This document shows, in pieces, positions 1 to 64,000 of a stretch of DNA of 64,000 bases. The stretch is taken from contig NZ_PGES01000001.1 in the NCBI RefSeq assembly GCF_002797895.1, positions 1,798,001 through 1,862,000 of the forward strand. Direction: 5' to 3'. A program made the translations under genes and the position numbers. The stretch's first letter is position 1. Each line of letters begins with the position of its first letter. The notes below the pieces were generated by a model. It saw nothing but the letters and a program-made list of their open reading frames with translations. It had not been told where the DNA came from and searched no databases. The stretch is from Janthinobacterium sp. 67. Its GTDB lineage: Bacteria; Pseudomonadota; Gammaproteobacteria; Burkholderiales; Burkholderiaceae_D.

Positions 1-462
1 CAAGTGCTGGCCGTGGCCGTCGTGGTGGCCATGGCCGCCGCCGTACGCGCCCGCCTCGGGCTCGAACGGCGCGCTTTCTTCCGTCACCATCGCCTGCAAG
101 CCTTCCAGCATCTCCTTCAGCACGACGTCCTTGCGGATGCGCAAAAAGCCGTCGCCCACCTGCGCCTGCGTGTGGCGGTTGCCCAGGTGGAAAGCGCAGC
201 GCAGCAGGGTATGCGCATCGGCGCACCGCACCAGGTAGGTCGGCTCGCGCGCGGCGACGATCTGCACCACCTGCCCGCCTGGCCCCGTCATGCGCTCGCC
301 GTCGCGCAGCACCGTGCCGCGCACGGTGAACACGGCCACGTCGCCGCCATTCGACAGCACGGCGCGCAGCCGGCATTTTTCGCGCTGGTCGTAGGGCAGA
401 ACCAGTTGCGCGGTGGGTGCCCGCTCATCGTCGGGACCTAATTTGGTATGCAAAGTCAGCAT
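1..462 (-). CDS. ureE: Urease accessory protein UreE (C-terminus cut by window edge)
   Basis: This is the nickel-binding metallochaperone that delivers Ni to the urease apoprotein in the cytoplasm. The ATG at 462 is preceded by a good AGGAGA ribosome site. The visible 154 residues start MLTLHTKLG and hold the family pattern of an N-terminal peptide-binding half followed by a metal-binding half. The last visible residues are a His-rich tail (GGGHGHHDGHG), as expected for nickel storage in UreE. The stop codon lies beyond base 1. It lies 13 bases after ureC and is presumably co-transcribed with it. The remaining accessory genes (ureF, ureG) would be expected to the left, outside the window. Confidence 0.93.
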   Translation of the reverse strand, partial: MLTLHTKLGPDDERAPTAQLVLPYDQREKCRLRAVLSNGGDVAVFTVRGTVLRDGERMTGPGGQVVQIVAAREPTYLVRCADAHTLLRCAFHLGNRHTQAQVGDGFLRIRKDVVLKEMLEGLQAMVTEESAPFEPEAGAYGGGHGHHDGHGQHL

Positions 463-475
463 GCTTGTCTCCTGC

Positions 476-2176
<1,701 letters not shown>

Positions 2177-2177
2177 C

Positions 2178-2507
2178 TCAATCCTTTCCCGGTGGAGTGT
2201 CTTGCAGTTCGCCCATCACTTCGCCATTGAAGCCGTACACCTTGCGCTCGCCAGCCAGCGCCACCAGTTCCACGGTGCGCTGCTGGCCCGGTTCGAAGCG
2301 CACGGCGGTGCCGGCCGTGATGTTCAGGCGCATGCCGTAGGCGCGCCAGCGCTCGAACGCCAGCGCCGGGTTGACTTCAAAAAAGTGGAAGTGCGAGCCG
2401 ACCTGGATCGGCCGGTCGCCCCGGTTGGCCACCACCACGGTGGCCGTGGCGCGCCCGGCATTCAAGCTGATTTCGCCTTCTTCCAATTGGTATTCGCCTG
2501 GGGTCAT
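2178..2507 (-). CDS. ureB: Urease subunit beta
   Basis: Small structural subunit of urease, 109 residues, starting [13 protein letters not shown]. It contains the typical [19 protein letters not shown] block and the [10 protein letters not shown] segment. It is separate from ureA, as in most proteobacteria, not fused as in Helicobacter. It lies 21 bases downstream of ureA and one base upstream of ureC in the same operon. The start ATG at 2507 has an AGGAGC-like ribosome site just upstream. Confidence 0.97.
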
Positions 2508-2528
2508 GAGGGGCTCCTTCTCAAAAAA

Positions 2529-2831
2529 CTACGGTATCGGGTGGTGCACGGTCACCAGCTTGCTACCATCGGGGAAGGTCGCTTCCACCTGGATGTCGGG
2601 GATCATCTCGGCGATGCCGTCCATGACGTCGGCGCGCGAGAGTATCTTCGTGCCGTCCGACATCAGCTGCGCCACCGACTTGCCATCGCGCGCGCCTTCC
2701 ATGATGGCCGCGCTGATCAGGGCCACCGCTTCCGGATAATTCAACTTCAAGCCGCGCGCCAGGCGCCGTTCGGCCAGCAGCGCGGCCGTAAAAATGAGCA
2801 GCTTGTCTTTTTCGCGGGGAGTCAGGTCCAT
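2529..2831 (-). CDS. ureA: Urease subunit gamma
   Basis: Smallest urease subunit, 100 residues, starting [23 protein letters not shown], with the conserved [21 protein letters not shown] region and a C-terminal VTVHHPIP. An open frame continues upstream of this start inside ureD, but homologues start here and the ATG at 2831 is the sensible choice. It lies 26 bases downstream of ureD. Length and sequence are normal for the family. Confidence 0.97.
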
Positions 2832-2857
2832 GTTTTTCCTTGTGATTCCTTGCTTGT

Positions 2858-3724
2858 TCAAGTGTTCCAGATGCGGGGCACGACGGCGTCGCGTCCCAGC
2901 ATGGCGGGGCGCAGCAGCTGCCAGGCGGCCAGCATGACGCGGCGCGCCGCCTCGCTGTCGCCGCACAGCAGGCGCACCACCACCAGCGATTTCATGTGCG
3001 TGGCGCCAAACGCGGCGCCGGCCGGCACGCCGATCCCGCGCACGGCCGCCAGCACGGCGGGCGTAACTTGCGTGCCGACGGCGATCAGGGTGGCGCACAC
3101 CGTGTGGCCCGCCAATCCCAGCGGGCTGGCCATCAGCGCGCCGCCGGCCGCCAGCACGCCCTGTTCCCACCACAGCAGCTTGCCGCCGCGGCGGATCTGC
3201 ACCTGCTGATCGATGCTGCCCGTGTTGAAAACTTCACCCGAGGCGCTGCGCCCCAGGCAGACGATGTCGCAGCCGATGTAGCTGGCGTCGGGCGCCAGTT
3301 CCACCTCGTGGCGCAGGCGCACGCAGGCCTGGTCGAAGAAAATGCTTTCCTGCGGCAGCCACTCGATGGCCGCGCCGCTACCGGCGCGCAGCACGACGTG
3401 CTGGCCCGAGACATGCCCGTTGGCGCGGTACCATTTGGCCGCGCCCGGCGACGTGAGCAAGGCGCGCGCGCCCTCGCCCACTGTGGCGTCGACGGCCAGC
3501 TGGTCGCCGCCCACCACGCCGCCGGGCGGGTGGATGATGATGGCGTGGCAGACGGCGTCGCCTTCCGGGTACAGGGGCTTTTGCACGCGCAGGGGGCCGC
3601 TGTGCGTGCGCTCGACGAGGCGGCTGACGCCATCGTGAAGCGCAAAACCCAGGCGCAGCTGCGCCTGCCAGGCGCTATGCGTGCTGGCTGGTGAAGGCGT
3701 GGCTGGATGGGGTCTGTCTGGCAT
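2858..3724 (-). CDS. ureD: Urease accessory protein UreD (UreH)
   Basis: Scaffold protein that binds the urease apoprotein and, with UreF and UreG, activates it with nickel. The product is 288 residues from the ATG at 3724. A TTG three codons upstream (3733) is possible, but neither has a clear ribosome site. Family features seen are [36 protein letters not shown] and a C-terminal region rich in short hydrophobic segments. It is the first gene of the operon. The 130 bases upstream contain candidate sigma-54 and NtrC sites, described separately. Confidence 0.93.
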
Positions 3725-3756
3725 GCGTGGCAATCGCGTAAATAAGCGATTACCTA

Positions 3757-3772
3757 AGCAGGATATGTGCCA
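3757..3772 (-). promoter_or_regulatory. Candidate sigma-54 (-24/-12) promoter of the urease operon
   Basis: Read on the minus strand the element is TGGCAC-N5-CTGCT, against the sigma-54 consensus TGGCAC-N5-TTGCW. The invariant GG and GC pairs are exactly 10 bases apart. The implied transcription start, near 3746, is about 22 bases ahead of the ureD start. One base of the -12 element differs from consensus. This is a sequence match only. Confidence 0.6.
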
Positions 3773-3819
3773 GCGTCAGGGGAAGGAAACGTGAGAATCG
3801 CGCACCGCGCTGCAGCGGA

Positions 3820-3836
3820 CGCACCGGCATGGTGCA
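3820..3836 (-). promoter_or_regulatory. Candidate NtrC-binding enhancer site
   Basis: The sequence CGCACC-N5-GGTGCA matches the NtrC dyad consensus TGCACC-N5-GGTGCA at 11 of 12 fixed positions. Its centre lies about 80 bases upstream of the transcription start implied by the sigma-54 element, a usual enhancer distance. It fits in the short gap between the urease operon and the neighbouring gene ending at 3855. Confidence 0.55.
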
Positions 3837-3854
3837 TCGGCCGCACCGCGGTAT

Positions 3855-6059
3855 TTAGGTCGCGGCCAGGGTGCGCCGTTCGCGCAGCAAGGCCGTGAAG
3901 GCATCCGCGGCCAGCGGACGGCTGAAATAATATCCCTGCATTTCATCGCAGCCGTGTTCCGTCAGGAAGTCGACCTGTTCGCGCGTTTCCACGCCTTCGG
4001 CGATGACGCGCATGTCCAGGTTGTGCGCCAGCGAGATGACGGAGCGGGCGATGGCCGCGTCGCTGCTGCTGGTGGTGACGTCGTCGACGAAGGATTTGTC
4101 GATTTTGAGCACGTCGATGGGAAAGCGTTTCAGGTAACCGAGGCTGGAATAGCCGGTGCCGAAGTCGTCGAGCGAAATGCCCACGCCGATATCCTTCAGG
4201 CGCGTGAGGGCCGCCACGGCCTTGTCCGGGTCGCCCATCACCGTGCTTTCCGTGATCTCGATGCCCAGGCAAGCGGGCGCGATGCCGTATTTGCGCAAGG
4301 CCGCCTCGACGAAGGGCACCGTGCGGTCCTGCGCGAACTGCTTGCCGGACAGGTTGACGGCCACCTTGATGCTGCCCAGGCCCGCGTCGTGCCAGGCGCG
4401 GATTTGCGCGCACACGCTTTCGAGCACCCATTCACCGATGGCCGTGATCAAACCGTATTCCTCGGCCAGCGCGATGAAGAGGCTGGGCGGCACCTTGCCC
4501 AGCACGGGGTTATCCCAGCGCAGCAGGGCTTCCGCACCCAGCAAGGCGCCCGTGCGCAAGCACATCTGCGGCTGGTAGTGCACGTCGAATTCATCGCGGC
4601 CGATGGCGCCGCGCAGCTGCTGCTGCATGGCCAGGCGGGCGCGGATATCGCTGCCCATGCGCTCCGTGAAGAAGGCGTAATGGTCGCGTCCCATTTCCTT
4701 GGCGCGCACGAGGGCCGTGTCGGCGTGGCGCAGCACGTCGTCGAGACTGTCGCCATCGGCCGGGCACATGGCGATGCCGATGCTGGTCGTCAGGGCCAGG
4801 CGTTCGCCATCGACGCTCAATTCTTCGCGCAAGCCGGCCAGGATGGTTTGCGCCAGCCCCAGGGTGCGTCCCAGCAGGGCATCGTCCTGCAGCAGGATCT
4901 GGAATTCGTCGCCGCCCTGGCGCACCACCGTGTCGCCCTCGCGCACGCAGCCGGACAGGAAACGCGCCACCACTTGCAGCGCCTTGTCGCCGACGGCCTG
5001 TCCATGCGAATCGTTGATGTTCTTGAAGCGGTCCAGGTCCAGGCACATCAGCACCACCTGCTGGCCGTCGCGCACGGCGTTCGCGCGCGCCTGTTCGAAG
5101 CGCTCGCGCAGCAGCACGCGGTTCGGCAAGCCCGTCAGCGCATCGTGGTAGGAGAGGAAGTCGATCAGGTGCTGCTCGGCCTTGCGCTCGCTGATGTCGA
5201 GGAAGACGCCGATGTAGTTGACGACGGCGCCATCGGGGCCGTGCACGGTGGAGGCGCTGAGCAGGCAGGGATAGGTGTCGCCGCTCTTGCGCCGCGTCTG
5301 CACCTCACCCGACCAGCAGCCGCTGCTGCGCAAGCCCTGGCGCATGGCCTGCAGCACCGCTTCGCCCGTGTGTTCGGCGTGCAGGCGCAGGATGTCCGTA
5401 CCCACCACTTCCGGCGCCGCGTAACCGGTGATGCGTGTAAAAGCGGGATTGGCCGTGACGATGACGCCCGATGCATCCGTGATCAGGATGGCGTCCTGCG
5501 TCGCTTCGAAGACCTGGCCCGACAGGCGCAGCAACTCTTCATTGGCGCGGCGGATCTGCACTTCGCGCGCCAGGGTGCTGGCCACCTGTTCCAGTTCGGC
5601 CGTGCGTTCGGCCACCCTCCGCTCAAGGTTGGCGCGCTCCTGCGCCAGCTGCAGCTGCGCACGCGCCAGGCGCACATGGGCGTCCGTGCGGGCCAGGATT
5701 TCCTCGGCCTGGAAGGGCTTGGCGATGAAGTCGACGGCGCCCAGCGCAAAGCCGCGCACCTTGTCGTCCGTGTCGTACTGCGCCGACAGGAAGATCACCG
5801 GCACCTGGCGCAGGGACGGTATCTCCTTCAGGCGGCGGCATACTTCAAAGCCGTCGAGGCCGGGCATGCGCACGTCGAGCAGGATCAGCTCCGGCGGGCG
5901 CGCCTGGGCCGTCCACAGGGCCAGCTCACCGTTCGGCGCCTGGCGCACGGCATAGCCGGCGCCGCCCAGCAAATCGCTCAACAGCTTCAGCGAAGCCGGC
6001 GTATCTTCAACGATCAGTACTTCGCCCTTCGAGTTCACTTCCGAAAAATCGCGGTGCAT
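3855..6059 (-). CDS. Response regulator with PAS, GGDEF and EAL domains
   Basis: A 734-residue cytoplasmic c-di-GMP signalling protein. Domains in order: receiver (about 13-130, phospho-acceptor D62 in LLDVRMPG), a short coiled coil (about 135-170), PAS (about 172-292), GGDEF (about 300-460) and EAL (about 480-730). The cyclase motif is intact (RQGGDEF, 380-386), with an inhibitory RxxD site five residues upstream (373-376). The EAL domain keeps EALLRW (from 510), EITES, DDFGTGYSSL and AEGVET, so phosphodiesterase activity is likely too. Which activity dominates cannot be told. No transmembrane segment is present. Its cognate histidine kinase may be the adjacent sensor at 6235-8400 or another; the sequence does not decide. 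The start ATG at 6059 follows GAGAA. Confidence 0.92.
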   Translation of the reverse strand: MHRDFSEVNSKGEVLIVEDTPASLKLLSDLLGGAGYAVRQAPNGELALWTAQARPPELILLDVRMPGLDGFEVCRRLKEIPSLRQVPVIFLSAQYDTDDKVRGFALGAVDFIAKPFQAEEILARTDAHVRLARAQLQLAQERANLERRVAERTAELEQVASTLAREVQIRRANEELLRLSGQVFEATQDAILITDASGVIVTANPAFTRITGYAAPEVVGTDILRLHAEHTGEAVLQAMRQGLRSSGCWSGEVQTRRKSGDTYPCLLSASTVHGPDGAVVNYIGVFLDISERKAEQHLIDFLSYHDALTGLPNRVLLRERFEQARANAVRDGQQVVLMCLDLDRFKNINDSHGQAVGDKALQVVARFLSGCVREGDTVVRQGGDEFQILLQDDALLGRTLGLAQTILAGLREELSVDGERLALTTSIGIAMCPADGDSLDDVLRHADTALVRAKEMGRDHYAFFTERMGSDIRARLAMQQQLRGAIGRDEFDVHYQPQMCLRTGALLGAEALLRWDNPVLGKVPPSLFIALAEEYGLITAIGEWVLESVCAQIRAWHDAGLGSIKVAVNLSGKQFAQDRTVPFVEAALRKYGIAPACLGIEITESTVMGDPDKAVAALTRLKDIGVGISLDDFGTGYSSLGYLKRFPIDVLKIDKSFVDDVTTSSSDAAIARSVISLAHNLDMRVIAEGVETREQVDFLTEHGCDEMQGYYFSRPLAADAFTALLRERRTLAAT

Positions 6060-6234
6060 GTAGCAGTTCTCTCAGCTTTGGATGAGGCGCGGCGCTCGTT
6101 TGCCGCGCTGGACAAGACATTTCTTTGCGATGAACTACATACCATCATCATAATCTTTATTGCAATTTAGCACCATCCATCAGCGGCACTTGGGACGTCT
6201 TTTCAGCCAATCCGATGTTGTCAGCCCACACTTT

Positions 6235-8400
6235 TCAGGCATCGGCCAGCACGCCTTCCTGCTCCAGCAAGTCGCACAGCTGACGGTACTGATGCTGGTC
6301 GAGCATGGCCTGCAGGGGCGCCAGCAAGGGAGCAGCCGCCGCGGGCAAGGCCGCCAGCAGCTGCGCCACCCTGGCCAGGTTCAATTCGCGCAGCGCCACC
6401 AGCAAGGCGGCGCGCTCGTCCCCTGCCAGCAGTTGCAAGTCTTGCGCCCGCAGCGCCGGACGCGCCTCGGGCGCCGGTGCCGCCGGCGGCGGCACGGGCG
6501 CCTGTGGCGGCGCTTCGGCCGCCTGCGCGGGTATGCTGAAACGGAAAGTGGCGCCCTGCCCCGGCGTCGATTCCACCGTCAGCTCGCCCTTCATCAGCTG
6601 CACGAATTCGCGCGAGATGGCCAGACCCAGTCCCGTGCCATCCTTTGGCCCCGCGCTGTCGGCCTGCACGAAGGGCTCGAAAATGCGCTGCTGGTCTTCC
6701 GGGGCGATGCCGATGCCCGTGTCGCAGACGGCGAACGACAGCATCCATTGATCGCCACCGCGCCGTTCGCCGCGCACGCGCAGGGTGACCTCGCCGCCGC
6801 CGGCGAACTTGACGGCGTTCGACATCAGGTTCAGCAGCACCTGGCGCAAGCGCGTCGCGTCGAGCAGCACGGCCGGCGGCAGGGCCACGCAATCGAGGCG
6901 CAGCGTCATGCCCTGCTGCTCGGCGCGCATGCCCAGCATGTCCATCACTTCCTGCAGCAGGGGCGCCAGCGCCACCACGGCCGTCTGCGCCTGCAGGCGG
7001 CCCGCCTCGCCCTTCGACAGTTCGAGGATTTCATTGATCAGGGTAAGCAGATGATTGCCCGAGCGGTGGATGATGGCCAGGTTGCGCTTTTCATCGTCGT
7101 GCATGTGGGGCGAGGCGGCCATCAGGCGCGAAAAGCCGATCACGGAATTCAAGGGCGTGCGCAGTTCATGGCTCATGTTCGCCAGGAAGGTGCTCTTCGC
7201 GCGGTTCGCCGCCTGCGCCTGGCTGACGGCCACCGACAGGGCGCTCGTGCGCTCGGCCACCAGTTCTTCCAGGTGATGGCGGTGGCGCAGCAGTTCCAGT
7301 TCGGCCTCGCGGTGCGCCGTGATGTCGTAGTTCGAGCCCACCAGGCGCATGGGCAGGCCCTGCCCGTCGCGGAAGATCACGGCATCGACCTTGATGTAGC
7401 GGATGGCGCCATCGGGCCACAGGATGCGGTATTCGTGCGTAAACGCCTGGCCGGCGCCCAAGGCGGCGCGCAGGGCCTCCTTGGCGGCCGGCACATCGTC
7501 GGGCATCAGCGCCGCGCGCCAGATCGCCGCCGGCGCCATGCCGCAGTCCGCATCGGCCTTGAATTGCGCGTACATCTGCTCATCCCACTGCAAGGCGCCG
7601 CTGCTGACGCTCCAGTCCCAGATGCCGATGCTGGCCGCGCCCGTGGCCATCTGCACGCGCTCCTCGCTGCGCTGCAAGGCGCGGTAGCGGCTGTCGAGCA
7701 GCGCCACCATGTCGCGGATGGAGCGGTACAAGGTCCGCAGCTCGCCCAGGAACCACGCTTTCGGCGGCGTGCCGAATGCTTCGCCCTGCCCTGCCTGGAT
7801 GCCGGCCGCATATTGGCCGATCGCCTTCAGGGGCTTGAGCATCAGGCACCACATGAGCAGCCAGATGCTGGCCACGAGGATCACGTCGAGCGCCACGATC
7901 ATGGCGCCGATGCCCAGCGCGCGCTGCCGCAGCTGCGCGTGCAGCAGGGCCGGCGTCGCGTACACGGCCACGCTGCCGATGACTTGTCCGCCCATCGTCA
8001 CGGGGCGCCGCTGCACCAGCCAGTCGGGCTGCGCGGACAGCGAGGAAAAGCTGCCGATGGCGCCGTCCGCCGTGCGGCGCAAGACCAGCGCCTCCTTGCC
8101 GACGCCCGGCGTCAGCGAGCTGGCCACCAGGTCGCGCTTGCCCAGCATGCTGCGCATGATGGCCTGCATCTGCTTTTCATCGAGATTCCACAGGGGCAGT
8201 TCGATGGCGACGGCCAGCTGGTCCGCGCTCACGGACAGGCTGCGCTGCAGCTGCTGCCAGCGCTGCTCGCGTTCGGACTGGTAAAACAGCACGGCAAACA
8301 CGAGCAGCAGCGCGGTGACGACAAAGGTCAGCGCCACGCTGACGGCCAGCACGATGGACACGCCGCCCAGGCGCGCGCCCTTGGATGGGTGAAGCGTCAT
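6235..8400 (-). CDS. Membrane sensor histidine kinase (PAS, HisKA, HATPase) without receiver
   Basis: A 721-residue kinase. It has a transmembrane helix at about 14-40, a periplasmic loop to about 160, a second helix at about 162-188, a linker, PAS/PAC at about 245-365, a coiled coil, HisKA with phospho-acceptor H411 in [15 protein letters not shown], and HATPase with DTGIGI and GTGLGLAI boxes. A Pro/Ala-rich linker then leads to a short helical tail ending in a DQHQYRQLCDLLEQ segment. The same type of tail ends the kinase gene just upstream. The ATG at 8400 overlaps the upstream stop (ATGA), which makes this start more likely than one 16 codons earlier. The ligand is unknown. Confidence 0.9.
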   Translation of the reverse strand: MTLHPSKGARLGGVSIVLAVSVALTFVVTALLLVFAVLFYQSEREQRWQQLQRSLSVSADQLAVAIELPLWNLDEKQMQAIMRSMLGKRDLVASSLTPGVGKEALVLRRTADGAIGSFSSLSAQPDWLVQRRPVTMGGQVIGSVAVYATPALLHAQLRQRALGIGAMIVALDVILVASIWLLMWCLMLKPLKAIGQYAAGIQAGQGEAFGTPPKAWFLGELRTLYRSIRDMVALLDSRYRALQRSEERVQMATGAASIGIWDWSVSSGALQWDEQMYAQFKADADCGMAPAAIWRAALMPDDVPAAKEALRAALGAGQAFTHEYRILWPDGAIRYIKVDAVIFRDGQGLPMRLVGSNYDITAHREAELELLRHRHHLEELVAERTSALSVAVSQAQAANRAKSTFLANMSHELRTPLNSVIGFSRLMAASPHMHDDEKRNLAIIHRSGNHLLTLINEILELSKGEAGRLQAQTAVVALAPLLQEVMDMLGMRAEQQGMTLRLDCVALPPAVLLDATRLRQVLLNLMSNAVKFAGGGEVTLRVRGERRGGDQWMLSFAVCDTGIGIAPEDQQRIFEPFVQADSAGPKDGTGLGLAISREFVQLMKGELTVESTPGQGATFRFSIPAQAAEAPPQAPVPPPAAPAPEARPALRAQDLQLLAGDERAALLVALRELNLARVAQLLAALPAAAAPLLAPLQAMLDQHQYRQLCDLLEQEGVLADA

Positions 8401-11400
8401 GCGTCTTCGCCCTGCGGCTCGCTGGCCAGCTGCGCCAGCAAGGCGCACAGCGGCTGGTATTGATGCTGTTCCAGCATGGCGGCGACGTGCGCGGCCAGCT
8501 GCGGCAGGCTGGTCGCCACGCCGGCCAGCACGATGGCGCTGCGCCGCAAATCGAGGGCTTGCACGGATTCGAGCAGCGCCTGCCGCTCGGCCGCGCCCAG
8601 CTGTCCCAGCGCCTGCCGCAAGTCGAAGGCGGCGGCCGGCACGCGCGGCGGCATGGCGCCGGTGCGCTGGAAGCGCACGCCCAGCTGCTGCTCCAGCATG
8701 GCGAACAGGTGTTCCTGCTCGATCGGCTTGCGCAGGAAGCCGTCGGCGCCGGCGGCCAGCGCCTCCTGCTTTTCTTCCTCGAAGGCGGAAGCGGTCATGA
8801 TCACCAGGCGCGGCTGCGCCAGCGCCGGCTGCGCGCGCAGCCAGCGCGTCAGCGCCAGGCCGTCCATGTCCGGCATGCGCCAGTCGCTGAGCACGATGTC
8901 GTAGCGCTGCGCGGCCAGCATGGCTTGCGCCTGCGCGCCGCCCGCCGCCTCGTCCAGCTGGAAACCCAGCGGCGCCAGCAAGCCGGTCAGCAGCTTGCGG
9001 CAGTTGTCGTCATCGTCGACCAGCAGCACCGTGCGACCGCGCTGGGCCGCCGGCAGGCGCGCCACGCGACCCGGCGCCGGCGGCGCGGCGGCAGGGCACT
9101 GCACGCAGGGCGCGCGCAAGTCGAAGTGGAACATGGAGCCGGTCCCCAGGACCGATTCGACGCGCAGCTCGCCGCCCATCAGGCGCACGAATTCGCGCGA
9201 AATGGTCAGTCCCAGTCCCGTGCCGGCCTGCGCCACGGCGCTGTCGGCCTGCACGAACGGTTCAAAGATACGTTCCAGGTCGTCTTCCGCGATGCCGCTG
9301 CCCGTATCGCGCACGGCAAAGGCCAGCGCCACCTGCCCATCGCTCTCCGCCTGGCAGGCCAGCGACAGGGTCACGCTGCCCTGCTCGATGAACTTGAGCG
9401 CGTTCGACAGCAAATTGAGCAGCACCTGGCGCAGCTTGGCGCCATCGAGGCGCACCAGCGGCGGCACGCCGGAACGCTCGAGCCGCAGCGCGATGCCCTG
9501 GTCGCCGGAGCGCATGCGCACCATCTCGAGCACCTCGTCGAGCAAGCCGTTCAAGTCGACGGGTCCCGCTTGCAGCTGCATGCGGCCCGCCTCGATTTTC
9601 GACAATTCCAGGATATCGTTGATCAGGGTGAGCAAATGATGGCCGGCGCGGTTGATGATGGCCAGGTTATGTTTTTCTTCCTCGAACATGCTGCTCGAAT
9701 CGGCCATCATCTGCGAAAAGCCGATCACGGAATTCAAGGGCGTGCGCAATTCGTGGCTCATGTTGGCGAGAAAGACGCTTTTTGCGCGGTTCGCCGATTC
9801 GGCCTCGGTGACGGCCACCGACAGGGCCGCGGTGCGCTGCTGCACCAGTTCTTCCAGGTGGTCGCGGTAGCCGAGCAATTCCTGCTCGCTTTGCTTGCGC
9901 TCGGAAATGTCGACGATGCCGCTGCGCACCAGGCGCCGCCCTTCCATCGGCAGGCGCACCAGCCGCACTTCGCAAGGGAAGATGCTGCCGTCGGCGCGCC
10001 GCACATTGCGCTCGACCAGGATGGGTTCACCGAGCATGGCGCGGCGCAGATGTTCTTCCATCATCAGTCCCAGCGGCAGGCCGTCGGGCTGCTCACCCGT
10101 GTACAGGTCGAACGGCCCGCGCGCCAGCAGCGCTTCGCGCGACATCCCCAGCATGCGCTGCGCGCTGCTGTTGGCATCGATGAAGCGGTCCTGGTCCAGG
10201 TCATACACGACGATGGCTTCGGGCGCATGCTCGACGAGGATGCGGAAGCGCTGCTCGCTTTCGCGCGCATCGCTCTCGGCGCGGCGCAAACGGCGGCGCT
10301 GCAGCAGCAAGGCGCTCAGCATGCACGCCATGGCGAGAAACACGGCGCCAGCCGACAGCACGGCGGCGCGGTGTTCATGCCACAGCTGGGGCGGGCGGTT
10401 GAAGAACAGGGTATCCGGCGGCAGCCGGCTGAGGTCGGCATCCCAGCGCTGCAGCTGTTCCCAGTCATACATGGGCACGGGACGCACCGGCGGCAGCAAG
10501 GCACCCGGCGCGGCTGGCGCCTTGCCGGCCAATACGGCCAGCGACATCTGCGCCACCTGCTGCGCGGCCCCTTCGATGTGCAGGATGGAGCCGCCCAGGA
10601 TGCCCTTGCCCACGTTCGTGTTGTACATGCCGAAGGCAGGCACGTTCGCCAGCCGCGCCAGTTCCCCCGCAAATTGCACGGGGGTGGCGATATTGCCGTC
10701 CACGTCGCGGTTGACATTGCCCGTCACCAGCAGCGTATCGGCGGGCAGGTGCGCCACCTTCGCGCGCATCTGCGCCAGGGTCAGGCCGTCGAGATACTCC
10801 ATGAAAAAGATACCCTGCCACGCCTGCGCCGCCTGCTGCATGTTGCGCTTCAAGGCCTGGTCGGCCTCGCTGGCGCCGACGGCCATGACGATGTTTTTGG
10901 TTTCAGGGAACAGGGCCATCGCCTGCGCCAGGGTGCCGGAAAAATCGACGTTCGCCTTTTGCTGCCAGATGGCCAGAGGGCTGCCGGCCGGCAAGGCCTT
11001 GCCCGAGGTGTTAATCGCCAGCACGGGCACGCCGCGCGCCAGCGGCGCCAGGTCCGACAGCAAAAAATCGAGCGCCGGCTGCTGCATGGCGATGATCAGG
11101 TCGGCCTTGCGGCCCATCATCTGGGTGTATCTTAAAAGCAACAAATCACGCATCTCGTTGCGCAGCGCGGGATCACCCTGGGTATTCAGATTCAGGTGCT
11201 CGACCATGATGTCTTCGCTGGACAGTCCCGCAGCGGCCAGGGCGGCCACATAGGTGCGCGTGTACGATTCCACGCCGGCGCGGCCGTAATCGTAGGCATT
11301 AAGGACCAGCACGCGCTGCCCCCGGTGCGGCGGCGCGGCGCTTGCAGCCAGCGCCGGCGCGGCCGCAGCGGCGCACAGGATCAGCAGCAATGCGCGGCCA

Positions 11401-11453
11401 CAGCGGATCACCGCTGCCCTGCCCATCCCGCCGCCAGGCACATCACGCATCAT
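8397..11453 (-). CDS. Hybrid sensor kinase with periplasmic ABC-type binding-protein sensor domain
   Basis: A 1018-residue protein. A signal-peptide-like N-terminus (to about residue 37) is followed by a large periplasmic domain resembling ABC substrate-binding proteins (about 45-330: RVLVLNAYDYGRAGVESYTR, LVTGNVNRD). A transmembrane helix follows (about 365-385), then PAS, HisKA ([21 protein letters not shown]), HATPase (DTGSGI, GTGLGL) and a receiver with DDDD and SDWRMPDMDG motifs. It ends in a helical tail with LEQHQYQPLCALLAQL. The kinase core is very similar to that of the gene immediately downstream, so the two look like a tandem duplication. The start is 11453, with a possible alternative at 11426. 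Confidence 0.9.
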   Translation of the reverse strand: MMRDVPGGGMGRAAVIRCGRALLLILCAAAAAPALAASAAPPHRGQRVLVLNAYDYGRAGVESYTRTYVAALAAAGLSSEDIMVEHLNLNTQGDPALRNEMRDLLLLRYTQMMGRKADLIIAMQQPALDFLLSDLAPLARGVPVLAINTSGKALPAGSPLAIWQQKANVDFSGTLAQAMALFPETKNIVMAVGASEADQALKRNMQQAAQAWQGIFFMEYLDGLTLAQMRAKVAHLPADTLLVTGNVNRDVDGNIATPVQFAGELARLANVPAFGMYNTNVGKGILGGSILHIEGAAQQVAQMSLAVLAGKAPAAPGALLPPVRPVPMYDWEQLQRWDADLSRLPPDTLFFNRPPQLWHEHRAAVLSAGAVFLAMACMLSALLLQRRRLRRAESDARESEQRFRILVEHAPEAIVVYDLDQDRFIDANSSAQRMLGMSREALLARGPFDLYTGEQPDGLPLGLMMEEHLRRAMLGEPILVERNVRRADGSIFPCEVRLVRLPMEGRRLVRSGIVDISERKQSEQELLGYRDHLEELVQQRTAALSVAVTEAESANRAKSVFLANMSHELRTPLNSVIGFSQMMADSSSMFEEEKHNLAIINRAGHHLLTLINDILELSKIEAGRMQLQAGPVDLNGLLDEVLEMVRMRSGDQGIALRLERSGVPPLVRLDGAKLRQVLLNLLSNALKFIEQGSVTLSLACQAESDGQVALAFAVRDTGSGIAEDDLERIFEPFVQADSAVAQAGTGLGLTISREFVRLMGGELRVESVLGTGSMFHFDLRAPCVQCPAAAPPAPGRVARLPAAQRGRTVLLVDDDDNCRKLLTGLLAPLGFQLDEAAGGAQAQAMLAAQRYDIVLSDWRMPDMDGLALTRWLRAQPALAQPRLVIMTASAFEEEKQEALAAGADGFLRKPIEQEHLFAMLEQQLGVRFQRTGAMPPRVPAAAFDLRQALGQLGAAERQALLESVQALDLRRSAIVLAGVATSLPQLAAHVAAMLEQHQYQPLCALLAQLASEPQGEDA

Positions 11454-11615
11454 TCGCCATGCCCATGCTCACTCCCGCCTGTCACCATGTTTCAACTATG
11501 CGCCGACTGCTCAGCCACCGACACTTACAAAAACATGATAACGTCAACTGCAGGGGCAAGTCTATTGCTTAGGGCAATCATTTCACAATACCCCCGCTCG
11601 CAACGCTGGTCATCG

Positions 11616-12962
11616 TTACGCGGCGGTGCCGCTGATGCCGAACAATTCCAGCTTCAGCCCTTTTATGCCAGACGGCACATAAATCGCAATCGCCTGTGCC
11701 TTGATCATGCTGTCATAGATACTGCCCTTGTTGTCGATCGAAAAATAATACGTATTGGGTCGTACCGGCACTTCAGCGGGAACCTGGGCCATATGGCGCA
11801 ATTCTGCACCAGGCAGCGCCCGGCCCAGTAACAGTTCGATATTGTCAGGAGAGGATATCTTGAACTGCAACGGCACCGTGGCGACCAATTCCAGTGCCGG
11901 CATATCGGCGTTGACCGCAAGACAGAGTTCGGTCTGACGGTCAATCCGCGCAGCATCGAGCAAACCGTGATAGTGGGTGTTTTGTTGCGTGTCGTTGGAC
12001 AGCGCAATGGGGAAGTAGCGCGACAGGAGCACCGTATCGATCAGGTCGCGAATGATGCCATCGAGCTTGCCGAAACCGGGAGCCGCGTCATCATGACAAT
12101 ACGCCGGCAAGTCGCTCAGCGTGTATTTTTTCGAAAACGTCATCAAGCCACCGGCCAGTGCCATCAATTTTTCAAACAGATACACGGGATGATGGTGCCG
12201 GTAACTGGCGCAATGACCGAGCGTGGCGCTGGCCGTGCTCAAGGTATTGAGCATCCAGAACGAGGAGACATCTCCGCCGTGAAACTCAACCGTATTCTTA
12301 CCGGGCTGACGGTGGCGACTGTACAGCGCCTCAATTTTCGCGCCCAAGCGGTCGATCAGCGAATCGAGCATGTTCTGCAGCGAAGACTCGGCGCTGATGG
12401 TCAGGCCAGGCGGAATGAAGGAGGCATCGATTTCAAAGCTGCCATTGCCAGCGCGGTACAAACGGATCACCGGGATGGCAAGATAATCATGGAGCGGATC
12501 CAGTTGCGACAGCAGATACACGCGCTTCTTCAGGTAAGCCACATCGATGCTGACTGCCTCGCTGTACAGATCCGGGGTTTCGATATCCGCCTGGGCATAG
12601 CGCGCGCCTGCAGAGCTCACATTCCCGCCATGCGCCTGCAGCACCGGCAGCGCGGCATAAAAAGTAAAACTATGTTCGCTGGAAGGCAGTTTGGACAGGT
12701 CTACAGCACTGGGCAATACATCGCCAAGCGGCGCTTCGAAGAGCTCTCCATCCTGGAAGACGAGCGACATGGCGTCCGCCCGCAGGCTATTGTTGGCTAG
12801 TGCGTCCGCATTCCAGCGGATGCCATGCACACCCCATAAATGCGGATTGATGAGTGAGGCCAGACGTTGCAGGCGCGCTTCATGGTAGCGGTCCAGCTGC
12901 TGGAATTGCTGGGGACCGATGGCCAGCCCCTCGGACCACAGTAATTTGGATGGCAATGTCAT
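11616..12962 (-). CDS. tssK: Type VI secretion baseplate subunit TssK
   Basis: Baseplate protein that links the type VI sheath/tail to the membrane complex. The 448-residue product starts MTLPSKLLWSEGLAIGPQQFQQLDRYHE, the classic TssK opening, and has the normal length. The open frame runs on upstream, but the ATG at 12962 has a GGAG site at the right distance and matches the family N-terminus. It is transcribed divergently from tssF, with a 173-base shared control region. Codon use is somewhat less GC-rich than in the kinases to its left. Confidence 0.93.
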   Translation of the reverse strand: MTLPSKLLWSEGLAIGPQQFQQLDRYHEARLQRLASLINPHLWGVHGIRWNADALANNSLRADAMSLVFQDGELFEAPLGDVLPSAVDLSKLPSSEHSFTFYAALPVLQAHGGNVSSAGARYAQADIETPDLYSEAVSIDVAYLKKRVYLLSQLDPLHDYLAIPVIRLYRAGNGSFEIDASFIPPGLTISAESSLQNMLDSLIDRLGAKIEALYSRHRQPGKNTVEFHGGDVSSFWMLNTLSTASATLGHCASYRHHHPVYLFEKLMALAGGLMTFSKKYTLSDLPAYCHDDAAPGFGKLDGIIRDLIDTVLLSRYFPIALSNDTQQNTHYHGLLDAARIDRQTELCLAVNADMPALELVATVPLQFKISSPDNIELLLGRALPGAELRHMAQVPAEVPVRPNTYYFSIDNKGSIYDSMIKAQAIAIYVPSGIKGLKLELFGISGTAA

Positions 12963-13036
12963 TGCATTCTCCATGTTGATCGTTGGAATCATGCTGCCTT
13001 GCCAGTGTGAGGTTGCCAGTTTGAAAGTTCTTGATG

Positions 13037-13067
13037 TTGCGCAGCAACCCTGCGCAATTGTTGCGCA
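13037..13067. promoter_or_regulatory. Triple TTGCGCA/TGCGCAA operator-like repeat between tssK and tssF
   Basis: Three 7-base half-sites occur in 31 bases: TTGCGCA at 13037-13043, TGCGCAA at 13051-13057 and TTGCGCA at 13061-13067. Adjacent pairs form perfect inverted repeats with 7-base and 3-base spacers. They sit in the middle of the divergent tssK/tssF control region, a natural place for an operator. No protein is known to me for this site. Confidence 0.45.
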
Positions 13068-13135
13068 AACGCAATTTACCTCTGAGCAAACGCTCGGATA
13101 CTGGCCATTCCGCGTGAAGACACAGGAAAAGAGAG

Positions 13136-14941
13136 ATGGAGGACTTGCTGCCGTATTTCGAACGCGAGCTGGTGATGCTGCGGCGACATTGCCGTGAGTT
13201 TGCCGAACGCTACCCGAGAATCGCCGGCAAATTGCACATGTCGGGCGAGTCTTGCGAGGATCCGCACGTCGAACACTTGATCGAATCGGTGGCCATGCTG
13301 GCGGCACGCATCTCGAAACGGCTCGACGACGACTATCCGCAATTTACCGAAGCCCTGTTCGAAGCCCTGTTCCCGCATTATCTGCGTCCCTTTCCATCGT
13401 GTACCATCGTGCATCAGCCCGCCCCAGCGGCTGGAGCGGGTGTATTGCACCTGCCTGCGGGCAGTGAAATGGACGCCACGCCGGTGCGCGGCGTGCGCTG
13501 CCGCTTCAAGACTGCCTACGGCATCACGACGGGAGCATCGGTACTGGAAAGTGCGGTGTTCGATGCGATGATCAAGCCGCCGGCAGGCGTACGTCTGCCG
13601 GCATCCGCCAGTTCCTCGCTGAACATCGGCATCCGGCATCTCGACACAGCGCCCGCGTCACTGCGCGTTTTCATCGATGGCGAAGCTTCTTTTTCCGCCG
13701 CCTTGCGCGATGCCCTGTTCATGCATGCGGTCTGCGCTTTTGTGTCCATCGACGCGGTGCAATGGATGACCTTGCCCGTCGTGCCGTTGATGCCCGTCGG
13801 CTTCGGCGACACGGATGCCTTGATACCTTTCGGTGCCCGTTCGCAGCCGGCCTACCGCATCCTGAGCGAGTATTTTGCATATCCGGAAAAATTCAATTTC
13901 TTCGACATCGATATCGCGGCGCTGAGTGCCGCGCTGCCGCCTGCTTGCCAGCGCTTTACCCTGCATCTGTGCATGGCCGGTTTGCGACCCGATTCCGCTG
14001 CGGCGCGCATGTTGTCCAGCATTTCCAGCGACAACTTAAGGCTGGGCTGCAGTCCGGCGGTCAATCTTTTCCGCCAGGAAGGCGTACCGATCGCCGTCAC
14101 ACGGCAGAAAACCGACTATTCCGTGCTGGCCCATGCTACCCATGCCCATGGTTACGAAGTCGTCACTGTCGACGCGGCGCGCTTATTGCGCCAACGCGGA
14201 GGGGAAAGCACGCTGACCGAATTTCGCCCGCTGTACAGCCTGCGCCATGGCGAAGGTGCGGCGCAACAAGGCCACTACTGGGTCGTGCGCCACGATACGG
14301 ATTTAGCCATGAAAAGTCCCGGCCATGAAAAGAAAATCACGCTGGTCGATAGCGACTTCAATCCCCTTATCCACGAAAAAGCCAGCTTGTCGCTGTCGCT
14401 GACATGCAGTAACCGCGATCTTCCCCTGGCGCTCAAATACGGTCAGCCGCAAGGAGACTTGCAACCGTGCGGCGGCGGACCCGCACTGCACATGCTGCGA
14501 CGACCCAGCCAGCCGCGACGCTTTTCGCCGGGCGCGGGCCTGCACTGGCGCCTGATTTCGCACCTGACATTGAATCATCACGCGCTGGTCCAGGAAGGCC
14601 TGCCGGCGCTGCGTGAACTGCTGACACTGTATGACTTGTCTCAATCGGCAAGCTCGCAACGCCAGATCCACGGTATCGTCGCGCTCGCGCACTCGCCGAC
14701 CACGGCATGGCTGCGGCACAAGCGCGGTACCTCGATGGCGCATGGCGTGGAAGTGCGCATCACGCTGGACGAAGAAGCGTTCGTCGGCACCAGCATGCAC
14801 CTGTTTGTGCAGGTGATCGATCACTTCCTTGGGCTGTATGTGCAAATCAACAGTTTCATCGAGCTGGTGGTGCTGTCAGGGCAAAGCGGAGAGGAGCTGA
14901 TCCGATGCAAACCAAGAAGCGGCCTGCAGAATCTGGTGTAG
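13136..14941 (+). CDS. tssF: Type VI secretion baseplate subunit TssF
   Basis: A 601-residue baseplate wedge protein (VasA/ImpG family). The start MEDLLPYFERELVMLRRHCREFAERYPRIAGKL and the DDDYPQFTEALFEALFPHYLRPFPSC block are diagnostic. Length is normal. The ATG at 13136 follows an AGGAAAAGAGAG purine tract. Its 3' end overlaps tssG by 37 bases, indicating translational coupling. TssF works with TssG, TssK and TssE, but no tssE is present in this window. Confidence 0.95.
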   Translation: MEDLLPYFERELVMLRRHCREFAERYPRIAGKLHMSGESCEDPHVEHLIESVAMLAARISKRLDDDYPQFTEALFEALFPHYLRPFPSCTIVHQPAPAAGAGVLHLPAGSEMDATPVRGVRCRFKTAYGITTGASVLESAVFDAMIKPPAGVRLPASASSSLNIGIRHLDTAPASLRVFIDGEASFSAALRDALFMHAVCAFVSIDAVQWMTLPVVPLMPVGFGDTDALIPFGARSQPAYRILSEYFAYPEKFNFFDIDIAALSAALPPACQRFTLHLCMAGLRPDSAAARMLSSISSDNLRLGCSPAVNLFRQEGVPIAVTRQKTDYSVLAHATHAHGYEVVTVDAARLLRQRGGESTLTEFRPLYSLRHGEGAAQQGHYWVVRHDTDLAMKSPGHEKKITLVDSDFNPLIHEKASLSLSLTCSNRDLPLALKYGQPQGDLQPCGGGPALHMLRRPSQPRRFSPGAGLHWRLISHLTLNHHALVQEGLPALRELLTLYDLSQSASSQRQIHGIVALAHSPTTAWLRHKRGTSMAHGVEVRITLDEEAFVGTSMHLFVQVIDHFLGLYVQINSFIELVVLSGQSGEELIRCKPRSGLQNLV

Positions 14942-15930
14942 TACAACACTTGCTGGCCGAGCCGTACCGCTACCAGTTCGTGCAGGCGGTGCGTATTCTG
15001 CTGTGCTGGCTACGCCAGCAGAACGTGTCCCATGCGAAAGCCTTAGGCCAGGTGTTGCGCTTCAAGAATAGCCTGTCCTTGAGTTTTCCTGCCAGTGAAA
15101 TCGAACAGCTCTCGCTCGACGACAATGAACAGCTGACCTTGACACCCACGTTCATGCGTTTTCTGGGCGTCGGCGGCACCTTGCCCCTGCACCACTCGGA
15201 ACGCATCGCCGCCTACCGCTTTTCGAGCAAAGACGCTGGCGTCTCGGCCTTTCTCGATATCTTTTCGCACCGCATGGTCGCACTGTATTACCAGGCTTGG
15301 GAAAAGTATCGACTGGAAGCCACGCTCCAGACCCAGGCAAGGGATGCGCAACTGCCATTGCTGATGGCACTGGCCGGCGTGCGGCGCAATGCGCTGCAGC
15401 CGAGCGGAGAAACTGATGCCGTGACGCAGCACGTCGCGGCCTGGTACGCGGGTCTGCTGCGCTGCCGCCCCGTCTCCGCGCAAGCGATCGGCCCCGCGCT
15501 GGCCGAGTACTGCGGCGTCCCCGTCACCGTGCAGCAATTTGTCGGTGGCTGGGACTATCTGGAAAAAAACCGGCGCAGCCTGTTGGGCAGTGTCAACTTT
15601 ACCCTGGCGCGCGGTGCAACGCTTGGCCTGCGGCTGTGGCGCCAGGACATGCGCGTCTGCCTGCATATCGGCCCGCTGGATCCCGCTGGCCTGCAACGCT
15701 TCCTGCCGCGCAGCACGGGCGCGGCGGCACTGGCAAAGATGCTGATGCTGTTTGGCGTACCGGACTTGCAATATGAAGTACGACTGATATTGAGTCCGCC
15801 ATGTATTACCCCCCTGCTCCTGAGTTCCAACCCTTCAGAAAGACGGTGCCTGGGATGGACGACGTTCTTGCAGACAGCACAAGGCAAGGTACGCGGCGCC
15901 GAAGTGCGTTATTTGCTGCCACTGGCTTGA
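14905..15930 (+). CDS. tssG: Type VI secretion baseplate subunit TssG
   Basis: A 341-residue partner of TssF in the baseplate wedge (VasB/ImpH family). It shows the family pattern LLAEPYRYQFVQAVRIL near the N-terminus, then FPASEIEQL, FMRFLGVGGTLPLHHSE and LFGVPDLQYEVRL near the C-terminus. The start ATG at 14905 lies inside the end of tssF and has a GGAG site seven bases upstream. Earlier in-frame starts would run through tssF and are rejected. Confidence 0.94.
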   Translation: MQTKKRPAESGVVQHLLAEPYRYQFVQAVRILLCWLRQQNVSHAKALGQVLRFKNSLSLSFPASEIEQLSLDDNEQLTLTPTFMRFLGVGGTLPLHHSERIAAYRFSSKDAGVSAFLDIFSHRMVALYYQAWEKYRLEATLQTQARDAQLPLLMALAGVRRNALQPSGETDAVTQHVAAWYAGLLRCRPVSAQAIGPALAEYCGVPVTVQQFVGGWDYLEKNRRSLLGSVNFTLARGATLGLRLWRQDMRVCLHIGPLDPAGLQRFLPRSTGAAALAKMLMLFGVPDLQYEVRLILSPPCITPLLLSSNPSERRCLGWTTFLQTAQGKVRGAEVRYLLPLA

Positions 15931-15959
15931 GCAGTTCCTATCAGGAAAGCGAGGCAAAC

Positions 15960-16214
15960 ATGAAACATGCGGGACGCGGCGTCATCCGGCTCGGAGACGC
16001 AACCGATCACGGCGGCAAGGTCACCAGCGCCTCATCCGGCAGCACCGTGATGGGCAAGACAGCGGCACTGGCCGATGACACCACATTCTGCCCCAAGTGC
16101 AAGGGCAATTTTCCGATCACGCCGGATGGCGCCGGCGCAAGACACATGGGCAAGCCGTACGCCTATGACGGCGACGCCACCGCCTGCGGCGCCCGCCTGA
16201 TCACATCTTTGTAA
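15960..16214 (+). CDS. PAAR-domain type VI spike tip protein
   Basis: An 84-residue PAAR protein that would cap the VgrG trimer as the sharp metal-binding tip of the injection device. It starts MKHAGRGVIRLGDATDHGGKV and has the repeated Gly-rich turns of PAAR folds. Candidate zinc ligands are H17, C44, C47, H62 and C76. It is a stand-alone PAAR with no toxin extension. It lies 29 bases after tssG and 12 bases before vgrG, so it belongs to the same operon. The start has a GAGG site. Confidence 0.93.
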   Translation: MKHAGRGVIRLGDATDHGGKVTSASSGSTVMGKTAALADDTTFCPKCKGNFPITPDGAGARHMGKPYAYDGDATACGARLITSL

Positions 16215-16226
16215 CGGAGGCAGGCC

Positions 16227-18821
16227 ATGCATGCAAACATCCAGGCGGCACTGTCAGCCTTCGGCCTCGCCGCACAAGAACGGCGCCTGCTGAAGATCGG
16301 CTTCCCCCATGAAGATGGGCCAGCCGGCGCCATCCTGCTGGTCAATTCGCTGACGGCCAGGGAGGAGGTGTCGCGCGACTTCCGTTTCGAGGCCGAACTG
16401 CTGTCCGATGACGCGCATATTGCGCTCAAGGCCATGATGGGCCGCATGGTGACCATTTCCATGGTGCGCGACGATGGCACGCTGCGCCACTTCAATGGCT
16501 ATGTGGGCGAGTTTTGCCTGCTGCGCGCCGACGGCGGCTTTGCGTGGTACCGCATGGTGCTGCAACCATGGCTGGCCTTCGCCCGGCTGCGCCAGGACAA
16601 TGTGTCCTTTCATGGCCAAAGCGTGATGCAGCTGACCGAAACGACCTTTGCCCACTACGAACAGCGCGACTGGAAAACCAGCATCCATGGCGACGATCCG
16701 CAAATCACCTGCGCCAACCAGCACAACGAAACCGACTACAACCACCTGCACCGGCGCTGGGAAGCGCTGGGCTGGCATTACTGGTACGAGCATCGCGCCG
16801 ATGGCCATACGTTGTGGCTCGCGGACAATACCACCTTGGCTGACATGATCGCCACGGCGGCCGGCGACGGCGCCATGCGCTTTCACTCCGAGTCGGGTTC
16901 CATGGAAGACGATGGCTTGCGACAGTGGCAAGCCGTGCGCCGGATCGGCTCCGGACAGCTGACCTTGGCCAGTTTCGACTATAAAAATCCGCAACCACGC
17001 CTTGCCAGCGGCTATTCCCTGAATCGCCAGGGCGATGTATTTGCCCACGAACTGTACGAAAATACGGGCGCCTATGGCTATCAGGATGTCGATGCCGGGG
17101 ACGCACTGGCACAACGCCGCATGGAGGAAAGCGACCACCTGCGCCAGTATTTCGAGGCGGCCGGCAATCACCGTGGCGCACAGCCCGGCCTTTGCTTCCG
17201 GCTCGATGGCCATTTCAGCACCGAGGAAAAACGCTGTCAACCTGGTGAAGAGCGCCCGGACAGTATCGCCGGACGCGAATACCTGATCCTGTCCGTCGAG
17301 CATCGCGCCAGCAATAATTATCAGGTCGGCCCGAACGCCCCCTCCCACTACGTCAACAATATGCTGTGCGTGCGCCGGGACATCCGTTGGCGGCCGGGCC
17401 GTGGCTACAACAGCACGCCGTGCGTGGTTGCCGGTGTACAGACGGCGCTGGTCGTCGGGCCGGCCGGGGAGGAAATCCATACCGATGCGCTGGGACGCAT
17501 CCGCCTGCAATTTCACTGGGACCGCCTGGGGACATTCGATGAGCGCAGCTCGCCATGGATACGGGTCATGATGCCGATGGCAGGCCCGCAAATGGGGCAA
17601 ATCGCCCTGCCGCGCGTGGGCCAGGAAGTCGTCGTGCAATTCCAGGACGGCAATATCGACCATCCCATCGTCATCGGCGTGGTCTACAACAGCGCCAATC
17701 CGCCGCCGTGGCAGCTGCCGCAGCAACGCGCGCTGTCCGGCTTGCGCAGCCGCGAACTGGGCGCCCGCAGCGCCAACCATCTCGTGCTCGACGATACCAA
17801 GGGGGCGATTCAGGCACAGCTGCGCAGCGAGCACCACGATAGCCGGCTTTCGTTGGGCAACATCACCCGCATCGACGACCATGCCGGCCGCAAGGAAGCA
17901 CGCGGTGTAGGCTTTGAATTGGCCAGCAACGCCTGGGGCGCCCTGCGCGCAGCCAAAGGCATGCTGATTACCACCGAAACGCCGGCAGGCAGCGGCTCCG
18001 TCAAGCAACTCCACGAAACACAGGCCCGCCTGGCGCAGGCACGCCAGCTGCAACAAGACTTGGCCAGCATGGCCGTTGATGCGGGGGCGCAAGACAGCGC
18101 AACACAACAGGGCGCTGTCGCCGAGTCCATCCAGCGGCAAAACGCCGCCATCAAGGGCGCCGGCGGCGATTTCCCGGAGCTGTCCGAAGCGCATCTGCTG
18201 CTGGCCAGTCCGGCCGGCATCGAGTTGAGCACGGCCCAGTCCATGCACCTGGCCGCCAGCGAGCATGTGGCGCTCACCAGCAGCAAGCATATTTCACTCG
18301 CCAGCGGCGACAGCATGTTTGCCAGCATCGCCAAAACCTTCAGCCTGTTCGTGCACAAGGCCGGCATGAAACTGATCGCGGCCAGCGGCAAGGTGTCCAT
18401 CCAGGCCCACAGCGACGAGGTGGAAATCCTCGCCCAGAAAGTCTTGTCGCTGATCAGCGAAGCGGACTGGGTCAACATCAAGGGCAAGAAAGGCATACGC
18501 CTGCACGGCGCCAACCACATGCTGGAAATCAGCGACAAGGTGCAGTTCTTCACCTCCTCCCCCGTGCTCTTCAACGGCAACCTGGAAACCGTGGCGCCGA
18601 AGAGCGTGTCGCAGGAATTTAATGAACGGCCACACAGCAGTTTTGATCAGGAAGTGTTGCTGGTGAATGCCGACGATACGCCAGCCGTTGGCGTTGCTTT
18701 TGAACTCCTGCGCGATGACGGCAACATGGCCGGCAAAAGCGCGGAAGACTGTTCCACGCAATTACAAAAATCCACCGGCATGGATAGTTACGTCATTCGC
18801 TATAAGGGAGAACTGCCATGA
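16227..18821 (+). CDS. vgrG: Type VI secretion tip protein VgrG with C-terminal extension
   Basis: An 864-residue VgrG (TssI), the trimeric spike that carries effectors. The N-terminal gp27/gp5-like part (about 25-500) includes the YWYEHRADGHTLWLAD segment and the TDALGRIRLQFHWDR OB-fold motif. A DUF2345 beta-prism region follows (about 620-800). The last 59 residues (about 806-864, FDQEVLLVNADDTPAVGVAFELL onward) look like a small transthyretin-type domain, known in other VgrGs to dock lipase effectors. The start ATG at 16227 has ACGGAGG. The stop overlaps the effector start (ATGA), tying the two together. Confidence 0.95.
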   Translation: MHANIQAALSAFGLAAQERRLLKIGFPHEDGPAGAILLVNSLTAREEVSRDFRFEAELLSDDAHIALKAMMGRMVTISMVRDDGTLRHFNGYVGEFCLLRADGGFAWYRMVLQPWLAFARLRQDNVSFHGQSVMQLTETTFAHYEQRDWKTSIHGDDPQITCANQHNETDYNHLHRRWEALGWHYWYEHRADGHTLWLADNTTLADMIATAAGDGAMRFHSESGSMEDDGLRQWQAVRRIGSGQLTLASFDYKNPQPRLASGYSLNRQGDVFAHELYENTGAYGYQDVDAGDALAQRRMEESDHLRQYFEAAGNHRGAQPGLCFRLDGHFSTEEKRCQPGEERPDSIAGREYLILSVEHRASNNYQVGPNAPSHYVNNMLCVRRDIRWRPGRGYNSTPCVVAGVQTALVVGPAGEEIHTDALGRIRLQFHWDRLGTFDERSSPWIRVMMPMAGPQMGQIALPRVGQEVVVQFQDGNIDHPIVIGVVYNSANPPPWQLPQQRALSGLRSRELGARSANHLVLDDTKGAIQAQLRSEHHDSRLSLGNITRIDDHAGRKEARGVGFELASNAWGALRAAKGMLITTETPAGSGSVKQLHETQARLAQARQLQQDLASMAVDAGAQDSATQQGAVAESIQRQNAAIKGAGGDFPELSEAHLLLASPAGIELSTAQSMHLAASEHVALTSSKHISLASGDSMFASIAKTFSLFVHKAGMKLIAASGKVSIQAHSDEVEILAQKVLSLISEADWVNIKGKKGIRLHGANHMLEISDKVQFFTSSPVLFNGNLETVAPKSVSQEFNERPHSSFDQEVLLVNADDTPAVGVAFELLRDDGNMAGKSAEDCSTQLQKSTGMDSYVIRYKGELP

Positions 18822-20671
18822 GCAAATGTGATGACTTGAATAACCGCGGCAATCATCCTGCGAAGTTTGGTCAAGGCGTGGGAGGCTGGGCGGAACTCGC
18901 CGTTTCGATGACGGAAACAAAAGATACTGCCCGACATGACGTCACCCTACCACCAGGCAAGGTAATTCCTGTCATTTTCCTGCCAGGCGTGATGGGCAGC
19001 AATCTAAGGATGAGCAAGGTTCGCCAGGAAGAATTGCGCCGTCCAGACAATCGGGCCTGGCGACCAGACGATATGATGGGTGCGGGTGGCAAGGCCGCTG
19101 TCCTCACAAGCAATGGCCTGGGTGGCTGGTTCAAAAATGCGTCGCCACGGCAGCGTCAATTGGTGTTTGATCCCACAGAAACCGAAGTCGAGTATTACCA
19201 CTATACCGAGAGCAATAGCCGCTTCGATCCAGATGGTGCGGAAACCAAAGCTGCAGATGCACGGCATCAAAATGTGCCAGATAGTCTTTTCCCCATCCCA
19301 CCCTTGATTGGATCCTTTGGGATATCTCCAGGAACGGGACCATTGCAAGCTCAAGCACGCGCCCGTCAAAGTCCCGCCCAAATAGCACGCTGGCGCGGGT
19401 GGAGTGAAGTGCTTTTCGACGGCGCATACGGAACCATGTTGCGCACCACAGAGCAGCATCTAAACAATATGATTTCCAACGGAGAAGTACATCCGTTCTG
19501 GCACAGGACAAGTGGCCTTGGTGCCATGCTAATGCAAGACCCAACAACTTTTGGTGCGTCATCTGGCAAGGCCATTAATGTCAACGACTTGAAGAAAATT
19601 TCGCCCTGTTGGTATCCAGTGCACGCGATGGGCTACAACTTCATAAAGAGCAATGGTGAATCTGCTATCACCATTGCAGAGAGACTACGAGGTCTAGTCA
19701 AAGGCTACAAAAAACGCGGATTCAAATGTAGTGAAGTCATTCTCGTCACGCACAGCATGGGTGGTTTGCTGGCCAGGGCGTTGATACACCCCTGCTATGG
19801 AAATATGCTTGGCGATAAGGATGTAAAAATCCTCGGCATTTATCACAACGTGATGCCAACCATTGGCGCCGCAGGAGCTTATAAACGCATGCGTTTTGGC
19901 TTTCAGGAAAGAGAAGGTTCTATAGCAGAAATAGAAGCCAAAATTCTGGGCATCGACGGTATGCATGCTACCGCCATTCTGGCTAACGCACCAGCGCCAC
20001 TGGAAATGTTGCCAGGTGCGGCATATGGCCAGAATTGGCTGAAAATTGTGGATGCACAGGATAAAATTTTATGGAGCTGGCCTCGCGATAAGGCCACTGC
20101 ACTGGAAAGCATTTACCTTCAACCCGCCAATGCATGGTGGAGGCTAATCAACCCAAAATGGGTAAACCCCGCCGACCTCCCTCGTGAAAAAGGTGGAGGT
20201 ATAGAAGAAACAATGAAGCGCTTAAGAAAATCCTCAGAATTTTTATCATCCATAGAGAAAACGTTTCACCCAAACACTTATGCAAGCTATTGCGCATCGA
20301 GGAATTTTTTAAGTTATGGCGATGTCGTATTTAAATTAATTGACGGCCTTCACAGCGGCTCCAACGATCCATGGAATAAATTTGAACCGCTACCTGAAAA
20401 ATGGAAGTTACTTGAAGATGATAGCAAGGGGCAACTCCTCGTCCAGGCCGGAGGAAAAAACTTAAAATTAAAGCTACAGTCAGCCAGTGCACGCGGTGAT
20501 GGGACGGTACCGTCAGACCGTTCTGCAAGGCACATCACAGGCACACTTTTCGTACATGGCATGGCGGAAGCGAACGGTTATGACCATCAGAACAGTTATG
20601 CCGATACAAATGTAATGGCATCCATGCTGTATTCCATCGTACAAATTGCCAAGACGGCAAAATGGGATTAA
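18818..20671 (+). CDS. Type VI lipase effector (alpha/beta hydrolase, Tle4/PGAP1- or LCAT-like)
   Basis: A 617-residue probable phospholipase delivered by the adjacent VgrG. Features seen: an oxyanion-type FLPGVMGSNLR motif (54-64), a THSMGG nucleophile elbow with S313, a GDGTVP motif with candidate acid D561, and H590 in DHQNSY as candidate base. There is no signal peptide, as expected for a type VI cargo. It overlaps vgrG by four bases and is followed three bases later by a Tli4-type immunity gene. Base composition is clearly less GC-rich than its neighbours, suggesting horizontal gain. Assignment to the Tle4 class rests mostly on the partner; the exact Tle class is uncertain. Confidence 0.85.
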   Translation: MSKCDDLNNRGNHPAKFGQGVGGWAELAVSMTETKDTARHDVTLPPGKVIPVIFLPGVMGSNLRMSKVRQEELRRPDNRAWRPDDMMGAGGKAAVLTSNGLGGWFKNASPRQRQLVFDPTETEVEYYHYTESNSRFDPDGAETKAADARHQNVPDSLFPIPPLIGSFGISPGTGPLQAQARARQSPAQIARWRGWSEVLFDGAYGTMLRTTEQHLNNMISNGEVHPFWHRTSGLGAMLMQDPTTFGASSGKAINVNDLKKISPCWYPVHAMGYNFIKSNGESAITIAERLRGLVKGYKKRGFKCSEVILVTHSMGGLLARALIHPCYGNMLGDKDVKILGIYHNVMPTIGAAGAYKRMRFGFQEREGSIAEIEAKILGIDGMHATAILANAPAPLEMLPGAAYGQNWLKIVDAQDKILWSWPRDKATALESIYLQPANAWWRLINPKWVNPADLPREKGGGIEETMKRLRKSSEFLSSIEKTFHPNTYASYCASRNFLSYGDVVFKLIDGLHSGSNDPWNKFEPLPEKWKLLEDDSKGQLLVQAGGKNLKLKLQSASARGDGTVPSDRSARHITGTLFVHGMAEANGYDHQNSYADTNVMASMLYSIVQIAKTAKWD

Positions 20672-20674
20672 GCC

Positions 20675-21802
20675 ATGAATAATAAGATAAAGAAAACAAT
20701 TTTTCTCACGATTACATTTATTGCGATGGTATTTCTATCCGCCTACGCGAAAAAAAATTCAGCCAAGGAGATCATCATGCCTGAAAATTTCAAGCTCAGC
20801 AAACGCTTGGATGCGCTATTTTTAAAAACAAAAATTGTATGCTTCGGACGCTATGCCCTAGAGGTTCCGCAAGAAGCACAACTCATATCAGGAGGGACAA
20901 CAATTCTTTCAGAAATTAAAACCATACCAGGCGGAACAACAGAAAAAAACGAACGCATAGCAGAAGAAATTGAAAAAATAAAAAAAAATGACCCAACCTC
21001 TGAAATTATATATGATGGAAAAGGGCCTATAGAAAATAGCTGGCAACTTCAATATTACGATGGGAAATTTTCCAAGGAAGATGGCGATCTATTCTTCAAG
21101 ACCTACGCCATAAAAGGACACCACATATTTATTCTTGACGGATCAAAAAGAAAAGATGAAACAATAGCAGACTCCAAACGAAATCAAATGGTCCGCGCCA
21201 ATAACTTACGTCTGCGCGATGAAAATGAAGTTCCCAAGGAACCTGGCTATTGCGTAAAAAATGGTTTCATGAGCGACGACAATTATGACAATCAAGAAAT
21301 GGCGGACGCAGGTCTATATTTTCCCAGCCTGCCAGACGTGACATTTTCCATCACTGCGAACAAAGACGCCTACGGTGATTATCCTCCTGCTGAATATGAC
21401 GCAAAAGTACGCGGGAAATTATCATTGCTTGCTCGTATCCAGGAAGCAAAAGACCAGCAAGGCAAGAACTACCCTCCTCGCACACTGCTACGCGAAGGCA
21501 AGCGTGACGTGCAGCACTGGCATGGCGAGGAATCGTTGATACGGCGTACCGATGGCGTGCATGATTTTGAATGGACGCTGGTGGGTACGCCGCGCGATAT
21601 CGCCTATCCAGCGGTATTGGAAGCATCCATGTACACCAAAGTCGCCCACAACATGGTCGGCGCCGCCGAAGCCGCGTCGCTGACGGACGAAGAGGCCATC
21701 GCCTTGTGGGACAAGCTGCTGTCGGGCTTGAAGTTCCGGGTGAAAGTGCCGGGTGCGCCGCCGGGCTCGTACTACATCGATCCGGACAAGCCGGCGCAGT
21801 GA
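20675..21802 (+). CDS. Tli4-family periplasmic immunity protein
   Basis: A 375-residue protein with an N-terminal export signal (hydrophobic residues 8-24, likely cleavage after AYA near residue 25), so it should act in the periplasm where the lipase attacks. The C-terminal half resembles the Tli4 C-terminal family (YPPRTLLREGKR, DFEWTLVG, LWDKLLSGLKFR). It directly follows the effector gene. The first 270 codons are strikingly AT-rich (runs of AAA and ATA codons), while the last 100 are GC-rich like the host genome. The change near 21480 suggests a recombination junction inside the gene. Confidence 0.83.
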   Translation: MNNKIKKTIFLTITFIAMVFLSAYAKKNSAKEIIMPENFKLSKRLDALFLKTKIVCFGRYALEVPQEAQLISGGTTILSEIKTIPGGTTEKNERIAEEIEKIKKNDPTSEIIYDGKGPIENSWQLQYYDGKFSKEDGDLFFKTYAIKGHHIFILDGSKRKDETIADSKRNQMVRANNLRLRDENEVPKEPGYCVKNGFMSDDNYDNQEMADAGLYFPSLPDVTFSITANKDAYGDYPPAEYDAKVRGKLSLLARIQEAKDQQGKNYPPRTLLREGKRDVQHWHGEESLIRRTDGVHDFEWTLVGTPRDIAYPAVLEASMYTKVAHNMVGAAEAASLTDEEAIALWDKLLSGLKFRVKVPGAPPGSYYIDPDKPAQ

Positions 21803-21818
21803 CGGCTGGATAAGCTCA

Positions 21819-21837
21819 GGCTGGCGCCATGCCAGCC
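21819..21837. terminator. Hairpin after the immunity gene
   Basis: Perfect 7-base stem GGCTGGC/GCCAGCC with loop GCCAT, 17 bases after the tli stop. There is no T-run, so it is at best a weak intrinsic terminator. Confidence 0.35.
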
Positions 21838-21874
21838 ATTGCGCTAGCATGCTCCTTTTGCCTGGAAAGCTTCC

Positions 21875-22354
21875 ATGCCCATCACCCTGCGCCCCGCCCT
21901 GCCAGCCGACATCGACGCCCTGTGGGCCTTGCGCACGGTAGCCGTGCGCGTCGGTTGCGCAACGCATTATGCACCGGAGCAAATTGCTGTGTGGACGGCC
22001 TCGCCCGTGCCGGACGCATATGCCGCCATGCTGGTTGCGGGTAGCGGCATCGTGGCGATGCAGGACGAGGCCATTGCCGGCTACGCCATGCTGGATGTAG
22101 ATAAACATGAAGTAGACGCTGTCTTTGTCGATCCCGCGCGCGCGGGACTCGGCATCGGCAAGCGCCTGCTGGCGGCGCTGGAAGACCTGGCGCGCGGGCG
22201 CGGCATTGCTCGCCTGCACCTGTCCGCGTCGCTGAACGCCGTGCCGTTTTACGCGTCGGCCGGCTTTACGGCCTTGCGCGAGGAAGCGTATGCACACCCC
22301 AGCGGCATCAGCCTGGCCAGCGTGGCGATGGAAAAGGCGCTGGAGGCCGCCTGA
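21875..22354 (+). CDS. GNAT-family N-acetyltransferase
   Basis: A 159-residue acetyltransferase of the GNAT fold. The acetyl-CoA binding signature is visible as VFVDPARAGLGIGKRLLAALE (about 86-106), with a C-terminal NAVPFYASAGFTALREE block typical of small-molecule or peptide acetyltransferases. The substrate is not predictable. It stands alone on the plus strand between the type VI cassette and a minus-strand gene chain; its stop is four bases from the end of the converging gene. The start at 21875 lacks a strong ribosome site but matches the family N-terminus (ITLRPALPADIDAL). Confidence 0.85.
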   Translation: MPITLRPALPADIDALWALRTVAVRVGCATHYAPEQIAVWTASPVPDAYAAMLVAGSGIVAMQDEAIAGYAMLDVDKHEVDAVFVDPARAGLGIGKRLLAALEDLARGRGIARLHLSASLNAVPFYASAGFTALREEAYAHPSGISLASVAMEKALEAA

Positions 22355-22358
22355 GCCG

Positions 22359-22547
22359 TCAATCGTCTGCCGCAGCCGCTTCGGACTCGGCCAGGCATTG
22401 CTGCAGCTTCGCGATCAGGGCACGCACTTCGTCGTCGCCCAGGTCCAGCGGGTCGCCCTGCGCGCCCACGGCGATCAGGCAGATGGCCGAGCCGTCGTAC
22501 CAGGCGTCCAGGCGTTCCTTATCCTCATTCATATTGCTCTGACTCAT
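22359..22547 (-). CDS. Small acidic hypothetical protein
   Basis: A 62-residue acidic protein (SQSNMNEDKERLDAWYDG..., ending ESEAAAADD). I do not recognise a family. It overlaps the 3' end of the DUF2750 gene by 23 bases, so it is probably translated by coupling. It is the last member of a chain of four small genes downstream of a SulP transporter. Starts at 22547 or 22532 are both possible. Coding status is supported by the overlap pattern and high GC at third positions, not by homology. Confidence 0.6.
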   Translation of the reverse strand: MSQSNMNEDKERLDAWYDGSAICLIAVGAQGDPLDLGDDEVRALIAKLQQCLAESEAAAADD

Positions 22548-22902
22548 GTTGCAAATCTCTCAGTAAATCAGCAGGCACCGCGATGCTGGCGCTGCCTTGC
22601 GGCACGGGAAACACGGAAGCCAGCTGGTCAATACTCATCATGCCAGGCAGCCATTTATGCAAAAAATCGCCGAGCGCGATGGCGCACGGCTGGAAATCCG
22701 CCCAGTCGCCGCTGGCGCACGCTTGCGCGTATGCGGCTTCCGGCCAGAACGGGATGGCGACGTGGCCATGGGCTTGCGCCGTAGCCCAGCCAGCATGGTA
22801 CAAGCCCCACACTTCTTGTGTATCGGTGACCTTGCGCACGCAATAGTCGTAGCGCTGCTGCGCCGGCAACTGCATCACCTGTTTGATTTTTTCAGGATGC
22901 AC
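22525..22902 (-). CDS. DUF2750 family protein
   Basis: A 125-residue soluble protein with the DUF2750 pattern: a short N-terminal helix region (QLPAQQRYDYCVRKVTDTQEVWGLY), then GWATAQ, a PFWPEAAYAQACA segment and a C-terminal LHKWLPGMMSIDQLASVFPVP block. Molecular function of the family is not established; members often lie among immunity-like genes. It starts inside the end of the preceding 90-residue gene (11-base overlap) and overlaps the following one. Confidence 0.8.
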   Translation of the reverse strand: MHPEKIKQVMQLPAQQRYDYCVRKVTDTQEVWGLYHAGWATAQAHGHVAIPFWPEAAYAQACASGDWADFQPCAIALGDFLHKWLPGMMSIDQLASVFPVPQGSASIAVPADLLRDLQHESEQYE

Positions 22903-23164
22903 GGTTTCCCCCTACCCCGTCCCAGACCCGTAACTCCGGCCCGCACCAGCCCGTCACCATGTCGAGGGCGTCCAGTATCGCGTCTTCCAGCGGCCCCTCT
23001 TGTGTGGCGAGACGCAGTTCCTGCAGCAAACTGGCCACTTGCGCCGCCGTCACGCCGCTGGCGTGGTAGCGCAGCAGGATGGTGCGCAGCGTCAATAAAC
23101 CTGCCCTGGCGTCCAGCGCGGCCAGCAAATCCCTGTCGATGTCGGCAATGATGGTTTGCAGCAT
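22892..23164 (-). CDS. Small hypothetical protein, possibly immunity-like
   Basis: A 90-residue protein starting MLQTIIADIDRDLLAALDAR, with a helical LLRYHASGVTAAQVASLLQEL region and a C-terminal ILDALDMVTGWCGPELRVWD segment. No family was recognised with confidence. The ATG at 23164 shares one base with the stop of the Imm1-like gene. The frame continues upstream within that gene, but the overlap and family-like N-terminus favour this start. The tight packing suggests co-expression with the Imm1 and DUF2750 neighbours. Confidence 0.7.
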   Translation of the reverse strand: MLQTIIADIDRDLLAALDARAGLLTLRTILLRYHASGVTAAQVASLLQELRLATQEGPLEDAILDALDMVTGWCGPELRVWDGVGGNRAS

Positions 23165-23553
23165 CAATCCGCCTCCCACGCGATGGCGTCCGGCCGCGCG
23201 CCGCCTGTCCTGAAAAACGCGAGGAAGGCACGCTGGCATTGTTCCACCTCCACGCACCACGCTTCCGGATACACGTCCACCTGGCCATTGGCCAGCAGGT
23301 AGCTGCATTCGCCCGTTTCCTCTTCGTCTCCCAAGGAGTGAAAACTCAGGTCGTCCTGTCCCGACAGATACATCAGCCAGGCATTTCCGCCATTGCGCAG
23401 CATGCACAGGGCCGGGCCCTGCTCCGCATCCGTGGCCATGGTCAGCCACAGCTCGCACTGGGCCAGCGCACGCGCTTCCAGCAACGCCTGTTCCAGCGCA
23501 GCGACGGTGTCAACAACACGCGCTTCGCCATGCAGATTCAATTCCATCGTCAT
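23164..23553 (-). CDS. Imm1-family immunity protein
   Basis: A 129-residue protein resembling the Imm1 family of polymorphic-toxin immunity proteins: a central GGNAWLMYLSGQDDLSFHSLG strand region, and a C-terminus with EQCQRAFLAFFRTGGARPDAIAWEAD, matching the usual closing aromatic-Trp pattern. No toxin gene is adjacent, so it looks like an orphan immunity gene. The ATG at 23553 overlaps the stop of the SulP transporter gene (ATGA), and its own stop touches the next gene. The start could also be two codons later. Confidence 0.75.
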   Translation of the reverse strand: MTMELNLHGEARVVDTVAALEQALLEARALAQCELWLTMATDAEQGPALCMLRNGGNAWLMYLSGQDDLSFHSLGDEEETGECSYLLANGQVDVYPEAWCVEVEQCQRAFLAFFRTGGARPDAIAWEAD

Positions 23554-25190
23554 GCTTTTTCTCCGCTCAGGTCATCCATGGCCAGCGCCGTGCTCAGGTA
23601 CAGCTTGCCGCTCAGGTCGTGCAGCAGGCTGCTCTGGCGCAGGCGGTCCATCACGGGACCCTTTACTTCGGCCAGGTTCAGGCTGATGCCGCGCTTGGCC
23701 AGCGTGCTGTTGAGTTCGATCAAGCCCAGCAAGGCCGTGCTGTCGATCTGGTTGACGGCCGACAGCACCAGCACCAGGTGGCGCGCCGTCGGGTGTCCCC
23801 GCAGCTCGTCCTCCACCCTCTCCGTGACGGCTTCGACGTTGCCGAAGAACAGGCCCGCATCGATGCGCAGCAGCAAGACGTCCGGCAAGGTTTGCGCTTC
23901 ATAGCGCTCCACGTTGCGGAAGTGCTCGCTGTTCGGAATACGCCCCAGCACGGCGATGTGCGGGCGGCTGGCGCGCCAGATCAGGGTGCCCATCGACAGC
24001 AGCACGCCGATCACGACGCCCGCTTCCACGCCCAGCACCAGCACGCCGGCCGTCGTCGCCAGCAGGGCCAGCGCATCGCTGCGGTCGTAGCGCCACGACA
24101 GTTTCAAGGTGTCCCAGTCCAGCAGGCTGCTGACGGCAAAGATGATGGTGGCCGCCAGCACGGGCAGCGGCAACAGGGCCAGCCAGCCCGTGGGCGCCAC
24201 CAGCGCCAGCGCCAGTAGCCCCGCCGTGATGATGCTGGCCAGCGGCGTGTTGGCGCCCGCCTGGAAATTGACGGCCGAGCGCGAAATCGAGCCAGTGACG
24301 GGGAAGCCGCCCGACAGCGCACTGGCCACGTTGGCCGCGCCCAGGCCCAGCAGTTCGCGGTTCGTGTGCAGCTTTTCACCGCGCTTTTGCGCCAGGGTCT
24401 GGGCGGCGGACATGCTCATCAAGAAGATGATGAAGGCGATCAGCAGCGCCGGCGACAGCAAGGTGCGCCAGTGGGCGCTCGAGGTGGCCAGGTTCAGGCC
24501 GGGCAAGCCGCTGGGCACGTGACCCGTCGTCTGCACGCCCATCGCTTCCAGGCCTCCATAAGCGACCAGCGCGATGCCGGCCAGCACCAGCGCCATCGGC
24601 GCCAGGCGCGCGCCCACGTCGGCCGCCACCTTGCTCAGGCCGCAGCGTTGCAGCAGGCGCGACAGATAGCGCTTGGCCAGCCACAGGAACAGCAGGCCGG
24701 ACAGTCCCAGCACGAGGCTGGGCGTATGCCAATGGGGCCAGGTGGCGCCCAGGAGCGGCGTGATCTGCCCCCAGATGATCAGGATCGCGGCGCCATTGCT
24801 GAAACCGCTGATCACGGGGCGTGATAAAAAACTGGCCATGAAGCCCAGGCGCAGCACGCCGCACAGCAGCAGGACGAGGCCGCTGATGAAGGCCAGCTGG
24901 GCGGCCAGCACGATGTACAGGGAGGAGCCGGGGTCGGCCAGCGGCGCCAGGGCGGCGGCCGTCATCAGCGAAACGATGGCCATCGGGCCCACCGATTGCG
25001 TCATGCTGCTGCCGAACAAGGCGTACAGCACGGGCGGCAGGATGCTGGCGTAGATGCCCACCACGGGCGGCAAACCCGCCACCAGGGCGTAGGCCATGCC
25101 TTGCGGCACCATCATCATGGCGACGACAATACCGGCAGTGATGTCTCCGGCCAACAGAGGACGCCGGTATTGCCTGAGCCAGAGCAGCAT
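23550..25190 (-). CDS. SulP-family anion transporter with STAS domain
   Basis: Inner-membrane transporter of about 546 residues (SLC26/SulP family), with 10 or more hydrophobic segments. It has the family signature near the start (GDITAGIVVAMMMVPQGMAYALVAGLPP) and a cytoplasmic STAS domain at about 430-540 (LVLVLSAVNQIDSTALLGLIELN). The substrate (sulfate, bicarbonate, dicarboxylate) cannot be told. The start at 25190 matches homologues; an ATG 12 codons upstream (25226) is possible. Its stop overlaps the Imm1-like gene, so that small-gene chain is probably read from the same transcript. Confidence 0.93.
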   Translation of the reverse strand: MLLWLRQYRRPLLAGDITAGIVVAMMMVPQGMAYALVAGLPPVVGIYASILPPVLYALFGSSMTQSVGPMAIVSLMTAAALAPLADPGSSLYIVLAAQLAFISGLVLLLCGVLRLGFMASFLSRPVISGFSNGAAILIIWGQITPLLGATWPHWHTPSLVLGLSGLLFLWLAKRYLSRLLQRCGLSKVAADVGARLAPMALVLAGIALVAYGGLEAMGVQTTGHVPSGLPGLNLATSSAHWRTLLSPALLIAFIIFLMSMSAAQTLAQKRGEKLHTNRELLGLGAANVASALSGGFPVTGSISRSAVNFQAGANTPLASIITAGLLALALVAPTGWLALLPLPVLAATIIFAVSSLLDWDTLKLSWRYDRSDALALLATTAGVLVLGVEAGVVIGVLLSMGTLIWRASRPHIAVLGRIPNSEHFRNVERYEAQTLPDVLLLRIDAGLFFGNVEAVTERVEDELRGHPTARHLVLVLSAVNQIDSTALLGLIELNSTLAKRGISLNLAEVKGPVMDRLRQSSLLHDLSGKLYLSTALAMDDLSGEKA

Positions 25191-25256
25191 GGATGATCCC
25201 AAAATCTGAAAACCGAAGCCTATCATGCGACGAGGCCGGCTGACAGGGGGACGTGC

Positions 25257-25826
25257 TTACTCTTGCAGCAATTGCGCCTTCACGGCGTCGAGGATTTCCG
25301 CCGATAACACCTCGTCATCGACGCAGCGCGCCAGCACCATGGCGCCCACCATGGCGGCAAACGTCGAAATGGCCTGCTGACGTCGCGCTTCCGGTGCGCC
25401 TTCGGGCATCAAACCTTGCAGCAAGGCGAACTGCTGTTGCGTCGCCTTCGTAAACACGGGACGCGCGCCGGGCGACATGCGCGCCGCATCGACGCCCATG
25501 GCAGCCGCCGGGCAGCCGCCGCCGGGGTGGTCGCGGTGCCGGGTGGTCAGGTAGTTGTCGATAATCGCCGGCAGCGCCCGCTGCGGGTCGCTGGCGACTT
25601 TTGCCCGCCAGCCATCCAGGGATTTCTCCAGGGCATGCTGGCACGCCTCGATCATCAAGTCTTCCTTGGACGCGAAATGGCCATAGAAGCCGCCATGCGT
25701 GAGGCCCGCGTTTTTCATCAGGTCGGCCACGCCGATACCGTCGTAACCCTTTTCGCGGAACAATTTGGCCGCCACCTCCACGATGCGCTCGCGGTTCAGC
25801 GCCGCCTGCTCCCTGCTTACTTTCAT
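25257..25826 (-). CDS. TetR/AcrR-family transcriptional regulator
   Basis: A 189-residue repressor-type regulator. The N-terminal helix-turn-helix is clear (RIVEVAAKLFREKGYDGIGVADLMKNAGLTHGGFYGHFASKEDL, about 14-57). The C-terminal ligand domain includes the GGGCPAAAMGVDAAR segment common in this branch. It is divergent from the SDR-Ku genes with a 127-base control region, so those or itself are likely targets. The ATG at 25826 follows GGAGGG. Confidence 0.92.
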   Translation of the reverse strand: MKVSREQAALNRERIVEVAAKLFREKGYDGIGVADLMKNAGLTHGGFYGHFASKEDLMIEACQHALEKSLDGWRAKVASDPQRALPAIIDNYLTTRHRDHPGGGCPAAAMGVDAARMSPGARPVFTKATQQQFALLQGLMPEGAPEARRQQAISTFAAMVGAMVLARCVDDEVLSAEILDAVKAQLLQE

Positions 25827-25953
25827 GCTGCCCTCCTACATTTATGTCAACCATCATATAACTTTACGCCCGTTTGCGCCACTCTGTTAGCAAGCGCACC
25901 GTTTGATGCGCATGCCGCGCCGATACTGGACCTTCGTTTACAAGGAGGCCAGC

Positions 25954-26940
25954 ATGAACGAGAACAAGGACCAGTCCGCCGGTAATTTGCAGCGCACCAT
26001 CCAACATGAGCAGGATCAGCACGACAGGCAGCGCGACGCCGCCAAGCCAGGCAAGGAAAGCAAGCAGCCCGTGCAGACGGGCCGCGACAGCCAGCCTGTC
26101 CCGCCCCTGCCCGCCCAGCATCTGGACAAGCCGGGCATCGAAGGACAGATGCAGCTCAGACCCCGCTTCCTGGCGCCCGACTACTGCGGCAGCGGCAAGC
26201 TGGCCGGCATGGTGGCCGTCATCACGGGCGGCGATTCGGGCATCGGCCGCGCCGTGGCCGTGCTGTACGCGCGCGAAGGGGCCGATGTCGCCATCATTTA
26301 CCTGAACGAGCATGAAGACGCCCACGAAACCCGCCGCTACGTGGAAGCGGAAGGCCAGAGCTGCCTGCTGATTCCCGGCGACGTGCGCGACCAGGGCTTT
26401 TGCCAGCAAGCCGTCAGCCAGGTGATGGCCAAGTTCAACCATATCGACGTGCTGGTGAACAATGCCGCCTTCCAGGAACACGCGGAGTCCTTGCTTGACC
26501 TGAGCGAGGAACGCTTCGACCTCACCATGAAAACCAATGTCTACGGTTACTTTCACATGGCCAAGGCCGTGCTGCCTCATTTGCAGCGCGGTGCGTCCAT
26601 CATCAACACCGGTTCCGTGACGGGCTTGCAAGGCTCGAAGCATCTGCTCGACTATTCCACCACCAAGGGCGCCATCCATGCATTTACCATGGCGCTGGCC
26701 GGCAACTTGCTCGACAAGGGCATCCGCGTCAACGCCATCGCGCCCGGGCCCGTCTGGACGCCGCTCAATCCGGCCGACAAGTCGCCGGAGGAGATCGAGA
26801 CATTCGGTCAGGACACGGACATGCGCCGCCCGGCCCAGCCGGAAGAGCTGTCGCCCGCCTACGTCTTCCTGGCCTCGCCCGCCTGTTCCAGCTACATCAG
26901 CGGGATCGTCCTGCCCGTCACCGGCAGCGTGGGGGAATAG
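25954..26940 (+). CDS. Short-chain dehydrogenase/reductase with N-terminal extension
   Basis: A 328-residue NAD(P)-dependent oxidoreductase of the stress-associated SDR branch (YghA/Gsp39-like). A hydrophilic extension of about 75 residues, rich in Gln, His and Asp, precedes the Rossmann fold. Motifs seen are VITGGDSGIGRA (cofactor), VNNAAF, and catalytic YSTTK. The start at 25954 has a strong GGAGG; an earlier in-frame ATG lacks one. It is followed by ku three bases later, so the two are translationally linked. Substrate unknown. Confidence 0.92.
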   Translation: MNENKDQSAGNLQRTIQHEQDQHDRQRDAAKPGKESKQPVQTGRDSQPVPPLPAQHLDKPGIEGQMQLRPRFLAPDYCGSGKLAGMVAVITGGDSGIGRAVAVLYAREGADVAIIYLNEHEDAHETRRYVEAEGQSCLLIPGDVRDQGFCQQAVSQVMAKFNHIDVLVNNAAFQEHAESLLDLSEERFDLTMKTNVYGYFHMAKAVLPHLQRGASIINTGSVTGLQGSKHLLDYSTTKGAIHAFTMALAGNLLDKGIRVNAIAPGPVWTPLNPADKSPEEIETFGQDTDMRRPAQPEELSPAYVFLASPACSSYISGIVLPVTGSVGE

Positions 26941-26943
26941 ACG

Positions 26944-27819
26944 ATGGCGCGCGCGCTGTGGAAAGGCGCCATCAGCTTCGCCCTCGTGCACATCCCCGTC
27001 GAGCTGGTTTCGGCCAGCCTCGACCATGAACTGGACTTGTCCATGCTGGACCGGCGCGACTTCGCCCCCATCGGCTACAAGCGCTACAACAAGCAGACGG
27101 GCAAGGAAGTCGAGTGGGACGACATCATCAAGGGCTATGAATACAAGACGGACGAGTACGTGGTGCTGTCCGATGAGGATTTACGGCAAGCCAATGTGAA
27201 AGCCACACAAACCATCGACATAGACACCTTTGTCGACGCAGCCGAAGTACCGCTGACCTTTTACGAGCACCCGTACTATCTGCTGCCCGCCAAGGGCGGC
27301 GAGAAAGTCTATGCCCTGCTGCGCGAAACCTTGCGCAAGGCCAACAAGGTGGCCATCGCCAGCGTGGTCATGCGCACCAAGCAGCATCTGTGCGCGCTCG
27401 TATGCGTGGGCAACGCCATCGTCCTCAACACCCTGCGCTATGCCGATGAAATCCGCCCCACGGATGATTTGGACTTGCCGCCCAACACCATGAGGGCGGC
27501 AGGTATTTCCGACAAGGAACTCAAAATGGCCCTGTCGCTGGTCGAAGGCATGAGCGAGCCGTGGGAACCCGCGCAATACCACGACAGCTATCGCGAAGAC
27601 GTGCTGGCGCTGGTCAAGAAGAAAATCAAGGCCAGGCAGACCAAGACCATCACGCCGCCCGCACCCGCGCCCGAAGAAGAGCAAGACAGCAACGTCATCG
27701 ACCTGGTCGCCCTGCTGCAGCAAAGCCTGGGCAAGAAAGCGCCCGCCGCGCCGGCCCGCAAGCGCGCGGCCTCATCCAGCACGCGCAAATCGGCGCCCGC
27801 CAGGCGCAAGGCGGCCTGA
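26944..27819 (+). CDS. ku: Non-homologous end-joining protein Ku
   Basis: A 291-residue bacterial Ku that forms a homodimer ring on broken DNA ends and recruits LigD. It starts MARALWKGAISFALVHIPVELVSA and has the core motifs GYKRYNKQTGKEVEWDDIIKGYEY and FYEHPYYLLP. A Lys/Ala/Ser-rich basic C-terminal tail (about 250-291) fits the DNA-contacting extension of many bacterial Kus. It is in an operon with the SDR gene upstream. Its partner LigD lies 2.4 kb downstream on the other strand. Confidence 0.96.
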   Translation: MARALWKGAISFALVHIPVELVSASLDHELDLSMLDRRDFAPIGYKRYNKQTGKEVEWDDIIKGYEYKTDEYVVLSDEDLRQANVKATQTIDIDTFVDAAEVPLTFYEHPYYLLPAKGGEKVYALLRETLRKANKVAIASVVMRTKQHLCALVCVGNAIVLNTLRYADEIRPTDDLDLPPNTMRAAGISDKELKMALSLVEGMSEPWEPAQYHDSYREDVLALVKKKIKARQTKTITPPAPAPEEEQDSNVIDLVALLQQSLGKKAPAAPARKRAASSSTRKSAPARRKAA

Positions 27820-27862
27820 ACCACCGACGCGGTGCGGGAGAGTCTTCAATGATATAAATGCA

Positions 27863-27891
27863 TTGACTTTGATCAAGCTTCTCGCTACGTT
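27863..27891 (+). promoter_or_regulatory. Candidate sigma-70 promoter for the downstream hybrid kinase
   Basis: TTGACT (27863-27868) and TACGTT (27886-27891) are separated by 17 bases and lie 32 bases ahead of the kinase start, in a locally AT-rich gap after ku. The -35 is good, the -10 moderate. Confidence 0.45.
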
Positions 27892-27923
27892 ATGCACAGG
27901 CCTGCCAGCCGGCAAGCCCTGTC

Positions 27924-30251
27924 ATGCGTGCGGAAAAAATGGATGCCGAGTTAGATCAGCTTATCCTCAGCGGCGCCCCGGGCGGCGTTGTCATCACGAA
28001 CGAAGACCATGTCGTCGTGCGCTGGACGGTCGGGGCGCAGCGCATTTTCGGCTATGCCAGCGACGAAGCGCTGGGGCACACATTGTGGGAACTGATTTCT
28101 CTGCCGGGACAGGCCGAAGCGGCGCCGCTGATCGAGGAACAGCTGACCTTGCACGGCAGCTACGACCGCGAATCGCTGCGGCGGCGCAAGGATGGCGAAC
28201 TCATCTACGTCGACGTGGCCTGCCAGACGGCACAGGCCGGGGCGGACGCTCCTCGCTACCTGATTTCCACCATGAAGGACACGACCTTGCTGAAGGCGGC
28301 GCGCGACGCCCAGTTCGTCGACGTGCGCTACCGCATGCTGTTCGAGTCGACGCCGGACAGTGTCATCATGGTCAATGCCACGGGCGCCATCGTGCTGGCC
28401 AACCAGCAGGCGCAGCGCCTGTTCGGCTACGCGGAAGGCGAATTGAATGGCAGGCAAATCGATAGCCTGCTGCCGCAACGGCTGCGCCATTCGCACGTGG
28501 CGCACCGTTCGCGCTATTTCGACCAGCCGCGCACGCGCACCATGGGCGCCGACCTGGAATTGCTGGGCTTGCGCAAGGACAACATCGAGTTCCCTGTGGA
28601 AATCAGCCTGTCGCCGATCCAGACGGAGATCGGCACCTTCGTCATCAGCGCCATCCGCGACGTCAGCGACCGCCGCCGTGCCGAGCAGAAGTTCCGCGGC
28701 CTGCTCGAATCGGCGCCGGACGCCATCGTCATCGTCAACGGCGATGGCGAGATCGTGCTCGTGAACTCGCAAACGGAACGCCTGTTCGGCTACTCGCGCG
28801 CGGAACTGCTCGGGCGCAACGTGGAAGTGCTGATCCCGGCCCGCTATGCACATGATCACCCGCGCCACCGCCAGTCCTTTTCCACGGCGCCGCGCGCCCG
28901 CTCCATGGGCGCCGGGCTGGAACTGTACGGCTTGCGCCGCGACGGCACCGAGTTTCCCGTCGAAATCAGCCTGTCGCCGCTGGAAACGGACGAAGGCGTG
29001 CTGGTCTCGTCGGCCATCCGCGACATCACGGAGCGCAAGCGCATCGAACGCACGCTCAACGAACAGAAGATCGAACTCGAGCGGGCCAGCCAGGCGAAGG
29101 ACCGCTTTCTCACCAGCATGTCGCACGAGCTGCGCACGCCGCTGAACGCCATCCTCGGCTTTGCCCAGCTGCTGGCCAACGAATCCTTGCCCGCCACCGT
29201 GCCGCAAAAGCGCGCCTTCGTGCAAAACATCGTCACCTCGGGGCGCCACCTGCTCACCCTGATCAATGAAATCCTCGACCTGGCGAAGATCGAATCAGGC
29301 AGCCTGAGCCTGTCGATGGAAGCGGTGACGCTGCCCGCGCTGATCGAGGAAGTGCGCGTGATGGTGGAAGAGCAGGCGCAGCAGCGCCAGATCCACCTGG
29401 TCTTTCCCGCCTGCGAGCCGCTGACCATCAGGGCCGACCATACGCGCCTCAAGCAAGTGCTGCTGAACCTGCTGTCTAACGCCATCAAGTACAACCGCCC
29501 GGCCGGCAAGGTGGAGCTGGAAATCTCGCAGCCCGATGCGCAGCGCGTACGCATCGCCATCCGCGATACGGGCAAGGGACTGGACGAGGCGCAGATGGCC
29601 GAACTGTTCCAGCCGTTTAACCGCCTGGGACAGGAGGCGGGCAGCGAGGAAGGCACGGGCATCGGCCTGGTCGTCACCAAGCGCCTGGTCGAACTGATGG
29701 GCGGCTGCATGGGCGTGCACAGCTGTCTGGGCGTGGGCAGCGTGTTCTGGATCGAACTGGGCACCACGGCCGCGCCGCCCGCCAGCCGGCTACCGGAAAC
29801 GGAATACCTGCCCGAGCCCGCCGGCGACGCGGACGACGATGGCGGCGGCCAGGCACTGCTGCTGTACGTGGAAGACAATCCGGCCAGCCTGCGCCTGGTG
29901 GAAGACATCGTCAGCTTCCTGCCCCACCTGCGCATGATCTCGGCCACCGACGCGCGCCAGGGCATCGCGCTGGCGCTGGAACGCCATCCCGATGTCATCC
30001 TGATGGATATCAACCTCCCCGGCATGAATGGCAACCAGGCGCAGCGCATCCTGCGCAACGATACGCGCACGGCGCACATCCCCGTCATCGCCCTGACGGC
30101 CAACGCCATGAAGGGCGATATCCGGCATGGCCTGGCCGCCGGCTTTTTCCGCTACCTGACCAAGCCCGTCGAGATTCCCCAGCTCAACGCCGCCATCGAG
30201 GAAGCCCTGCAGCTGGCGCGCGCCACCCTGCAGCTCAGGCCGGAGGAGTAA
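27924..30251 (+). CDS. Soluble hybrid histidine kinase with three PAS domains and receiver
   Basis: A 775-residue kinase with no transmembrane helix. Order: PAS1 (about 15-125), PAS2 (about 135-250), PAS3 (about 255-370), HisKA ([21 protein letters not shown]), HATPase ([14 protein letters not shown]), then a receiver (about 645-765; [11 protein letters not shown]). PAS2 and PAS3 are close internal repeats (both with LFGY and [10 protein letters not shown]), suggesting domain duplication. It sits between ku and ligD and its last 17 bases overlap the end of ligD on the opposite strand. The signal is unknown; a link to DNA damage is only contextual. The start at 27924 is an ATG. Confidence 0.92.
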
Positions 30252-32733
30252 AGCCCAGCTTTTTCATCGCAGAGTCGAGGCCTTTCGCGCTGCGCGCATA
30301 GCCGTCCCACGGCGTATTGCCCACGTCGAGCCGGTCGTGCACATTGGCCACGTTCCACTGGTCGCCCGCCGTCAACTCGTCGAGTTCCTCCCAGGCCAGC
30401 GGCACGGAAATGCCCAGCCCGGAACGCGTGCGGGCCGACCATGCGCACACGGTGGTGGCGCCCCGGCCGTTGCGCAAATAATCGATGAAAATCTTGCCGA
30501 CGCGGTTGGCCGGACCACTCTTGACGACAAAACGCGCCGGGATGTGCTGCGCCATGTGGGCCACGATGGCTTGCGAAAACGCCTTTACCGTGTCCCAGTC
30601 ATGTTTCGGACGGATCGGCACGACCACGTGCAAGCCCTTGCCACCACTCGTTTTCAGCCAGGCGGGCAAACCCAGCTCCGTCAGGAAGGCGCGCAGCAGC
30701 ACGGCCGCTTCGCGGATGGCGGGCCAGGCCACGCCCTTGCCCGGGTCCAGGTCGAACACCAGGCGGTTCGGCGTGTCGTAGGCGCTGGCCAGCGCATTTT
30801 GCGTATGAAATTCCACCACGTTCCACTGCGCCGCCGACAACAAGCCCTGCAAGCTGGCCACTTCCAGCATGGGCGGATGTTCCGGGTCCAGCCGTGCATC
30901 GAGCTGTTTGACACCGGGCATGGTCGACGTATCGGCATGTTTTTGGAAAAACAGCTCGCCACCGACGCCGGCGGGCGCGCGTACGAGCGACACGGGCCGT
31001 CCGCGCAGGTGCGCGAGCATCAGCTTGCCCACCAGCGCGTAATAACAGACCAGGTCGATCTTCCTGGCGCCACTGTCCTTGTCGATCACGCGATCAGCAT
31101 GGCTGACCTTGAAACTGGCCGGCAAGACGCTGTCCGGCATGGGTTTGCTCTCCATCCTCTTCTCCTTCTCGATTCGCCGCGCCCGCTCGCGCACGATGGC
31201 GGCCGGCTTTTTATCTTCGCGCAAGCCGTGAAACACGGCGTGGCGCACGGCGCCGCCGCTGGTCCATTGCGCAAAACTCACTTCGGCCACCAGCTGCGGC
31301 TGGACCCAGATGGGCCTGCGCACGCCGCCCGCCTTGCCCGCGAACGGACTCGTATCGGCAAGCAGTGCGTCGAGCCGGCGCCGCAAGTCGCGCAGGCTGG
31401 CGTCATCGAAGCCGCTGCCCACATTGCCCGCATAATGCAGCTTGCCCTGGGCATCATGCACGCCCAGCAAGAGCGAACCGATGCCCTCGCGCGCGCCCTG
31501 CGGCGCCGTATAGCCGCCGATGACGAATTCCTGGCGCAGCCCGCACTTGAGCTTGATCCAGTCGCCCGAACGCCGCGTGACGTAGGGTGAACCGCGCCGC
31601 TTGCCGATCACCCCTTCCAGCCCCAGGCGGCAGGCGTGGGCCAGCAGTTGCTGCGGCGCGGCATCGAGCGCGTCGCTGAAGCGCACCAGGGGCGACGCGG
31701 GCAAGCTCTGCAGCAGCTCTTGCAGCAGCGCCCTGCGCGCCTCGACGGGTTGGCCGCGCAGATCATGGCCATCGAAGTACGGCACGTCGAACAGGTAATA
31801 CGCGATCTCGCTGCTTGTTTGCGCGTCGAACGCGCGCTGCAAGGCGCCAAAATCCGGGTGGCCGCTGGCGTCGTTGACGACGATTTCACCGTCGTACCAG
31901 CCCGGCGGCAAGCCCAGCTTTTCCAGCGCTTGCCGCAGCTTCGGCAATTTCGCCGTCCAGTCGTTGCCATTGCGCGTCATCAGGGCGACATGTTCGCCAT
32001 CGCAACGGGCGAGGATGCGGTAGCCGTCGAATTTCACCTCGAAAATCCAGTCTTGCGCGTCCGGCGGCGGCGCATCGACGAGGGTGGCCAGCTGCGGCGA
32101 CAGGGTAGCGGGCAACTCGGCGGCCGGCGCTGCGGAGCCGTCCGCCCTCTTCTTGCGCTTGGGCAGGGCCTTGTTGCTGACGCTGTCGGGGAACTCGTCG
32201 ACCACAGAAAATTCCGCTGCCGGCCGCGCATACTCGTCTTTTTCCTTGATCAGCAGCCAGGCCGGCTGCTTTTCGCTGCGTTTGTCTGCCCGGCCTTTCA
32301 TGCGCACCAGCACCCACTTGCCATGCATCTTGTGGCCATGCAGCGTGAATTTCAGCTCGCCGGCCGCCAGCGCCTTGCGCGCATCGGGCGTGGCGGGCTG
32401 CGGCTGCCACGTCCCCTTGTCCCAGATGATGACCTTGCCCGCGCCATACTGTTTTTCGGGGATCGTGCCTTCAAAACTGGCATACGCAATGGGATGGTCT
32501 TCCACCTGCACGGCCATGCGCTTGTCGCGCGGATCGTAGCTGGGCCCTTTCGGCACGGCCCAGCTTTTCATCGTGCCGTCCAGTTCCAGCCGGAAGTCAT
32601 AGTGCAAACGGCTGGCCCAGTGCTTCTGGATGACGAAGGTGAGCGCATCGTTCGCGTCCTCGTCGCCACCCGCAGGCTCGGGCGTAACGGCGAAATTGCG
32701 TTTGGACCGGTAGGTTTTCAGGTCGGCTTTCAT
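30235..32733 (-). CDS. ligD: ATP-dependent DNA ligase D (LigD: phosphoesterase-ligase-polymerase)
   Basis: An 832-residue three-domain end-joining enzyme. The 3'-phosphoesterase domain is first (about 30-150, [22 protein letters not shown]). The ligase domain follows (about 215-510), with nucleophile K234 in the KFDGYR motif. The primase-type polymerase domain is last (about 535-825), with [12 protein letters not shown] and [12 protein letters not shown]. This order is typical of Pseudomonas/Burkholderia LigD. The ATG at 32733 is preferred over an upstream in-frame TTG. It works with Ku (26944-27819) to rejoin double-strand breaks. Confidence 0.96.
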
Positions 32734-32824
32734 GGTGAACCCAGGCAATATGGATGACTTCGAGTCTAGGCCGCAGCGGACCCTGGCGCGGTACGCCAGC
32801 TAACAGAGCGCCTGCCCCGGCAAA

Positions 32825-32895
32825 TGTAAGTGTTTGTAATTCGCAAAAAACGTGTCAACGGTATTGCCGTACGGCGCGTTTTTGGCTCAGTGACA
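32825..32895 (+). promoter_or_regulatory. Shared promoter module, copy A (Asr-like gene 1)
   Basis: Direct repeat TGTAA-N5-TGTAA at 32825-32839, then after 14 bases GTCAAC (32854-32859), 16 bases, GCGTTTT (32876-32882), and a common leader GCTCAGTGACA (32885-32895). The same elements precede the other two units of this gene family. Confidence 0.6.
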
Positions 32896-32943
32896 GGGGA
32901 TTGATCTCCTGAACTACAACCCCACTTCTCGAGGAACTGCACC

Positions 32944-33255
32944 ATGAAAAAAGTAATCGCTACTCTGATCGCCGGCTTGTTCGCTACCGCAGCCTTTGCT
33001 CAAACGCCAGCCGCGCCTGCCAAGGCCGAAGCCAAGCACACCAAGGAAGTGGCAAAAGCGGAAGCCAAGGAAACCAAGGCTGTCGTCAAAGCCGATGCCA
33101 AGGAAGCGGCCGTCGTCGCCGATGCGAAAGCCGACGTAGCCAGCGCCAAGGCCGACGCCAAAGTCACCAAGGCAAAAGCCCATCACAAAGCGAAAAAAGC
33201 CAAGGCCAAGGCTGACGAAGCCAAAACTGAAGCGACCGCGGCAGCAGCCAAATAA
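32944..33255 (+). CDS. Asr-like Ala/Lys-rich exported protein 1
   Basis: A 103-residue exported protein. The signal peptide (MKKVIATLIAGLFATAAFA, cleaved before Q) is followed by a low-complexity chain of Ala, Lys, Glu and Asp with repeats of the KADAKEA type, and a His-containing KAHHKAKKAKAK stretch. It is expected to be disordered or helical and periplasmic. Composition and the HHK stretch recall the enterobacterial acid-shock protein Asr; true homology cannot be shown from such low complexity. It has its own promoter module and a strong terminator at 33284-33309. Confidence 0.8.
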   Translation: MKKVIATLIAGLFATAAFAQTPAAPAKAEAKHTKEVAKAEAKETKAVVKADAKEAAVVADAKADVASAKADAKVTKAKAHHKAKKAKAKADEAKTEATAAAAK

Positions 33256-33283
33256 TTCGCTCCGCGCGTTTCATGCGCCACGC

Positions 33284-33309
33284 AAAAAGACAGCTTCGGC
33301 TGTCTTTTT
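33284..33309 (+). terminator. Intrinsic terminator after Asr-like gene 1
   Basis: Stem AAAAAGACAGC, loop TTCG, and complementary GCTGTCTTTTT: a perfect 11-base stem ending in a T-run. Confidence 0.88.
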
Positions 33310-33357
33310 GCATTTTCGCGCCGCTTTCTTCAATTAACATCGCTTAAATCAGTCGAT

Positions 33358-33419
33358 TGTAAGAAAGTGTAAACAAGGTCAACCGCAAGCTTCCGGACCG
33401 CGTTTTCTGCTCAGTGACA
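33358..33419 (+). promoter_or_regulatory. Shared promoter module, copy B (Asr-like genes 2-3)
   Basis: TGTAA-N5-TGTAA at 33358-33372, five bases, GTCAAC (33378-33383), 16 bases, GCGTTTT (33400-33406), and GCTCAGTGACA (33409-33419). From 33400 onward it aligns without gaps to copy C, 5528 bases to the right. Confidence 0.6.
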
Positions 33420-33477
33420 CGGGAATCATCCCGGCACCAACAGACATACCAGACAAACCACCACTGAGGACTGCACC

Positions 33478-33828
33478 ATGAAAAAAGCAATTGTTACCCT
33501 GATCGCCGGCCTGTTCGCAACTGCAGCCTTCGCCCAAACGCCGGCAGCACCTGCCGCCGCTCCGGCAGCTTCGGTTCCCGCGAAAGTGGAAGCGGCCCAC
33601 ACCAAGGCAGTCGTCAAGGCTGACGCCAAGGAAGCGCAAGCCGTCGTGAAAGCCGATGCCAAAGAAGCGAAAGCCGTCGTCGCCGCGAAAACGGAAGTCG
33701 CCAGCGCCAAAGCGGAAGCGGCCACCACCAAAGCCAAGGCACACCACAAAGCCAAGCACACGAAAGCCAAGGCTGATGCAAAACTGGCTTCGGCCACCGC
33801 TGAAGCAGCGCCAGCAGCAGCCAAGTAA
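33478..33828 (+). CDS. Asr-like Ala/Lys-rich exported protein 2
   Basis: A 116-residue exported Ala/Lys-rich protein. Signal peptide residues 1-19 (MKKAIVTLIAGLFATAAFA). The mature part has two tandem copies of an 11-residue VKADAKEA-type unit (about 45-66) and a KAHHKAKHTKAK stretch. It is nearly identical to the protein at 39006-39368, including 5' flanking DNA, so one is a recent copy or the two are kept alike by gene conversion. It is followed 39 bases later by a third family member, with no terminator between, so the two form one unit. Confidence 0.8.
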   Translation: MKKAIVTLIAGLFATAAFAQTPAAPAAAPAASVPAKVEAAHTKAVVKADAKEAQAVVKADAKEAKAVVAAKTEVASAKAEAATTKAKAHHKAKHTKAKADAKLASATAEAAPAAAK

Positions 33829-33867
33829 TCCCTCACACAATCGCTTGTCACTCGCCAGGAAAATACA

Positions 33868-34200
33868 ATGAAAAAAGTTATCGCCACCCTCATCGCCGGC
33901 CTGTTCGCTACCGCTGCCTTCGCCCAAACTCCTGCCGCTCCGGCAGCATCGGTTCCCGCCAAGGCGGAAGCGGCCCACACGAAAGCCGTGGCCAAGGCTG
34001 AAGCCAAGGAAACCAAGGCTGTCGTGAAAGCCGATGCGAAAGAAGCGGTAGTCGCCGCCGACGCGAAAGCCGACGTGGCCAGCGCCAAGGCCGACGCCAA
34101 AGCCAGCAAGGCAAAAGCCCATCACAAGGCGACCAAGGCCAAAGTGAAAGCGGATGCGGCCAAAGCGGCAGAAGCGGTTCCAGCAACGCCAGCCAAGTAA
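33868..34200 (+). CDS. Asr-like Ala/Lys-rich exported protein 3
   Basis: A 110-residue member of the same family, with the signal peptide MKKVIATLIAGLFATAAFA and a mature chain that mixes features of proteins 1 and 2 (SVPAKAEAAHTKAV; KAHHKATKAKVKADAAK). It is the second gene of the B unit and is closed by a terminator at 34217-34242. Long open frames on the opposite strand here are artefacts of the Ala/Lys codon pattern. Confidence 0.8.
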   Translation: MKKVIATLIAGLFATAAFAQTPAAPAASVPAKAEAAHTKAVAKAEAKETKAVVKADAKEAVVAADAKADVASAKADAKASKAKAHHKATKAKVKADAAKAAEAVPATPAK

Positions 34201-34216
34201 TCGATCGCATTTCCAG

Positions 34217-34242
34217 AAAAGACAGCTTCGGCTGTCTTTTTT
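34217..34242 (+). terminator. Intrinsic terminator after Asr-like genes 2-3
   Basis: AAAAGACAGC, loop TTCG, GCTGTCTTTT then TT: the same hairpin sequence as the terminator after gene 1. Confidence 0.87.
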
Positions 34243-34373
34243 GCATTGCGGGGCAACACAACTGAAAAGCATCGCCCGCCCTCCGCCGGCATCCACGTAA
34301 ATCCATGTAAAGACAGGAAAAACGGCGCTTTCCAGTCACAAAGTATTTGCTATTCTGGCCATCGCTCAAATAG

Positions 34374-34402
34374 AATTGCGAATTATTCTCATTCTCATTC
34401 AA
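34374..34402 (+). promoter_or_regulatory. Fur box upstream of TonB receptor
   Basis: The minus strand reads as repeated GAATGA-GAATGA-GAATAAT hexamers, the usual form of a Fur-Fe(II) site (overlapping NATWAT-like units). It lies 19 bases ahead of the receptor start, so iron would repress the receptor and the downstream PepSY gene. Confidence 0.75.
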
Positions 34403-34420
34403 ATTTCCAGGAGCCGTTTC

Positions 34421-36553
34421 ATGCCAGGTCGCCCCCATTCATCTTCCCGCCCCACGCTGTCGCTGCACCCGCTGGCCCTGGCTATTTCGCTGGCGCTGGG
34501 CGCCGGCATGGCGCATGCCGCCGATGGCGCTGCCGCCGACGTGCCGGTGATGCAAACCATTACGGTTACGGGCAGCAGCGACGCCATCGCGTACACGACG
34601 CGCAAGAGCGCCTCGGCCAGCAAGTTCGACCTGTCGCTGCGCGATACGCCGCAAGCCGTCTCTGTTGTCACGCGCGCGCAGATGGATGATTTCAAGCTCG
34701 ATAACGCCAGCAAGGTGCTGGCGCAAACCACGGGCGTGACGGTGGAGGCGGTGGAAACGGACCGCACCTATTACACGGCGCGCGGCTACGACGTCACCAA
34801 TTTCCAGTTCGACGGCGTGGGCCTTCCTTTCGTCTTCGGCAACGTGATGGGCGACCTCGATACGGCGCTGTTCGAACGCGTCGACATCGTGCGCGGCGCG
34901 AACGGCCTGATTTCCTCCACCGGCAATCCATCGGCCACCGTCAACTTCGTGCGCAAGCGCCCTGGCGCCGGCCTGGCCGCTTCCGCCGGCGTCACCCTCG
35001 GTTCCTGGAACACGCGCCGCCTCGATGCGGACGTCTCCGCGCCGCTCAGCGCCGATGGCAAGGTGGCCGCGCGCTTCGTCGTCGCGCATGAAGAAGGCGA
35101 TTCCCACCTGGACCGCTACGCGCCGCGCAAGGATGTCGCCTACGCCATCGTCGAAGCGCAACTCACGCCGGACACCAGCCTGACCGTGGGCCACAGCTAC
35201 CAGAACAACCTGGCCAAGGGCGGCATGTGGGGCGCCCTGCCCATCGCCTACACGGACGGCACGCCGACCAACTACCCGATTTCCACCTCGACCTCGGCCG
35301 ACTGGTCGCGCTGGAGCATCCTCAACAACAGCACCTTCGCCGAACTGGCGCACCAGTTCAATGCCGACTGGCGCGTGAGCGCCACCGCCACCTACAACCG
35401 CTCCACCTCCGACTCGAAGCTGTTCTACGTCTACGGCACGCCGGACAAGGCCACGGGCGACGGCCTGTTCAGCTATCCGTCGCGCTATGGCTCGACCAAC
35501 AAGCAGCGCCTGCTCGATGTCGCCGCCACGGGAAAATTCATGCTCGCCGGGCGCCGGCATGACCTCAGCATGGGACTGGCGTGGTCGAAATCCACGCTCG
35601 ACGACGTGTCCTACTATGGCCGCGGCATCGGCACGGCCCTGCCCGATGGCACGGCGTTCGACGGTTCCTACCCCGAACCGGCCTTTGATGCCTCGACCGA
35701 CGGCAGCGCCTACAAGGATGAACGCAAGAACGCCTACCTGGCCGCCCGCTTCAACCTGGCCGACAACGCCAAGCTGCTGGCGGGCGTGAACACCGTCAAG
35801 GCCGACAGCACGGGCAGCGCATATGGCGTCAGCCAGGCCAAGTCGCAAAGCGACACCACGCCGTACGTCGGGCTGGTGTACGACATCGGCCGCCATGTGT
35901 CGGCCTACGGCAGCTACACGGAGATTTTCAACCCGCAAAGCAGCATCGACGGCACGGGCCAGACCCTGGCGGCGGCCACCGGCAAGAGCCTGGAAGCGGG
36001 CCTGAAAAGCGAGTGGTTCGACGGCCGCCTGAACCTGTCCGGCGCGCTGTTCAAGACGCGCCAGAAGAACGTGGCGGAAGCGGCCGGCACCACGCCCGAC
36101 CTCAAGACCTTCTACAAGGGCGTCGATTCGGAATCACAGGGCTTCGAACTCGATGCATCGGGCGAGCTGACGAAGGGCTGGCAGGCGAACGCCGGCTATG
36201 CGCAGCTGCGCATCAAGGGCAACGATGGCAAGGATGCGCGCACCTTCATCCCGCGCAAGCAATTCCACCTGGCCACCACCTGCCATGTGCCGGCCATGCC
36301 TGCGCTGAAAGTGGGCGCCAGCCTGAACTGGCAGGACGCCATCTACAACCGGATCGACGACACGACCACCCTGCACCAGGGCGCGTATGCGCAGCTGGGC
36401 CTGATGGCCAGCTACGCCATCAGCCGCAACGTCAGCCTGGCGCTGAACCTGAACAATGTGACGGACAAGAAGCACCTGACCAGCTTGTACTGGACCCAGT
36501 CGCTGTACGCCGCCGGCCGCAATGGCAGCGCCACCCTGAGCTGGAAATATTAG
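34421..36553 (+). CDS. TonB-dependent siderophore receptor
   Basis: Outer-membrane receptor of 710 residues. Signal peptide about 1-33 (ending AHAAD), a TonB box-like MQTITVTGS, a plug domain (about 60-165; SLRDTPQAVSVVTRAQMDDF, ERVDIVRGANGLI) and a 22-strand-type barrel ending in the aromatic SWKY. There is no N-terminal signalling (STN) domain, so it is a transport-only receptor. The ATG at 34421 has GGAG; an upstream in-frame TTG lies inside the Fur box and is rejected. A PepSY membrane protein follows nine bases later. The ligand is probably a ferric hydroxamate- or pyoverdine-type siderophore, not resolved. Confidence 0.92.
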   Translation: MPGRPHSSSRPTLSLHPLALAISLALGAGMAHAADGAAADVPVMQTITVTGSSDAIAYTTRKSASASKFDLSLRDTPQAVSVVTRAQMDDFKLDNASKVLAQTTGVTVEAVETDRTYYTARGYDVTNFQFDGVGLPFVFGNVMGDLDTALFERVDIVRGANGLISSTGNPSATVNFVRKRPGAGLAASAGVTLGSWNTRRLDADVSAPLSADGKVAARFVVAHEEGDSHLDRYAPRKDVAYAIVEAQLTPDTSLTVGHSYQNNLAKGGMWGALPIAYTDGTPTNYPISTSTSADWSRWSILNNSTFAELAHQFNADWRVSATATYNRSTSDSKLFYVYGTPDKATGDGLFSYPSRYGSTNKQRLLDVAATGKFMLAGRRHDLSMGLAWSKSTLDDVSYYGRGIGTALPDGTAFDGSYPEPAFDASTDGSAYKDERKNAYLAARFNLADNAKLLAGVNTVKADSTGSAYGVSQAKSQSDTTPYVGLVYDIGRHVSAYGSYTEIFNPQSSIDGTGQTLAAATGKSLEAGLKSEWFDGRLNLSGALFKTRQKNVAEAAGTTPDLKTFYKGVDSESQGFELDASGELTKGWQANAGYAQLRIKGNDGKDARTFIPRKQFHLATTCHVPAMPALKVGASLNWQDAIYNRIDDTTTLHQGAYAQLGLMASYAISRNVSLALNLNNVTDKKHLTSLYWTQSLYAAGRNGSATLSWKY

Positions 36554-36562
36554 GGAGCCGCC

Positions 36563-37804
36563 ATGCGACTGCGTCCTTCGATGGTCGTCCTGCACCGCTG
36601 GTTCGGCCTGGCGGTAGCCCTCTTCCTGTTCGTCTCCGGCCTGACGGGCGCCGTCATCTCGTGGGATCACGAACTCGATGCCTGGCTCAATCCGCAGCTG
36701 TTCCACGCCGCCAGCGGCGCGGACGCGGGGCCGACAAAAACAGGCCTGGAACTGGCGCGCCAGCTCGAGGAGCAGGACCCGCGCCTGCGCGTCAACTACA
36801 CGCTCACGGCGCTCGAACCCGGGCACGCGGCGCTGATCTCGGTGGAAGGCCGGCTGGACCCGGCCACCGGCAAGCCGTTTGAAACGGGCTTCAACCAGGT
36901 GGCCGTCGATCCCGCCACGGGCGCCATCCAGGGCACGCGCCAGTGGGGCGTCGTCTCGCTGACGCGCGAAAACCTGCTGCCCTTCCTGTACAAGCTGCAT
37001 TACACCATGCACATCCCCGATGGCTGGGGCATCGAACTGGGCGTCTGGTTCATGGGCATCGTCGGCATCGTGTGGCTGTTCGATTGCGGCATCGCGCTGT
37101 ACCTGTCGTTCCCGAACTGGCGCAGCTGGCGCAAATCGCTGGCCTTCCGCTGGCGCGAAGGCGGCCACAAGCTGAACTTCGACCTGCACCGCTCGGGCGG
37201 CGTGTGGGTCTGGCTGTTGCTGCTGGTGCTGGCCATCACCTCCGTGTCGATGAATCTGCAAACCCAGGTGATGCGTCCCCTCGTGGCGAAGTTGTCCACC
37301 CTCAGCACGAACGCCTTCGACAGCCGCTCGCCGCGGCCGCCCGACCACCCCATCGAACCGTTGCTGACGCGCGAACAGGCGGTGGCGCTGGCCAGGACGG
37401 AAGCGGCAAGGCGCGGCTGGGCGCTGCCGGCCGGCGGCGTGTTTTACTCGTCGAGCTACGGCCTGTATGGCGTGGGTTTCTTCGAGGCGGACAATGACCA
37501 TGGCGACGGGGGCCTGGGCAACGCGTGGCTCTACTTCGATGGCCGCGACGGCAAGCCGGCTGGCGGCGTGGTGCCCGGCACGGGCAGCGCGGGCGATATC
37601 TTCCTGCAGGCGCAATTCCCGCTGCATTCCGGCCGCATCCTCGGCCTGCCCGGTCGCATCCTGATTTCCGCCATGGGCCTGGTGGTGGCGATGCTGAGCG
37701 CGACTGGACTGGTCATCTGGCTGCGCAAGCGCGGCGCGCGGGTGCGGCAAGCCGGCAAGGCTGCCCATGAAGCACACCAGCTTCATGCGACCTTCAGCAA
37801 ATAG
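36563..37804 (+). CDS. PepSY-associated inner-membrane protein (probable siderophore iron reductase)
   Basis: A 413-residue inner-membrane protein with four predicted helices (about 14-35, 150-175, 212-232, 365-390) and periplasmic PepSY-type regions. Conserved histidines lie in VLHRWFGL and in LHRSGGVW, typical of the PepSY_TM family, some members of which reduce siderophore-bound iron in the periplasm. It follows the Fur-controlled receptor by nine bases with an AGGGAG site, so the pair forms an iron-uptake unit. The reductase role is inferred from family and context. Confidence 0.88.
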   Translation: MRLRPSMVVLHRWFGLAVALFLFVSGLTGAVISWDHELDAWLNPQLFHAASGADAGPTKTGLELARQLEEQDPRLRVNYTLTALEPGHAALISVEGRLDPATGKPFETGFNQVAVDPATGAIQGTRQWGVVSLTRENLLPFLYKLHYTMHIPDGWGIELGVWFMGIVGIVWLFDCGIALYLSFPNWRSWRKSLAFRWREGGHKLNFDLHRSGGVWVWLLLLVLAITSVSMNLQTQVMRPLVAKLSTLSTNAFDSRSPRPPDHPIEPLLTREQAVALARTEAARRGWALPAGGVFYSSSYGLYGVGFFEADNDHGDGGLGNAWLYFDGRDGKPAGGVVPGTGSAGDIFLQAQFPLHSGRILGLPGRILISAMGLVVAMLSATGLVIWLRKRGARVRQAGKAAHEAHQLHATFSK

Positions 37805-37876
37805 GCTCGGCAAACCGCCACAAGGCGGCGCAATTGGGCGACACTGGCCATCCGCCCATCGCCACGAAAGCCGTCC

Positions 37877-38890
37877 ATGCGCCATCTGCTGCTGATTACC
37901 ACCTTGTATCTGCCCTTCGCCGCCGGTGCGCAAGACAACCCCGCCACCCTGGAACAAGTCCTGCAAGCCGAGGACGGCGACAGCCATGGCGACTTGCGCG
38001 CCGTCGTCGTGCTGCGCGACGGCGCCATCGTGGCCGAGCGCTATTACAACGGCGAGACGGCCGACACCCTGCACGACATCCGTTCGGCCGGCAAGAGCAT
38101 CACCGCCTTGCTGGCAGGTGCGGCCGTGGCGCGCGGCCAGCTGGCGACGACAAAAACGGTGGGAGACTACTGGCCCGAAGTCGCCGGCAGCCCGGCGGGC
38201 AAGGTGATCCTCGACGACTTGCTGACCATGCGTTCTGGCCTGGCCGCCTTCGATGAGGACGAACAGTCGCCGGGCAATGAAGACAAGCTCGATGCGGCGC
38301 CCGACCCTGCCGCCTTCGTGCGCGGCGTGCCCGTCGCCACGGCACCGGGCAGCACGTACCGCTACAACTCGCTGGGAGCGTATATCGCGGGCAGAGTGGC
38401 GGAAAGCGCCAGCGGCGCCGACCTGGAAGATATCGCGGCCAAGGCGCTGTTCGCGCCGCTGGGCATCACGCGCTGGAGCTGGGGCCGCGACGTGGCCAAC
38501 CATCCTAAAGGACAGGGCAATTTGTCGCTGCGCGCACGCGACACGGCAAAAATCGGCCAGATGGTGCTCGACGGCGGCGTAGTTGACGGCAAGAGGGTGA
38601 TCGATACGAGCTGGCTGCAAGCCGCGCTGGCGCCGCGCGTGGCCATCGGCGCCGTCGACCGCTACGCCGACAGCTACGGCTATTTCTGGTACGCGAAGAC
38701 GCAGGATATCGGGGGCCACAAGATCACCGTGCATTTCGCCTCGGGCAATGGCGGCAACAAGATCTACGTGATACCGGCGCGCCGCATGGTGGTGAGCATC
38801 GCATCCAGCGCGTATGGCAAGGGATATGGACAGCGCCGTTCGGAAGACATCCTGAAGGCCATCCTGAAGGCGGATGCAACGCAGATGTAA
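37877..38890 (+). CDS. Exported beta-lactamase-fold serine hydrolase
   Basis: A 337-residue protein of the serine beta-lactamase/penicillin-binding-protein-like family (PF00144 type). Signal peptide about 1-18 (ending GAQ). Catalytic SxxK is S70-A-G-K73, the YxN-like motif is Y163-N164, and a C-terminal HFASGNGGNKIYV segment takes the place of the KTG box. These proteins are usually esterases or peptidases, not true beta-lactamases. The stop codon overlaps the first TGTAA of promoter copy C. It is independent of the iron genes by a 72-base gap. Confidence 0.87.
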   Translation: MRHLLLITTLYLPFAAGAQDNPATLEQVLQAEDGDSHGDLRAVVVLRDGAIVAERYYNGETADTLHDIRSAGKSITALLAGAAVARGQLATTKTVGDYWPEVAGSPAGKVILDDLLTMRSGLAAFDEDEQSPGNEDKLDAAPDPAAFVRGVPVATAPGSTYRYNSLGAYIAGRVAESASGADLEDIAAKALFAPLGITRWSWGRDVANHPKGQGNLSLRARDTAKIGQMVLDGGVVDGKRVIDTSWLQAALAPRVAIGAVDRYADSYGYFWYAKTQDIGGHKITVHFASGNGGNKIYVIPARRMVVSIASSAYGKGYGQRRSEDILKAILKADATQM

Positions 38891-38946
38891 GCGTTTGTAA
38901 TGACCGTCAACGGTAACGATCCGGGGCGCGTTTTATGCTCAGTGAC
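38886..38946 (+). promoter_or_regulatory. Shared promoter module, copy C (Asr-like genes 4-5)
   Basis: TGTAA-N5-TGTAA at 38886-38900 (the first overlaps the stop of the previous gene), five bases, GTCAAC (38906-38911), 16 bases, GCGTTTT (38928-38934), then GCTCAGTGACA. Confidence 0.6.
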
Positions 38947-39005
38947 ACGGGAAACATCCCGGCACCAACAGACATACCAGACAAACCACCACTGAGGACT
39001 GCACC

Positions 39006-39368
39006 ATGAAAAAAGCAATTGTTACCCTGATCGCCGGCCTGTTCGCAACTGCAGCCTTCGCCCAAACCCCGGCAGCACCTGCAGCCGCTCCGGCAGCTTC
39101 GGTACCGGCGAAAGTGGAAGCGGCCCACACCAAGGCCGTCGTGAAAGCGGACGCCAAGGAAGCGCAAACGGCCGTGAAAGCCGATGCGAAAGAAGCCAAG
39201 GCAGTCGTCGCCGCGAAAACGGAAGTCGCCAGCGCCAAAGCGGAAGCGGCTACCACGAAAGCCAAGGCACACCACAAGGCCAAGAAAACCAAGGCCAAGG
39301 CCGACGAAAAGCTGGCATCGGCCACCGCCGAAGCAGCACCGGTAACGGCACCTGCAGCAGCCAAGTAA
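39006..39368 (+). CDS. Asr-like Ala/Lys-rich exported protein 4
   Basis: A 120-residue near-copy of the protein at 33478-33828: the same signal peptide, the same tandem KADAKEA units and KAHHKAKKTKAK stretch, with four extra residues (VTAP) near the C-terminus. The upstream 78 bases are also almost identical between the two loci, which argues for a segmental duplication or gene conversion. It is the first gene of a two-gene unit. Confidence 0.8.
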   Translation: MKKAIVTLIAGLFATAAFAQTPAAPAAAPAASVPAKVEAAHTKAVVKADAKEAQTAVKADAKEAKAVVAAKTEVASAKAEAATTKAKAHHKAKKTKAKADEKLASATAEAAPVTAPAAAK

Positions 39369-39410
39369 TTCCGACACACTTTACCGACCACACATACCAA
39401 GGATTTCATC

Positions 39411-39689
39411 ATGAAAAAAGTTATCGCCACCCTGATCGCCAGCCTGTTCGCCACCGCCGCTTTCGCCCAGGCGCCAGCGGCTCCTGCCGCCACCCCGGCC
39501 GCTCCTGCAGTGGCAGCCGCACCGGCAGCCAAGGCCGAAGCCCCGGCAGCCGCCGTCAAGCCGGCGACGCACAAGAAAGCCAAGCATCACAAGGCCAAGA
39601 AAGCCGCTCCAGCCGACAAGGCAGCACCGGCGGCGCCAGCAGCTTCCGCACCGGTAGCTTCCGCGCCAGCAGCAACGCCAGCCAAGTAA
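39411..39689 (+). CDS. Asr-like Ala/Lys/Pro-rich exported protein 5
   Basis: A 92-residue exported protein with the family signal peptide (MKKVIATLIASLFATAAFA) but a more divergent mature part, rich in Ala-Pro and lacking the KADAKEA repeats. It keeps a KKAKHHKAKKA stretch. It is the second gene of the C unit and is closed by a terminator at 39707-39733, which may also serve the converging FAS1 gene. Confidence 0.78.
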   Translation: MKKVIATLIASLFATAAFAQAPAAPAATPAAPAVAAAPAAKAEAPAAAVKPATHKKAKHHKAKKAAPADKAAPAAPAASAPVASAPAATPAK

Positions 39690-39706
39690 TCGCGGCGGCA
39701 TAAATG

Positions 39707-39733
39707 AAAAGACAGGGTGCGCCCTGTCTTTTT
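39707..39733. terminator. Bidirectional terminator between Asr-like gene 5 and FAS1 gene
   Basis: AAAAGACAGGGTGCGCCCTGTCTTTT: stem GACAGGG/CCCTGTC with flanking A-run and T-run, lying between convergent genes. Confidence 0.8.
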
Positions 39734-39743
39734 TTTCGTCCGC

Positions 39744-40301
39744 TTATTTGGGCATCAGCACCGTGTCGATGACATTGATCACGCCATTCGACTGGTACAC
39801 GTCATAGGTGCTGATGTTGGCGCTGTTGCCGCCTTCATCCATCACCACGATGTTGTGCATGCCGTTCATGGCGAACATCAGCTTGCCGCCGCTGGCCGTG
39901 GCCAAAGTGGCCTTGCCGTCATGCGTCTTGATTTCGTGGGCCAGCGCCTTGAAGTCGTATTTGCCGGGTACCACGTGATAGGTGAGGATTTTCGTCAGGG
40001 TCGCCTTGTTTTCCGGCTTGACCAGGGTATCGACGGTGCCGGCCGGCAGCTTGCCGAAGGCCGCATTCGTCGGCGCGAACACGGTAAATGGCCCCTTGCC
40101 TTTCAATGTATCGACCAGGCCGGCGGCCTTGACGGCGGCGACCAGGGTCGTGTGGTCGGCTGAATTGACGGCGTTGTCGACGATGTCCTTGGACGGATAC
40201 ATGCTCTGGCCACCGACCATGGTCGCCATGTCGGCGGCAAACGGGGCGCTGGCGGCCAGCATGGAAGCGAGGAACAGTGCTGCGGGAACGAAGGTGCGCA
40301 T
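39744..40301 (-). CDS. Exported fasciclin (FAS1) domain protein
   Basis: A 185-residue secreted or periplasmic protein. Signal peptide about 1-23, then a single FAS1 domain with its two hallmark blocks: GPFTVFAPTNAAFGKLPAGTVD (H1) and LTYHVVPGKYD leading to a GVINVIDTVLMP end (H2). FAS1 proteins act in adhesion or surface contacts. The ATG at 40301 has an AGGAG site eight bases upstream. Single-gene unit. Confidence 0.93.
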   Translation of the reverse strand: MRTFVPAALFLASMLAASAPFAADMATMVGGQSMYPSKDIVDNAVNSADHTTLVAAVKAAGLVDTLKGKGPFTVFAPTNAAFGKLPAGTVDTLVKPENKATLTKILTYHVVPGKYDFKALAHEIKTHDGKATLATASGGKLMFAMNGMHNIVVMDEGGNSANISTYDVYQSNGVINVIDTVLMPK

Positions 40302-40479
40302 GATGGTATCTCCTGGATGACTGCGTTTGCGTGATTGCAGGAGTATTTACGCGGTGGGTCGGAGATTGGATTCAATTTATTTTTTTGGTCTGGCCTTGAT
40401 TGGGGGCGCGGGTGGTGTCGGCTTGCGCGCCATGCGCTAAGCCGACCTGCCGCGCCTCGCGCCACCAACGCCACCCCAT

Positions 40480-40514
40480 AAAAAAACGGCGCCGTGCAAA
40501 GCACGACGCCGTTC
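40480..40514 (-). terminator. Intrinsic terminator of the RND efflux operon
   Basis: On the minus strand: GAACGGCGTCGTGC, loop TTT, GCACGGCGCCGTTTTTTT, with one mismatch in the stem. It lies 30 bases after the outer-membrane factor stop. Confidence 0.85.
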
Positions 40515-40543
40515 TTGACAGGCTTGTCGCCGCGGATGGGGAA

Positions 40544-42034
40544 CTAGTTGGCCGCGACCTGCGGCTCCGTCTCGCCCCAGCCGCCGCCCAGGGCGCGGAT
40601 CAGCGCCACCGTGGTGACGGCGCGGTTGCCGCGCAATTGCACGGCGTTGCGCTCGATGGCCGCCAGGTTGCGCTGCGCGTCGAGCAAGTCCAGGTAGCTG
40701 GAACGGCCCGCGTCGTACAGCTTTTGCGCCAGGTCGGCCGAACGGCGCGCCGAGACGACGGCTTCGTCGATCTGCTGCGTCTGGCCCGACAGGATGCGCA
40801 GGCCGGCCAGGTTGTCTTCCACTTCGGCGAAGGCCACCAGCACGCTCTGGCGATACGTCGCCACCGACTCTTCCAGCTGCGCTTCGCTGCGGCTCACGGC
40901 AGCTTTATTACGTCCACCGTCGATGATCGGCATCGACATCAGGGCGCCCAGCAGCCAGGAACGGCTGCTCCACTTGAAGATGTCAGAGAACGTATCGGAG
41001 GCACCGCCGCCGGAAGCGTTCAAGGTCAAGGCCGGGAACATGGCCGATTTCGCCACGCCGATGCGCGCATTCGACGCTTCCATGGTGCGCTGCGCCGACG
41101 CGATGTCGGGACGGCGCTCCAGCAGCGAGGACGGCATGCCGGCCGGGATCACGGGCAGGAAACCGCTATCCTGCAGCGGGTTGACGGTCGCCGTGAAGCT
41201 GGCGGCCGGTTTGCCCAGCAGGACGGCCAGCGCATGTTCGCTGGTGGCGCGCTGGCGCTGCAGGCCGATGGCTTCGGCGCGCGTCGTCGACAGCTCCGTG
41301 CGGGCACGGGACAGGTCGAATTCGCCGATGTCGCCCAGGTCATAGCGGCGCTGGTTCACATGCACGCTTTCCTCGCGCAGGCGCACCGTCTGTTCCAGGG
41401 TCGCCAGTTCGGCGTCCGTGGCGCGCAGCTGGAAGTAGGTCTGCGCCACGTCGGCCTGCAAGGACAGCAGCACCGAGCGGTAAGTCGCTTCCACGGCCAG
41501 CGCATCGCTGCGCGAGGCGCTGACGTTGGACGCCACGCGGCCGAACAGATCGACTTCATAGCTGGCCGTCAGGTTGGCCTGATAGACATTCGTGGCCGCC
41601 ACCGGCGCGCCATTCGGCAAGCCGAGCGACACGGCGGAAGCCCGGCTGCGCTGGCCGCCCACGTTCACGCCCACTTGCGGGATGCGGTCCGCTTCGGCGA
41701 TGCCGGCAATCGCCCTCGCCTGCTTGACGCGGGCGGCGGCGACGGCCAGGTTGGCATTGGCCTGCGTGGCTTCGTTGATCAGGCTCGTCAAAGCCGGATC
41801 ATTGAAGGCCAGCCACCACTCGCCGCGCGCCTGGCGCTCGGCCGGCACGCCCTGCTTCCAGCGCGTGCCGTCGGCCGCCGTCTGCACGGCAGGCACTTGC
41901 GCTTCCTTGAAGGCCACCGGCGTCTCGATCTGCGGCTGCTTGAACTCCGGCGCCGCGCACGCGGCCAGCAATACGGCCGCTGCCATGGCGGTCAGCACGG
42001 GCTTGACGCGCCAGATGATTTCCTTGGTTTTCAA
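40544..42034 (-). CDS. RND efflux outer-membrane factor (NodT/OprM family lipoprotein)
   Basis: A 496-residue TolC-like outer-membrane channel. A lipobox LLAAC near residue 25 indicates a lipidated N-terminus. Two OEP repeats follow, with the conserved ANLAVAAARVKQARA, YEVDLFGR and ERRPDIASAQRTM segments. The start is unusual: a TTG at 42034 overlapping the transporter stop (TTGA), backed by a strong AAGGAG seven bases upstream. It is the third gene of a standard adaptor-pump-channel operon. Confidence 0.93.
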   Translation of the reverse strand: MKTKEIIWRVKPVLTAMAAAVLLAACAAPEFKQPQIETPVAFKEAQVPAVQTAADGTRWKQGVPAERQARGEWWLAFNDPALTSLINEATQANANLAVAAARVKQARAIAGIAEADRIPQVGVNVGGQRSRASAVSLGLPNGAPVAATNVYQANLTASYEVDLFGRVASNVSASRSDALAVEATYRSVLLSLQADVAQTYFQLRATDAELATLEQTVRLREESVHVNQRRYDLGDIGEFDLSRARTELSTTRAEAIGLQRQRATSEHALAVLLGKPAASFTATVNPLQDSGFLPVIPAGMPSSLLERRPDIASAQRTMEASNARIGVAKSAMFPALTLNASGGGASDTFSDIFKWSSRSWLLGALMSMPIIDGGRNKAAVSRSEAQLEESVATYRQSVLVAFAEVEDNLAGLRILSGQTQQIDEAVVSARRSADLAQKLYDAGRSSYLDLLDAQRNLAAIERNAVQLRGNRAVTTVALIRALGGGWGETEPQVAAN

Positions 42035-45000
42035 TATATATCTCCTTCCAGGTCCAGCGCTGGCGCGGCGACAGGCTTGGCGGCAACGGCGGCAGGTTTT
42101 TTCTCAAAACGCTGCGCCAGGGTGCGCAGCAGTACGTAGAACACGGGCGTCAGGAACAGGCCGAAGAAGGTCACGCCCAGCATGCCGGCGAACACCGCCA
42201 CGCCCATGGCATGGCGCATTTCCGAACCGGCGCCGTGCGAGAACACGAGGGGCACCACGCCCATGATGAAGGCGATCGACGTCATCAGGATAGGACGCAG
42301 ACGCAGACGGCACGCTTCCAGCGCCGCTTGCACCACGGTGCGGCCATGCTCTTCCAGTTCGCGGGCAAATTCCACGATCAGGATCGCATTCTTCGACGCC
42401 AGTCCCACCAGCACGAACAGCGCGATCTGGGTAAACACGTTGTTGTCGCCACCGGTCAGCTTCACGCCCAACAGCGCGCACAGGATGGACATCGGCACGA
42501 TCAGGATCACGGCCAGCGGCAAAGTCCAGCTTTCGTACTGGGCGGCCAGCACGAGGAACACCAGCAGCACGCACAGCGGGAAGACATAGATCATCGTATT
42601 GCCGGACAAGATGTCCTGGTAGGTCAGCTCCGTCCATTCATACGAAATCCCCTGCGGCAGCACTTCCTTGGCGATGCGTTCCAGCGCCGCTTGTGCCTGG
42701 CCGCTCGATACGCCAGGAGCTGCGCCGCCGTTGAAGTCGGCCGCCGAGTAGGCGTTGTAGCGCTGCACGCGGTCCGGGCCATAGGTATCCTTGACGCGCA
42801 TCAGCGACGACAGTGGAATCATCTCGCCCTTGTCGCTGCGTACCTTCAGCTGCGCGATATCCTGCGCATGCGAACGGAAGGAAGCATCGGCCTGCACGCG
42901 CACCTGGTAGGTGCGGCCAAACTGGTTGAAGTCATTCACGTACAGCGAACCGAGATTGATCTGCAAGGTCTGGTAAATCGTTTGCAGCTGCACGCCCATC
43001 TGCTTGGCTTTCACGCGGTCCACGTCGGCAAACAGCTGCGGCACGTTGATCTGGTAGCCCGAGAACACGCCCGCCAGTTCCGGCGTCTGGTAAGCCTTGC
43101 CGGCCAGCGCCTGCGTGGCGTTGTACAGCGCGTCGTAACCGAGGTTGCCGCGGTCTTCGATCATCATCTTGAAGCCGCCGATGGTACCGAGGCCGTTGAC
43201 CGGCGGTGGCGGGAAGACCATGATGAAGGCGTCCTGGATGCCGCCCAGGCGCTTGTTGATCTCGGCCGCGATGGCGCCGCCCGACAGTTCCTTGCTGGTG
43301 CGTTCGTCGAACGGTTTCAAGGTGGCGAAGACGATGCCGGAGTTCGGCGCATTGGTGAAGTCGTTGATCGACAGGCCCGGGAAGGCGATGGTCGATTCGA
43401 CGCCAGGCACCGACTTGATCACGTCCGACATGCGGCGCACGACATCTTCCGTGCGGTCCAGCGAGGCGGCGTCAGGCAATTGGGCAAAACCCACCAGGTA
43501 CTGCTTGTCCTGCGCTGGCACGAAGCCGGCCGGCACGGCCTTGAAGGTGAAGATGGCGGCAACGACCAGCAGCGCATACACGCCCAGCGAAGCGCTCTTG
43601 CGGCCCAATACCCCTTTCACGCCCGCTTCATAACGGTGCGAAGCGCGGCCGAAGAAGCGGTTGAACCAGGCGAAGAAGCGGCCGAAGACCATGTCCATGC
43701 CACGCGTCAGCGCGTCTTTCGGCGCATCGTGCGGTTTGAGCAGCGCGGCCGACAGGGCTGGCGCCAAGGTCAACGAGCTGAATGCGGAAATCACGGTCGA
43801 AATGGCGATGGTCAGCGCGAACTGGCGGTAGAACTCGCCCGACAAACCAGGCACGAAGGCGATCGGCACGAACACGGCGCACAGCACCAGGGCGATGGCG
43901 ACGATAGGACCGCTGACCTCTTTCATGGCCTGGATGGTGGCGTCGCGCGGCGACAGGCCTTCCTCGATGTTGCGCTCGACGTTTTCCACCACGACGATGG
44001 CGTCATCGACGACGATACCGATGGCCAGCACGAGGCCGAACAGCGACAGGGTGTTGATCGAGAAGCCAAAGCCCAGCATCACGGCAAAGGTGCCGACGAT
44101 GGAGACGGGTACGGCCAGCAGCGGAATGATCGATGCGCGCCAGGTTTGCAGGAAGATGATCACCACCAGCACCACCAGGGCGATCGCTTCGAGCAAGGTA
44201 TGGATCACGGCTTCGATGGACGAGCGCACGAACTGCGTGGGGTCGTACTCGATCCGGTATTCCACGCCTTGCGGGAAGTCTTTTTTCAGTTCTTCCATCT
44301 TGGCGCGCACGTCGGAAGACAGTTGCAGCGCGTTGGCGTTCGGCGCTTCGAAAATACCCATGCCGACGGCCGGATTATTGTTCAGCAGCGAACGCAGCGA
44401 GTAGCTGTTGGCGCCCATTTCCACGCGCGCCACGTCCTTCAGTTGCGTCACGGCGCCGTCGGCATTCGTGCGCACGATGATGGCGCCGAATTCCTCGGGC
44501 GTCTGCAGACGGCCCTGGGTGTTGACGGTCAGCTGGAAGTCCGAGTTCTTCGCTGGCGAGGCGCCGATCACGCCGGCGGCCACCTGCACGTTTTGCTCGC
44601 GGATCGCGTCGACGACGTCATTGGCCGTCATGCCGCGTGCCGCTACTTTCTGCGGGTCGAGCCAGATGCGCATGGCGTAGTCGCCGGCGCCGAAGATCTG
44701 GATGTCGCCCATGCCGGGCAAACGTGCCAGCTGGTCCTTGACGTTCAGCACCGCGTAATTACGCAGGTACATATCGTCATAGCGCTTGTTCGGCGAAACC
44801 AGATGCACCACCATGGTCAGGTTGGGCGACGACTTGACGGTCGTCACGCCGATCTGGCGCACTTCCTCTGGCAGGCGCGGCAAGGCGCGCTGCACGCGGT
44901 TCTGCACCTGCGTTTCAGCCTGCTCGACGTTGGTGCCGATCTTGAAGGTCACGGTCAGCATCATCGCGCCATCGGACGTGTTTTGCGAGGACATGTAGAG

Positions 45001-45231
45001 CATGTTCTCGACGCCGTTGATCTGCTCTTCGAGCGGCGCGGCCACGGTTTCGGCGATCACTTTCGGGTTGGCGCCCGGGTATTGCGCGCGCACCACCACG
45101 GATGGCGGCACGACGTCGGGATATTCGGAGATGGGCAGGCCGAAAATCGACAGCAGCCCGGCCACGAATATGACGATCGACAGCACCGCCGCGAAAATCG
45201 GCTTGTCGATGAAAAAGCGGGAAAAGTTCAT
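42031..45231 (-). CDS. RND multidrug efflux pump, inner-membrane transporter (HAE1 family)
   Basis: A 1066-residue proton-driven pump of the AcrB/MexF type. N-terminal MNFSRFFIDKPIFAAVLSI, the proton-relay aspartate pair in GIVVDDAIVVVENVER (about 405), and a repeated 6+6 helix plan with two large periplasmic loops. Length is normal. The adaptor gene lies two bases upstream and the outer-membrane channel overlaps downstream. Substrates cannot be predicted, though the sequence resembles pumps for chloramphenicol, quinolones and solvents. Confidence 0.95.
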   Translation of the reverse strand: MNFSRFFIDKPIFAAVLSIVIFVAGLLSIFGLPISEYPDVVPPSVVVRAQYPGANPKVIAETVAAPLEEQINGVENMLYMSSQNTSDGAMMLTVTFKIGTNVEQAETQVQNRVQRALPRLPEEVRQIGVTTVKSSPNLTMVVHLVSPNKRYDDMYLRNYAVLNVKDQLARLPGMGDIQIFGAGDYAMRIWLDPQKVAARGMTANDVVDAIREQNVQVAAGVIGASPAKNSDFQLTVNTQGRLQTPEEFGAIIVRTNADGAVTQLKDVARVEMGANSYSLRSLLNNNPAVGMGIFEAPNANALQLSSDVRAKMEELKKDFPQGVEYRIEYDPTQFVRSSIEAVIHTLLEAIALVVLVVIIFLQTWRASIIPLLAVPVSIVGTFAVMLGFGFSINTLSLFGLVLAIGIVVDDAIVVVENVERNIEEGLSPRDATIQAMKEVSGPIVAIALVLCAVFVPIAFVPGLSGEFYRQFALTIAISTVISAFSSLTLAPALSAALLKPHDAPKDALTRGMDMVFGRFFAWFNRFFGRASHRYEAGVKGVLGRKSASLGVYALLVVAAIFTFKAVPAGFVPAQDKQYLVGFAQLPDAASLDRTEDVVRRMSDVIKSVPGVESTIAFPGLSINDFTNAPNSGIVFATLKPFDERTSKELSGGAIAAEINKRLGGIQDAFIMVFPPPPVNGLGTIGGFKMMIEDRGNLGYDALYNATQALAGKAYQTPELAGVFSGYQINVPQLFADVDRVKAKQMGVQLQTIYQTLQINLGSLYVNDFNQFGRTYQVRVQADASFRSHAQDIAQLKVRSDKGEMIPLSSLMRVKDTYGPDRVQRYNAYSAADFNGGAAPGVSSGQAQAALERIAKEVLPQGISYEWTELTYQDILSGNTMIYVFPLCVLLVFLVLAAQYESWTLPLAVILIVPMSILCALLGVKLTGGDNNVFTQIALFVLVGLASKNAILIVEFARELEEHGRTVVQAALEACRLRLRPILMTSIAFIMGVVPLVFSHGAGSEMRHAMGVAVFAGMLGVTFFGLFLTPVFYVLLRTLAQRFEKKPAAVAAKPVAAPALDLEGDIY

Positions 45232-45233
45232 GT

Positions 45234-46478
45234 TTATTCCTTGGAAGTCGATGCTGCTTTCGCGGCGATCTTGGCATCTTTTGCTTCAGGTTTTGCAGGA
45301 GCGACAGGCGCGGTCGGATCGAAATCCATGGCCACGATCTGCGGCGTCACGGGGGCGCCGGGGCGCACGCGCTGCAAGCCGTTGACGACGATTTTCTCGC
45401 CCGCCTTCAAGCCTTCGCGCACCACGCGCAAGCCGTCCGAGGTCGGGCCCAGCTTGACGGCGCGGTATTCGGCCTTGTTATCCGAACCCACCACGTAGAC
45501 GTATTTGCGGCTTTGATCCGTGCCGACGGCGCGGTCACTGATCAACAGGGCCGTGCTTTGCGCCTGCGGGCCGTTGCCGCCGTCGAGCTGGATGCGCGCG
45601 AACAGGCCGGGCACCAGCTGGCGCTCGGCGTTGGCAAAGGTGGCGCGCATGCGCACGCTGCCCGTGGCCGGGTCGAGCTGGTTGTCGACGAATTCCAGCT
45701 TGCCTTCGTGCGGGAAGCCCGTTTCGTTGGCCAGGCCTACCTTGACGGTGACGGGCGTGCCCTTTTGCGCCGTGCCGGCCACGCGCAGATACGTATCTTC
45801 ATCGCCGTCGAAGCTGGCGTAGATACGGTCCGTCGACACCACCGAGGTGAGGATGGCGGAAGCGTCGATCAGGTTGCCGACGGTGATTTCCGCCTTGCTG
45901 ACGCGGCCGCTGATCGGCGCCTGCACCTGCGTGTACGACAGGTTCAGTTTCGCCGCTTCATACGCGGCTTGCGCCGAGCGGACATTCGCGTCCAGCTCTT
46001 TCAGGCCCGAAGCCTTTTCATCGAATTCGCGCTGGGCGATGGCTTTTTCGGCCAGCAGCTTTTCAGCGCGCGACAGTTCCAGCTTGGCCAGTTCCGCCTT
46101 GGCGCGGGCCGAGGCTGCCGTGCCTTCGGCGCGCGACACTTCGGCCTGGAACGGGCGCGGATCGATGATGAACAGCACGTCGCCCTTTTTCACTTCGCTG
46201 CCCGGCTTGAAATTGACGGCCGTGATGAAGCCGCCGACGCGCGAGCGGATTTCCACGCGCTCGATCGCTTCCAGGCGGCCCGAGAATTCCTGCGTTTCCG
46301 TGATCTGTTTTTCAACGACGGCGGCGGCCGAGACGGGCGGGCCGCCGGCCGCTGGCGCGTCGGGCACCTTGCTATTGGCCGAATCGCAGCCGGCCAGGCT
46401 CACGGCCACCAGTCCTGCCAGCGCGAGCGAGGCAGCCAGGGGCTTGAGCAGAGTGGAAAATTGTTGAACGTTTTTCAT
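45234..46478 (-). CDS. RND efflux periplasmic adaptor lipoprotein
   Basis: A 414-residue membrane-fusion protein (AcrA/MexE family). Signal peptide with lipobox LAGC near residue 31. It has a hairpin with paired lipoyl motifs (GFITAVNFKPGSEVKKGDVLFIIDPR and YTQVQAPISGRVSKAEITVGNL) and a beta-barrel domain (about 210-290). The ATG at 46478 has GGAA. The frame runs 35 codons further upstream, but that stretch is not family-like. It is first in the operon, ahead of pump and channel. Confidence 0.94.
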   Translation of the reverse strand: MKNVQQFSTLLKPLAASLALAGLVAVSLAGCDSANSKVPDAPAAGGPPVSAAAVVEKQITETQEFSGRLEAIERVEIRSRVGGFITAVNFKPGSEVKKGDVLFIIDPRPFQAEVSRAEGTAASARAKAELAKLELSRAEKLLAEKAIAQREFDEKASGLKELDANVRSAQAAYEAAKLNLSYTQVQAPISGRVSKAEITVGNLIDASAILTSVVSTDRIYASFDGDEDTYLRVAGTAQKGTPVTVKVGLANETGFPHEGKLEFVDNQLDPATGSVRMRATFANAERQLVPGLFARIQLDGGNGPQAQSTALLISDRAVGTDQSRKYVYVVGSDNKAEYRAVKLGPTSDGLRVVREGLKAGEKIVVNGLQRVRPGAPVTPQIVAMDFDPTAPVAPAKPEAKDAKIAAKAASTSKE

Positions 46479-46667
46479 TTTATTTCCCTGTTTTATGAAA
46501 ATTTCTAATGATATGGGCGGCAGGAAGCAACCCAACTGAAAAAGTGAATGGTGGTGCCATGGCGCCCGACGGCGCTCGATCAAAGATAAACAGGCCGCCA
46601 GCCTGGTAAAAGCGGACGGGGACGACGAAGCTGGCTGTGCGAACGCACAACTCAGGCAAGATGGGAA

Positions 46668-46721
46668 CTACACTGCATAGTGTAGCAACCGAAACTCAAA
46701 AAGTAAACTGATTAGTGTAAG
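46668..46721 (-). promoter_or_regulatory. Efflux operon promoter with two palindromic operators
   Basis: Operator 1 is CTACACT-GCAT-AGTGTAG (46668-46685), a perfect 7-base dyad. Operator 2 (46703-46720) matches it at 13 of 18 positions. On the minus strand they hold a candidate -10 TACACT (46679-46684) and, 17 bases upstream, a -35 TTTACT (46702-46707). A TetR-type repressor would fit, but none is encoded next to it. Confidence 0.6.
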
Positions 46722-46749
46722 TTTTTTTGCGGTACTGCGGATGGCGGCG

Positions 46750-47610
46750 TCATGACTCGGGCTCCTGCCCCAGTCCAGCGACAAAGCTGGCGATTTCACT
46801 CAATACCTGCACCTTGCAGGCACACTCATTGCGGGCGCCAGCATCTTGCAGCGGCGCGGCGGCCATGCGCCGCACGGTGGTCTTGATGCCGCAGGCGATC
46901 AATTTGCTGCCGTATTGTTCAGCCTCGTCGCGCAATGGGTCGTCTTCGCTGGACAGGATGAGCGCCGGCGGCAGGTTCTTCAATCGGCTCGACTGCAATG
47001 GCGACGCGTACGGATGAGTACGATCAGCGGCATTCGGCAGGTAGCCACGGTAGGCGGCGGCGCATTGGTCGGCCACTTCCGCCAGGTCCGGGCAGGTCGG
47101 CAAGTTGCGCATCGAGCAGGTCGACAGGCCGGGGTCGAGCATGGGCATGATCAGCACCTGGCCCGCGAGGGGCGGTCCGCCCCGGTCGCGCGACATCATG
47201 GCGCACACGGCGGCCAGATTGGCGCCCGCTTCGATGCCCGACACCAGCATCTGCTTGCCCGTCCAGCCCAGCTTGGACTTGTTCTTTTTTGCCCACAGCA
47301 GCACGGCATGCGCGTCTTCCACGGCGGCGGGGAATGGCCGCACCTTCGCCAGGGTGTAGTTTGCCGCCAGCACCACGTGGTCGGGGTTGCTCAGCACGAG
47401 GCAGCGCAGGAAGTCGTCCGCGTCGTCGAGGTCGCCGTCAACGAAACCGCCGCCATGGAAGAAGACGATCAGGCTGGCCTGCTTGGCGCCCGGCACACCG
47501 GCCGTGTAGACGCGCGCGCCGAGCGCATCCTGCGCGCCCTGCACCTGGATGTCGCGTATCTTCAGCGCCTGGCCAGGTGCCAGTTCGGCCACGGTGCCGG
47601 CAACGCTCAT
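46750..47610 (-). CDS. Alpha/beta-hydrolase-fold protein lacking the catalytic serine (HSL-like pseudoenzyme)
   Basis: A 286-residue protein of the hormone-sensitive-lipase-like alpha/beta hydrolase type. The oxyanion HGGG motif is intact (52-55) and the acid is present (D224 in DDPLRDEA). The nucleophile elbow, normally GDSAG, reads GIEAG (125-129), so the serine is replaced by E127. No histidine appears in the C-terminal catalytic position. It is therefore probably not an esterase. It starts at 47610, overlapping the stop of a small exported protein (ATGA). A longer upstream extension of the frame is rejected. A role in binding or regulation is possible. Confidence 0.82.
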   Translation of the reverse strand: MSVAGTVAELAPGQALKIRDIQVQGAQDALGARVYTAGVPGAKQASLIVFFHGGGFVDGDLDDADDFLRCLVLSNPDHVVLAANYTLAKVRPFPAAVEDAHAVLLWAKKNKSKLGWTGKQMLVSGIEAGANLAAVCAMMSRDRGGPPLAGQVLIMPMLDPGLSTCSMRNLPTCPDLAEVADQCAAAYRGYLPNAADRTHPYASPLQSSRLKNLPPALILSSEDDPLRDEAEQYGSKLIACGIKTTVRRMAAAPLQDAGARNECACKVQVLSEIASFVAGLGQEPES

Positions 47611-47819
47611 TGCGCCACCACCGGCTGCACCGCAGCATCGAGTACCGTGTCGTTCAGGCACAACAGGGCGATGCCGCCCACTTCATGGGTCAGGGCGCTA
47701 TAAGCACTGGCTTCGCTTTGCGCCGCCAGTGAATACGCATCCGTCGATACCATCGCGGCCAGAGCGAGCGAGCTCATAGCGAGAGCGAGCACTGCAAAGA
47801 TTCCATTCCGATGACCCAT
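47607..47819 (-). CDS. Small exported hypothetical protein
   Basis: A 70-residue protein with a signal peptide (MGHRNGIFAVLALAMSSLALA) and a mature part of about 45 residues with a single Cys (GGIALLCLNDTV). No family was recognised. The ATG at 47819 has GGAGAAA at the right distance. It is translationally coupled to the degenerate hydrolase downstream, suggesting a joint function at the envelope or regulation of one by the other. Confidence 0.65.
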   Translation of the reverse strand: MGHRNGIFAVLALAMSSLALAAMVSTDAYSLAAQSEASAYSALTHEVGGIALLCLNDTVLDAAVQPVVAQ

Positions 47820-47967
47820 GATATTTCTCCTGTGAACTTCCTGCGGCAATCACATTTATGCTGCAGTACAACAACTATAGACTTGATCTACAATCTGATA
47901 AAGAGTGCAATGACGAATTGATTGTTCAGGATTCTGAATAATCGCGTCTAAAATGATAGGAATTCAA

Positions 47968-48930
47968 GTGAACAAGCTGCAAGCAATGGAAGTTTTCATT
48001 CAAGTCGTCGATGCCGGCGGCTTTACGCGCGCGGCGGAAAACATGCAGCTGCCGAAAGCCACCGTATCGACCCTGATCCAGTCGCTGGAAGCGAGCCTGT
48101 CGGTCAAGTTGCTCAACCGCACCACGCGCCACGTCAGCATCACGTCCGACGGTGCCGCCTATTACGAACGCTGCGTGCGCATCCTGTCGGACGTGCGCGA
48201 AGCCGAGGAATCGCTGTCGCGCACGCGATTGAGCCCCAGCGGGCGGCTGCGCGTGGATGCGCCCACGGCCCTGGCAAGCGAACTGATCATCCCTGCCCTG
48301 CCCGACTTTTTCGCCCGCTACCCGGACATCTCGCTGGAACTCGGTTGCAGCGACCGCCCCGTCGACCTGATCGAGGAAGGCGTCGACTGCGCCGTGCGCG
48401 GCGGCGAACTGGGCGACCTGAACCTGATCGCGCGCCGGGTCGGCGTGCTGCACTTCATGACGTGCGCCTCGCCTGGCTATCTGGCGCACCACGGCACGCC
48501 GCTGCATCCGAACGACTTGCCGCGCCACCGGGGCGTGAATTTTTTCTCCGCCAAGACCGGTAAAACATTTGAATGGGATTTTACCCGCGCCGGCGAACGC
48601 ATCCAGGTCGCCATGCCCAGCCATATCGCCCTGAACGATTCGAACGCCTACACGGCCGCCGGCCTGGCGGGCCTGGGCATCGTGCAAATGACGCATTTCA
48701 TGCTTGCGCCGCTGCTGGAACAGGGCAAAATGGTGGAATTGCTCAGTGAATGGGAATCCGACCCGCTGCCCATCCACGTGATCTATCCGCCGAACCGCCA
48801 TCTGTCCGCCAAGGTGCGCGTATTTGTCGAATGGGTCGCCGACATGTTTACCAATCACCCGGCCACGCAACTGAAGGGCAAGAGCAGCCTGCCCAGCGCG
48901 CGCGCCACCCAGACCGAGGCCCAGCCATGA
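47968..48930 (+). CDS. LysR-family transcriptional regulator
   Basis: A 320-residue LysR protein. The winged helix-turn-helix is at about 1-60 (NKLQAMEVFIQVVDAGGFTRAAENMQLPKATVSTLIQSLE) and the inducer-binding domain at about 90-295. A GTG start at 47968 with AGGA eight bases upstream fits the family N-terminus better than an ATG five codons earlier. It overlaps the dehydrogenase gene downstream (ATGA), so it is likely to control that gene and perhaps the divergent small exported/hydrolase pair. Confidence 0.9.
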   Translation: MNKLQAMEVFIQVVDAGGFTRAAENMQLPKATVSTLIQSLEASLSVKLLNRTTRHVSITSDGAAYYERCVRILSDVREAEESLSRTRLSPSGRLRVDAPTALASELIIPALPDFFARYPDISLELGCSDRPVDLIEEGVDCAVRGGELGDLNLIARRVGVLHFMTCASPGYLAHHGTPLHPNDLPRHRGVNFFSAKTGKTFEWDFTRAGERIQVAMPSHIALNDSNAYTAAGLAGLGIVQMTHFMLAPLLEQGKMVELLSEWESDPLPIHVIYPPNRHLSAKVRVFVEWVADMFTNHPATQLKGKSSLPSARATQTEAQP

Positions 48931-49907
48931 CCGTAGCAGCAAGCATATCGCCGCACCCGCACCGCATCGTCTTTCTCGACCGCGACAGCCTGATCGCCAC
49001 CGTGCGCCCGCCCGCCTTCGCGCACAGCTGGCAAGAGCATGCGCACACCAGGGGCAGTGAACAGACGGTATCCCGCCTGCAAGGCGCCACGATCGCCATC
49101 ACGAACAAAGTGCCGCTGCGCGCGGCCGAGCTGGCGCAGCTGCCCGGGCTGAAGATGATTGCCGTGGCCGCTACCGGCACGGATATCATCGACCTGGCCG
49201 CCTGCCGCGAACGGGGCATCGTCGTGGCCAACATCCGCGACTATGCGCGCGCCACCGTGCCCGAACACACCTTGGCCCTGATGCTGGCCCTGCGCCGTCA
49301 ATTGATCGCCTACCGTGCCGACGTGGAAGCGGGCCTGTGGCAGGCATCGGACCGCTTCTGCCTGTTCGGCCACCCCATCCGCGACCTGGCCGGCAGCCGC
49401 CTGGGCTTGCTCGGCTACGGCGCGCTGGGCAAGTCCGTGGCGCAGCTGGGCCGCGCCTTCGGCATGCAAGTCATCGTACATAACCGCTCGCCCATCAAGG
49501 ACGACGGCGTGACGCAAGTGAGCTTCGACGACTTGCTGGCCACCTCCGACGTGCTGAGCCTGCACCTGCCGCTGACGGAGGCCACGCGCAACATCATCGG
49601 CGCGGCAGAACTGGCGCGCATGCAGCCAACGTCCCTCCTGATCAACACGGCACGTGGCGGCCTCGTCGATGAAGCGGCGCTGGCCGATGCATTGACAAAC
49701 GGCGTGATCGCCGGCGCCGGTTTCGACGTGCTATCGAAGGAACCGCCGCTGCCCGATAATCCGCTGTTGAACTTGCGCCTGCCCAACTTCATCCTCACGC
49801 CGCACACGGCCTGGGCCAGTGGCGAAGCCATGCAAAAGCTGGCCGACATCCTGATCGGCAACGTGGAAGCATTCGAGCGGGGTGCGCCCACGAACGTGGT
49901 GGCATGA
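48927..49907 (+). CDS. D-2-hydroxyacid dehydrogenase (NAD-dependent)
   Basis: A 326-residue enzyme of the glycerate/2-hydroxyacid dehydrogenase family. Motifs: GYGALGKSVAQLGRAFGM (NAD site), catalytic Arg in INTARGGLVDEAAL, Glu in FDVLSKEPP and His in LTPHTAWASG. The true substrate (glyoxylate/hydroxypyruvate or another 2-keto acid) is not determinable. The start overlaps the LysR stop; its own stop overlaps the next gene. Confidence 0.93.
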   Translation: MTVAASISPHPHRIVFLDRDSLIATVRPPAFAHSWQEHAHTRGSEQTVSRLQGATIAITNKVPLRAAELAQLPGLKMIAVAATGTDIIDLAACRERGIVVANIRDYARATVPEHTLALMLALRRQLIAYRADVEAGLWQASDRFCLFGHPIRDLAGSRLGLLGYGALGKSVAQLGRAFGMQVIVHNRSPIKDDGVTQVSFDDLLATSDVLSLHLPLTEATRNIIGAAELARMQPTSLLINTARGGLVDEAALADALTNGVIAGAGFDVLSKEPPLPDNPLLNLRLPNFILTPHTAWASGEAMQKLADILIGNVEAFERGAPTNVVA

Positions 49908-50359
49908 GCGTCTTGCACGAACTGGACGAACTGCTGTGCGGCGACGACGAGGAATACGACCGCCTCGACCTGTTTCACGAGGCGGGCGAGTTGATCGGGC
50001 AACTGCGGGCGGCCGACGTGCCGGCGCTGCTTGCCCTGTGGCAAGCGCGCAGCCTGTGCTGGCAACAGCGCTACACGCAAGCGAGCGGCTCCATCGACGG
50101 CGCCGTCCTGCGCACCCTGCTGTCCGGTTTGCTGCAGATCAAGGAGACGCCTCACGGCGTGTTCGAATTGATGACTCGCCTGCCTGCGACAGCCGACGCC
50201 TCCCCGCTCAGCGACGCCTTGCTCGATTACGCCGAGCAAGCCTGGCATGCGAATCCGGCACGGCAACGGCAAATCCAGATCAGTTGCTGGAGCTGCGGGC
50301 TGTCGGGCCGGCTGCTGAAACGGCTGGGGTTTTCCGCCTGGAAGGAAGCGGGACTGTAG
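49904..50359 (+). CDS. Hypothetical protein
   Basis: A 151-residue acidic, mostly helical soluble protein (SVLHELDELLCGDDEEYDRLDLFHEAGELIGQL...), with a Cys-containing CWSCGLSGRLLKRLGF segment near the C-terminus. I do not recognise the family. It overlaps the dehydrogenase gene by four bases, so it is the third member of that operon. Confidence 0.7.
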   Translation: MSVLHELDELLCGDDEEYDRLDLFHEAGELIGQLRAADVPALLALWQARSLCWQQRYTQASGSIDGAVLRTLLSGLLQIKETPHGVFELMTRLPATADASPLSDALLDYAEQAWHANPARQRQIQISCWSCGLSGRLLKRLGFSAWKEAGL

Positions 50360-50362
50360 TTC

Positions 50363-50863
50363 TTACGACGCGGCCGGCGTTTCGAATGAAAATCCCGGCG
50401 CATACGCATGATAGCCGTCGAAATCGCCCTTGCCGATGGCCGCGCCGGCGCTGCGCGCAATCGCATACGCCATGCCGAAGTGAAAATAGAAATTCGGCAG
50501 GATGTACAAATTCAGGTAGTCACCGGCCGGCAGCGCGATGTCGGCAAAGCCGGCGCGGTCGCGGCAGATGCGTTCGGGCGGCCCGTCAAAACGCTCCACA
50601 GGTATGTCCTTGAGATAGAGCATGGTCTGCGCGATCTGTTCCTGCAGGCTGGCGGCGGCGCTGAAATCAACCACGTCCAGCCCCGCCAGCGGGCAGCAGC
50701 CGCGCAGGGAAAAGCTCACGGCCGCGCGCACCTGCTGGGCGAATGGCAGCATGTCCGGGTGCAAGCGCGCCGCCAGCATGGGCGGCGCGGTGCCGGTCTT
50801 GTCGAGCATGGCGGAGAGCTGCGCCAGCGAGCGGCAAAAGATGGTGACGGGACTGATCTGCAT
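50363..50863 (-). CDS. DUF1993 family protein
   Basis: A 166-residue protein with the DUF1993 pattern: MQISPVTIFCRSLAQLSAMLDK at the start, LHPDMLPFAQQVRAA, a central VERFDGPPERI segment and C-terminal LPNFYFHFGMAYAIAR. It is probably a DinB-like four-helix bundle; function unknown. The chosen start has GAAGAGA upstream. An ATG at 50908 overlapping the previous stop would add 15 residues. Last gene of a four-gene minus-strand chain. Confidence 0.85.
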   Translation of the reverse strand: MQISPVTIFCRSLAQLSAMLDKTGTAPPMLAARLHPDMLPFAQQVRAAVSFSLRGCCPLAGLDVVDFSAAASLQEQIAQTMLYLKDIPVERFDGPPERICRDRAGFADIALPAGDYLNLYILPNFYFHFGMAYAIARSAGAAIGKGDFDGYHAYAPGFSFETPAAS

Positions 50864-50904
50864 GAGGTTCTCTTCCAGTTGAAAATGCTGTGCAAAACCT
50901 TGGC

Positions 50905-51444
50905 TCATGGCACGCCGGCAATGCGCGCATACAGCCAGAAATTGCCGGACCTTCCGCGAATTTGCCGGTAGCAGCGCAGATAACCTTCGCGCTCGAAACC
51001 GCAGCGTTCGAGCACGCGGATCGAACGTTCATTGCTCTCCAGCACAGTGGCCTGGATGCGCAGGAAGCCCAGGCGCTGGAAGCCCCAGTCCACGGCCGAC
51101 GCGGCGATGGACGTGGCCACGCCCTGCCCCCATACGGCGGGAGACAGATCGTAGGCGATTTCCGCCGTGCGATGTTGCGGGGAAATGGCATTGAAGCCGA
51201 TCGTGCCCACCAGCTGGCCGCCCGCGCGCAGCACGACGGCCAGGCGGATGGACGACGCTGCCTGGGCCGATGCGTAGTCATCGAAGTTGCCCTGCAGATC
51301 GTCGATGCAACGCAAATCCCAGCTCGTGTGCTCCACGACAACCGGGTCGGACAGATAGGCATACCAGGCGGATGCGTCGCCGGGTTCCAGGTGGCGAAAA
51401 GCTACCAGTGGATGGGCTGAAACGGGTAAGTCGGCAGTCATCAT
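50905..51444 (-). CDS. GNAT acetyltransferase (RimJ/RimL type)
   Basis: A 179-residue acetyltransferase. It has an N-terminal LVAFRHLEPGDASAWYAYLSDPVVVEHTSW and the acetyl-CoA motif AYDLSPAVWGQGVATSIAASAVDWGF, followed by ATVLESNERSIRVLERCGFEREG, typical of the RimJ/RimL branch. Substrate unknown. It starts 15 bases after the SMI1 gene, and a two-codon ATG repeat at the start leaves the exact first codon open. Confidence 0.9.
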   Translation of the reverse strand: MMTADLPVSAHPLVAFRHLEPGDASAWYAYLSDPVVVEHTSWDLRCIDDLQGNFDDYASAQAASSIRLAVVLRAGGQLVGTIGFNAISPQHRTAEIAYDLSPAVWGQGVATSIAASAVDWGFQRLGFLRIQATVLESNERSIRVLERCGFEREGYLRCYRQIRGRSGNFWLYARIAGVP

Positions 51445-51459
51445 CGCTTGGCATGCTCC

Positions 51460-51807
51460 TCAATCCAGCGGGCAATCGGCGGCCAGCCAGGATGTAAAGT
51501 CATCGGCAAGCCGCTCGAAATCGTCGCGTTGCATGGAACCATGCCCGACCAGGTACACGGCGCGGTCGCCATCATCGAGTGCCAGCATGACGGCGCGCCC
51601 GCCGCTGTCGTCGCCGATGGTGATGTAAGCGGGGCAGGATTGCAGCGTGTCATATATCTCGTTGCGTTCGATCAGACTGTCTGCGCCGTACAGCAATACC
51701 TGTTCACCGCGCATGCCTTCTTGCCAGTCCTGCAGAAAACGCAGGTAGTGCGCCGGCAAGGCGCGGCCCAGCCAGCGCTCGAGCGCTTCGGTTTCCTGCT
51801 GGCTCAC
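51460..51807 (-). CDS. SMI1/KNR4-like protein
   Basis: A 115-residue protein with the SMI1/KNR4 fold pattern: LPAHYLRFLQDWQEG, LLYGADSLIERNEIYDT, ITIGDDSGGRAVMLALDDGDRAVYLVGHGS and FTSWLAADC. Members often act as immunity proteins against nuclease-type toxins, but no toxin is adjacent here. The start is a GTG at 51807 overlapping the stop of the upstream acetyltransferase (GTGA). Without that coupling the frame would extend far upstream inside the neighbour. Confidence 0.78.
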   Translation of the reverse strand: MSQQETEALERWLGRALPAHYLRFLQDWQEGMRGEQVLLYGADSLIERNEIYDTLQSCPAYITIGDDSGGRAVMLALDDGDRAVYLVGHGSMQRDDFERLADDFTSWLAADCPLD

Positions 51808-52367
51808 GCGGCGCCCTTGCGCCGTGCTTCCCACGTACGCCGCAGCAAGCCGTACAGGGCCGTATCGCTGACGTGGCCCCCGACGATCCAGCGTTCCGGC
51901 AAGAAACCTTCCTTGTTGAAACCCTGGCGTTCCAAGGCGCTGGCCGACGCCGTGTTGAGTGGGTCGATATCGGCTTCCAGGCGGTTCAGGTCGCGCTCGA
52001 TGAACGCGTATTCCAGCAATGCCGACAAGGCTTCCTGCATATAGCCCTTGCCCCAATGCGGGCGCGCCAGCGCATAGCCGATTTCGGCACGGCGGTTCTG
52101 GCGGTGCTCGGAAAACAGGCTGCAGCTGCCCATGTATTCGCCCGTCGCCTTCAGCGTGACGGCGAAGCGGAAGAATTCCTCGCTCTCGAAAGCGGCGATG
52201 TCCTCGGCAAGCTTGCGCGCGGCGATGCTGGCATCCTGCCATGGCGGCTCGCTGAAATAGCGCATCACTTCGGGATCGGCATGCATGGCGAAGAAGTCCG
52301 CTTCATCCGATGGTTGCGGTTTGCGCAGGATCAGGCGTTCAGTGGTGATGGTTTTCGTGTAGGCCAT
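51804..52367 (-). CDS. GNAT acetyltransferase (RimJ/RimL type)
   Basis: A 187-residue acetyltransferase starting MAYTKTITTERLILRKPQPSDEADFFAMHADPEVMRYF, with the acetyl-CoA segment GYALARPHWGKGYMQEALSALLEYAF and the NTASASALERQGFNKEGFL block. It is the first gene of a minus-strand chain with SMI1, a second GNAT and DUF1993. Target unknown; this branch commonly acetylates protein N-termini or small amines. The start ATG at 52367 is clear. Confidence 0.92.
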   Translation of the reverse strand: MAYTKTITTERLILRKPQPSDEADFFAMHADPEVMRYFSEPPWQDASIAARKLAEDIAAFESEEFFRFAVTLKATGEYMGSCSLFSEHRQNRRAEIGYALARPHWGKGYMQEALSALLEYAFIERDLNRLEADIDPLNTASASALERQGFNKEGFLPERWIVGGHVSDTALYGLLRRTWEARRKGAA

Positions 52368-52484
52368 GCGACTCCAATCAAAGGTTCAAAGGGCAATGCT
52401 TATTATTCCATGCAACTATAACGATGTGGCAACTTTGTGACTTTGCTTTTTAATGTAGTATGGCAATATTTCACCATATCATAG

Positions 52485-54089
52485 ATGCAACTTCATGATC
52501 CGCCTATGCACGCCGTAAAAGAAGCAGCACATACCGACGCCGTCCCGGTGCAGCCGGAGATCTCGAGCAAGCACAAGCGGCCAGTGATCGTCTGGGCCAG
52601 CATCGCCTTCTTTGGCATGTGCGCCATGCTGCTTGGCATGACCTTCTGGATCGTCTGGTCTTCGCGCGAAGTGCGCTTGCACGAAGCGCAGGCGACGACG
52701 GAACACATGGCGCGCACCCTGGCGACCCAAGCGTACATGGAACTGGAAGTGGCCGATGTGATGCTGGAAGATATCGTCGAGCATATCCGCAACGAAGGCA
52801 ATAATGACGCTACCGGCGAGCGGCTGCAATCGCATCTGCAGCAGTTGTCGAAAAATATCGTGGAAATTGCCGGCGTCTTCATTTTCGACAGCCGCGGAGA
52901 CTGGCTGGCCAGCTCGTCCGGCGCCGGGCAGGACGGCAACAATGCGGACCGCGACTACTTTACTTATCACAAGACGCATGCGCAGCTGGGCAGCCGCATC
53001 AGCGCGCCCGTGCGCAGCAAATCCAGCGGGCAATGGGTCTTGCCCGTATCGCGCCGAGTGGAATTGGCGGACGGCTCGTTTGCCGGCGTGGTGCTGGTCA
53101 CCCTGGGGCTTGCCTCCTTCGAACGCATCTACGATAGCCTCAACCTTGGCAATACGGGCACGGCCTTCTTTGCCCTCGATGACGGCACCTTGATCTACCG
53201 TCGGCCATTCCAGACCAATGTCATCGGCATGGATATTTCGTCGGGCGCAGTCCTGCGCGCCTACCGCGAAAAAGGGCCGGTCGGCACGGCCATGATGACG
53301 GCGAAGGTGGACGAGATCGAACGGCTGTACAGCTATCGCCACCTGCAGCGCTTTCCCGTCATCGTGGCGGCGGGGCTATCGGAGGAAGATATTTTCGCCG
53401 AATGGCAACGCTTGAGCATGCAAATCGTGCTGGCGTCGCTGGCGGCAGGCGCGGCGCTGATCTATCTGTTCCGCAAGCTGATGCGGCAAATTGCCATACG
53501 CGACCGTATCGAGGCCAGCCTGCGCCTGGCCAGTACGCAATTGCAGCGCGCCAATGCGGACCTGGCGGCGCGGGCGTCGCAAGACGGCTTGACGGGACTG
53601 GCCAACCGCCGCTGTTTCGACGAAACCCTGGCGCATGAACTCAAGCGCGCCCAGCGCGACGGACACGCAGTGTCGCTGATCATGCTGGACGTGGATTTCT
53701 TCAAGAAATTCAACGACCAGTATGGTCACGTGGCGGGCGACGCCTGCCTGCAGGCAGTTTCCGGCGCCGTGGCGCGCAGCGTCGGCCGGGCCGAAGACCT
53801 GGCGGCGCGCTATGGCGGCGAAGAATTCGCCGTGATCATGCCCGGCACGGGCGCGGCTGGCGCCCTGGAAGTCGCGGAAACCATCCGCTCGGCAGTGGAA
53901 GCGCTGCAGATACCCCACGCGGCCAGCGCAAACGGCATCGTGACCGTCAGCCTGGGCGCAGCCACAGTCCAGTCCAGCCAGGTACATTGCACGGATAGCA
54001 GCGAACTGATACGCCAGGCAGATACCTTGCTTTACCAGTCGAAAAACACGGGCCGCAACCGCGTCAGCGGCGGCGGACCTGCAACATGA
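52485..54089 (+). CDS. Membrane diguanylate cyclase with periplasmic Cache-like sensor
   Basis: A 534-residue protein: helix about 33-57, a periplasmic region of about 250 residues resembling dCACHE sensors (FIFDSRGDWLASSS, DRDYFTYHKTH), helix about 312-331, a coiled linker and a GGDEF domain. The active site is RYGGEEF, with RAED five residues before as a product-inhibition site, so it should make c-di-GMP. ATG at 52485; a second Met seven codons on is possible. Its stop overlaps the CPBP protease gene. Confidence 0.92.
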   Translation: MQLHDPPMHAVKEAAHTDAVPVQPEISSKHKRPVIVWASIAFFGMCAMLLGMTFWIVWSSREVRLHEAQATTEHMARTLATQAYMELEVADVMLEDIVEHIRNEGNNDATGERLQSHLQQLSKNIVEIAGVFIFDSRGDWLASSSGAGQDGNNADRDYFTYHKTHAQLGSRISAPVRSKSSGQWVLPVSRRVELADGSFAGVVLVTLGLASFERIYDSLNLGNTGTAFFALDDGTLIYRRPFQTNVIGMDISSGAVLRAYREKGPVGTAMMTAKVDEIERLYSYRHLQRFPVIVAAGLSEEDIFAEWQRLSMQIVLASLAAGAALIYLFRKLMRQIAIRDRIEASLRLASTQLQRANADLAARASQDGLTGLANRRCFDETLAHELKRAQRDGHAVSLIMLDVDFFKKFNDQYGHVAGDACLQAVSGAVARSVGRAEDLAARYGGEEFAVIMPGTGAAGALEVAETIRSAVEALQIPHAASANGIVTVSLGAATVQSSQVHCTDSSELIRQADTLLYQSKNTGRNRVSGGGPAT

Positions 54090-54859
54090 AGCCGCCCATG
54101 TCCGGAAAAAGAATCGCCCTCACCATGCCGCTGTCCCTCATCGCGCTGGCCGTCTGGCTTGGCTTGAGCATGGGCGGCCGCTGGCTGGAAGCCGCCGGCT
54201 ACGCCTTGCCGGGCGCAGCCGTCACCGGCCGTATCGGCCTGTCTTGGGCGCTGGCCGCCCTGTTCGCGCTGGCGCTGCTACTGGCGTCAAGCGGACGCCG
54301 CGAAGCGGGCCTGGGCGCGCCGCAGCCCTGGAAATCGCTGTGGCTCGTCTGCCCTCCCCTGCTGTATGCGCTGCTGATGCTGTTGCTGGCCTGGGCCGGC
54401 GGCTGGCCGCAGCCGCGCGTGCTGCTGATCGTCGCCTGCAATGCGGCGCTGGTGGCCATCTCGGAAGAACTGATGTTCCGCGCCATCTTGCTGCAAGGCA
54501 TGCTGAACCGCTACGCCGTCTGGCCGGCCGTATTGATGTCATCGGCGCTGTTCGGCCTGGCCCATACGGCCAACGGCCTGGCCACGGGCGACGTCAGCGG
54601 CGCCTTGTGGCAAGCCTTGGCCGCCGCCTTGCAGGGCGTCGGCTATGCGGCCATCCGCCTGCGCACCCGCTCGGTATGGCCCATGATCGTCGTGCATGGC
54701 CTGTGGGACTACGCGCTGGTGACGGCCACCTTGCCCAACCCGGCCGAAGACGGCGCATCGATCCTGCCGTACATCGCCCTGCTGGCCGTGCTGCCCCTGT
54801 GCCTGTACGGTGCCTACCTGCTGCGCCCCAGCCAGCGCGCGGCCATCTTGCAAGCATAA
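54086..54859 (+). CDS. CPBP-family intramembrane metalloprotease
   Basis: A 257-residue polytopic membrane protein of the CAAX/CPBP (ABI) family with about seven hydrophobic segments. Catalytic motifs are present: E127-E128-xxx-R132 (SEELMFR), FGLAH with H160, and HGLWD with H204. Such proteases may process prenylated or bacteriocin-like peptides, but the substrate is unknown. It starts inside the end of the cyclase gene (ATGA), so the two are probably one transcript. Confidence 0.92.
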   Translation: MKPPMSGKRIALTMPLSLIALAVWLGLSMGGRWLEAAGYALPGAAVTGRIGLSWALAALFALALLLASSGRREAGLGAPQPWKSLWLVCPPLLYALLMLLLAWAGGWPQPRVLLIVACNAALVAISEELMFRAILLQGMLNRYAVWPAVLMSSALFGLAHTANGLATGDVSGALWQALAAALQGVGYAAIRLRTRSVWPMIVVHGLWDYALVTATLPNPAEDGASILPYIALLAVLPLCLYGAYLLRPSQRAAILQA

Positions 54860-54868
54860 GGAATCCGC

Positions 54869-54985
54869 ATGGCGTTTTTTTCACGTGACTACGAAGTATT
54901 CCTGCTGCTGGCCGCGCCCGATGCGGCGCCGCCGTGGCAGGCGGCGCAATGGACGCGCATCGAATTGACGCCACACCTATCCTGA
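54869..54985 (+). CDS. Possible 38-residue small protein
   Basis: A short open frame (MAFFSRDYEVFLLLAAP..., ending RIELTPHLS) with an AAGGA site six bases upstream. It lies between the CPBP gene and the DUF6624 gene in the same direction. It may be a real small protein or the remnant of a larger gene; no family was recognised. Confidence 0.35.
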   Translation: MAFFSRDYEVFLLLAAPDAAPPWQAAQWTRIELTPHLS

Positions 54986-54995
54986 TCGGACTCCC

Positions 54996-55793
54996 ATGCG
55001 ACACCTGCTTTGCGCCACCCTGCTCTGCTTCAGCAACCATGCGGGCGCCTTCGAACTGAGCGGCGCCATCCGCAGCAACGGCGCGCCGCTGCCGCCCGCC
55101 ATCAGCATCATTGCCGAGCGCATGCACGGCGAGCCGCAGATACATGGCACGGTCGAGAACGGCCGTTACCGCATCGACGTGCCGGAAAACACCTTGCTGG
55201 CGCTGGTCGTGCGGGCGCCGCAATGGGAGGCGGAACCGAGACTCATCCACGACGCTGCCACGGCAGGCGCGCCGGATATCCTGCTGTATCGGACGGCGGT
55301 GCCGGAAGCGGCGCTGGCGCAGGAATTGCTGGCCATGGAAAAGGAAGACGTGGCCGCACGCACGGATTGGCCGGCGACAGGTGTCGACCTGCAGGCACGG
55401 CAGCGCATGCGCGAGACGGATGCGAGGAACGAAGCGCGGCTGCGCCACATCATCGCCAGCAAGGGATGGCCCACGCAAACAATGGTCGGTTACAAGGCGG
55501 CGGCCAGCGCATGGCTGATCGCCCAGCATGGATCAAGTGCCTTCCTCAAAAGCAGCCTGGTGCTGATGCGCACGGCGGCCGCGCAAGGTGAAATCACGCC
55601 GTCCAGGCTGGCCCTGACGATCGACCGCGACTTGACCAATGACAAACTGCCGCAGCTGTACGGCAGCCAGTTCCAGACGGGCAGCGACGGCAAGAGCGTC
55701 GCTTTCCCCATCGCCGATCCGCAGCATCTGGAGCAGCGCCGCGCCAGCGTGGGACTGGAGCCGTTTGCACAGTACCGGCAATTCTTCGAATAG
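54996..55793 (+). CDS. Exported DUF6624-domain protein
   Basis: A 265-residue protein with a signal peptide (about 1-18, MRHLLCATLLCFSNHAGA). It has a beta-rich N-terminal part (about 19-100) and a DUF6624-like region (about 120-262) with NEARLRHIIASKGWPTQTMVGYKAASAWLIAQHG, a Gln/Tyr-containing PQLYGSQFQTG and C-terminal RRASVGLEPFAQYRQFF. The biochemical role of this family is unknown. The start at 54996 follows a weak purine tract. Confidence 0.82.
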   Translation: MRHLLCATLLCFSNHAGAFELSGAIRSNGAPLPPAISIIAERMHGEPQIHGTVENGRYRIDVPENTLLALVVRAPQWEAEPRLIHDAATAGAPDILLYRTAVPEAALAQELLAMEKEDVAARTDWPATGVDLQARQRMRETDARNEARLRHIIASKGWPTQTMVGYKAAASAWLIAQHGSSAFLKSSLVLMRTAAAQGEITPSRLALTIDRDLTNDKLPQLYGSQFQTGSDGKSVAFPIADPQHLEQRRASVGLEPFAQYRQFFE

Positions 55794-55917
55794 GCACCGG
55801 CATTGACAAGGCCGCCCATCGCATGGCATCGTAACGCCATGCAATCGCCATTCCCTCCCCTGCCCACCATTATTGCCGCCATTCCAACGATGGTGGCTTA
55901 GCAGCAGTGTGATTGCC

Positions 55918-55940
55918 AAAGCCGCCTGCAAGGCGGCTTT
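55918..55940. terminator. Hairpin after DUF6624 gene
   Basis: Perfect 9-base stem AAAGCCGCC/GGCGGCTTT with loop TGCAA, 125 bases after the DUF6624 stop and 60 bases before the kinase gene. Only three Ts follow, so efficiency is uncertain. Confidence 0.5.
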
Positions 55941-55999
55941 GATGTGCAATCACTGGTCAAACCGTCTCGCAGGCTTCATTTCTTTTTTAGCGAGCGACC

Positions 56000-56506
56000 A
56001 TGACCCCGACTTCCAGCACCGACGCTGCCCCCACCCTGCACCTCGTCTGCGGCAAGATAGCCTCCGGAAAATCCACTTTGACCAGCCAGCTTGCGCACGC
56101 GCCGCACACGGTGCGCATCAGCGAAGACACTTTATTGGCGCAGCTGTATCCGGGCCAGATCGCCAGCCTGGCCGATTACGTGGCGTGCGCGGCGCGGCTG
56201 CGCGCGGCCATCGCCCCCTTGGCCCTGCAGATGCTGTGGGCGGGCGTGTCCGTCGTGCTCGACTTCCCGGCAAATACGCCGGCCAGCCGCGCCTGGATGC
56301 GCGCACTGTTCCAGCAGGCGGGCACGCCGCATGTGCTCCATTACCTCGACGTTTCGGACGAAGAATGCAAGGCGCGCTTGCGCCAGCGCAATGAAAGCGG
56401 GCTGCACCCGTTCTCCACCAGCGACGCGCAATTTGATGACATCACGCGCCACTTCGTGCCGCCCGACTCTTCGGAAGGCTTTCACATCGTGCGGATTGCC
56501 GCTTAA
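56000..56506 (+). CDS. P-loop ATP-binding kinase-like protein (AAA_33 type)
   Basis: A 168-residue small P-loop protein. Walker A is G18-K-I-A-S-G-K24-S-T; a VSVVLDFPANTPASRAWMR strand may supply the Walker B aspartate; LDVSDEECKARLRQRN is a lid-type region. It resembles small zeta-toxin/AAA_33 kinases that phosphorylate nucleosides, sugars or antibiotics; the substrate is unknown. No antitoxin-like partner is adjacent. Its last four bases overlap the convergent dehydrogenase gene. Confidence 0.85.
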   Translation: MTPTSSTDAAPTLHLVCGKIASGKSTLTSQLAHAPHTVRISEDTLLAQLYPGQIASLADYVACAARLRAAIAPLALQMLWAGVSVVLDFPANTPASRAWMRALFQQAGTPHVLHYLDVSDEECKARLRQRNESGLHPFSTSDAQFDDITRHFVPPDSSEGFHIVRIAA

Positions 56507-57648
56507 AACGTGCCCGGCAGCAGGATCTTTTTATCCACCTGCTGCAAGTCGCGCAAGCCGCAGAACGCCATCGTCAAGTCGAGCTCGTTGCGGATGATGT
56601 CCAGGCATTTGCTCACGCCCGGCCCGCCCATGGCGCCCAGGCCGTATAAAAACGGGCGGCCGATGTACACGCCTTTCGCGCCCAGGGCCACGGCCTTGAT
56701 CACGTCCTGGCCCGAGCGGATGCCGCCGTCCATGTGCACTTCGATCTGGCTGCCGACGGCGTCGACGATGGCGGGCAAGGCTTCGATCGACGATTGCGCG
56801 CCGTCGAGCTGGCGCCCGCCGTGGTTCGAGACGATCAGCGCGTCGGCGCCGCTTGCCACGGCCAGGCGCGCGTCTTCCGGGTCCATGATGCCCTTGATGA
56901 TCAGTTTCCCGCCCCAGCGCCGCTTGATCCATTCCACGTCGGCCCACGACAGGCTCAGGTCGAACTGCTGCTGCGTCCAGGCCGACAGCGACGACATGTC
57001 GGAGACGGACGTGGCGTGGCCGACGATGTTGCCAAAACCGCGGCGCTTCGTGCCCAGCATGCCCGCCACCCAGCGCGGCTTGGTGGCCATGTTGAGGATG
57101 TTGGGAATGGTGAGTTTGGGCGGCGCCGACAGGCCGTTGCGCAAGTCCTTGTGGCGCTGGCCCAGCACCTGCAAGTCCAGGGTCAATACCAGCGCGCCGC
57201 ACTTGGCCGCCTTGGCGCGGTCGATCAGGCGGTTGATGAATTCGCGGTCCTTCATCACGTACAACTGGAACCAGAACGGTTTCGTCGTGTTCGCCGCCAC
57301 GTCCTCGATCGAGCAGATACTCATGGTCGACAGAGTGAATGGCACGCCGAATTTTTCTGCCGCCTGGGCCGCGAGGATTTCGCCATCGGCATGCTGCATG
57401 CCCGTCAAGCCCGTGGGCGACAGGGCTACCGGCATCGATACGTGCTGGCCCACCATGGTCGAAGCCAGGCTGCGGTTTTCCAGGTTGACGGCCACGCGCT
57501 GGCGGAATTTGATCTTCGCGAAATCGCTATTGTTGGCACGGTACGTCGATTCCGTCCAGGAGCCGGAATCGGCGTAGTCGTAAAACATGCGCGGCACCCG
57601 TTTCTGGGCCAGCACGCGCAAGTCTTCGATGCTGGTGATGATACTCAT
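56503..57648 (-). CDS. lldD: FMN-dependent alpha-hydroxyacid dehydrogenase (L-lactate dehydrogenase-like)
   Basis: A 381-residue-class FMN enzyme of the lactate/glycolate oxidase family. It starts MSIITSIEDLRVLAQKRVPRMFYDYADSGSW; the FMN/substrate residues lie in SPTGLTGMQHADGE, LVLTLDLQVLGQRHKD, the catalytic His in SNHGGRQLDG, and MDGGIRSGQDVIKAVALGA. It is most like respiratory L-lactate dehydrogenases, but other 2-hydroxyacids are possible, so the symbol is tentative. The ATG at 57648 has GAGGAAA. It follows the PhyH gene by about 80 bases on the same strand. Confidence 0.88.
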   Translation of the reverse strand: MSIITSIEDLRVLAQKRVPRMFYDYADSGSWTESTYRANNSDFAKIKFRQRVAVNLENRSLASTMVGQHVSMPVALSPTGLTGMQHADGEILAAQAAEKFGVPFTLSTMSICSIEDVAANTTKPFWFQLYVMKDREFINRLIDRAKAAKCGALVLTLDLQVLGQRHKDLRNGLSAPPKLTIPNILNMATKPRWVAGMLGTKRRGFGNIVGHATSVSDMSSLSAWTQQQFDLSLSWADVEWIKRRWGGKLIIKGIMDPEDARLAVASGADALIVSNHGGRQLDGAQSSIEALPAIVDAVGSQIEVHMDGGIRSGQDVIKAVALGAKGVYIGRPFLYGLGAMGGPGVSKCLDIIRNELDLTMAFCGLRDLQQVDKKILLPGTF

Positions 57649-57727
57649 GCGTTTCCTCGGTCGATGGCAAGTCAAGCCATGATCGTGCATTTGCCTGTAA
57701 TTGTCTATCCGGCAGGCAATGCCACGC

Positions 57728-58684
57728 TTACCAGGCGCGCGCGCCGAGGATCTTCTCGCCCAGTTCCGTCAACTGCGCCTGCGGATAGCGCAGTTTTTCC
57801 TTTTCCTCGGGGTCGCCGGGAAACGCATAGCCTTGCGGCGCGCTGCGCTCGCGCCAGCTTTGCACGCGCCAGTCGCGCAGCGACTGATTGTCTTCCTGCG
57901 CCGGCGTAAAGGAGATGTATTGCGCCAGGCGCACCTGGTCCGTCGACGTGTTCGGGCGGATGCCGTGCGCCAGCAGGCTGTTGAAAATCAGCAGCTCTCC
58001 TTTCTTCATGGCGATGAATTCCATCGGATACGGCACCGTCGCCAGGTCCGGCTGCCATGGATTGCGGTCCGCCGGCACGGTCTTGCGCCACGCCAGCAAG
58101 TTGTTGAACAGTTCCGGGTAGCATTGAAAACCGCCGCTCTCGGGCGAGGTATCGGACAGGGCCAGCACGCCTTGCACGTTGACGGGCAGCGGGTCGAGCG
58201 TCGTGTCGGCATCCCAGTGGATGAAGCCGCCAAACTTGCGCTTGCCATTGTTGGGCGTGTTCAGGTTGGCGCGGTCAATCGTCACCCACAAATCCTGACG
58301 GTCCCAGATGTCGACAAAGGCATCGTAGACGCGCCGGGTCTGGCGGTTATCCCACAGGGTCTGGTTGTGATAGGCCTCGACCATGCCGGAACCGTTGAGT
58401 TCCTTCATCGCGTGGTCGCGCAGCTGGTCCCGGTTCCAGGTGGAAGCATCTTGCTGGTCGAGTCCCTGAAATTCCCACAGGAAATCGGTCGTGCGGCGCA
58501 CCTGCTCTGGCGAGACGGCATCCTTGACGATGACGTAGCCGTAGGTTTGCCAGTGCAAGAAATCGCTGTCGGACAGCACGCGCAGCGGCAGCTGTTTCCG
58601 GATGTCGCGCAACTGGGTTTGTTCCGTGTAGGCCACGGACGGGTTGCCGGGACGGTCTTCGCCGTACTGATATCGGTCTTGCAT
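57728..58684 (-). CDS. Phytanoyl-CoA dioxygenase (PhyH) family protein
   Basis: A 318-residue Fe(II)/2-oxoglutarate-dependent oxygenase. The iron triad is visible as H156-W-D158 (GGFIHWDAD) and H240 (SLLAHGIRPN), with R252 (DQVRLAQY) placed for 2-oxoglutarate. Full length for the family. The substrate is unknown; relatives hydroxylate small amino acids, ectoine or lipids. It is divergent from an AraC-type regulator with a 115-base control region, which suggests substrate-induced expression. Confidence 0.9.
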   Translation of the reverse strand: MQDRYQYGEDRPGNPSVAYTEQTQLRDIRKQLPLRVLSDSDFLHWQTYGYVIVKDAVSPEQVRRTTDFLWEFQGLDQQDASTWNRDQLRDHAMKELNGSGMVEAYHNQTLWDNRQTRRVYDAFVDIWDRQDLWVTIDRANLNTPNNGKRKFGGFIHWDADTTLDPLPVNVQGVLALSDTSPESGGFQCYPELFNNLLAWRKTVPADRNPWQPDLATVPYPMEFIAMKKGELLIFNSLLAHGIRPNTSTDQVRLAQYISFTPAQEDNQSLRDWRVQSWRERSAPQGYAFPGDPEEKEKLRYPQAQLTELGEKILGARAW

Positions 58685-58799
58685 CGCTGTCTCCTGTGTT
58701 GGTGTGAGACAGATTGTGCTACGCCGGTGCCGTGTAAAATGCGTGCGCAGCGACCAATACTGATACTATCCTGACTATCCATCATCTTAAAACGTCACG

Positions 58800-59675
58800 A
58801 TGACGCCTTTATTCGAACAAGTCACGATCCCGACGGGCCACTCCTGGGGCTTGCTGTGGCGCGAACTCGATGCCATTCCCTTCATCTGGCATTACCACCC
58901 GCAATTCGAGCTGACCCTGACCGTGAATGCGCGGGGACAGCGCTACATCGGCGACCATCTGGGCGACTTCGAACCGGGCGACCTGGTGCTGCTGGGGCCG
59001 AATTTGCCGCACACGTGGTCGGCCAGCGAGCGCATCGACAGCGCGCAACCGATGCTGGCCGTCGTCGTGTGGTTTTCGCTCGAGTGGGTGGAACAGCTGG
59101 CCGCCTGTTTTCCGGAATTGCACAGCGTGCGGCAGCTGGCGGCCCGCGCCGGCCCGGCCCTGCATTTTTCAGCGGACACGAGCGCACGCTGCGCCCATCA
59201 ACTGCTGCAGCTGAATGCCCTGCCCGTGCCGCAGCGCCTGCCGCTGCTGCTCGACGTGCTGCTGGACCTGGCGGGCGATGGCGCCGCGCGGCCGTTGGCC
59301 TCGACAGCGCAGGCGCCGGTGCATGCCGATGGGCAGCAAAAGCGCATGGCAATCGTGTTTGACTTCATGCACGCACATTTCCGGGAAGAGATCGCACTGG
59401 AAACCCTGGCGCAGCGGGCGGCCCTGTCGCTGGGCGCGTTTCACCGCTGTTTCAAGCGCCACGCGCATTGCACGCCGGGCGAGTATCTGGCGCGGCTGCG
59501 CATCGGGCGCGCCTGCCAGCAGCTGATCGAGAGCAATCTCGCCATTGCCGTCATCGCGCAAGAGGCGGGCTACCGCAACCTCGCGCATTTCAACCGCCAG
59601 TTCCGTGCCGCCAAGCACGTGACGCCGCGCGCGTTTCGCCTGCAATACCGGCGCGGTCCCAACGACCTGTCGTAA
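58800..59675 (+). CDS. AraC-family transcriptional regulator
   Basis: A 291-residue regulator. The N-terminal cupin-type sensor (about 10-110) contains FIWHYHPQFELTLTVNARGQRYIGDHLGDFEPGDLVLLGPNLPHTW. The C-terminal double helix-turn-helix (about 190-285) has IALETLAQRAALSLGAFHRCFKRH and AVIAQEAGYRNLAHFNRQFRAAKHVTPRAFR. Divergent from the PhyH gene, its likely target. ATG at 58800. Confidence 0.93.
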   Translation: MTPLFEQVTIPTGHSWGLLWRELDAIPFIWHYHPQFELTLTVNARGQRYIGDHLGDFEPGDLVLLGPNLPHTWSASERIDSAQPMLAVVVWFSLEWVEQLAACFPELHSVRQLAARAGPALHFSADTSARCAHQLLQLNALPVPQRLPLLLDVLLDLAGDGAARPLASTAQAPVHADGQQKRMAIVFDFMHAHFREEIALETLAQRAALSLGAFHRCFKRHAHCTPGEYLARLRIGRACQQLIESNLAIAVIAQEAGYRNLAHFNRQFRAAKHVTPRAFRLQYRRGPNDLS

Positions 59676-59690
59676 AGCCGTTCGGAAACG

Positions 59691-59723
59691 AAAAAGGGGA
59701 TCAGATTTTACAATCTGACCCCC
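59691..59723 (-). terminator. Intrinsic terminator after tRNA-Arg copy 1
   Basis: On the minus strand: GGGGTCAGATT, loop GTAA, then AATCTGATCCCC followed by TTTTT, an 11-base stem with one bulged base. It lies eight bases past the end of the last tRNA and can also end the convergent araC transcript. Confidence 0.82.
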
Positions 59724-59730
59724 AATATTC

Positions 59731-59807
59731 TGGTGCGGCTGGCAGGAATTGAACCCACGACCCCTTGGTTCGTAGCCAAGTACTCTATCCAGCTGAGCTA
59801 CAGCCGC
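59731..59807 (-). tRNA. tRNA-Arg(ACG), copy 1
   Basis: A 77-base tRNA with encoded CCA end. The anticodon loop CTACGAA sits in a TTGG/CCAA stem; the T-arm contains GGGTTCAATTCC. The acceptor GCGGCTG pairs with CAGCCGC. It is the last of four identical copies in reading direction and lies beyond an internal terminator. Confidence 0.97.
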
Positions 59808-59923
59808 CTAAGACAAGATTATAGCAGGGCTTCGCAGAATGGCAAAGGGCGTCGTGCGGATATTTCACAATTGCCCAGACTGCCAGCGTGGTCGCTGCCA
59901 AGGCACCGTCAGGACGAAAAAAA

Positions 59924-59952
59924 ACCCGGAAAGCGAACTTTCCGGGTTTTTT
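59924..59952. terminator. Strong bidirectional terminator between tRNA-Arg copies 2 and 1
   Basis: Perfect 10-base stem ACCCGGAAAG/CTTTCCGGGT with CGAA loop, flanked by an A-run and a T-run. It lies downstream of copy 2 on the minus strand, so copy 1 may be read by leak-through or from its own promoter. Confidence 0.88.
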
Positions 59953-59967
59953 CACTACTGCTGATAC

Positions 59968-60044
59968 TGGTGCGGCTGGCAGGAATTGAACCCACGACCC
60001 CTTGGTTCGTAGCCAAGTACTCTATCCAGCTGAGCTACAGCCGC
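59968..60044 (-). tRNA. tRNA-Arg(ACG), copy 2
   Basis: Identical 77-base tRNA-Arg with encoded CCA. Separated from copy 3 by 78 bases and from copy 1 by 160 bases holding a terminator. Confidence 0.97.
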
Positions 60045-60122
60045 AAACTCTGACACACTTCGCCGGACGGCGCGAAGCTTGAAACTTTCATCAAGACGAA
60101 GCAAACTTCATCTTGGCAATAC

Positions 60123-60199
60123 TGGTGCGGCTGGCAGGAATTGAACCCACGACCCCTTGGTTCGTAGCCAAGTACTCTATCCAGCTGAGCTACAGCCGC
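60123..60199 (-). tRNA. tRNA-Arg(ACG), copy 3
   Basis: Identical 77-base tRNA-Arg with encoded CCA. Spacers on either side (78 and 82 bases) are unrelated to each other, so only the tRNA itself is repeated. Confidence 0.97.
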
Positions 60200-60281
60200 A
60201 AAACTTCTACAACATTCCATTAACAACATGGAGGTGAAACTTGTTACAACAAAACCAGGCAAAGTCTGATTTTCAGTATTC

Positions 60282-60358
60282 TGGTGCGGCTGGCAGGAAT
60301 TGAACCCACGACCCCTTGGTTCGTAGCCAAGTACTCTATCCAGCTGAGCTACAGCCGC
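60282..60358 (-). tRNA. tRNA-Arg(ACG), copy 4 (first in transcription order)
   Basis: Identical 77-base tRNA-Arg with encoded CCA. It is the promoter-proximal copy; a TATAAT box lies 11 bases upstream of the mature 5' end. Confidence 0.97.
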
Positions 60359-60368
60359 GCAGGCAAAC

Positions 60369-60397
60369 ATTATAGCGTATTCATTTCGCTTTGAAAA
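60369..60397 (-). promoter_or_regulatory. Promoter of the tRNA-Arg array
   Basis: On the minus strand the -10 is a perfect TATAAT (60369-60374); 17 bases upstream lies TTTTCA (60392-60397), a weak -35. The implied transcript start is a few bases ahead of tRNA copy 4. Confidence 0.7.
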
Positions 60398-60786
60398 GTT
60401 CGATTTTTCAATCGCTTAGCTGATTTTGCAGAATACCGCCCCGCATGATCGACTACCTTTTCACTGCCAAAAAGCTTGCGCCTTTTTATCGGTGGACACT
60501 TCCGCTTTCACGGTGACGCCCAGCGAATCGAGAAGTTGCTGTCTCGAAAGAAGCGGGATTATAGGGACTGCTTTCCCGCCTGTCCAGTGCTATCTGCAGG
60601 CGGCGCGCAAGCGTGCGGTGGCGGTACGCCGCTTGGGGCTACAATACCAGCCAGACGGGGGCGCTTGTGCCCCCCCCTGATGCATGACGGCGGGCACTTC
60701 CATCATGACCCATTTAACTGAGCTTAGCGGCGGCGGCCCGGCGGGGCAAGAGCCCGTGCGGCAGACTCACTGTTGCAGGATTTCCG
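60398..60786. other. Non-coding stretch between tRNA promoter and hybrid kinase
   Basis: About 390 bases with no convincing gene. An 84-codon open frame (60426-60680) lacks a ribosome site, a family or codon bias. The last part should hold the kinase promoter; a TACAAT at about 60638 could be a -10 but has no good -35 partner. Confidence 0.5.
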
Positions 60787-63279
60787 ATGGCCAAGCATGA
60801 CCGCAAGCAATATCTGCTGCCTCCATCAGCGCCGCTGAGCCTGTCTGACGAGCGCCTGGCCAACTTGTTGGACAGCATTACCGACGGCTTTTGCCTGCTC
60901 GACCGCGACTGGACCATCCGCTACCTCAATCCGCGCGGCGCCGACATGCTGGCGCCGCAGCACCCGTCCGGCGTCAGCCTGGCGGGCAAGAACCTGTGGC
61001 AAGCCTGCCCCGAACTGCCGGGCACGGACCTGGAAACGCAGTGCCGGCGCGCCATGGCGCAGCAGCAAAGCTGCAGTTTCGAGCTGCTGCATCCGCCGCT
61101 GGGGCGCTGGCTGGAAGTACGCATCTTTCCTTCCAGCGACGGCTTGACCACGTATATCCAGGACATCACCCAGCGCAAGGCGGACGAGGAAAGCTTGCGC
61201 CACAGCGAAGAAGACTTGCGCGCGCTGGCCAATTCCATCCCGCAACTGGCCTGGATCGCCAGTTTCGACGGCACCATAGCCTGGTACAACCAGCGCTGGC
61301 ACGACTACACGGGCACCAGTTCCGAACAGATGGCGGGCGATGGCTGGAGCATCGCCTATGACGTGCGGCATTTGCCGTCCATGCTGCAAGCGTGGAAAAC
61401 CGCCCTGCACGACGGCACGCCTTTCGAAATGGAGTTCCCCATCCGTGGCGCCGACGGCCAGTACCGCTGGTTCCTGACGCGCGCCAATCCCGTGCGCGAC
61501 CGGGGCGGCCAGCTGCTGCGCTGGTTTGGCACGAGCACCGACGTCGACCAGGTCAAGCGCGCGCAGGAAGCCTTGCGCGACGAGACGCGCGTGCTCGAAT
61601 TGCTCAACAATACGGGCGCGGCCCTGGCCGGCACGCTCGACTTGCCGGCTCTGCTGCAGGAAACCGTCGATGCGGCCACGCGCATCAGCGGCGCGCGCTT
61701 CGGCGCCTTTTATTATGACGATGCGGGCGAGGTCCACGACAGCGTCGCCCCCCTGCCATCGGCACGCGCCGTCAACGGCATCAGCCTGCGCCAGGCCGAC
61801 GCCATCGCGGCGGAACTGCGCCAGGGACCGGCCATGCGCCAGAACGACTTGCTGGCCGCGCCCGATGCCAGCGCCGGCGGCGCGCCGCCGCTGCGCAGCT
61901 GCCTGAGCCTGCCCGTCAGCTCGCGCTCGGGCCTGTTGCTGGGACGCCTGCTGCTCGGCCATCCGCAGGCGGGCATGTTCAGCGCGCGCAGCGAACGCAT
62001 CGTGTCGGCCATCGCGGCGCAGGCCGCCGTCGCGCTCGACAATACGCGCCTGTACGCGGCCGCCACGCGCGCCGCCGAAGAGCGCAAGGTGCTGCTTGAC
62101 AGCGAACGCGAAGCGCGCGCCGAGGCCGAGCGCACGAACCAGCTGAAAGACGATTTCCTCACCACCCTGTCGCACGAACTGCGCACGCCGCTGTCGGCCA
62201 TCCTGGGCTGGGCGCAGGTGCTGCGGCGCGGCACGCGCGACCAGGCAGACCTGCACCGCGGCCTGCAAAGCATCGAACGCAATGCGCGGGCGCAGGCGCA
62301 ACTGATCGAGGACCTGCTCGACATGAGCCGCATCACTTCCGACAAGGTGCTGCTGGACCTGCAAACCATCGTGCCTGCCAGCATCATCGCCTCGGCCATC
62401 GAAACCCTGCGCCCGGCGGCCGACGCCAAGCACATCGCCGTTCACAGCGACATCGCCAGCGATGCGGGCACCATCACGGGCGACCCCAGCCGCATCCAGC
62501 AAGTGATCTGGAACCTGCTGTCGAATGCCCTGAAATTCACGCCGCAAGGGGGACGGGTCGACATCGGCGTGCGCCGCGAGGCGAGCCGGCTGGCCATCAC
62601 GGTGGCCGACAACGGCGTCGGCATCAGGAAAGACTTCCTGCCCCACGTGTTCGACCGCTTCCGCCAGGCCGACGCCTCCACCACGCGCCGGCATGGCGGC
62701 CTGGGGCTGGGACTGGCGATCGTCAAGCACCTGGTGGAGCAGCATGGCGGCACGGTCACGGCCAGCAGCGCCGGCGACATGCAGGGCGCGAGCTTTACCG
62801 TGCGCCTGCCCCTGGGAACGCGGTCCGCGCCGGCGCGCCCCAAAGGTGGCGACCTGTCCGCCGGCCATGACTTGCGCGGCGTCACCGTGCTGCTGGTCGA
62901 TGACGAGGCCGATGCGCGCGAACTGACGGCGCGCATCCTGCGCGACCACCACGCCGAAGTGCATGGCGCCGGCAGCGTGGCGCAAGCGCTGCAACTGCTG
63001 GAGCAAGTAAGCCCGCACGTGCTGGTCAGCGACATCGGCATGCCCGACGCCGACGGTTTCGACTTGCTGGCGCGCATACGCGCGCACGCTTCCCCCGATG
63101 CGGCCAGTCTGCCCGCGCTGGCGCTGACGGCGTTCGCGCAACCGCAGGACCGCCAGCGGGCGCTGGCCAGCGGCTTCCAGGCCTGGGTCTCGAAACCGCT
63201 GGACCCGGCCGAACTGCTGGCGGCCGTGGCGCAGCTGGCTGCCCCGCGCCATGACCCCGGCCGCAAGGCAGTTCCCTGA
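60787..63279 (+). CDS. Soluble hybrid histidine kinase (PAS-PAS-GAF-HisKA-HATPase-receiver)
   Basis: An 830-residue kinase without transmembrane segments. Order: PAS1 (about 25-135), PAS2 (about 140-260; WHDYTGTSSEQMAGDGW), GAF (about 275-430), HisKA ([21 protein letters not shown]), HATPase (VWNLLSNALKF-like N-box, DNGVGI, GLGLGLAI) and a receiver (about 700-815; LLVDDEADAREL, SDIGMPDADGFD). This plan is common in Burkholderiales two-component hybrids. The start ATG at 60787 has AGGA six bases upstream. No neighbour suggests its signal. Confidence 0.93.
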   Translation: MAKHDRKQYLLPPSAPLSLSDERLANLLDSITDGFCLLDRDWTIRYLNPRGADMLAPQHPSGVSLAGKNLWQACPELPGTDLETQCRRAMAQQQSCSFELLHPPLGRWLEVRIFPSSDGLTTYIQDITQRKADEESLRHSEEDLRALANSIPQLAWIASFDGTIAWYNQRWHDYTGTSSEQMAGDGWSIAYDVRHLPSMLQAWKTALHDGTPFEMEFPIRGADGQYRWFLTRANPVRDRGGQLLRWFGTSTDVDQVKRAQEALRDETRVLELLNNTGAALAGTLDLPALLQETVDAATRISGARFGAFYYDDAGEVHDSVAPLPSARAVNGISLRQADAIAAELRQGPAMRQNDLLAAPDASAGGAPPLRSCLSLPVSSRSGLLLGRLLLGHPQAGMFSARSERIVSAIAAQAAVALDNTRLYAAATRAAEERKVLLDSEREARAEAERTNQLKDDFLTTLSHELRTPLSAILGWAQVLRRGTRDQADLHRGLQSIERNARAQAQLIEDLLDMSRITSDKVLLDLQTIVPASIIASAIETLRPAADAKHIAVHSDIASDAGTITGDPSRIQQVIWNLLSNALKFTPQGGRVDIGVRREASRLAITVADNGVGIRKDFLPHVFDRFRQADASTTRRHGGLGLGLAIVKHLVEQHGGTVTASSAGDMQGASFTVRLPLGTRSAPARPKGGDLSAGHDLRGVTVLLVDDEADARELTARILRDHHAEVHGAGSVAQALQLLEQVSPHVLVSDIGMPDADGFDLLARIRAHASPDAASLPALALTAFAQPQDRQRALASGFQAWVSKPLDPAELLAAVAQLAAPRHDPGRKAVP

Positions 63280-63584
63280 AAAGATGATGCAAAGAAATAA
63301 ATAGTGCAGTACAAAATGACTATTTTCATGGGTTAGCCTTCCTACTTGCAGACGCGGCACTGTCCTACAAGCAACTAAGCTGAAGTTTGCTACACTGAAA
63401 TGAAGAAGCACACCTGCAAGGCATGCTGGAGACGGCGGCCCTGCCCGACGAGATGCAAAAATCAAGCTCATGCGCTGTTGTGCGCCCTATCTTGTTGCAA
63501 GGCGCTACACTCGCTCCGATCACCGTCAGCCCATCATCTGCGGTAGAAGCCAGCGTTGCATAGACCGTATAACCGAGACCCTAC
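63280..63584. other. Intergenic region between hybrid kinase and response regulator
   Basis: 305 bases without a gene. I see no perfect terminator or clear promoter. It should contain the promoter of the response regulator starting at 63585. Confidence 0.5.
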
Positions 63585-64000
63585 ATGCCCAGCCAAGATG
63601 AGATTTTGAAAGCCAAAATTTTGGTCGTTGACGATTCCCCCGACAATGTTGACCTGATGCTGGAAATCCTGCGCGATGCAGGCTATACCAACGTCACGGC
63701 CACCATGCGTCCGGCCCAGGTCTGCCCCCTGCACCGGGAACATTGCTACGACCTGATCTTGCTGGATCTGCAAATGCCGGAGCTCAATGGTTTCCAGGTC
63801 ATGAAAGGCTTGAAGGAAATCGAGCATGGCGGCTACCTGCCCGTGCTGGCCCTGACGGCACAGCCGAGTTTCAAGATCGCCGCCTTGGAAGCAGGCGCGC
63901 GCGACTTCATCAGCAAACCGTTCGACCTGATGGAAGTGCACAAGCGCATCCACAACATGCTGGAAGTGCGCCTGCTGTACAAGGAGCTGGCCCAATACAG
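63585..64000 (+). CDS. Response regulator (N-terminal receiver; cut by window edge)
   Basis: The visible 138 residues are a complete receiver domain: acidic pocket in ILVVDDSPDNVDLM, phospho-acceptor Asp in LILLDLQMPELNGF, Thr in LALTAQ and Lys in FISKPFD. The chain continues past base 64000 (NMLEVRLLYKELAQ), a helical linker often followed by an HD-GYP or GGDEF output domain; which one is not visible. The ATG at 63585 follows GAGA. Confidence 0.88.
   Translation, partial: MPSQDEILKAKILVVDDSPDNVDLMLEILRDAGYTNVTATMRPAQVCPLHREHCYDLILLDLQMPELNGFQVMKGLKEIEHGGYLPVLALTAQPSFKIAALEAGARDFISKPFDLMEVHKRIHNMLEVRLLYKELAQY

Follow-up and report, generated by a model that had tools for sequence, protein, structure and literature searches.

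Small, disordered, exported proteins of Janthinobacterium and its relatives appear, judging from the DNA upstream of their genes, to share one strictly conserved switch, in which a predicted OmpR site is joined to a predicted promoter of a specialised stress sigma factor. The window analyzed here (the whole 64,000-nt stretch of Janthinobacterium sp. 67 DNA) holds five such genes in three units, A, B, and C, of one, two, and two genes, respectively (Table 1). We are inclined to think that each unit has an OmpR-activated promoter of the extracytoplasmic function (ECF) type that is dedicated to these proteins.

Direct reading of the three units bore out the shared block described in the initial annotation, with TGTAA-N5-TGTAA, GTCAAC-N17-CGTT, and GCTCAGTGACA all in register and a constant spacing of 16 bases from GTCAAC to GCGTTTT. 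The gap between the repeat and GTCAAC is 5 bases in units B and C and 14 bases in unit A, which confirms the 9-base shift noted earlier for unit A. The same one-turn shift was found in relatives, with gaps of 5/6 and 14/15 bases, and the 25-base class carries an additional proximal half-site pair.

Table 1. Features of the three units (positions within the window)
Feature	Position	Strand	Details
Unit A, OmpR-like direct repeat	32825..32839	+	TGTAA-N5-TGTAA; read directly and by repeat search
Unit A, promoter core	32854..32882	+	GTCAAC (-35) at 32854, 16 bases, GCGTTTT at 32876
Unit A, CGTT (-10)	32877	+	
Unit A, leader	32885..32915	+	conserved GCTCAGTGACA; 5′ hairpin; proposed start A at 32889
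Gene 1	32944..33255	+	103 aa; Ala/Lys-rich, predicted exported; 11-residue period
Unit A, terminator-like hairpin	33285..33309	+	AAAAGACAGCTTCGGCTGTCTTTTT; family D14; absent from the output of a separate scan
Unit B, OmpR-like direct repeat	33358..33372	+	read directly and by repeat search
Unit B, promoter core	33378..33406	+	GTCAAC-N16-GCGTTTT; GCGTTTT at 33400, CGTT at 33401
Unit B, leader	33409..33437	+	GCTCAGTGACA; 5′ hairpin; proposed start A at 33413
Gene 2	33478..33828	+	116 aa; 11-residue period
Gene 3	33868..34200	+	110 aa; 11-residue period
Unit B, terminator-like hairpin	34217..34241	+	D14; same sequence as in unit A
Unit C, OmpR-like direct repeat	38886..38900	+	overlaps the stop codon of the gene before it
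Unit C, promoter core	38906..38934	+	GTCAAC-N16-GCGTTTT; GCGTTTT at 38928, CGTT at 38929
Unit C, leader	38937..38965	+	GCTCAGTGACA; 5′ hairpin; proposed start A at 38941
Gene 4	39006..39368	+	120 aa; 11-residue period
Gene 5	39411..39689	+	92 aa; Ala/Pro/Lys-rich; no 11-residue period
Unit C, terminator-like hairpin	39707..39731	+	D14; variant of the other two (68%)

A genome-wide search for the composite GTCAAC-N16-GCGTTTT-NN-GCTCAGTGA (≤2 mismatches), of the kind suggested in the initial annotation, returned three matches in the 6.45-Mb genome, all at these units. The same composite occurred in 23 of 25 genomes of the genus, this one included, and in none of 16 genomes from elsewhere in the order; the reversed control gave no match. 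At ≤1 mismatch, a near-identical pattern was present in 38 of the 245 genomes of the family, representing 5 of 44 genera (control, 0). A wider composite search was positive in 13 of 399 genomes, 8 of them within the family; outside the family, 5 of 386 genomes held the block at 1–2 mismatches versus 2 in the control, which we read as chance. The core alone (GTCAAC-N16/17-CGTT) was not enriched genome-wide (26 matches versus 44 in the reversed control), indicating that it is the composite that is special. All 26 core sites were sorted by their position relative to genes called by a crude method, and no convincing promoter emerged among the 23 lying outside the units; the nearest of them, before a gene read by eye as a mutarotase, looks like a chance occurrence.

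The block is also specific with respect to the genes that it precedes, as this type of protein followed in all 21 sites that were translated. Furthermore, AAC-N16-18-CGTT was located ≤60 bases downstream of the repeat at 67 of 67 ORFs, a set picked by protein and then limited to ORFs with an upstream [TG]GTAA-N5-TGTAA; some genes carry the core without the exact repeat. A wide regulon is not supported, as exact repeats outside these units and ompR numbered 8, close to the control count of 5. Among the titles and abstract starts returned by searches of open-licence papers, we found no report of this promoter design and nothing on Oxalobacteraceae and acid shock proteins.

Which regulator reads the repeat can be narrowed from the OmpR/PhoB type proposed initially to OmpR itself as the likeliest candidate. 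The predicted site, most likely an OmpR site, consists of two TTACA/TGTAA half-sites 10 bases apart and is the exact reverse complement of an E. coli OmpR ChIP repeat (PMC5438342). The genome encodes an OmpR ortholog that passes the equivalog model NF007005 (420 bits versus a cut-off of 331), while EnvZ falls under its curated cut-off (267 versus 415 bits). A DVQISRLR segment, presumably the recognition helix of OmpR, is identical in this regulator and E. coli OmpR. In addition, ompR was present in 30 of 30 relatives, the 29 of them with readable upstream DNA all carry this repeat ahead of the gene, and tandem half-site arrays occur in Duganella and Massilia. One study reports that the sequence specificity of OmpR is only moderate and that its ChIP sets yielded no significant motif (PMC3945435).

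That the repeat is read instead by a regulator of the RstA type, or by another member of the OmpR family, seems unlikely to us, although RstA does control asr in E. coli (PMC4117788). The RstA box TACATNTNGTTACA does hold this repeat as its reverse complement, and the genome encodes an RstA-like regulator (45% to E. coli RstA) with TGTAC repeats before its gene. However, at E 1e-60 nine of the ten congeners tested lack this regulator, which led us to reject RstA as the conserved regulator. It was also absent from 10 of the 20 motif-bearing genomes of the set, so that an RstA ortholog does not accompany the box wherever it occurs, whereas ompR was in 30 of 30. This evidence bears specifically on the RstA-like regulator.

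We return to OmpR as the preferred regulator and turn to the core beneath its predicted site, which has the GTCAAC, 16–17 bases, and CGTT of a SigAb-type ECF promoter. It is, spacing included, exactly the promoter defined by mutagenesis for the Acinetobacter ECF sigma factor SigAb (GTCAAC, 17 bases, CGTT; PMC12153292). The ECF-type core suggested in the initial annotation is thus supported, and the SigAb promoter resembles it more closely than does the GGAAC type named there. Among 30 fetched sigma-region-4 loci, none had GTCAAC-N16-18-CGTT in the upstream stretch scanned, and hence no autoregulated ECF sigma factor, with the same promoter at its own gene, was found. ECF autoregulation is common, not obligatory.

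This missing partner lends some weight to a rather unlikely alternative in which OmpR or its kin works with sigma-70, and GTCAAC and CGTTTT, instead of being ECF elements, belong to an atypical sigma-70 promoter that depends on an activator, or to the site of a second protein. The ordinary holoenzyme serves E. coli asr as well as ompF and ompC, which also favors this explanation. Against it stand the exact match of the core to the SigAb promoter, spacing included, and the silence of that promoter in E. coli without SigAb (PMC12153292). The key -10 position lacks a conserved A, and no sigma-70-like site was detected in the two stretches scanned, where chance alone would give only 0.4 and 0.1. 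Because the repeat is likely an OmpR site and the core equals the SigAb promoter, OmpR plausibly activates an ECF-type promoter.

Part of the likeness between units can be traced to their history. Units B and C have in common a 300-bp stretch of 91% identity that includes nearly identical leaders, so their resemblance is partly due to recent duplication. It is highly improbable, however, that duplication alone accounts for all three units with the promoter free of selection, as the initial annotation had considered: the block recurs in several genera with freely varying spacers, and in an information profile (GTCAAC and CGTT being invariant by construction of the set) spacer positions held little information, while both GTAA elements and the leader were informative. 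For the design as a whole, this explanation is already contradicted by the cross-genus data. The leaders are predicted to form hairpins and fold better than shuffled sequences; RNAalifold did not find a consensus structure among them, and Rfam gave a single match, sub-threshold and irrelevant.

Turning to the proteins, eleven residues proved the best period in 51 of 72 proteins, and 0 of 500 shuffles reached the observed 11-residue periodicity of genes 1–4, a test that gene 5 fails; accordingly, the 11-residue repeat of group 3 LEA proteins is found in genes 1–4 and not in gene 5. Pfam searches with all five proteins (E up to 0.1) returned no family, LEA included. The Asr model PF06392 likewise matched none of the five at this threshold (nor gene 2 when the limit was relaxed to E 1), whereas E. 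coli Asr scored 47.8 bits against a cut-off of 24.9. The description "Asr-like" in the initial annotation thus holds for composition and predicted export only and does not extend to membership of the Asr family. Gene 1, searched against PHROGs, had no match, and the structure model of gene 2 contains a long helix of low confidence.

Like E. coli Asr, a disordered chaperone of the periplasm, the proteins are small, exported (predicted here), Ala/Lys-rich, and without aromatic residues, and both systems combine an OmpR-family regulator (predicted here) with a TTACA/TGTAA repeat of 10-base period. They differ in the orientation of the repeat, in the core promoter, and in the likely regulator; no BLAST similarity was detectable in the one pair compared, and the 11-residue period of genes 1–4 is absent from E. 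coli Asr. Group 3 LEA proteins share with ours predicted disorder, richness in Ala, Lys, and Glu, and, in genes 1–4, the period, but the proteins here have a signal-like N-terminus and are lysine-dominated with a net positive charge. At ompF and ompC, half-sites lie upstream of the -35 region. The units resemble these promoters in having TTACA-type half-sites every 10 bases upstream of -35, and differ in that these half-sites are joined to an ECF-type core and, within the material examined, dedicated to a single gene family. The likeness to SigAb concerns the promoter alone (-35 GTCAAC, -10 CGTT, 17-base spacer; PMC12153292); bacterial class and genes differ, and the units here have an OmpR-like repeat upstream.

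In the mechanism that we propose, EnvZ would phosphorylate OmpR upon a presumed inducing signal, and an OmpR dimer would occupy the pair of TGTAA half-sites, which are separated by one turn and immediately precede GTCAAC. Once bound, it would recruit RNA polymerase with an ECF sigma factor reading GTCAAC (-35) and CGTT (-10) across 17 bases. Transcription would start at the conserved A or an adjoining base, so that the mRNA would open with a small stem-loop, which may protect it. The products would be exported into the periplasm, and their lysine-rich repeats, mostly of 11 residues, may there protect proteins or membranes, in the manner of disordered LEA proteins and Asr. More tentatively, and with some doubt, we extend this to a family-wide AND-gate in which OmpR directly activates an ECF holoenzyme at a promoter that serves one gene family only, encoding exported LEA-like proteins with 11-residue repeats, and in which a 5′-terminal hairpin stabilises the mRNA.

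If this reading is true, it suggests that the Betaproteobacterial proteins resembling "acid shock protein" form a family of their own, LEA-like in character. A two-component regulator would then act directly on an ECF-type promoter, OmpR would govern a set of periplasmic protectants across many bacteria of one large soil and freshwater group, and the SigAb-type promoter would gain a second, phylogenetically distant home. Several paralogous units of fixed architecture, with a natural one-turn spacing variant, offer a clean test system. Should the AND-gate hold, a system of periplasmic protectants in Oxalobacteraceae would be under EnvZ/OmpR control.

Direct reading of the window revealed that units A, B and C each carry TGTAA-N5-TGTAA, GTCAAC, 16 bases, GCGTTTT, 2 bases and GCTCAGTGACA, with a gap between repeat and GTCAAC of 14 bases in unit A and 5 bases in units B and C. 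The same terminator-like hairpin closes units A and B, and a variant closes unit C. The distance from B to C differs among relatives (e.g., ~2.07 kb in genome G004 and 5.5 kb in G002), so the intervening stretch is gained or lost.

When up to two mismatches were allowed, the 6.45-Mb genome contained three matches to GTCAAC-N16-GCGTTTT-NN-GCTCAGTGA, all of them at units A–C. The pattern was present in 23 of the 25 genomes of the genus (this one counted), with no match in 16 other genomes of the order or in the reversed control. A near-identical pattern was present in 38 of the 245 genomes of the family search (control, 0), i.e., in 18 of 19 within the genus and in 20 from four other genera. On separate inspection, three genomes of the genus that lacked a match to the strict pattern (G021, G022 and G246) and one that matched only with two mismatches (G013) each showed GTCAAC-N17-CGTT 70–89 bases upstream of at least one gene for a small exported Ala/Lys-rich protein. 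Ten of the 15 separately inspected genomes had a protein match, six of them outside the genus; among these six, the core lies 77–92 bases upstream in G054, G102 and G072 and at a doubtful distance of 213 bases in G085, and none was seen upstream of the match in G091 and G117. Units B and C share a 300-bp stretch that is 91% identical, so part of their likeness is, by sequence, recent duplication. The design itself is not, since copies occur in other genera, among which spacers vary freely while the elements stay constant. The shared design proposed in the initial annotation is therefore real and conserved, by direct reading and by the genome, genus and family searches.

The design also marks one kind of gene. 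At all 21 translated sites, which span 18 loci (7 from the genus, the others picked from the genus/order and family pattern searches), the next ORF after the composite encodes a MKKVIATLIAGLFATAAFAQ-type N-terminus and an Ala/Lys-rich body. All six composite sites inspected elsewhere in the family (five exact, one with a mismatch; G068, G058, G095 and G136) precede these genes, four in-family two-mismatch sites having been set aside. Three exact composites (loci L288, L289 and L290) occur in a single genome from another genus, each before such a gene, two ~6 kb apart and the third >650 kb away. A one-mismatch composite outside the family (locus L294) is taken as chance; it could be distant use of the design.

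A second set was picked by protein rather than promoter (79 distinct loci, from the best 80 of at least 132 relatives) and spans Janthinobacterium, Duganella, Rugamonas, Massilia, Pseudoduganella and kin. After removal of ORFs with an Ala/Lys/Glu/Pro/Thr/Val content below 60% and of duplicates sharing the same upstream DNA, 131 such ORFs remained in this best-80 set; in 79 of them GTCAAC-N17-CGTT lies no more than 300 bases upstream, and the exact repeat precedes 58, every one of which also has the core. Where [TG]GTAA-N5-TGTAA occurs in the best-80 set, AAC-N16-18-CGTT follows within 60 bases downstream (67/67). The core-less ORFs, judged by eye, are mostly second operon genes, plus a ~155-aa sub-family.

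Features of the window and of related loci
Feature	Position	Strand	Description
Unit A			gene 1
Unit B			genes 2, 3
Unit C			genes 4, 5
Stretch separating B and C	34421-38890		FhuE/FauA-like TonB receptor (siderophore-type), PepSY_TM protein, beta-lactamase-fold protein
Fasciclin-domain protein gene	39744-40301	(−)	convergent, directly after unit C
~155-aa sub-family	upstream of 3001 in L165, L177, L182, L184, L196, L197, L204, L205, L214		same N-terminus, no core; palindrome like GTACGCTAGCGTAC upstream in many (by eye)
One-mismatch composite	L294: 1653	(−)	before ORF with signal-like N-terminus and EF-hand-like motifs (by eye)
129-aa ORF	L091: 850-1239	(−)	no NCBIfam match; divergent from ompR, sharing an intergenic stretch with the TGTAA repeat
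Exact GTCAAC-N17-CGTT	G000:C1:2194824-2194850 (L260)		within coding region of ECF-type sigma gene (L223), before next gene

All five proteins begin with a signal-like N-terminus, judged by eye; their mature parts lack aromatic residues, and their computed net charge is ~+9. An 11-residue period in the products of genes 1–4 was matched by none of 500 shuffles each; it is absent from gene 5 and E. coli Asr, and 11 was the best period (range, 5–25) in 51 of 72 distinct relatives behind the core. Membership in the Asr family, as first suggested, did not hold up: the Pfam Asr model matched E. coli Asr (47.8 bits) and none of the five, nor did any match the Pfam LEA families. Few of the 68 relatives found by protein search are named, none as an acid shock protein. 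AlphaFold2 gave one long low-confidence helix for the gene 2 product (mean pLDDT, 52). The five are thus likely exported, disordered proteins that recall LEA proteins in their period and Asr in their composition, and they belong to neither Pfam family. Distant relatives P0022, P0024, P0030, P0036, P0058 and P0061 carry a precomputed Pfam domain, PF27998, which a Pfam scan of P0024, P0030 and P0058 (the three rescanned) did not report.

The core is identical to the promoter of SigAb, an Acinetobacter ECF sigma factor, which point mutagenesis defined as GTCAAC (−35), CGTT (−10) and a 17-base spacer, 16 being tolerated and 18 weaker, with activity in E. coli requiring SigAb (PMC12153292). This strengthens the ECF-type reading made initially. 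The bases after CGTT vary (TT, TC, GA, CT and others), which fits CGTT being the element, and no sigma-70-like site was seen in two scanned stretches, where few are expected. The core alone is not enriched in the genome (26 versus 44 in the control); the direct regulon of SigAb is also small (PMC12153292). There are 33 sigma region-4 matches, many not ECFs, and GTCAAC-N16-18-CGTT was absent from the scanned upstream stretch of the 30 fetched loci. The core within a sigma gene at L260 is probably chance within a conserved coding motif.

Downstream of the core, counting GTCAAC as 0, G31 (57/59) and A35 (55/59) are conserved in 59 non-redundant promoters (of 82) from the protein-picked best-80 loci, and we propose A35 as the transcription start. 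The 27-base leaders from A35 in these 59 average −8.1 kcal/mol versus −3.8 kcal/mol for mononucleotide shuffles (best of 50 shuffled sets, −4.4 kcal/mol); z is below −1 in 41 and below −2 in 28 of the 48 unique leaders. These leaders have 16 different innermost stems (e.g., CGGGA/UCCCG, CAGGGGA/UCUCCUG and CACG/CGUG). No common structure emerged when RNAalifold was run on a MAFFT alignment, so the case for a hairpin consists of single-sequence folds of related sequences. The ompA mRNA is protected by a 5′-terminal stem-loop, and one in this leader could protect the mRNA.

Upstream, the conserved bases in the 59 promoters are GTAA, at −19 to −16 and again at −9 to −6 when counted from GTCAAC. 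In the best-80 set, the gap between the end of the first exact repeat and GTCAAC is 5 (42), 6 (5), 14 (2), 15 (1) or 25 (8) bases, with G013 an additional case of 15. An extra proximal GGTAA-N5-TGTAA, giving four half-sites in a row, explains the 25-base class, which leaves 5/6 to 14/15, roughly one turn, as the only real shift. In many promoters of Massilia, TGTAA, TGTCA, GTAA and TGTAA stand in tandem.

TGTAA-N5-TGTAA is the exact reverse complement of the E. coli OmpR ChIP repeat, GTTACATTTTGTTACAT, in excerpts of PMC5438342. The RstA box excerpted from PMC4117788, TACATNTNGTTACA, also agrees, so the motif alone does not choose between OmpR and RstA; moreover, excerpts of another study describe OmpR specificity as only moderate and its ChIP sets as yielding no significant motif (PMC3945435), which counts against OmpR. 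The genome contains 12 copies of the exact repeat (control, 5): three at units A–C, one before ompR-envZ and eight elsewhere. The regulator at that locus passes the OmpR equivalog cut-off (420 versus 331 bits); its linked kinase has EnvZ as best match, yet falls below cut-off (267 versus 415 bits). ompR was present in 30/30 relatives tested (10 genera), and the same exact repeat lies upstream in all 29 with upstream DNA (the 30th contig is cut), including relatives in which the searches detected no asr composite. Among RstA-like regulators, the nearest is 45% identical to E. coli RstA, and such a regulator is patchy at E 1e-60 (1/10 congeners; 10/20 motif-bearing genomes tested), with TGTAC-type repeats before its gene at 4 of 13 loci read. 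OmpR is thus the economical choice as the likely regulator, which strengthens the OmpR-type reading of the repeat. Excerpts of PMC3945435 describe autoregulation of Salmonella ompR following acid shock, which makes an acid link plausible for these units by analogy.
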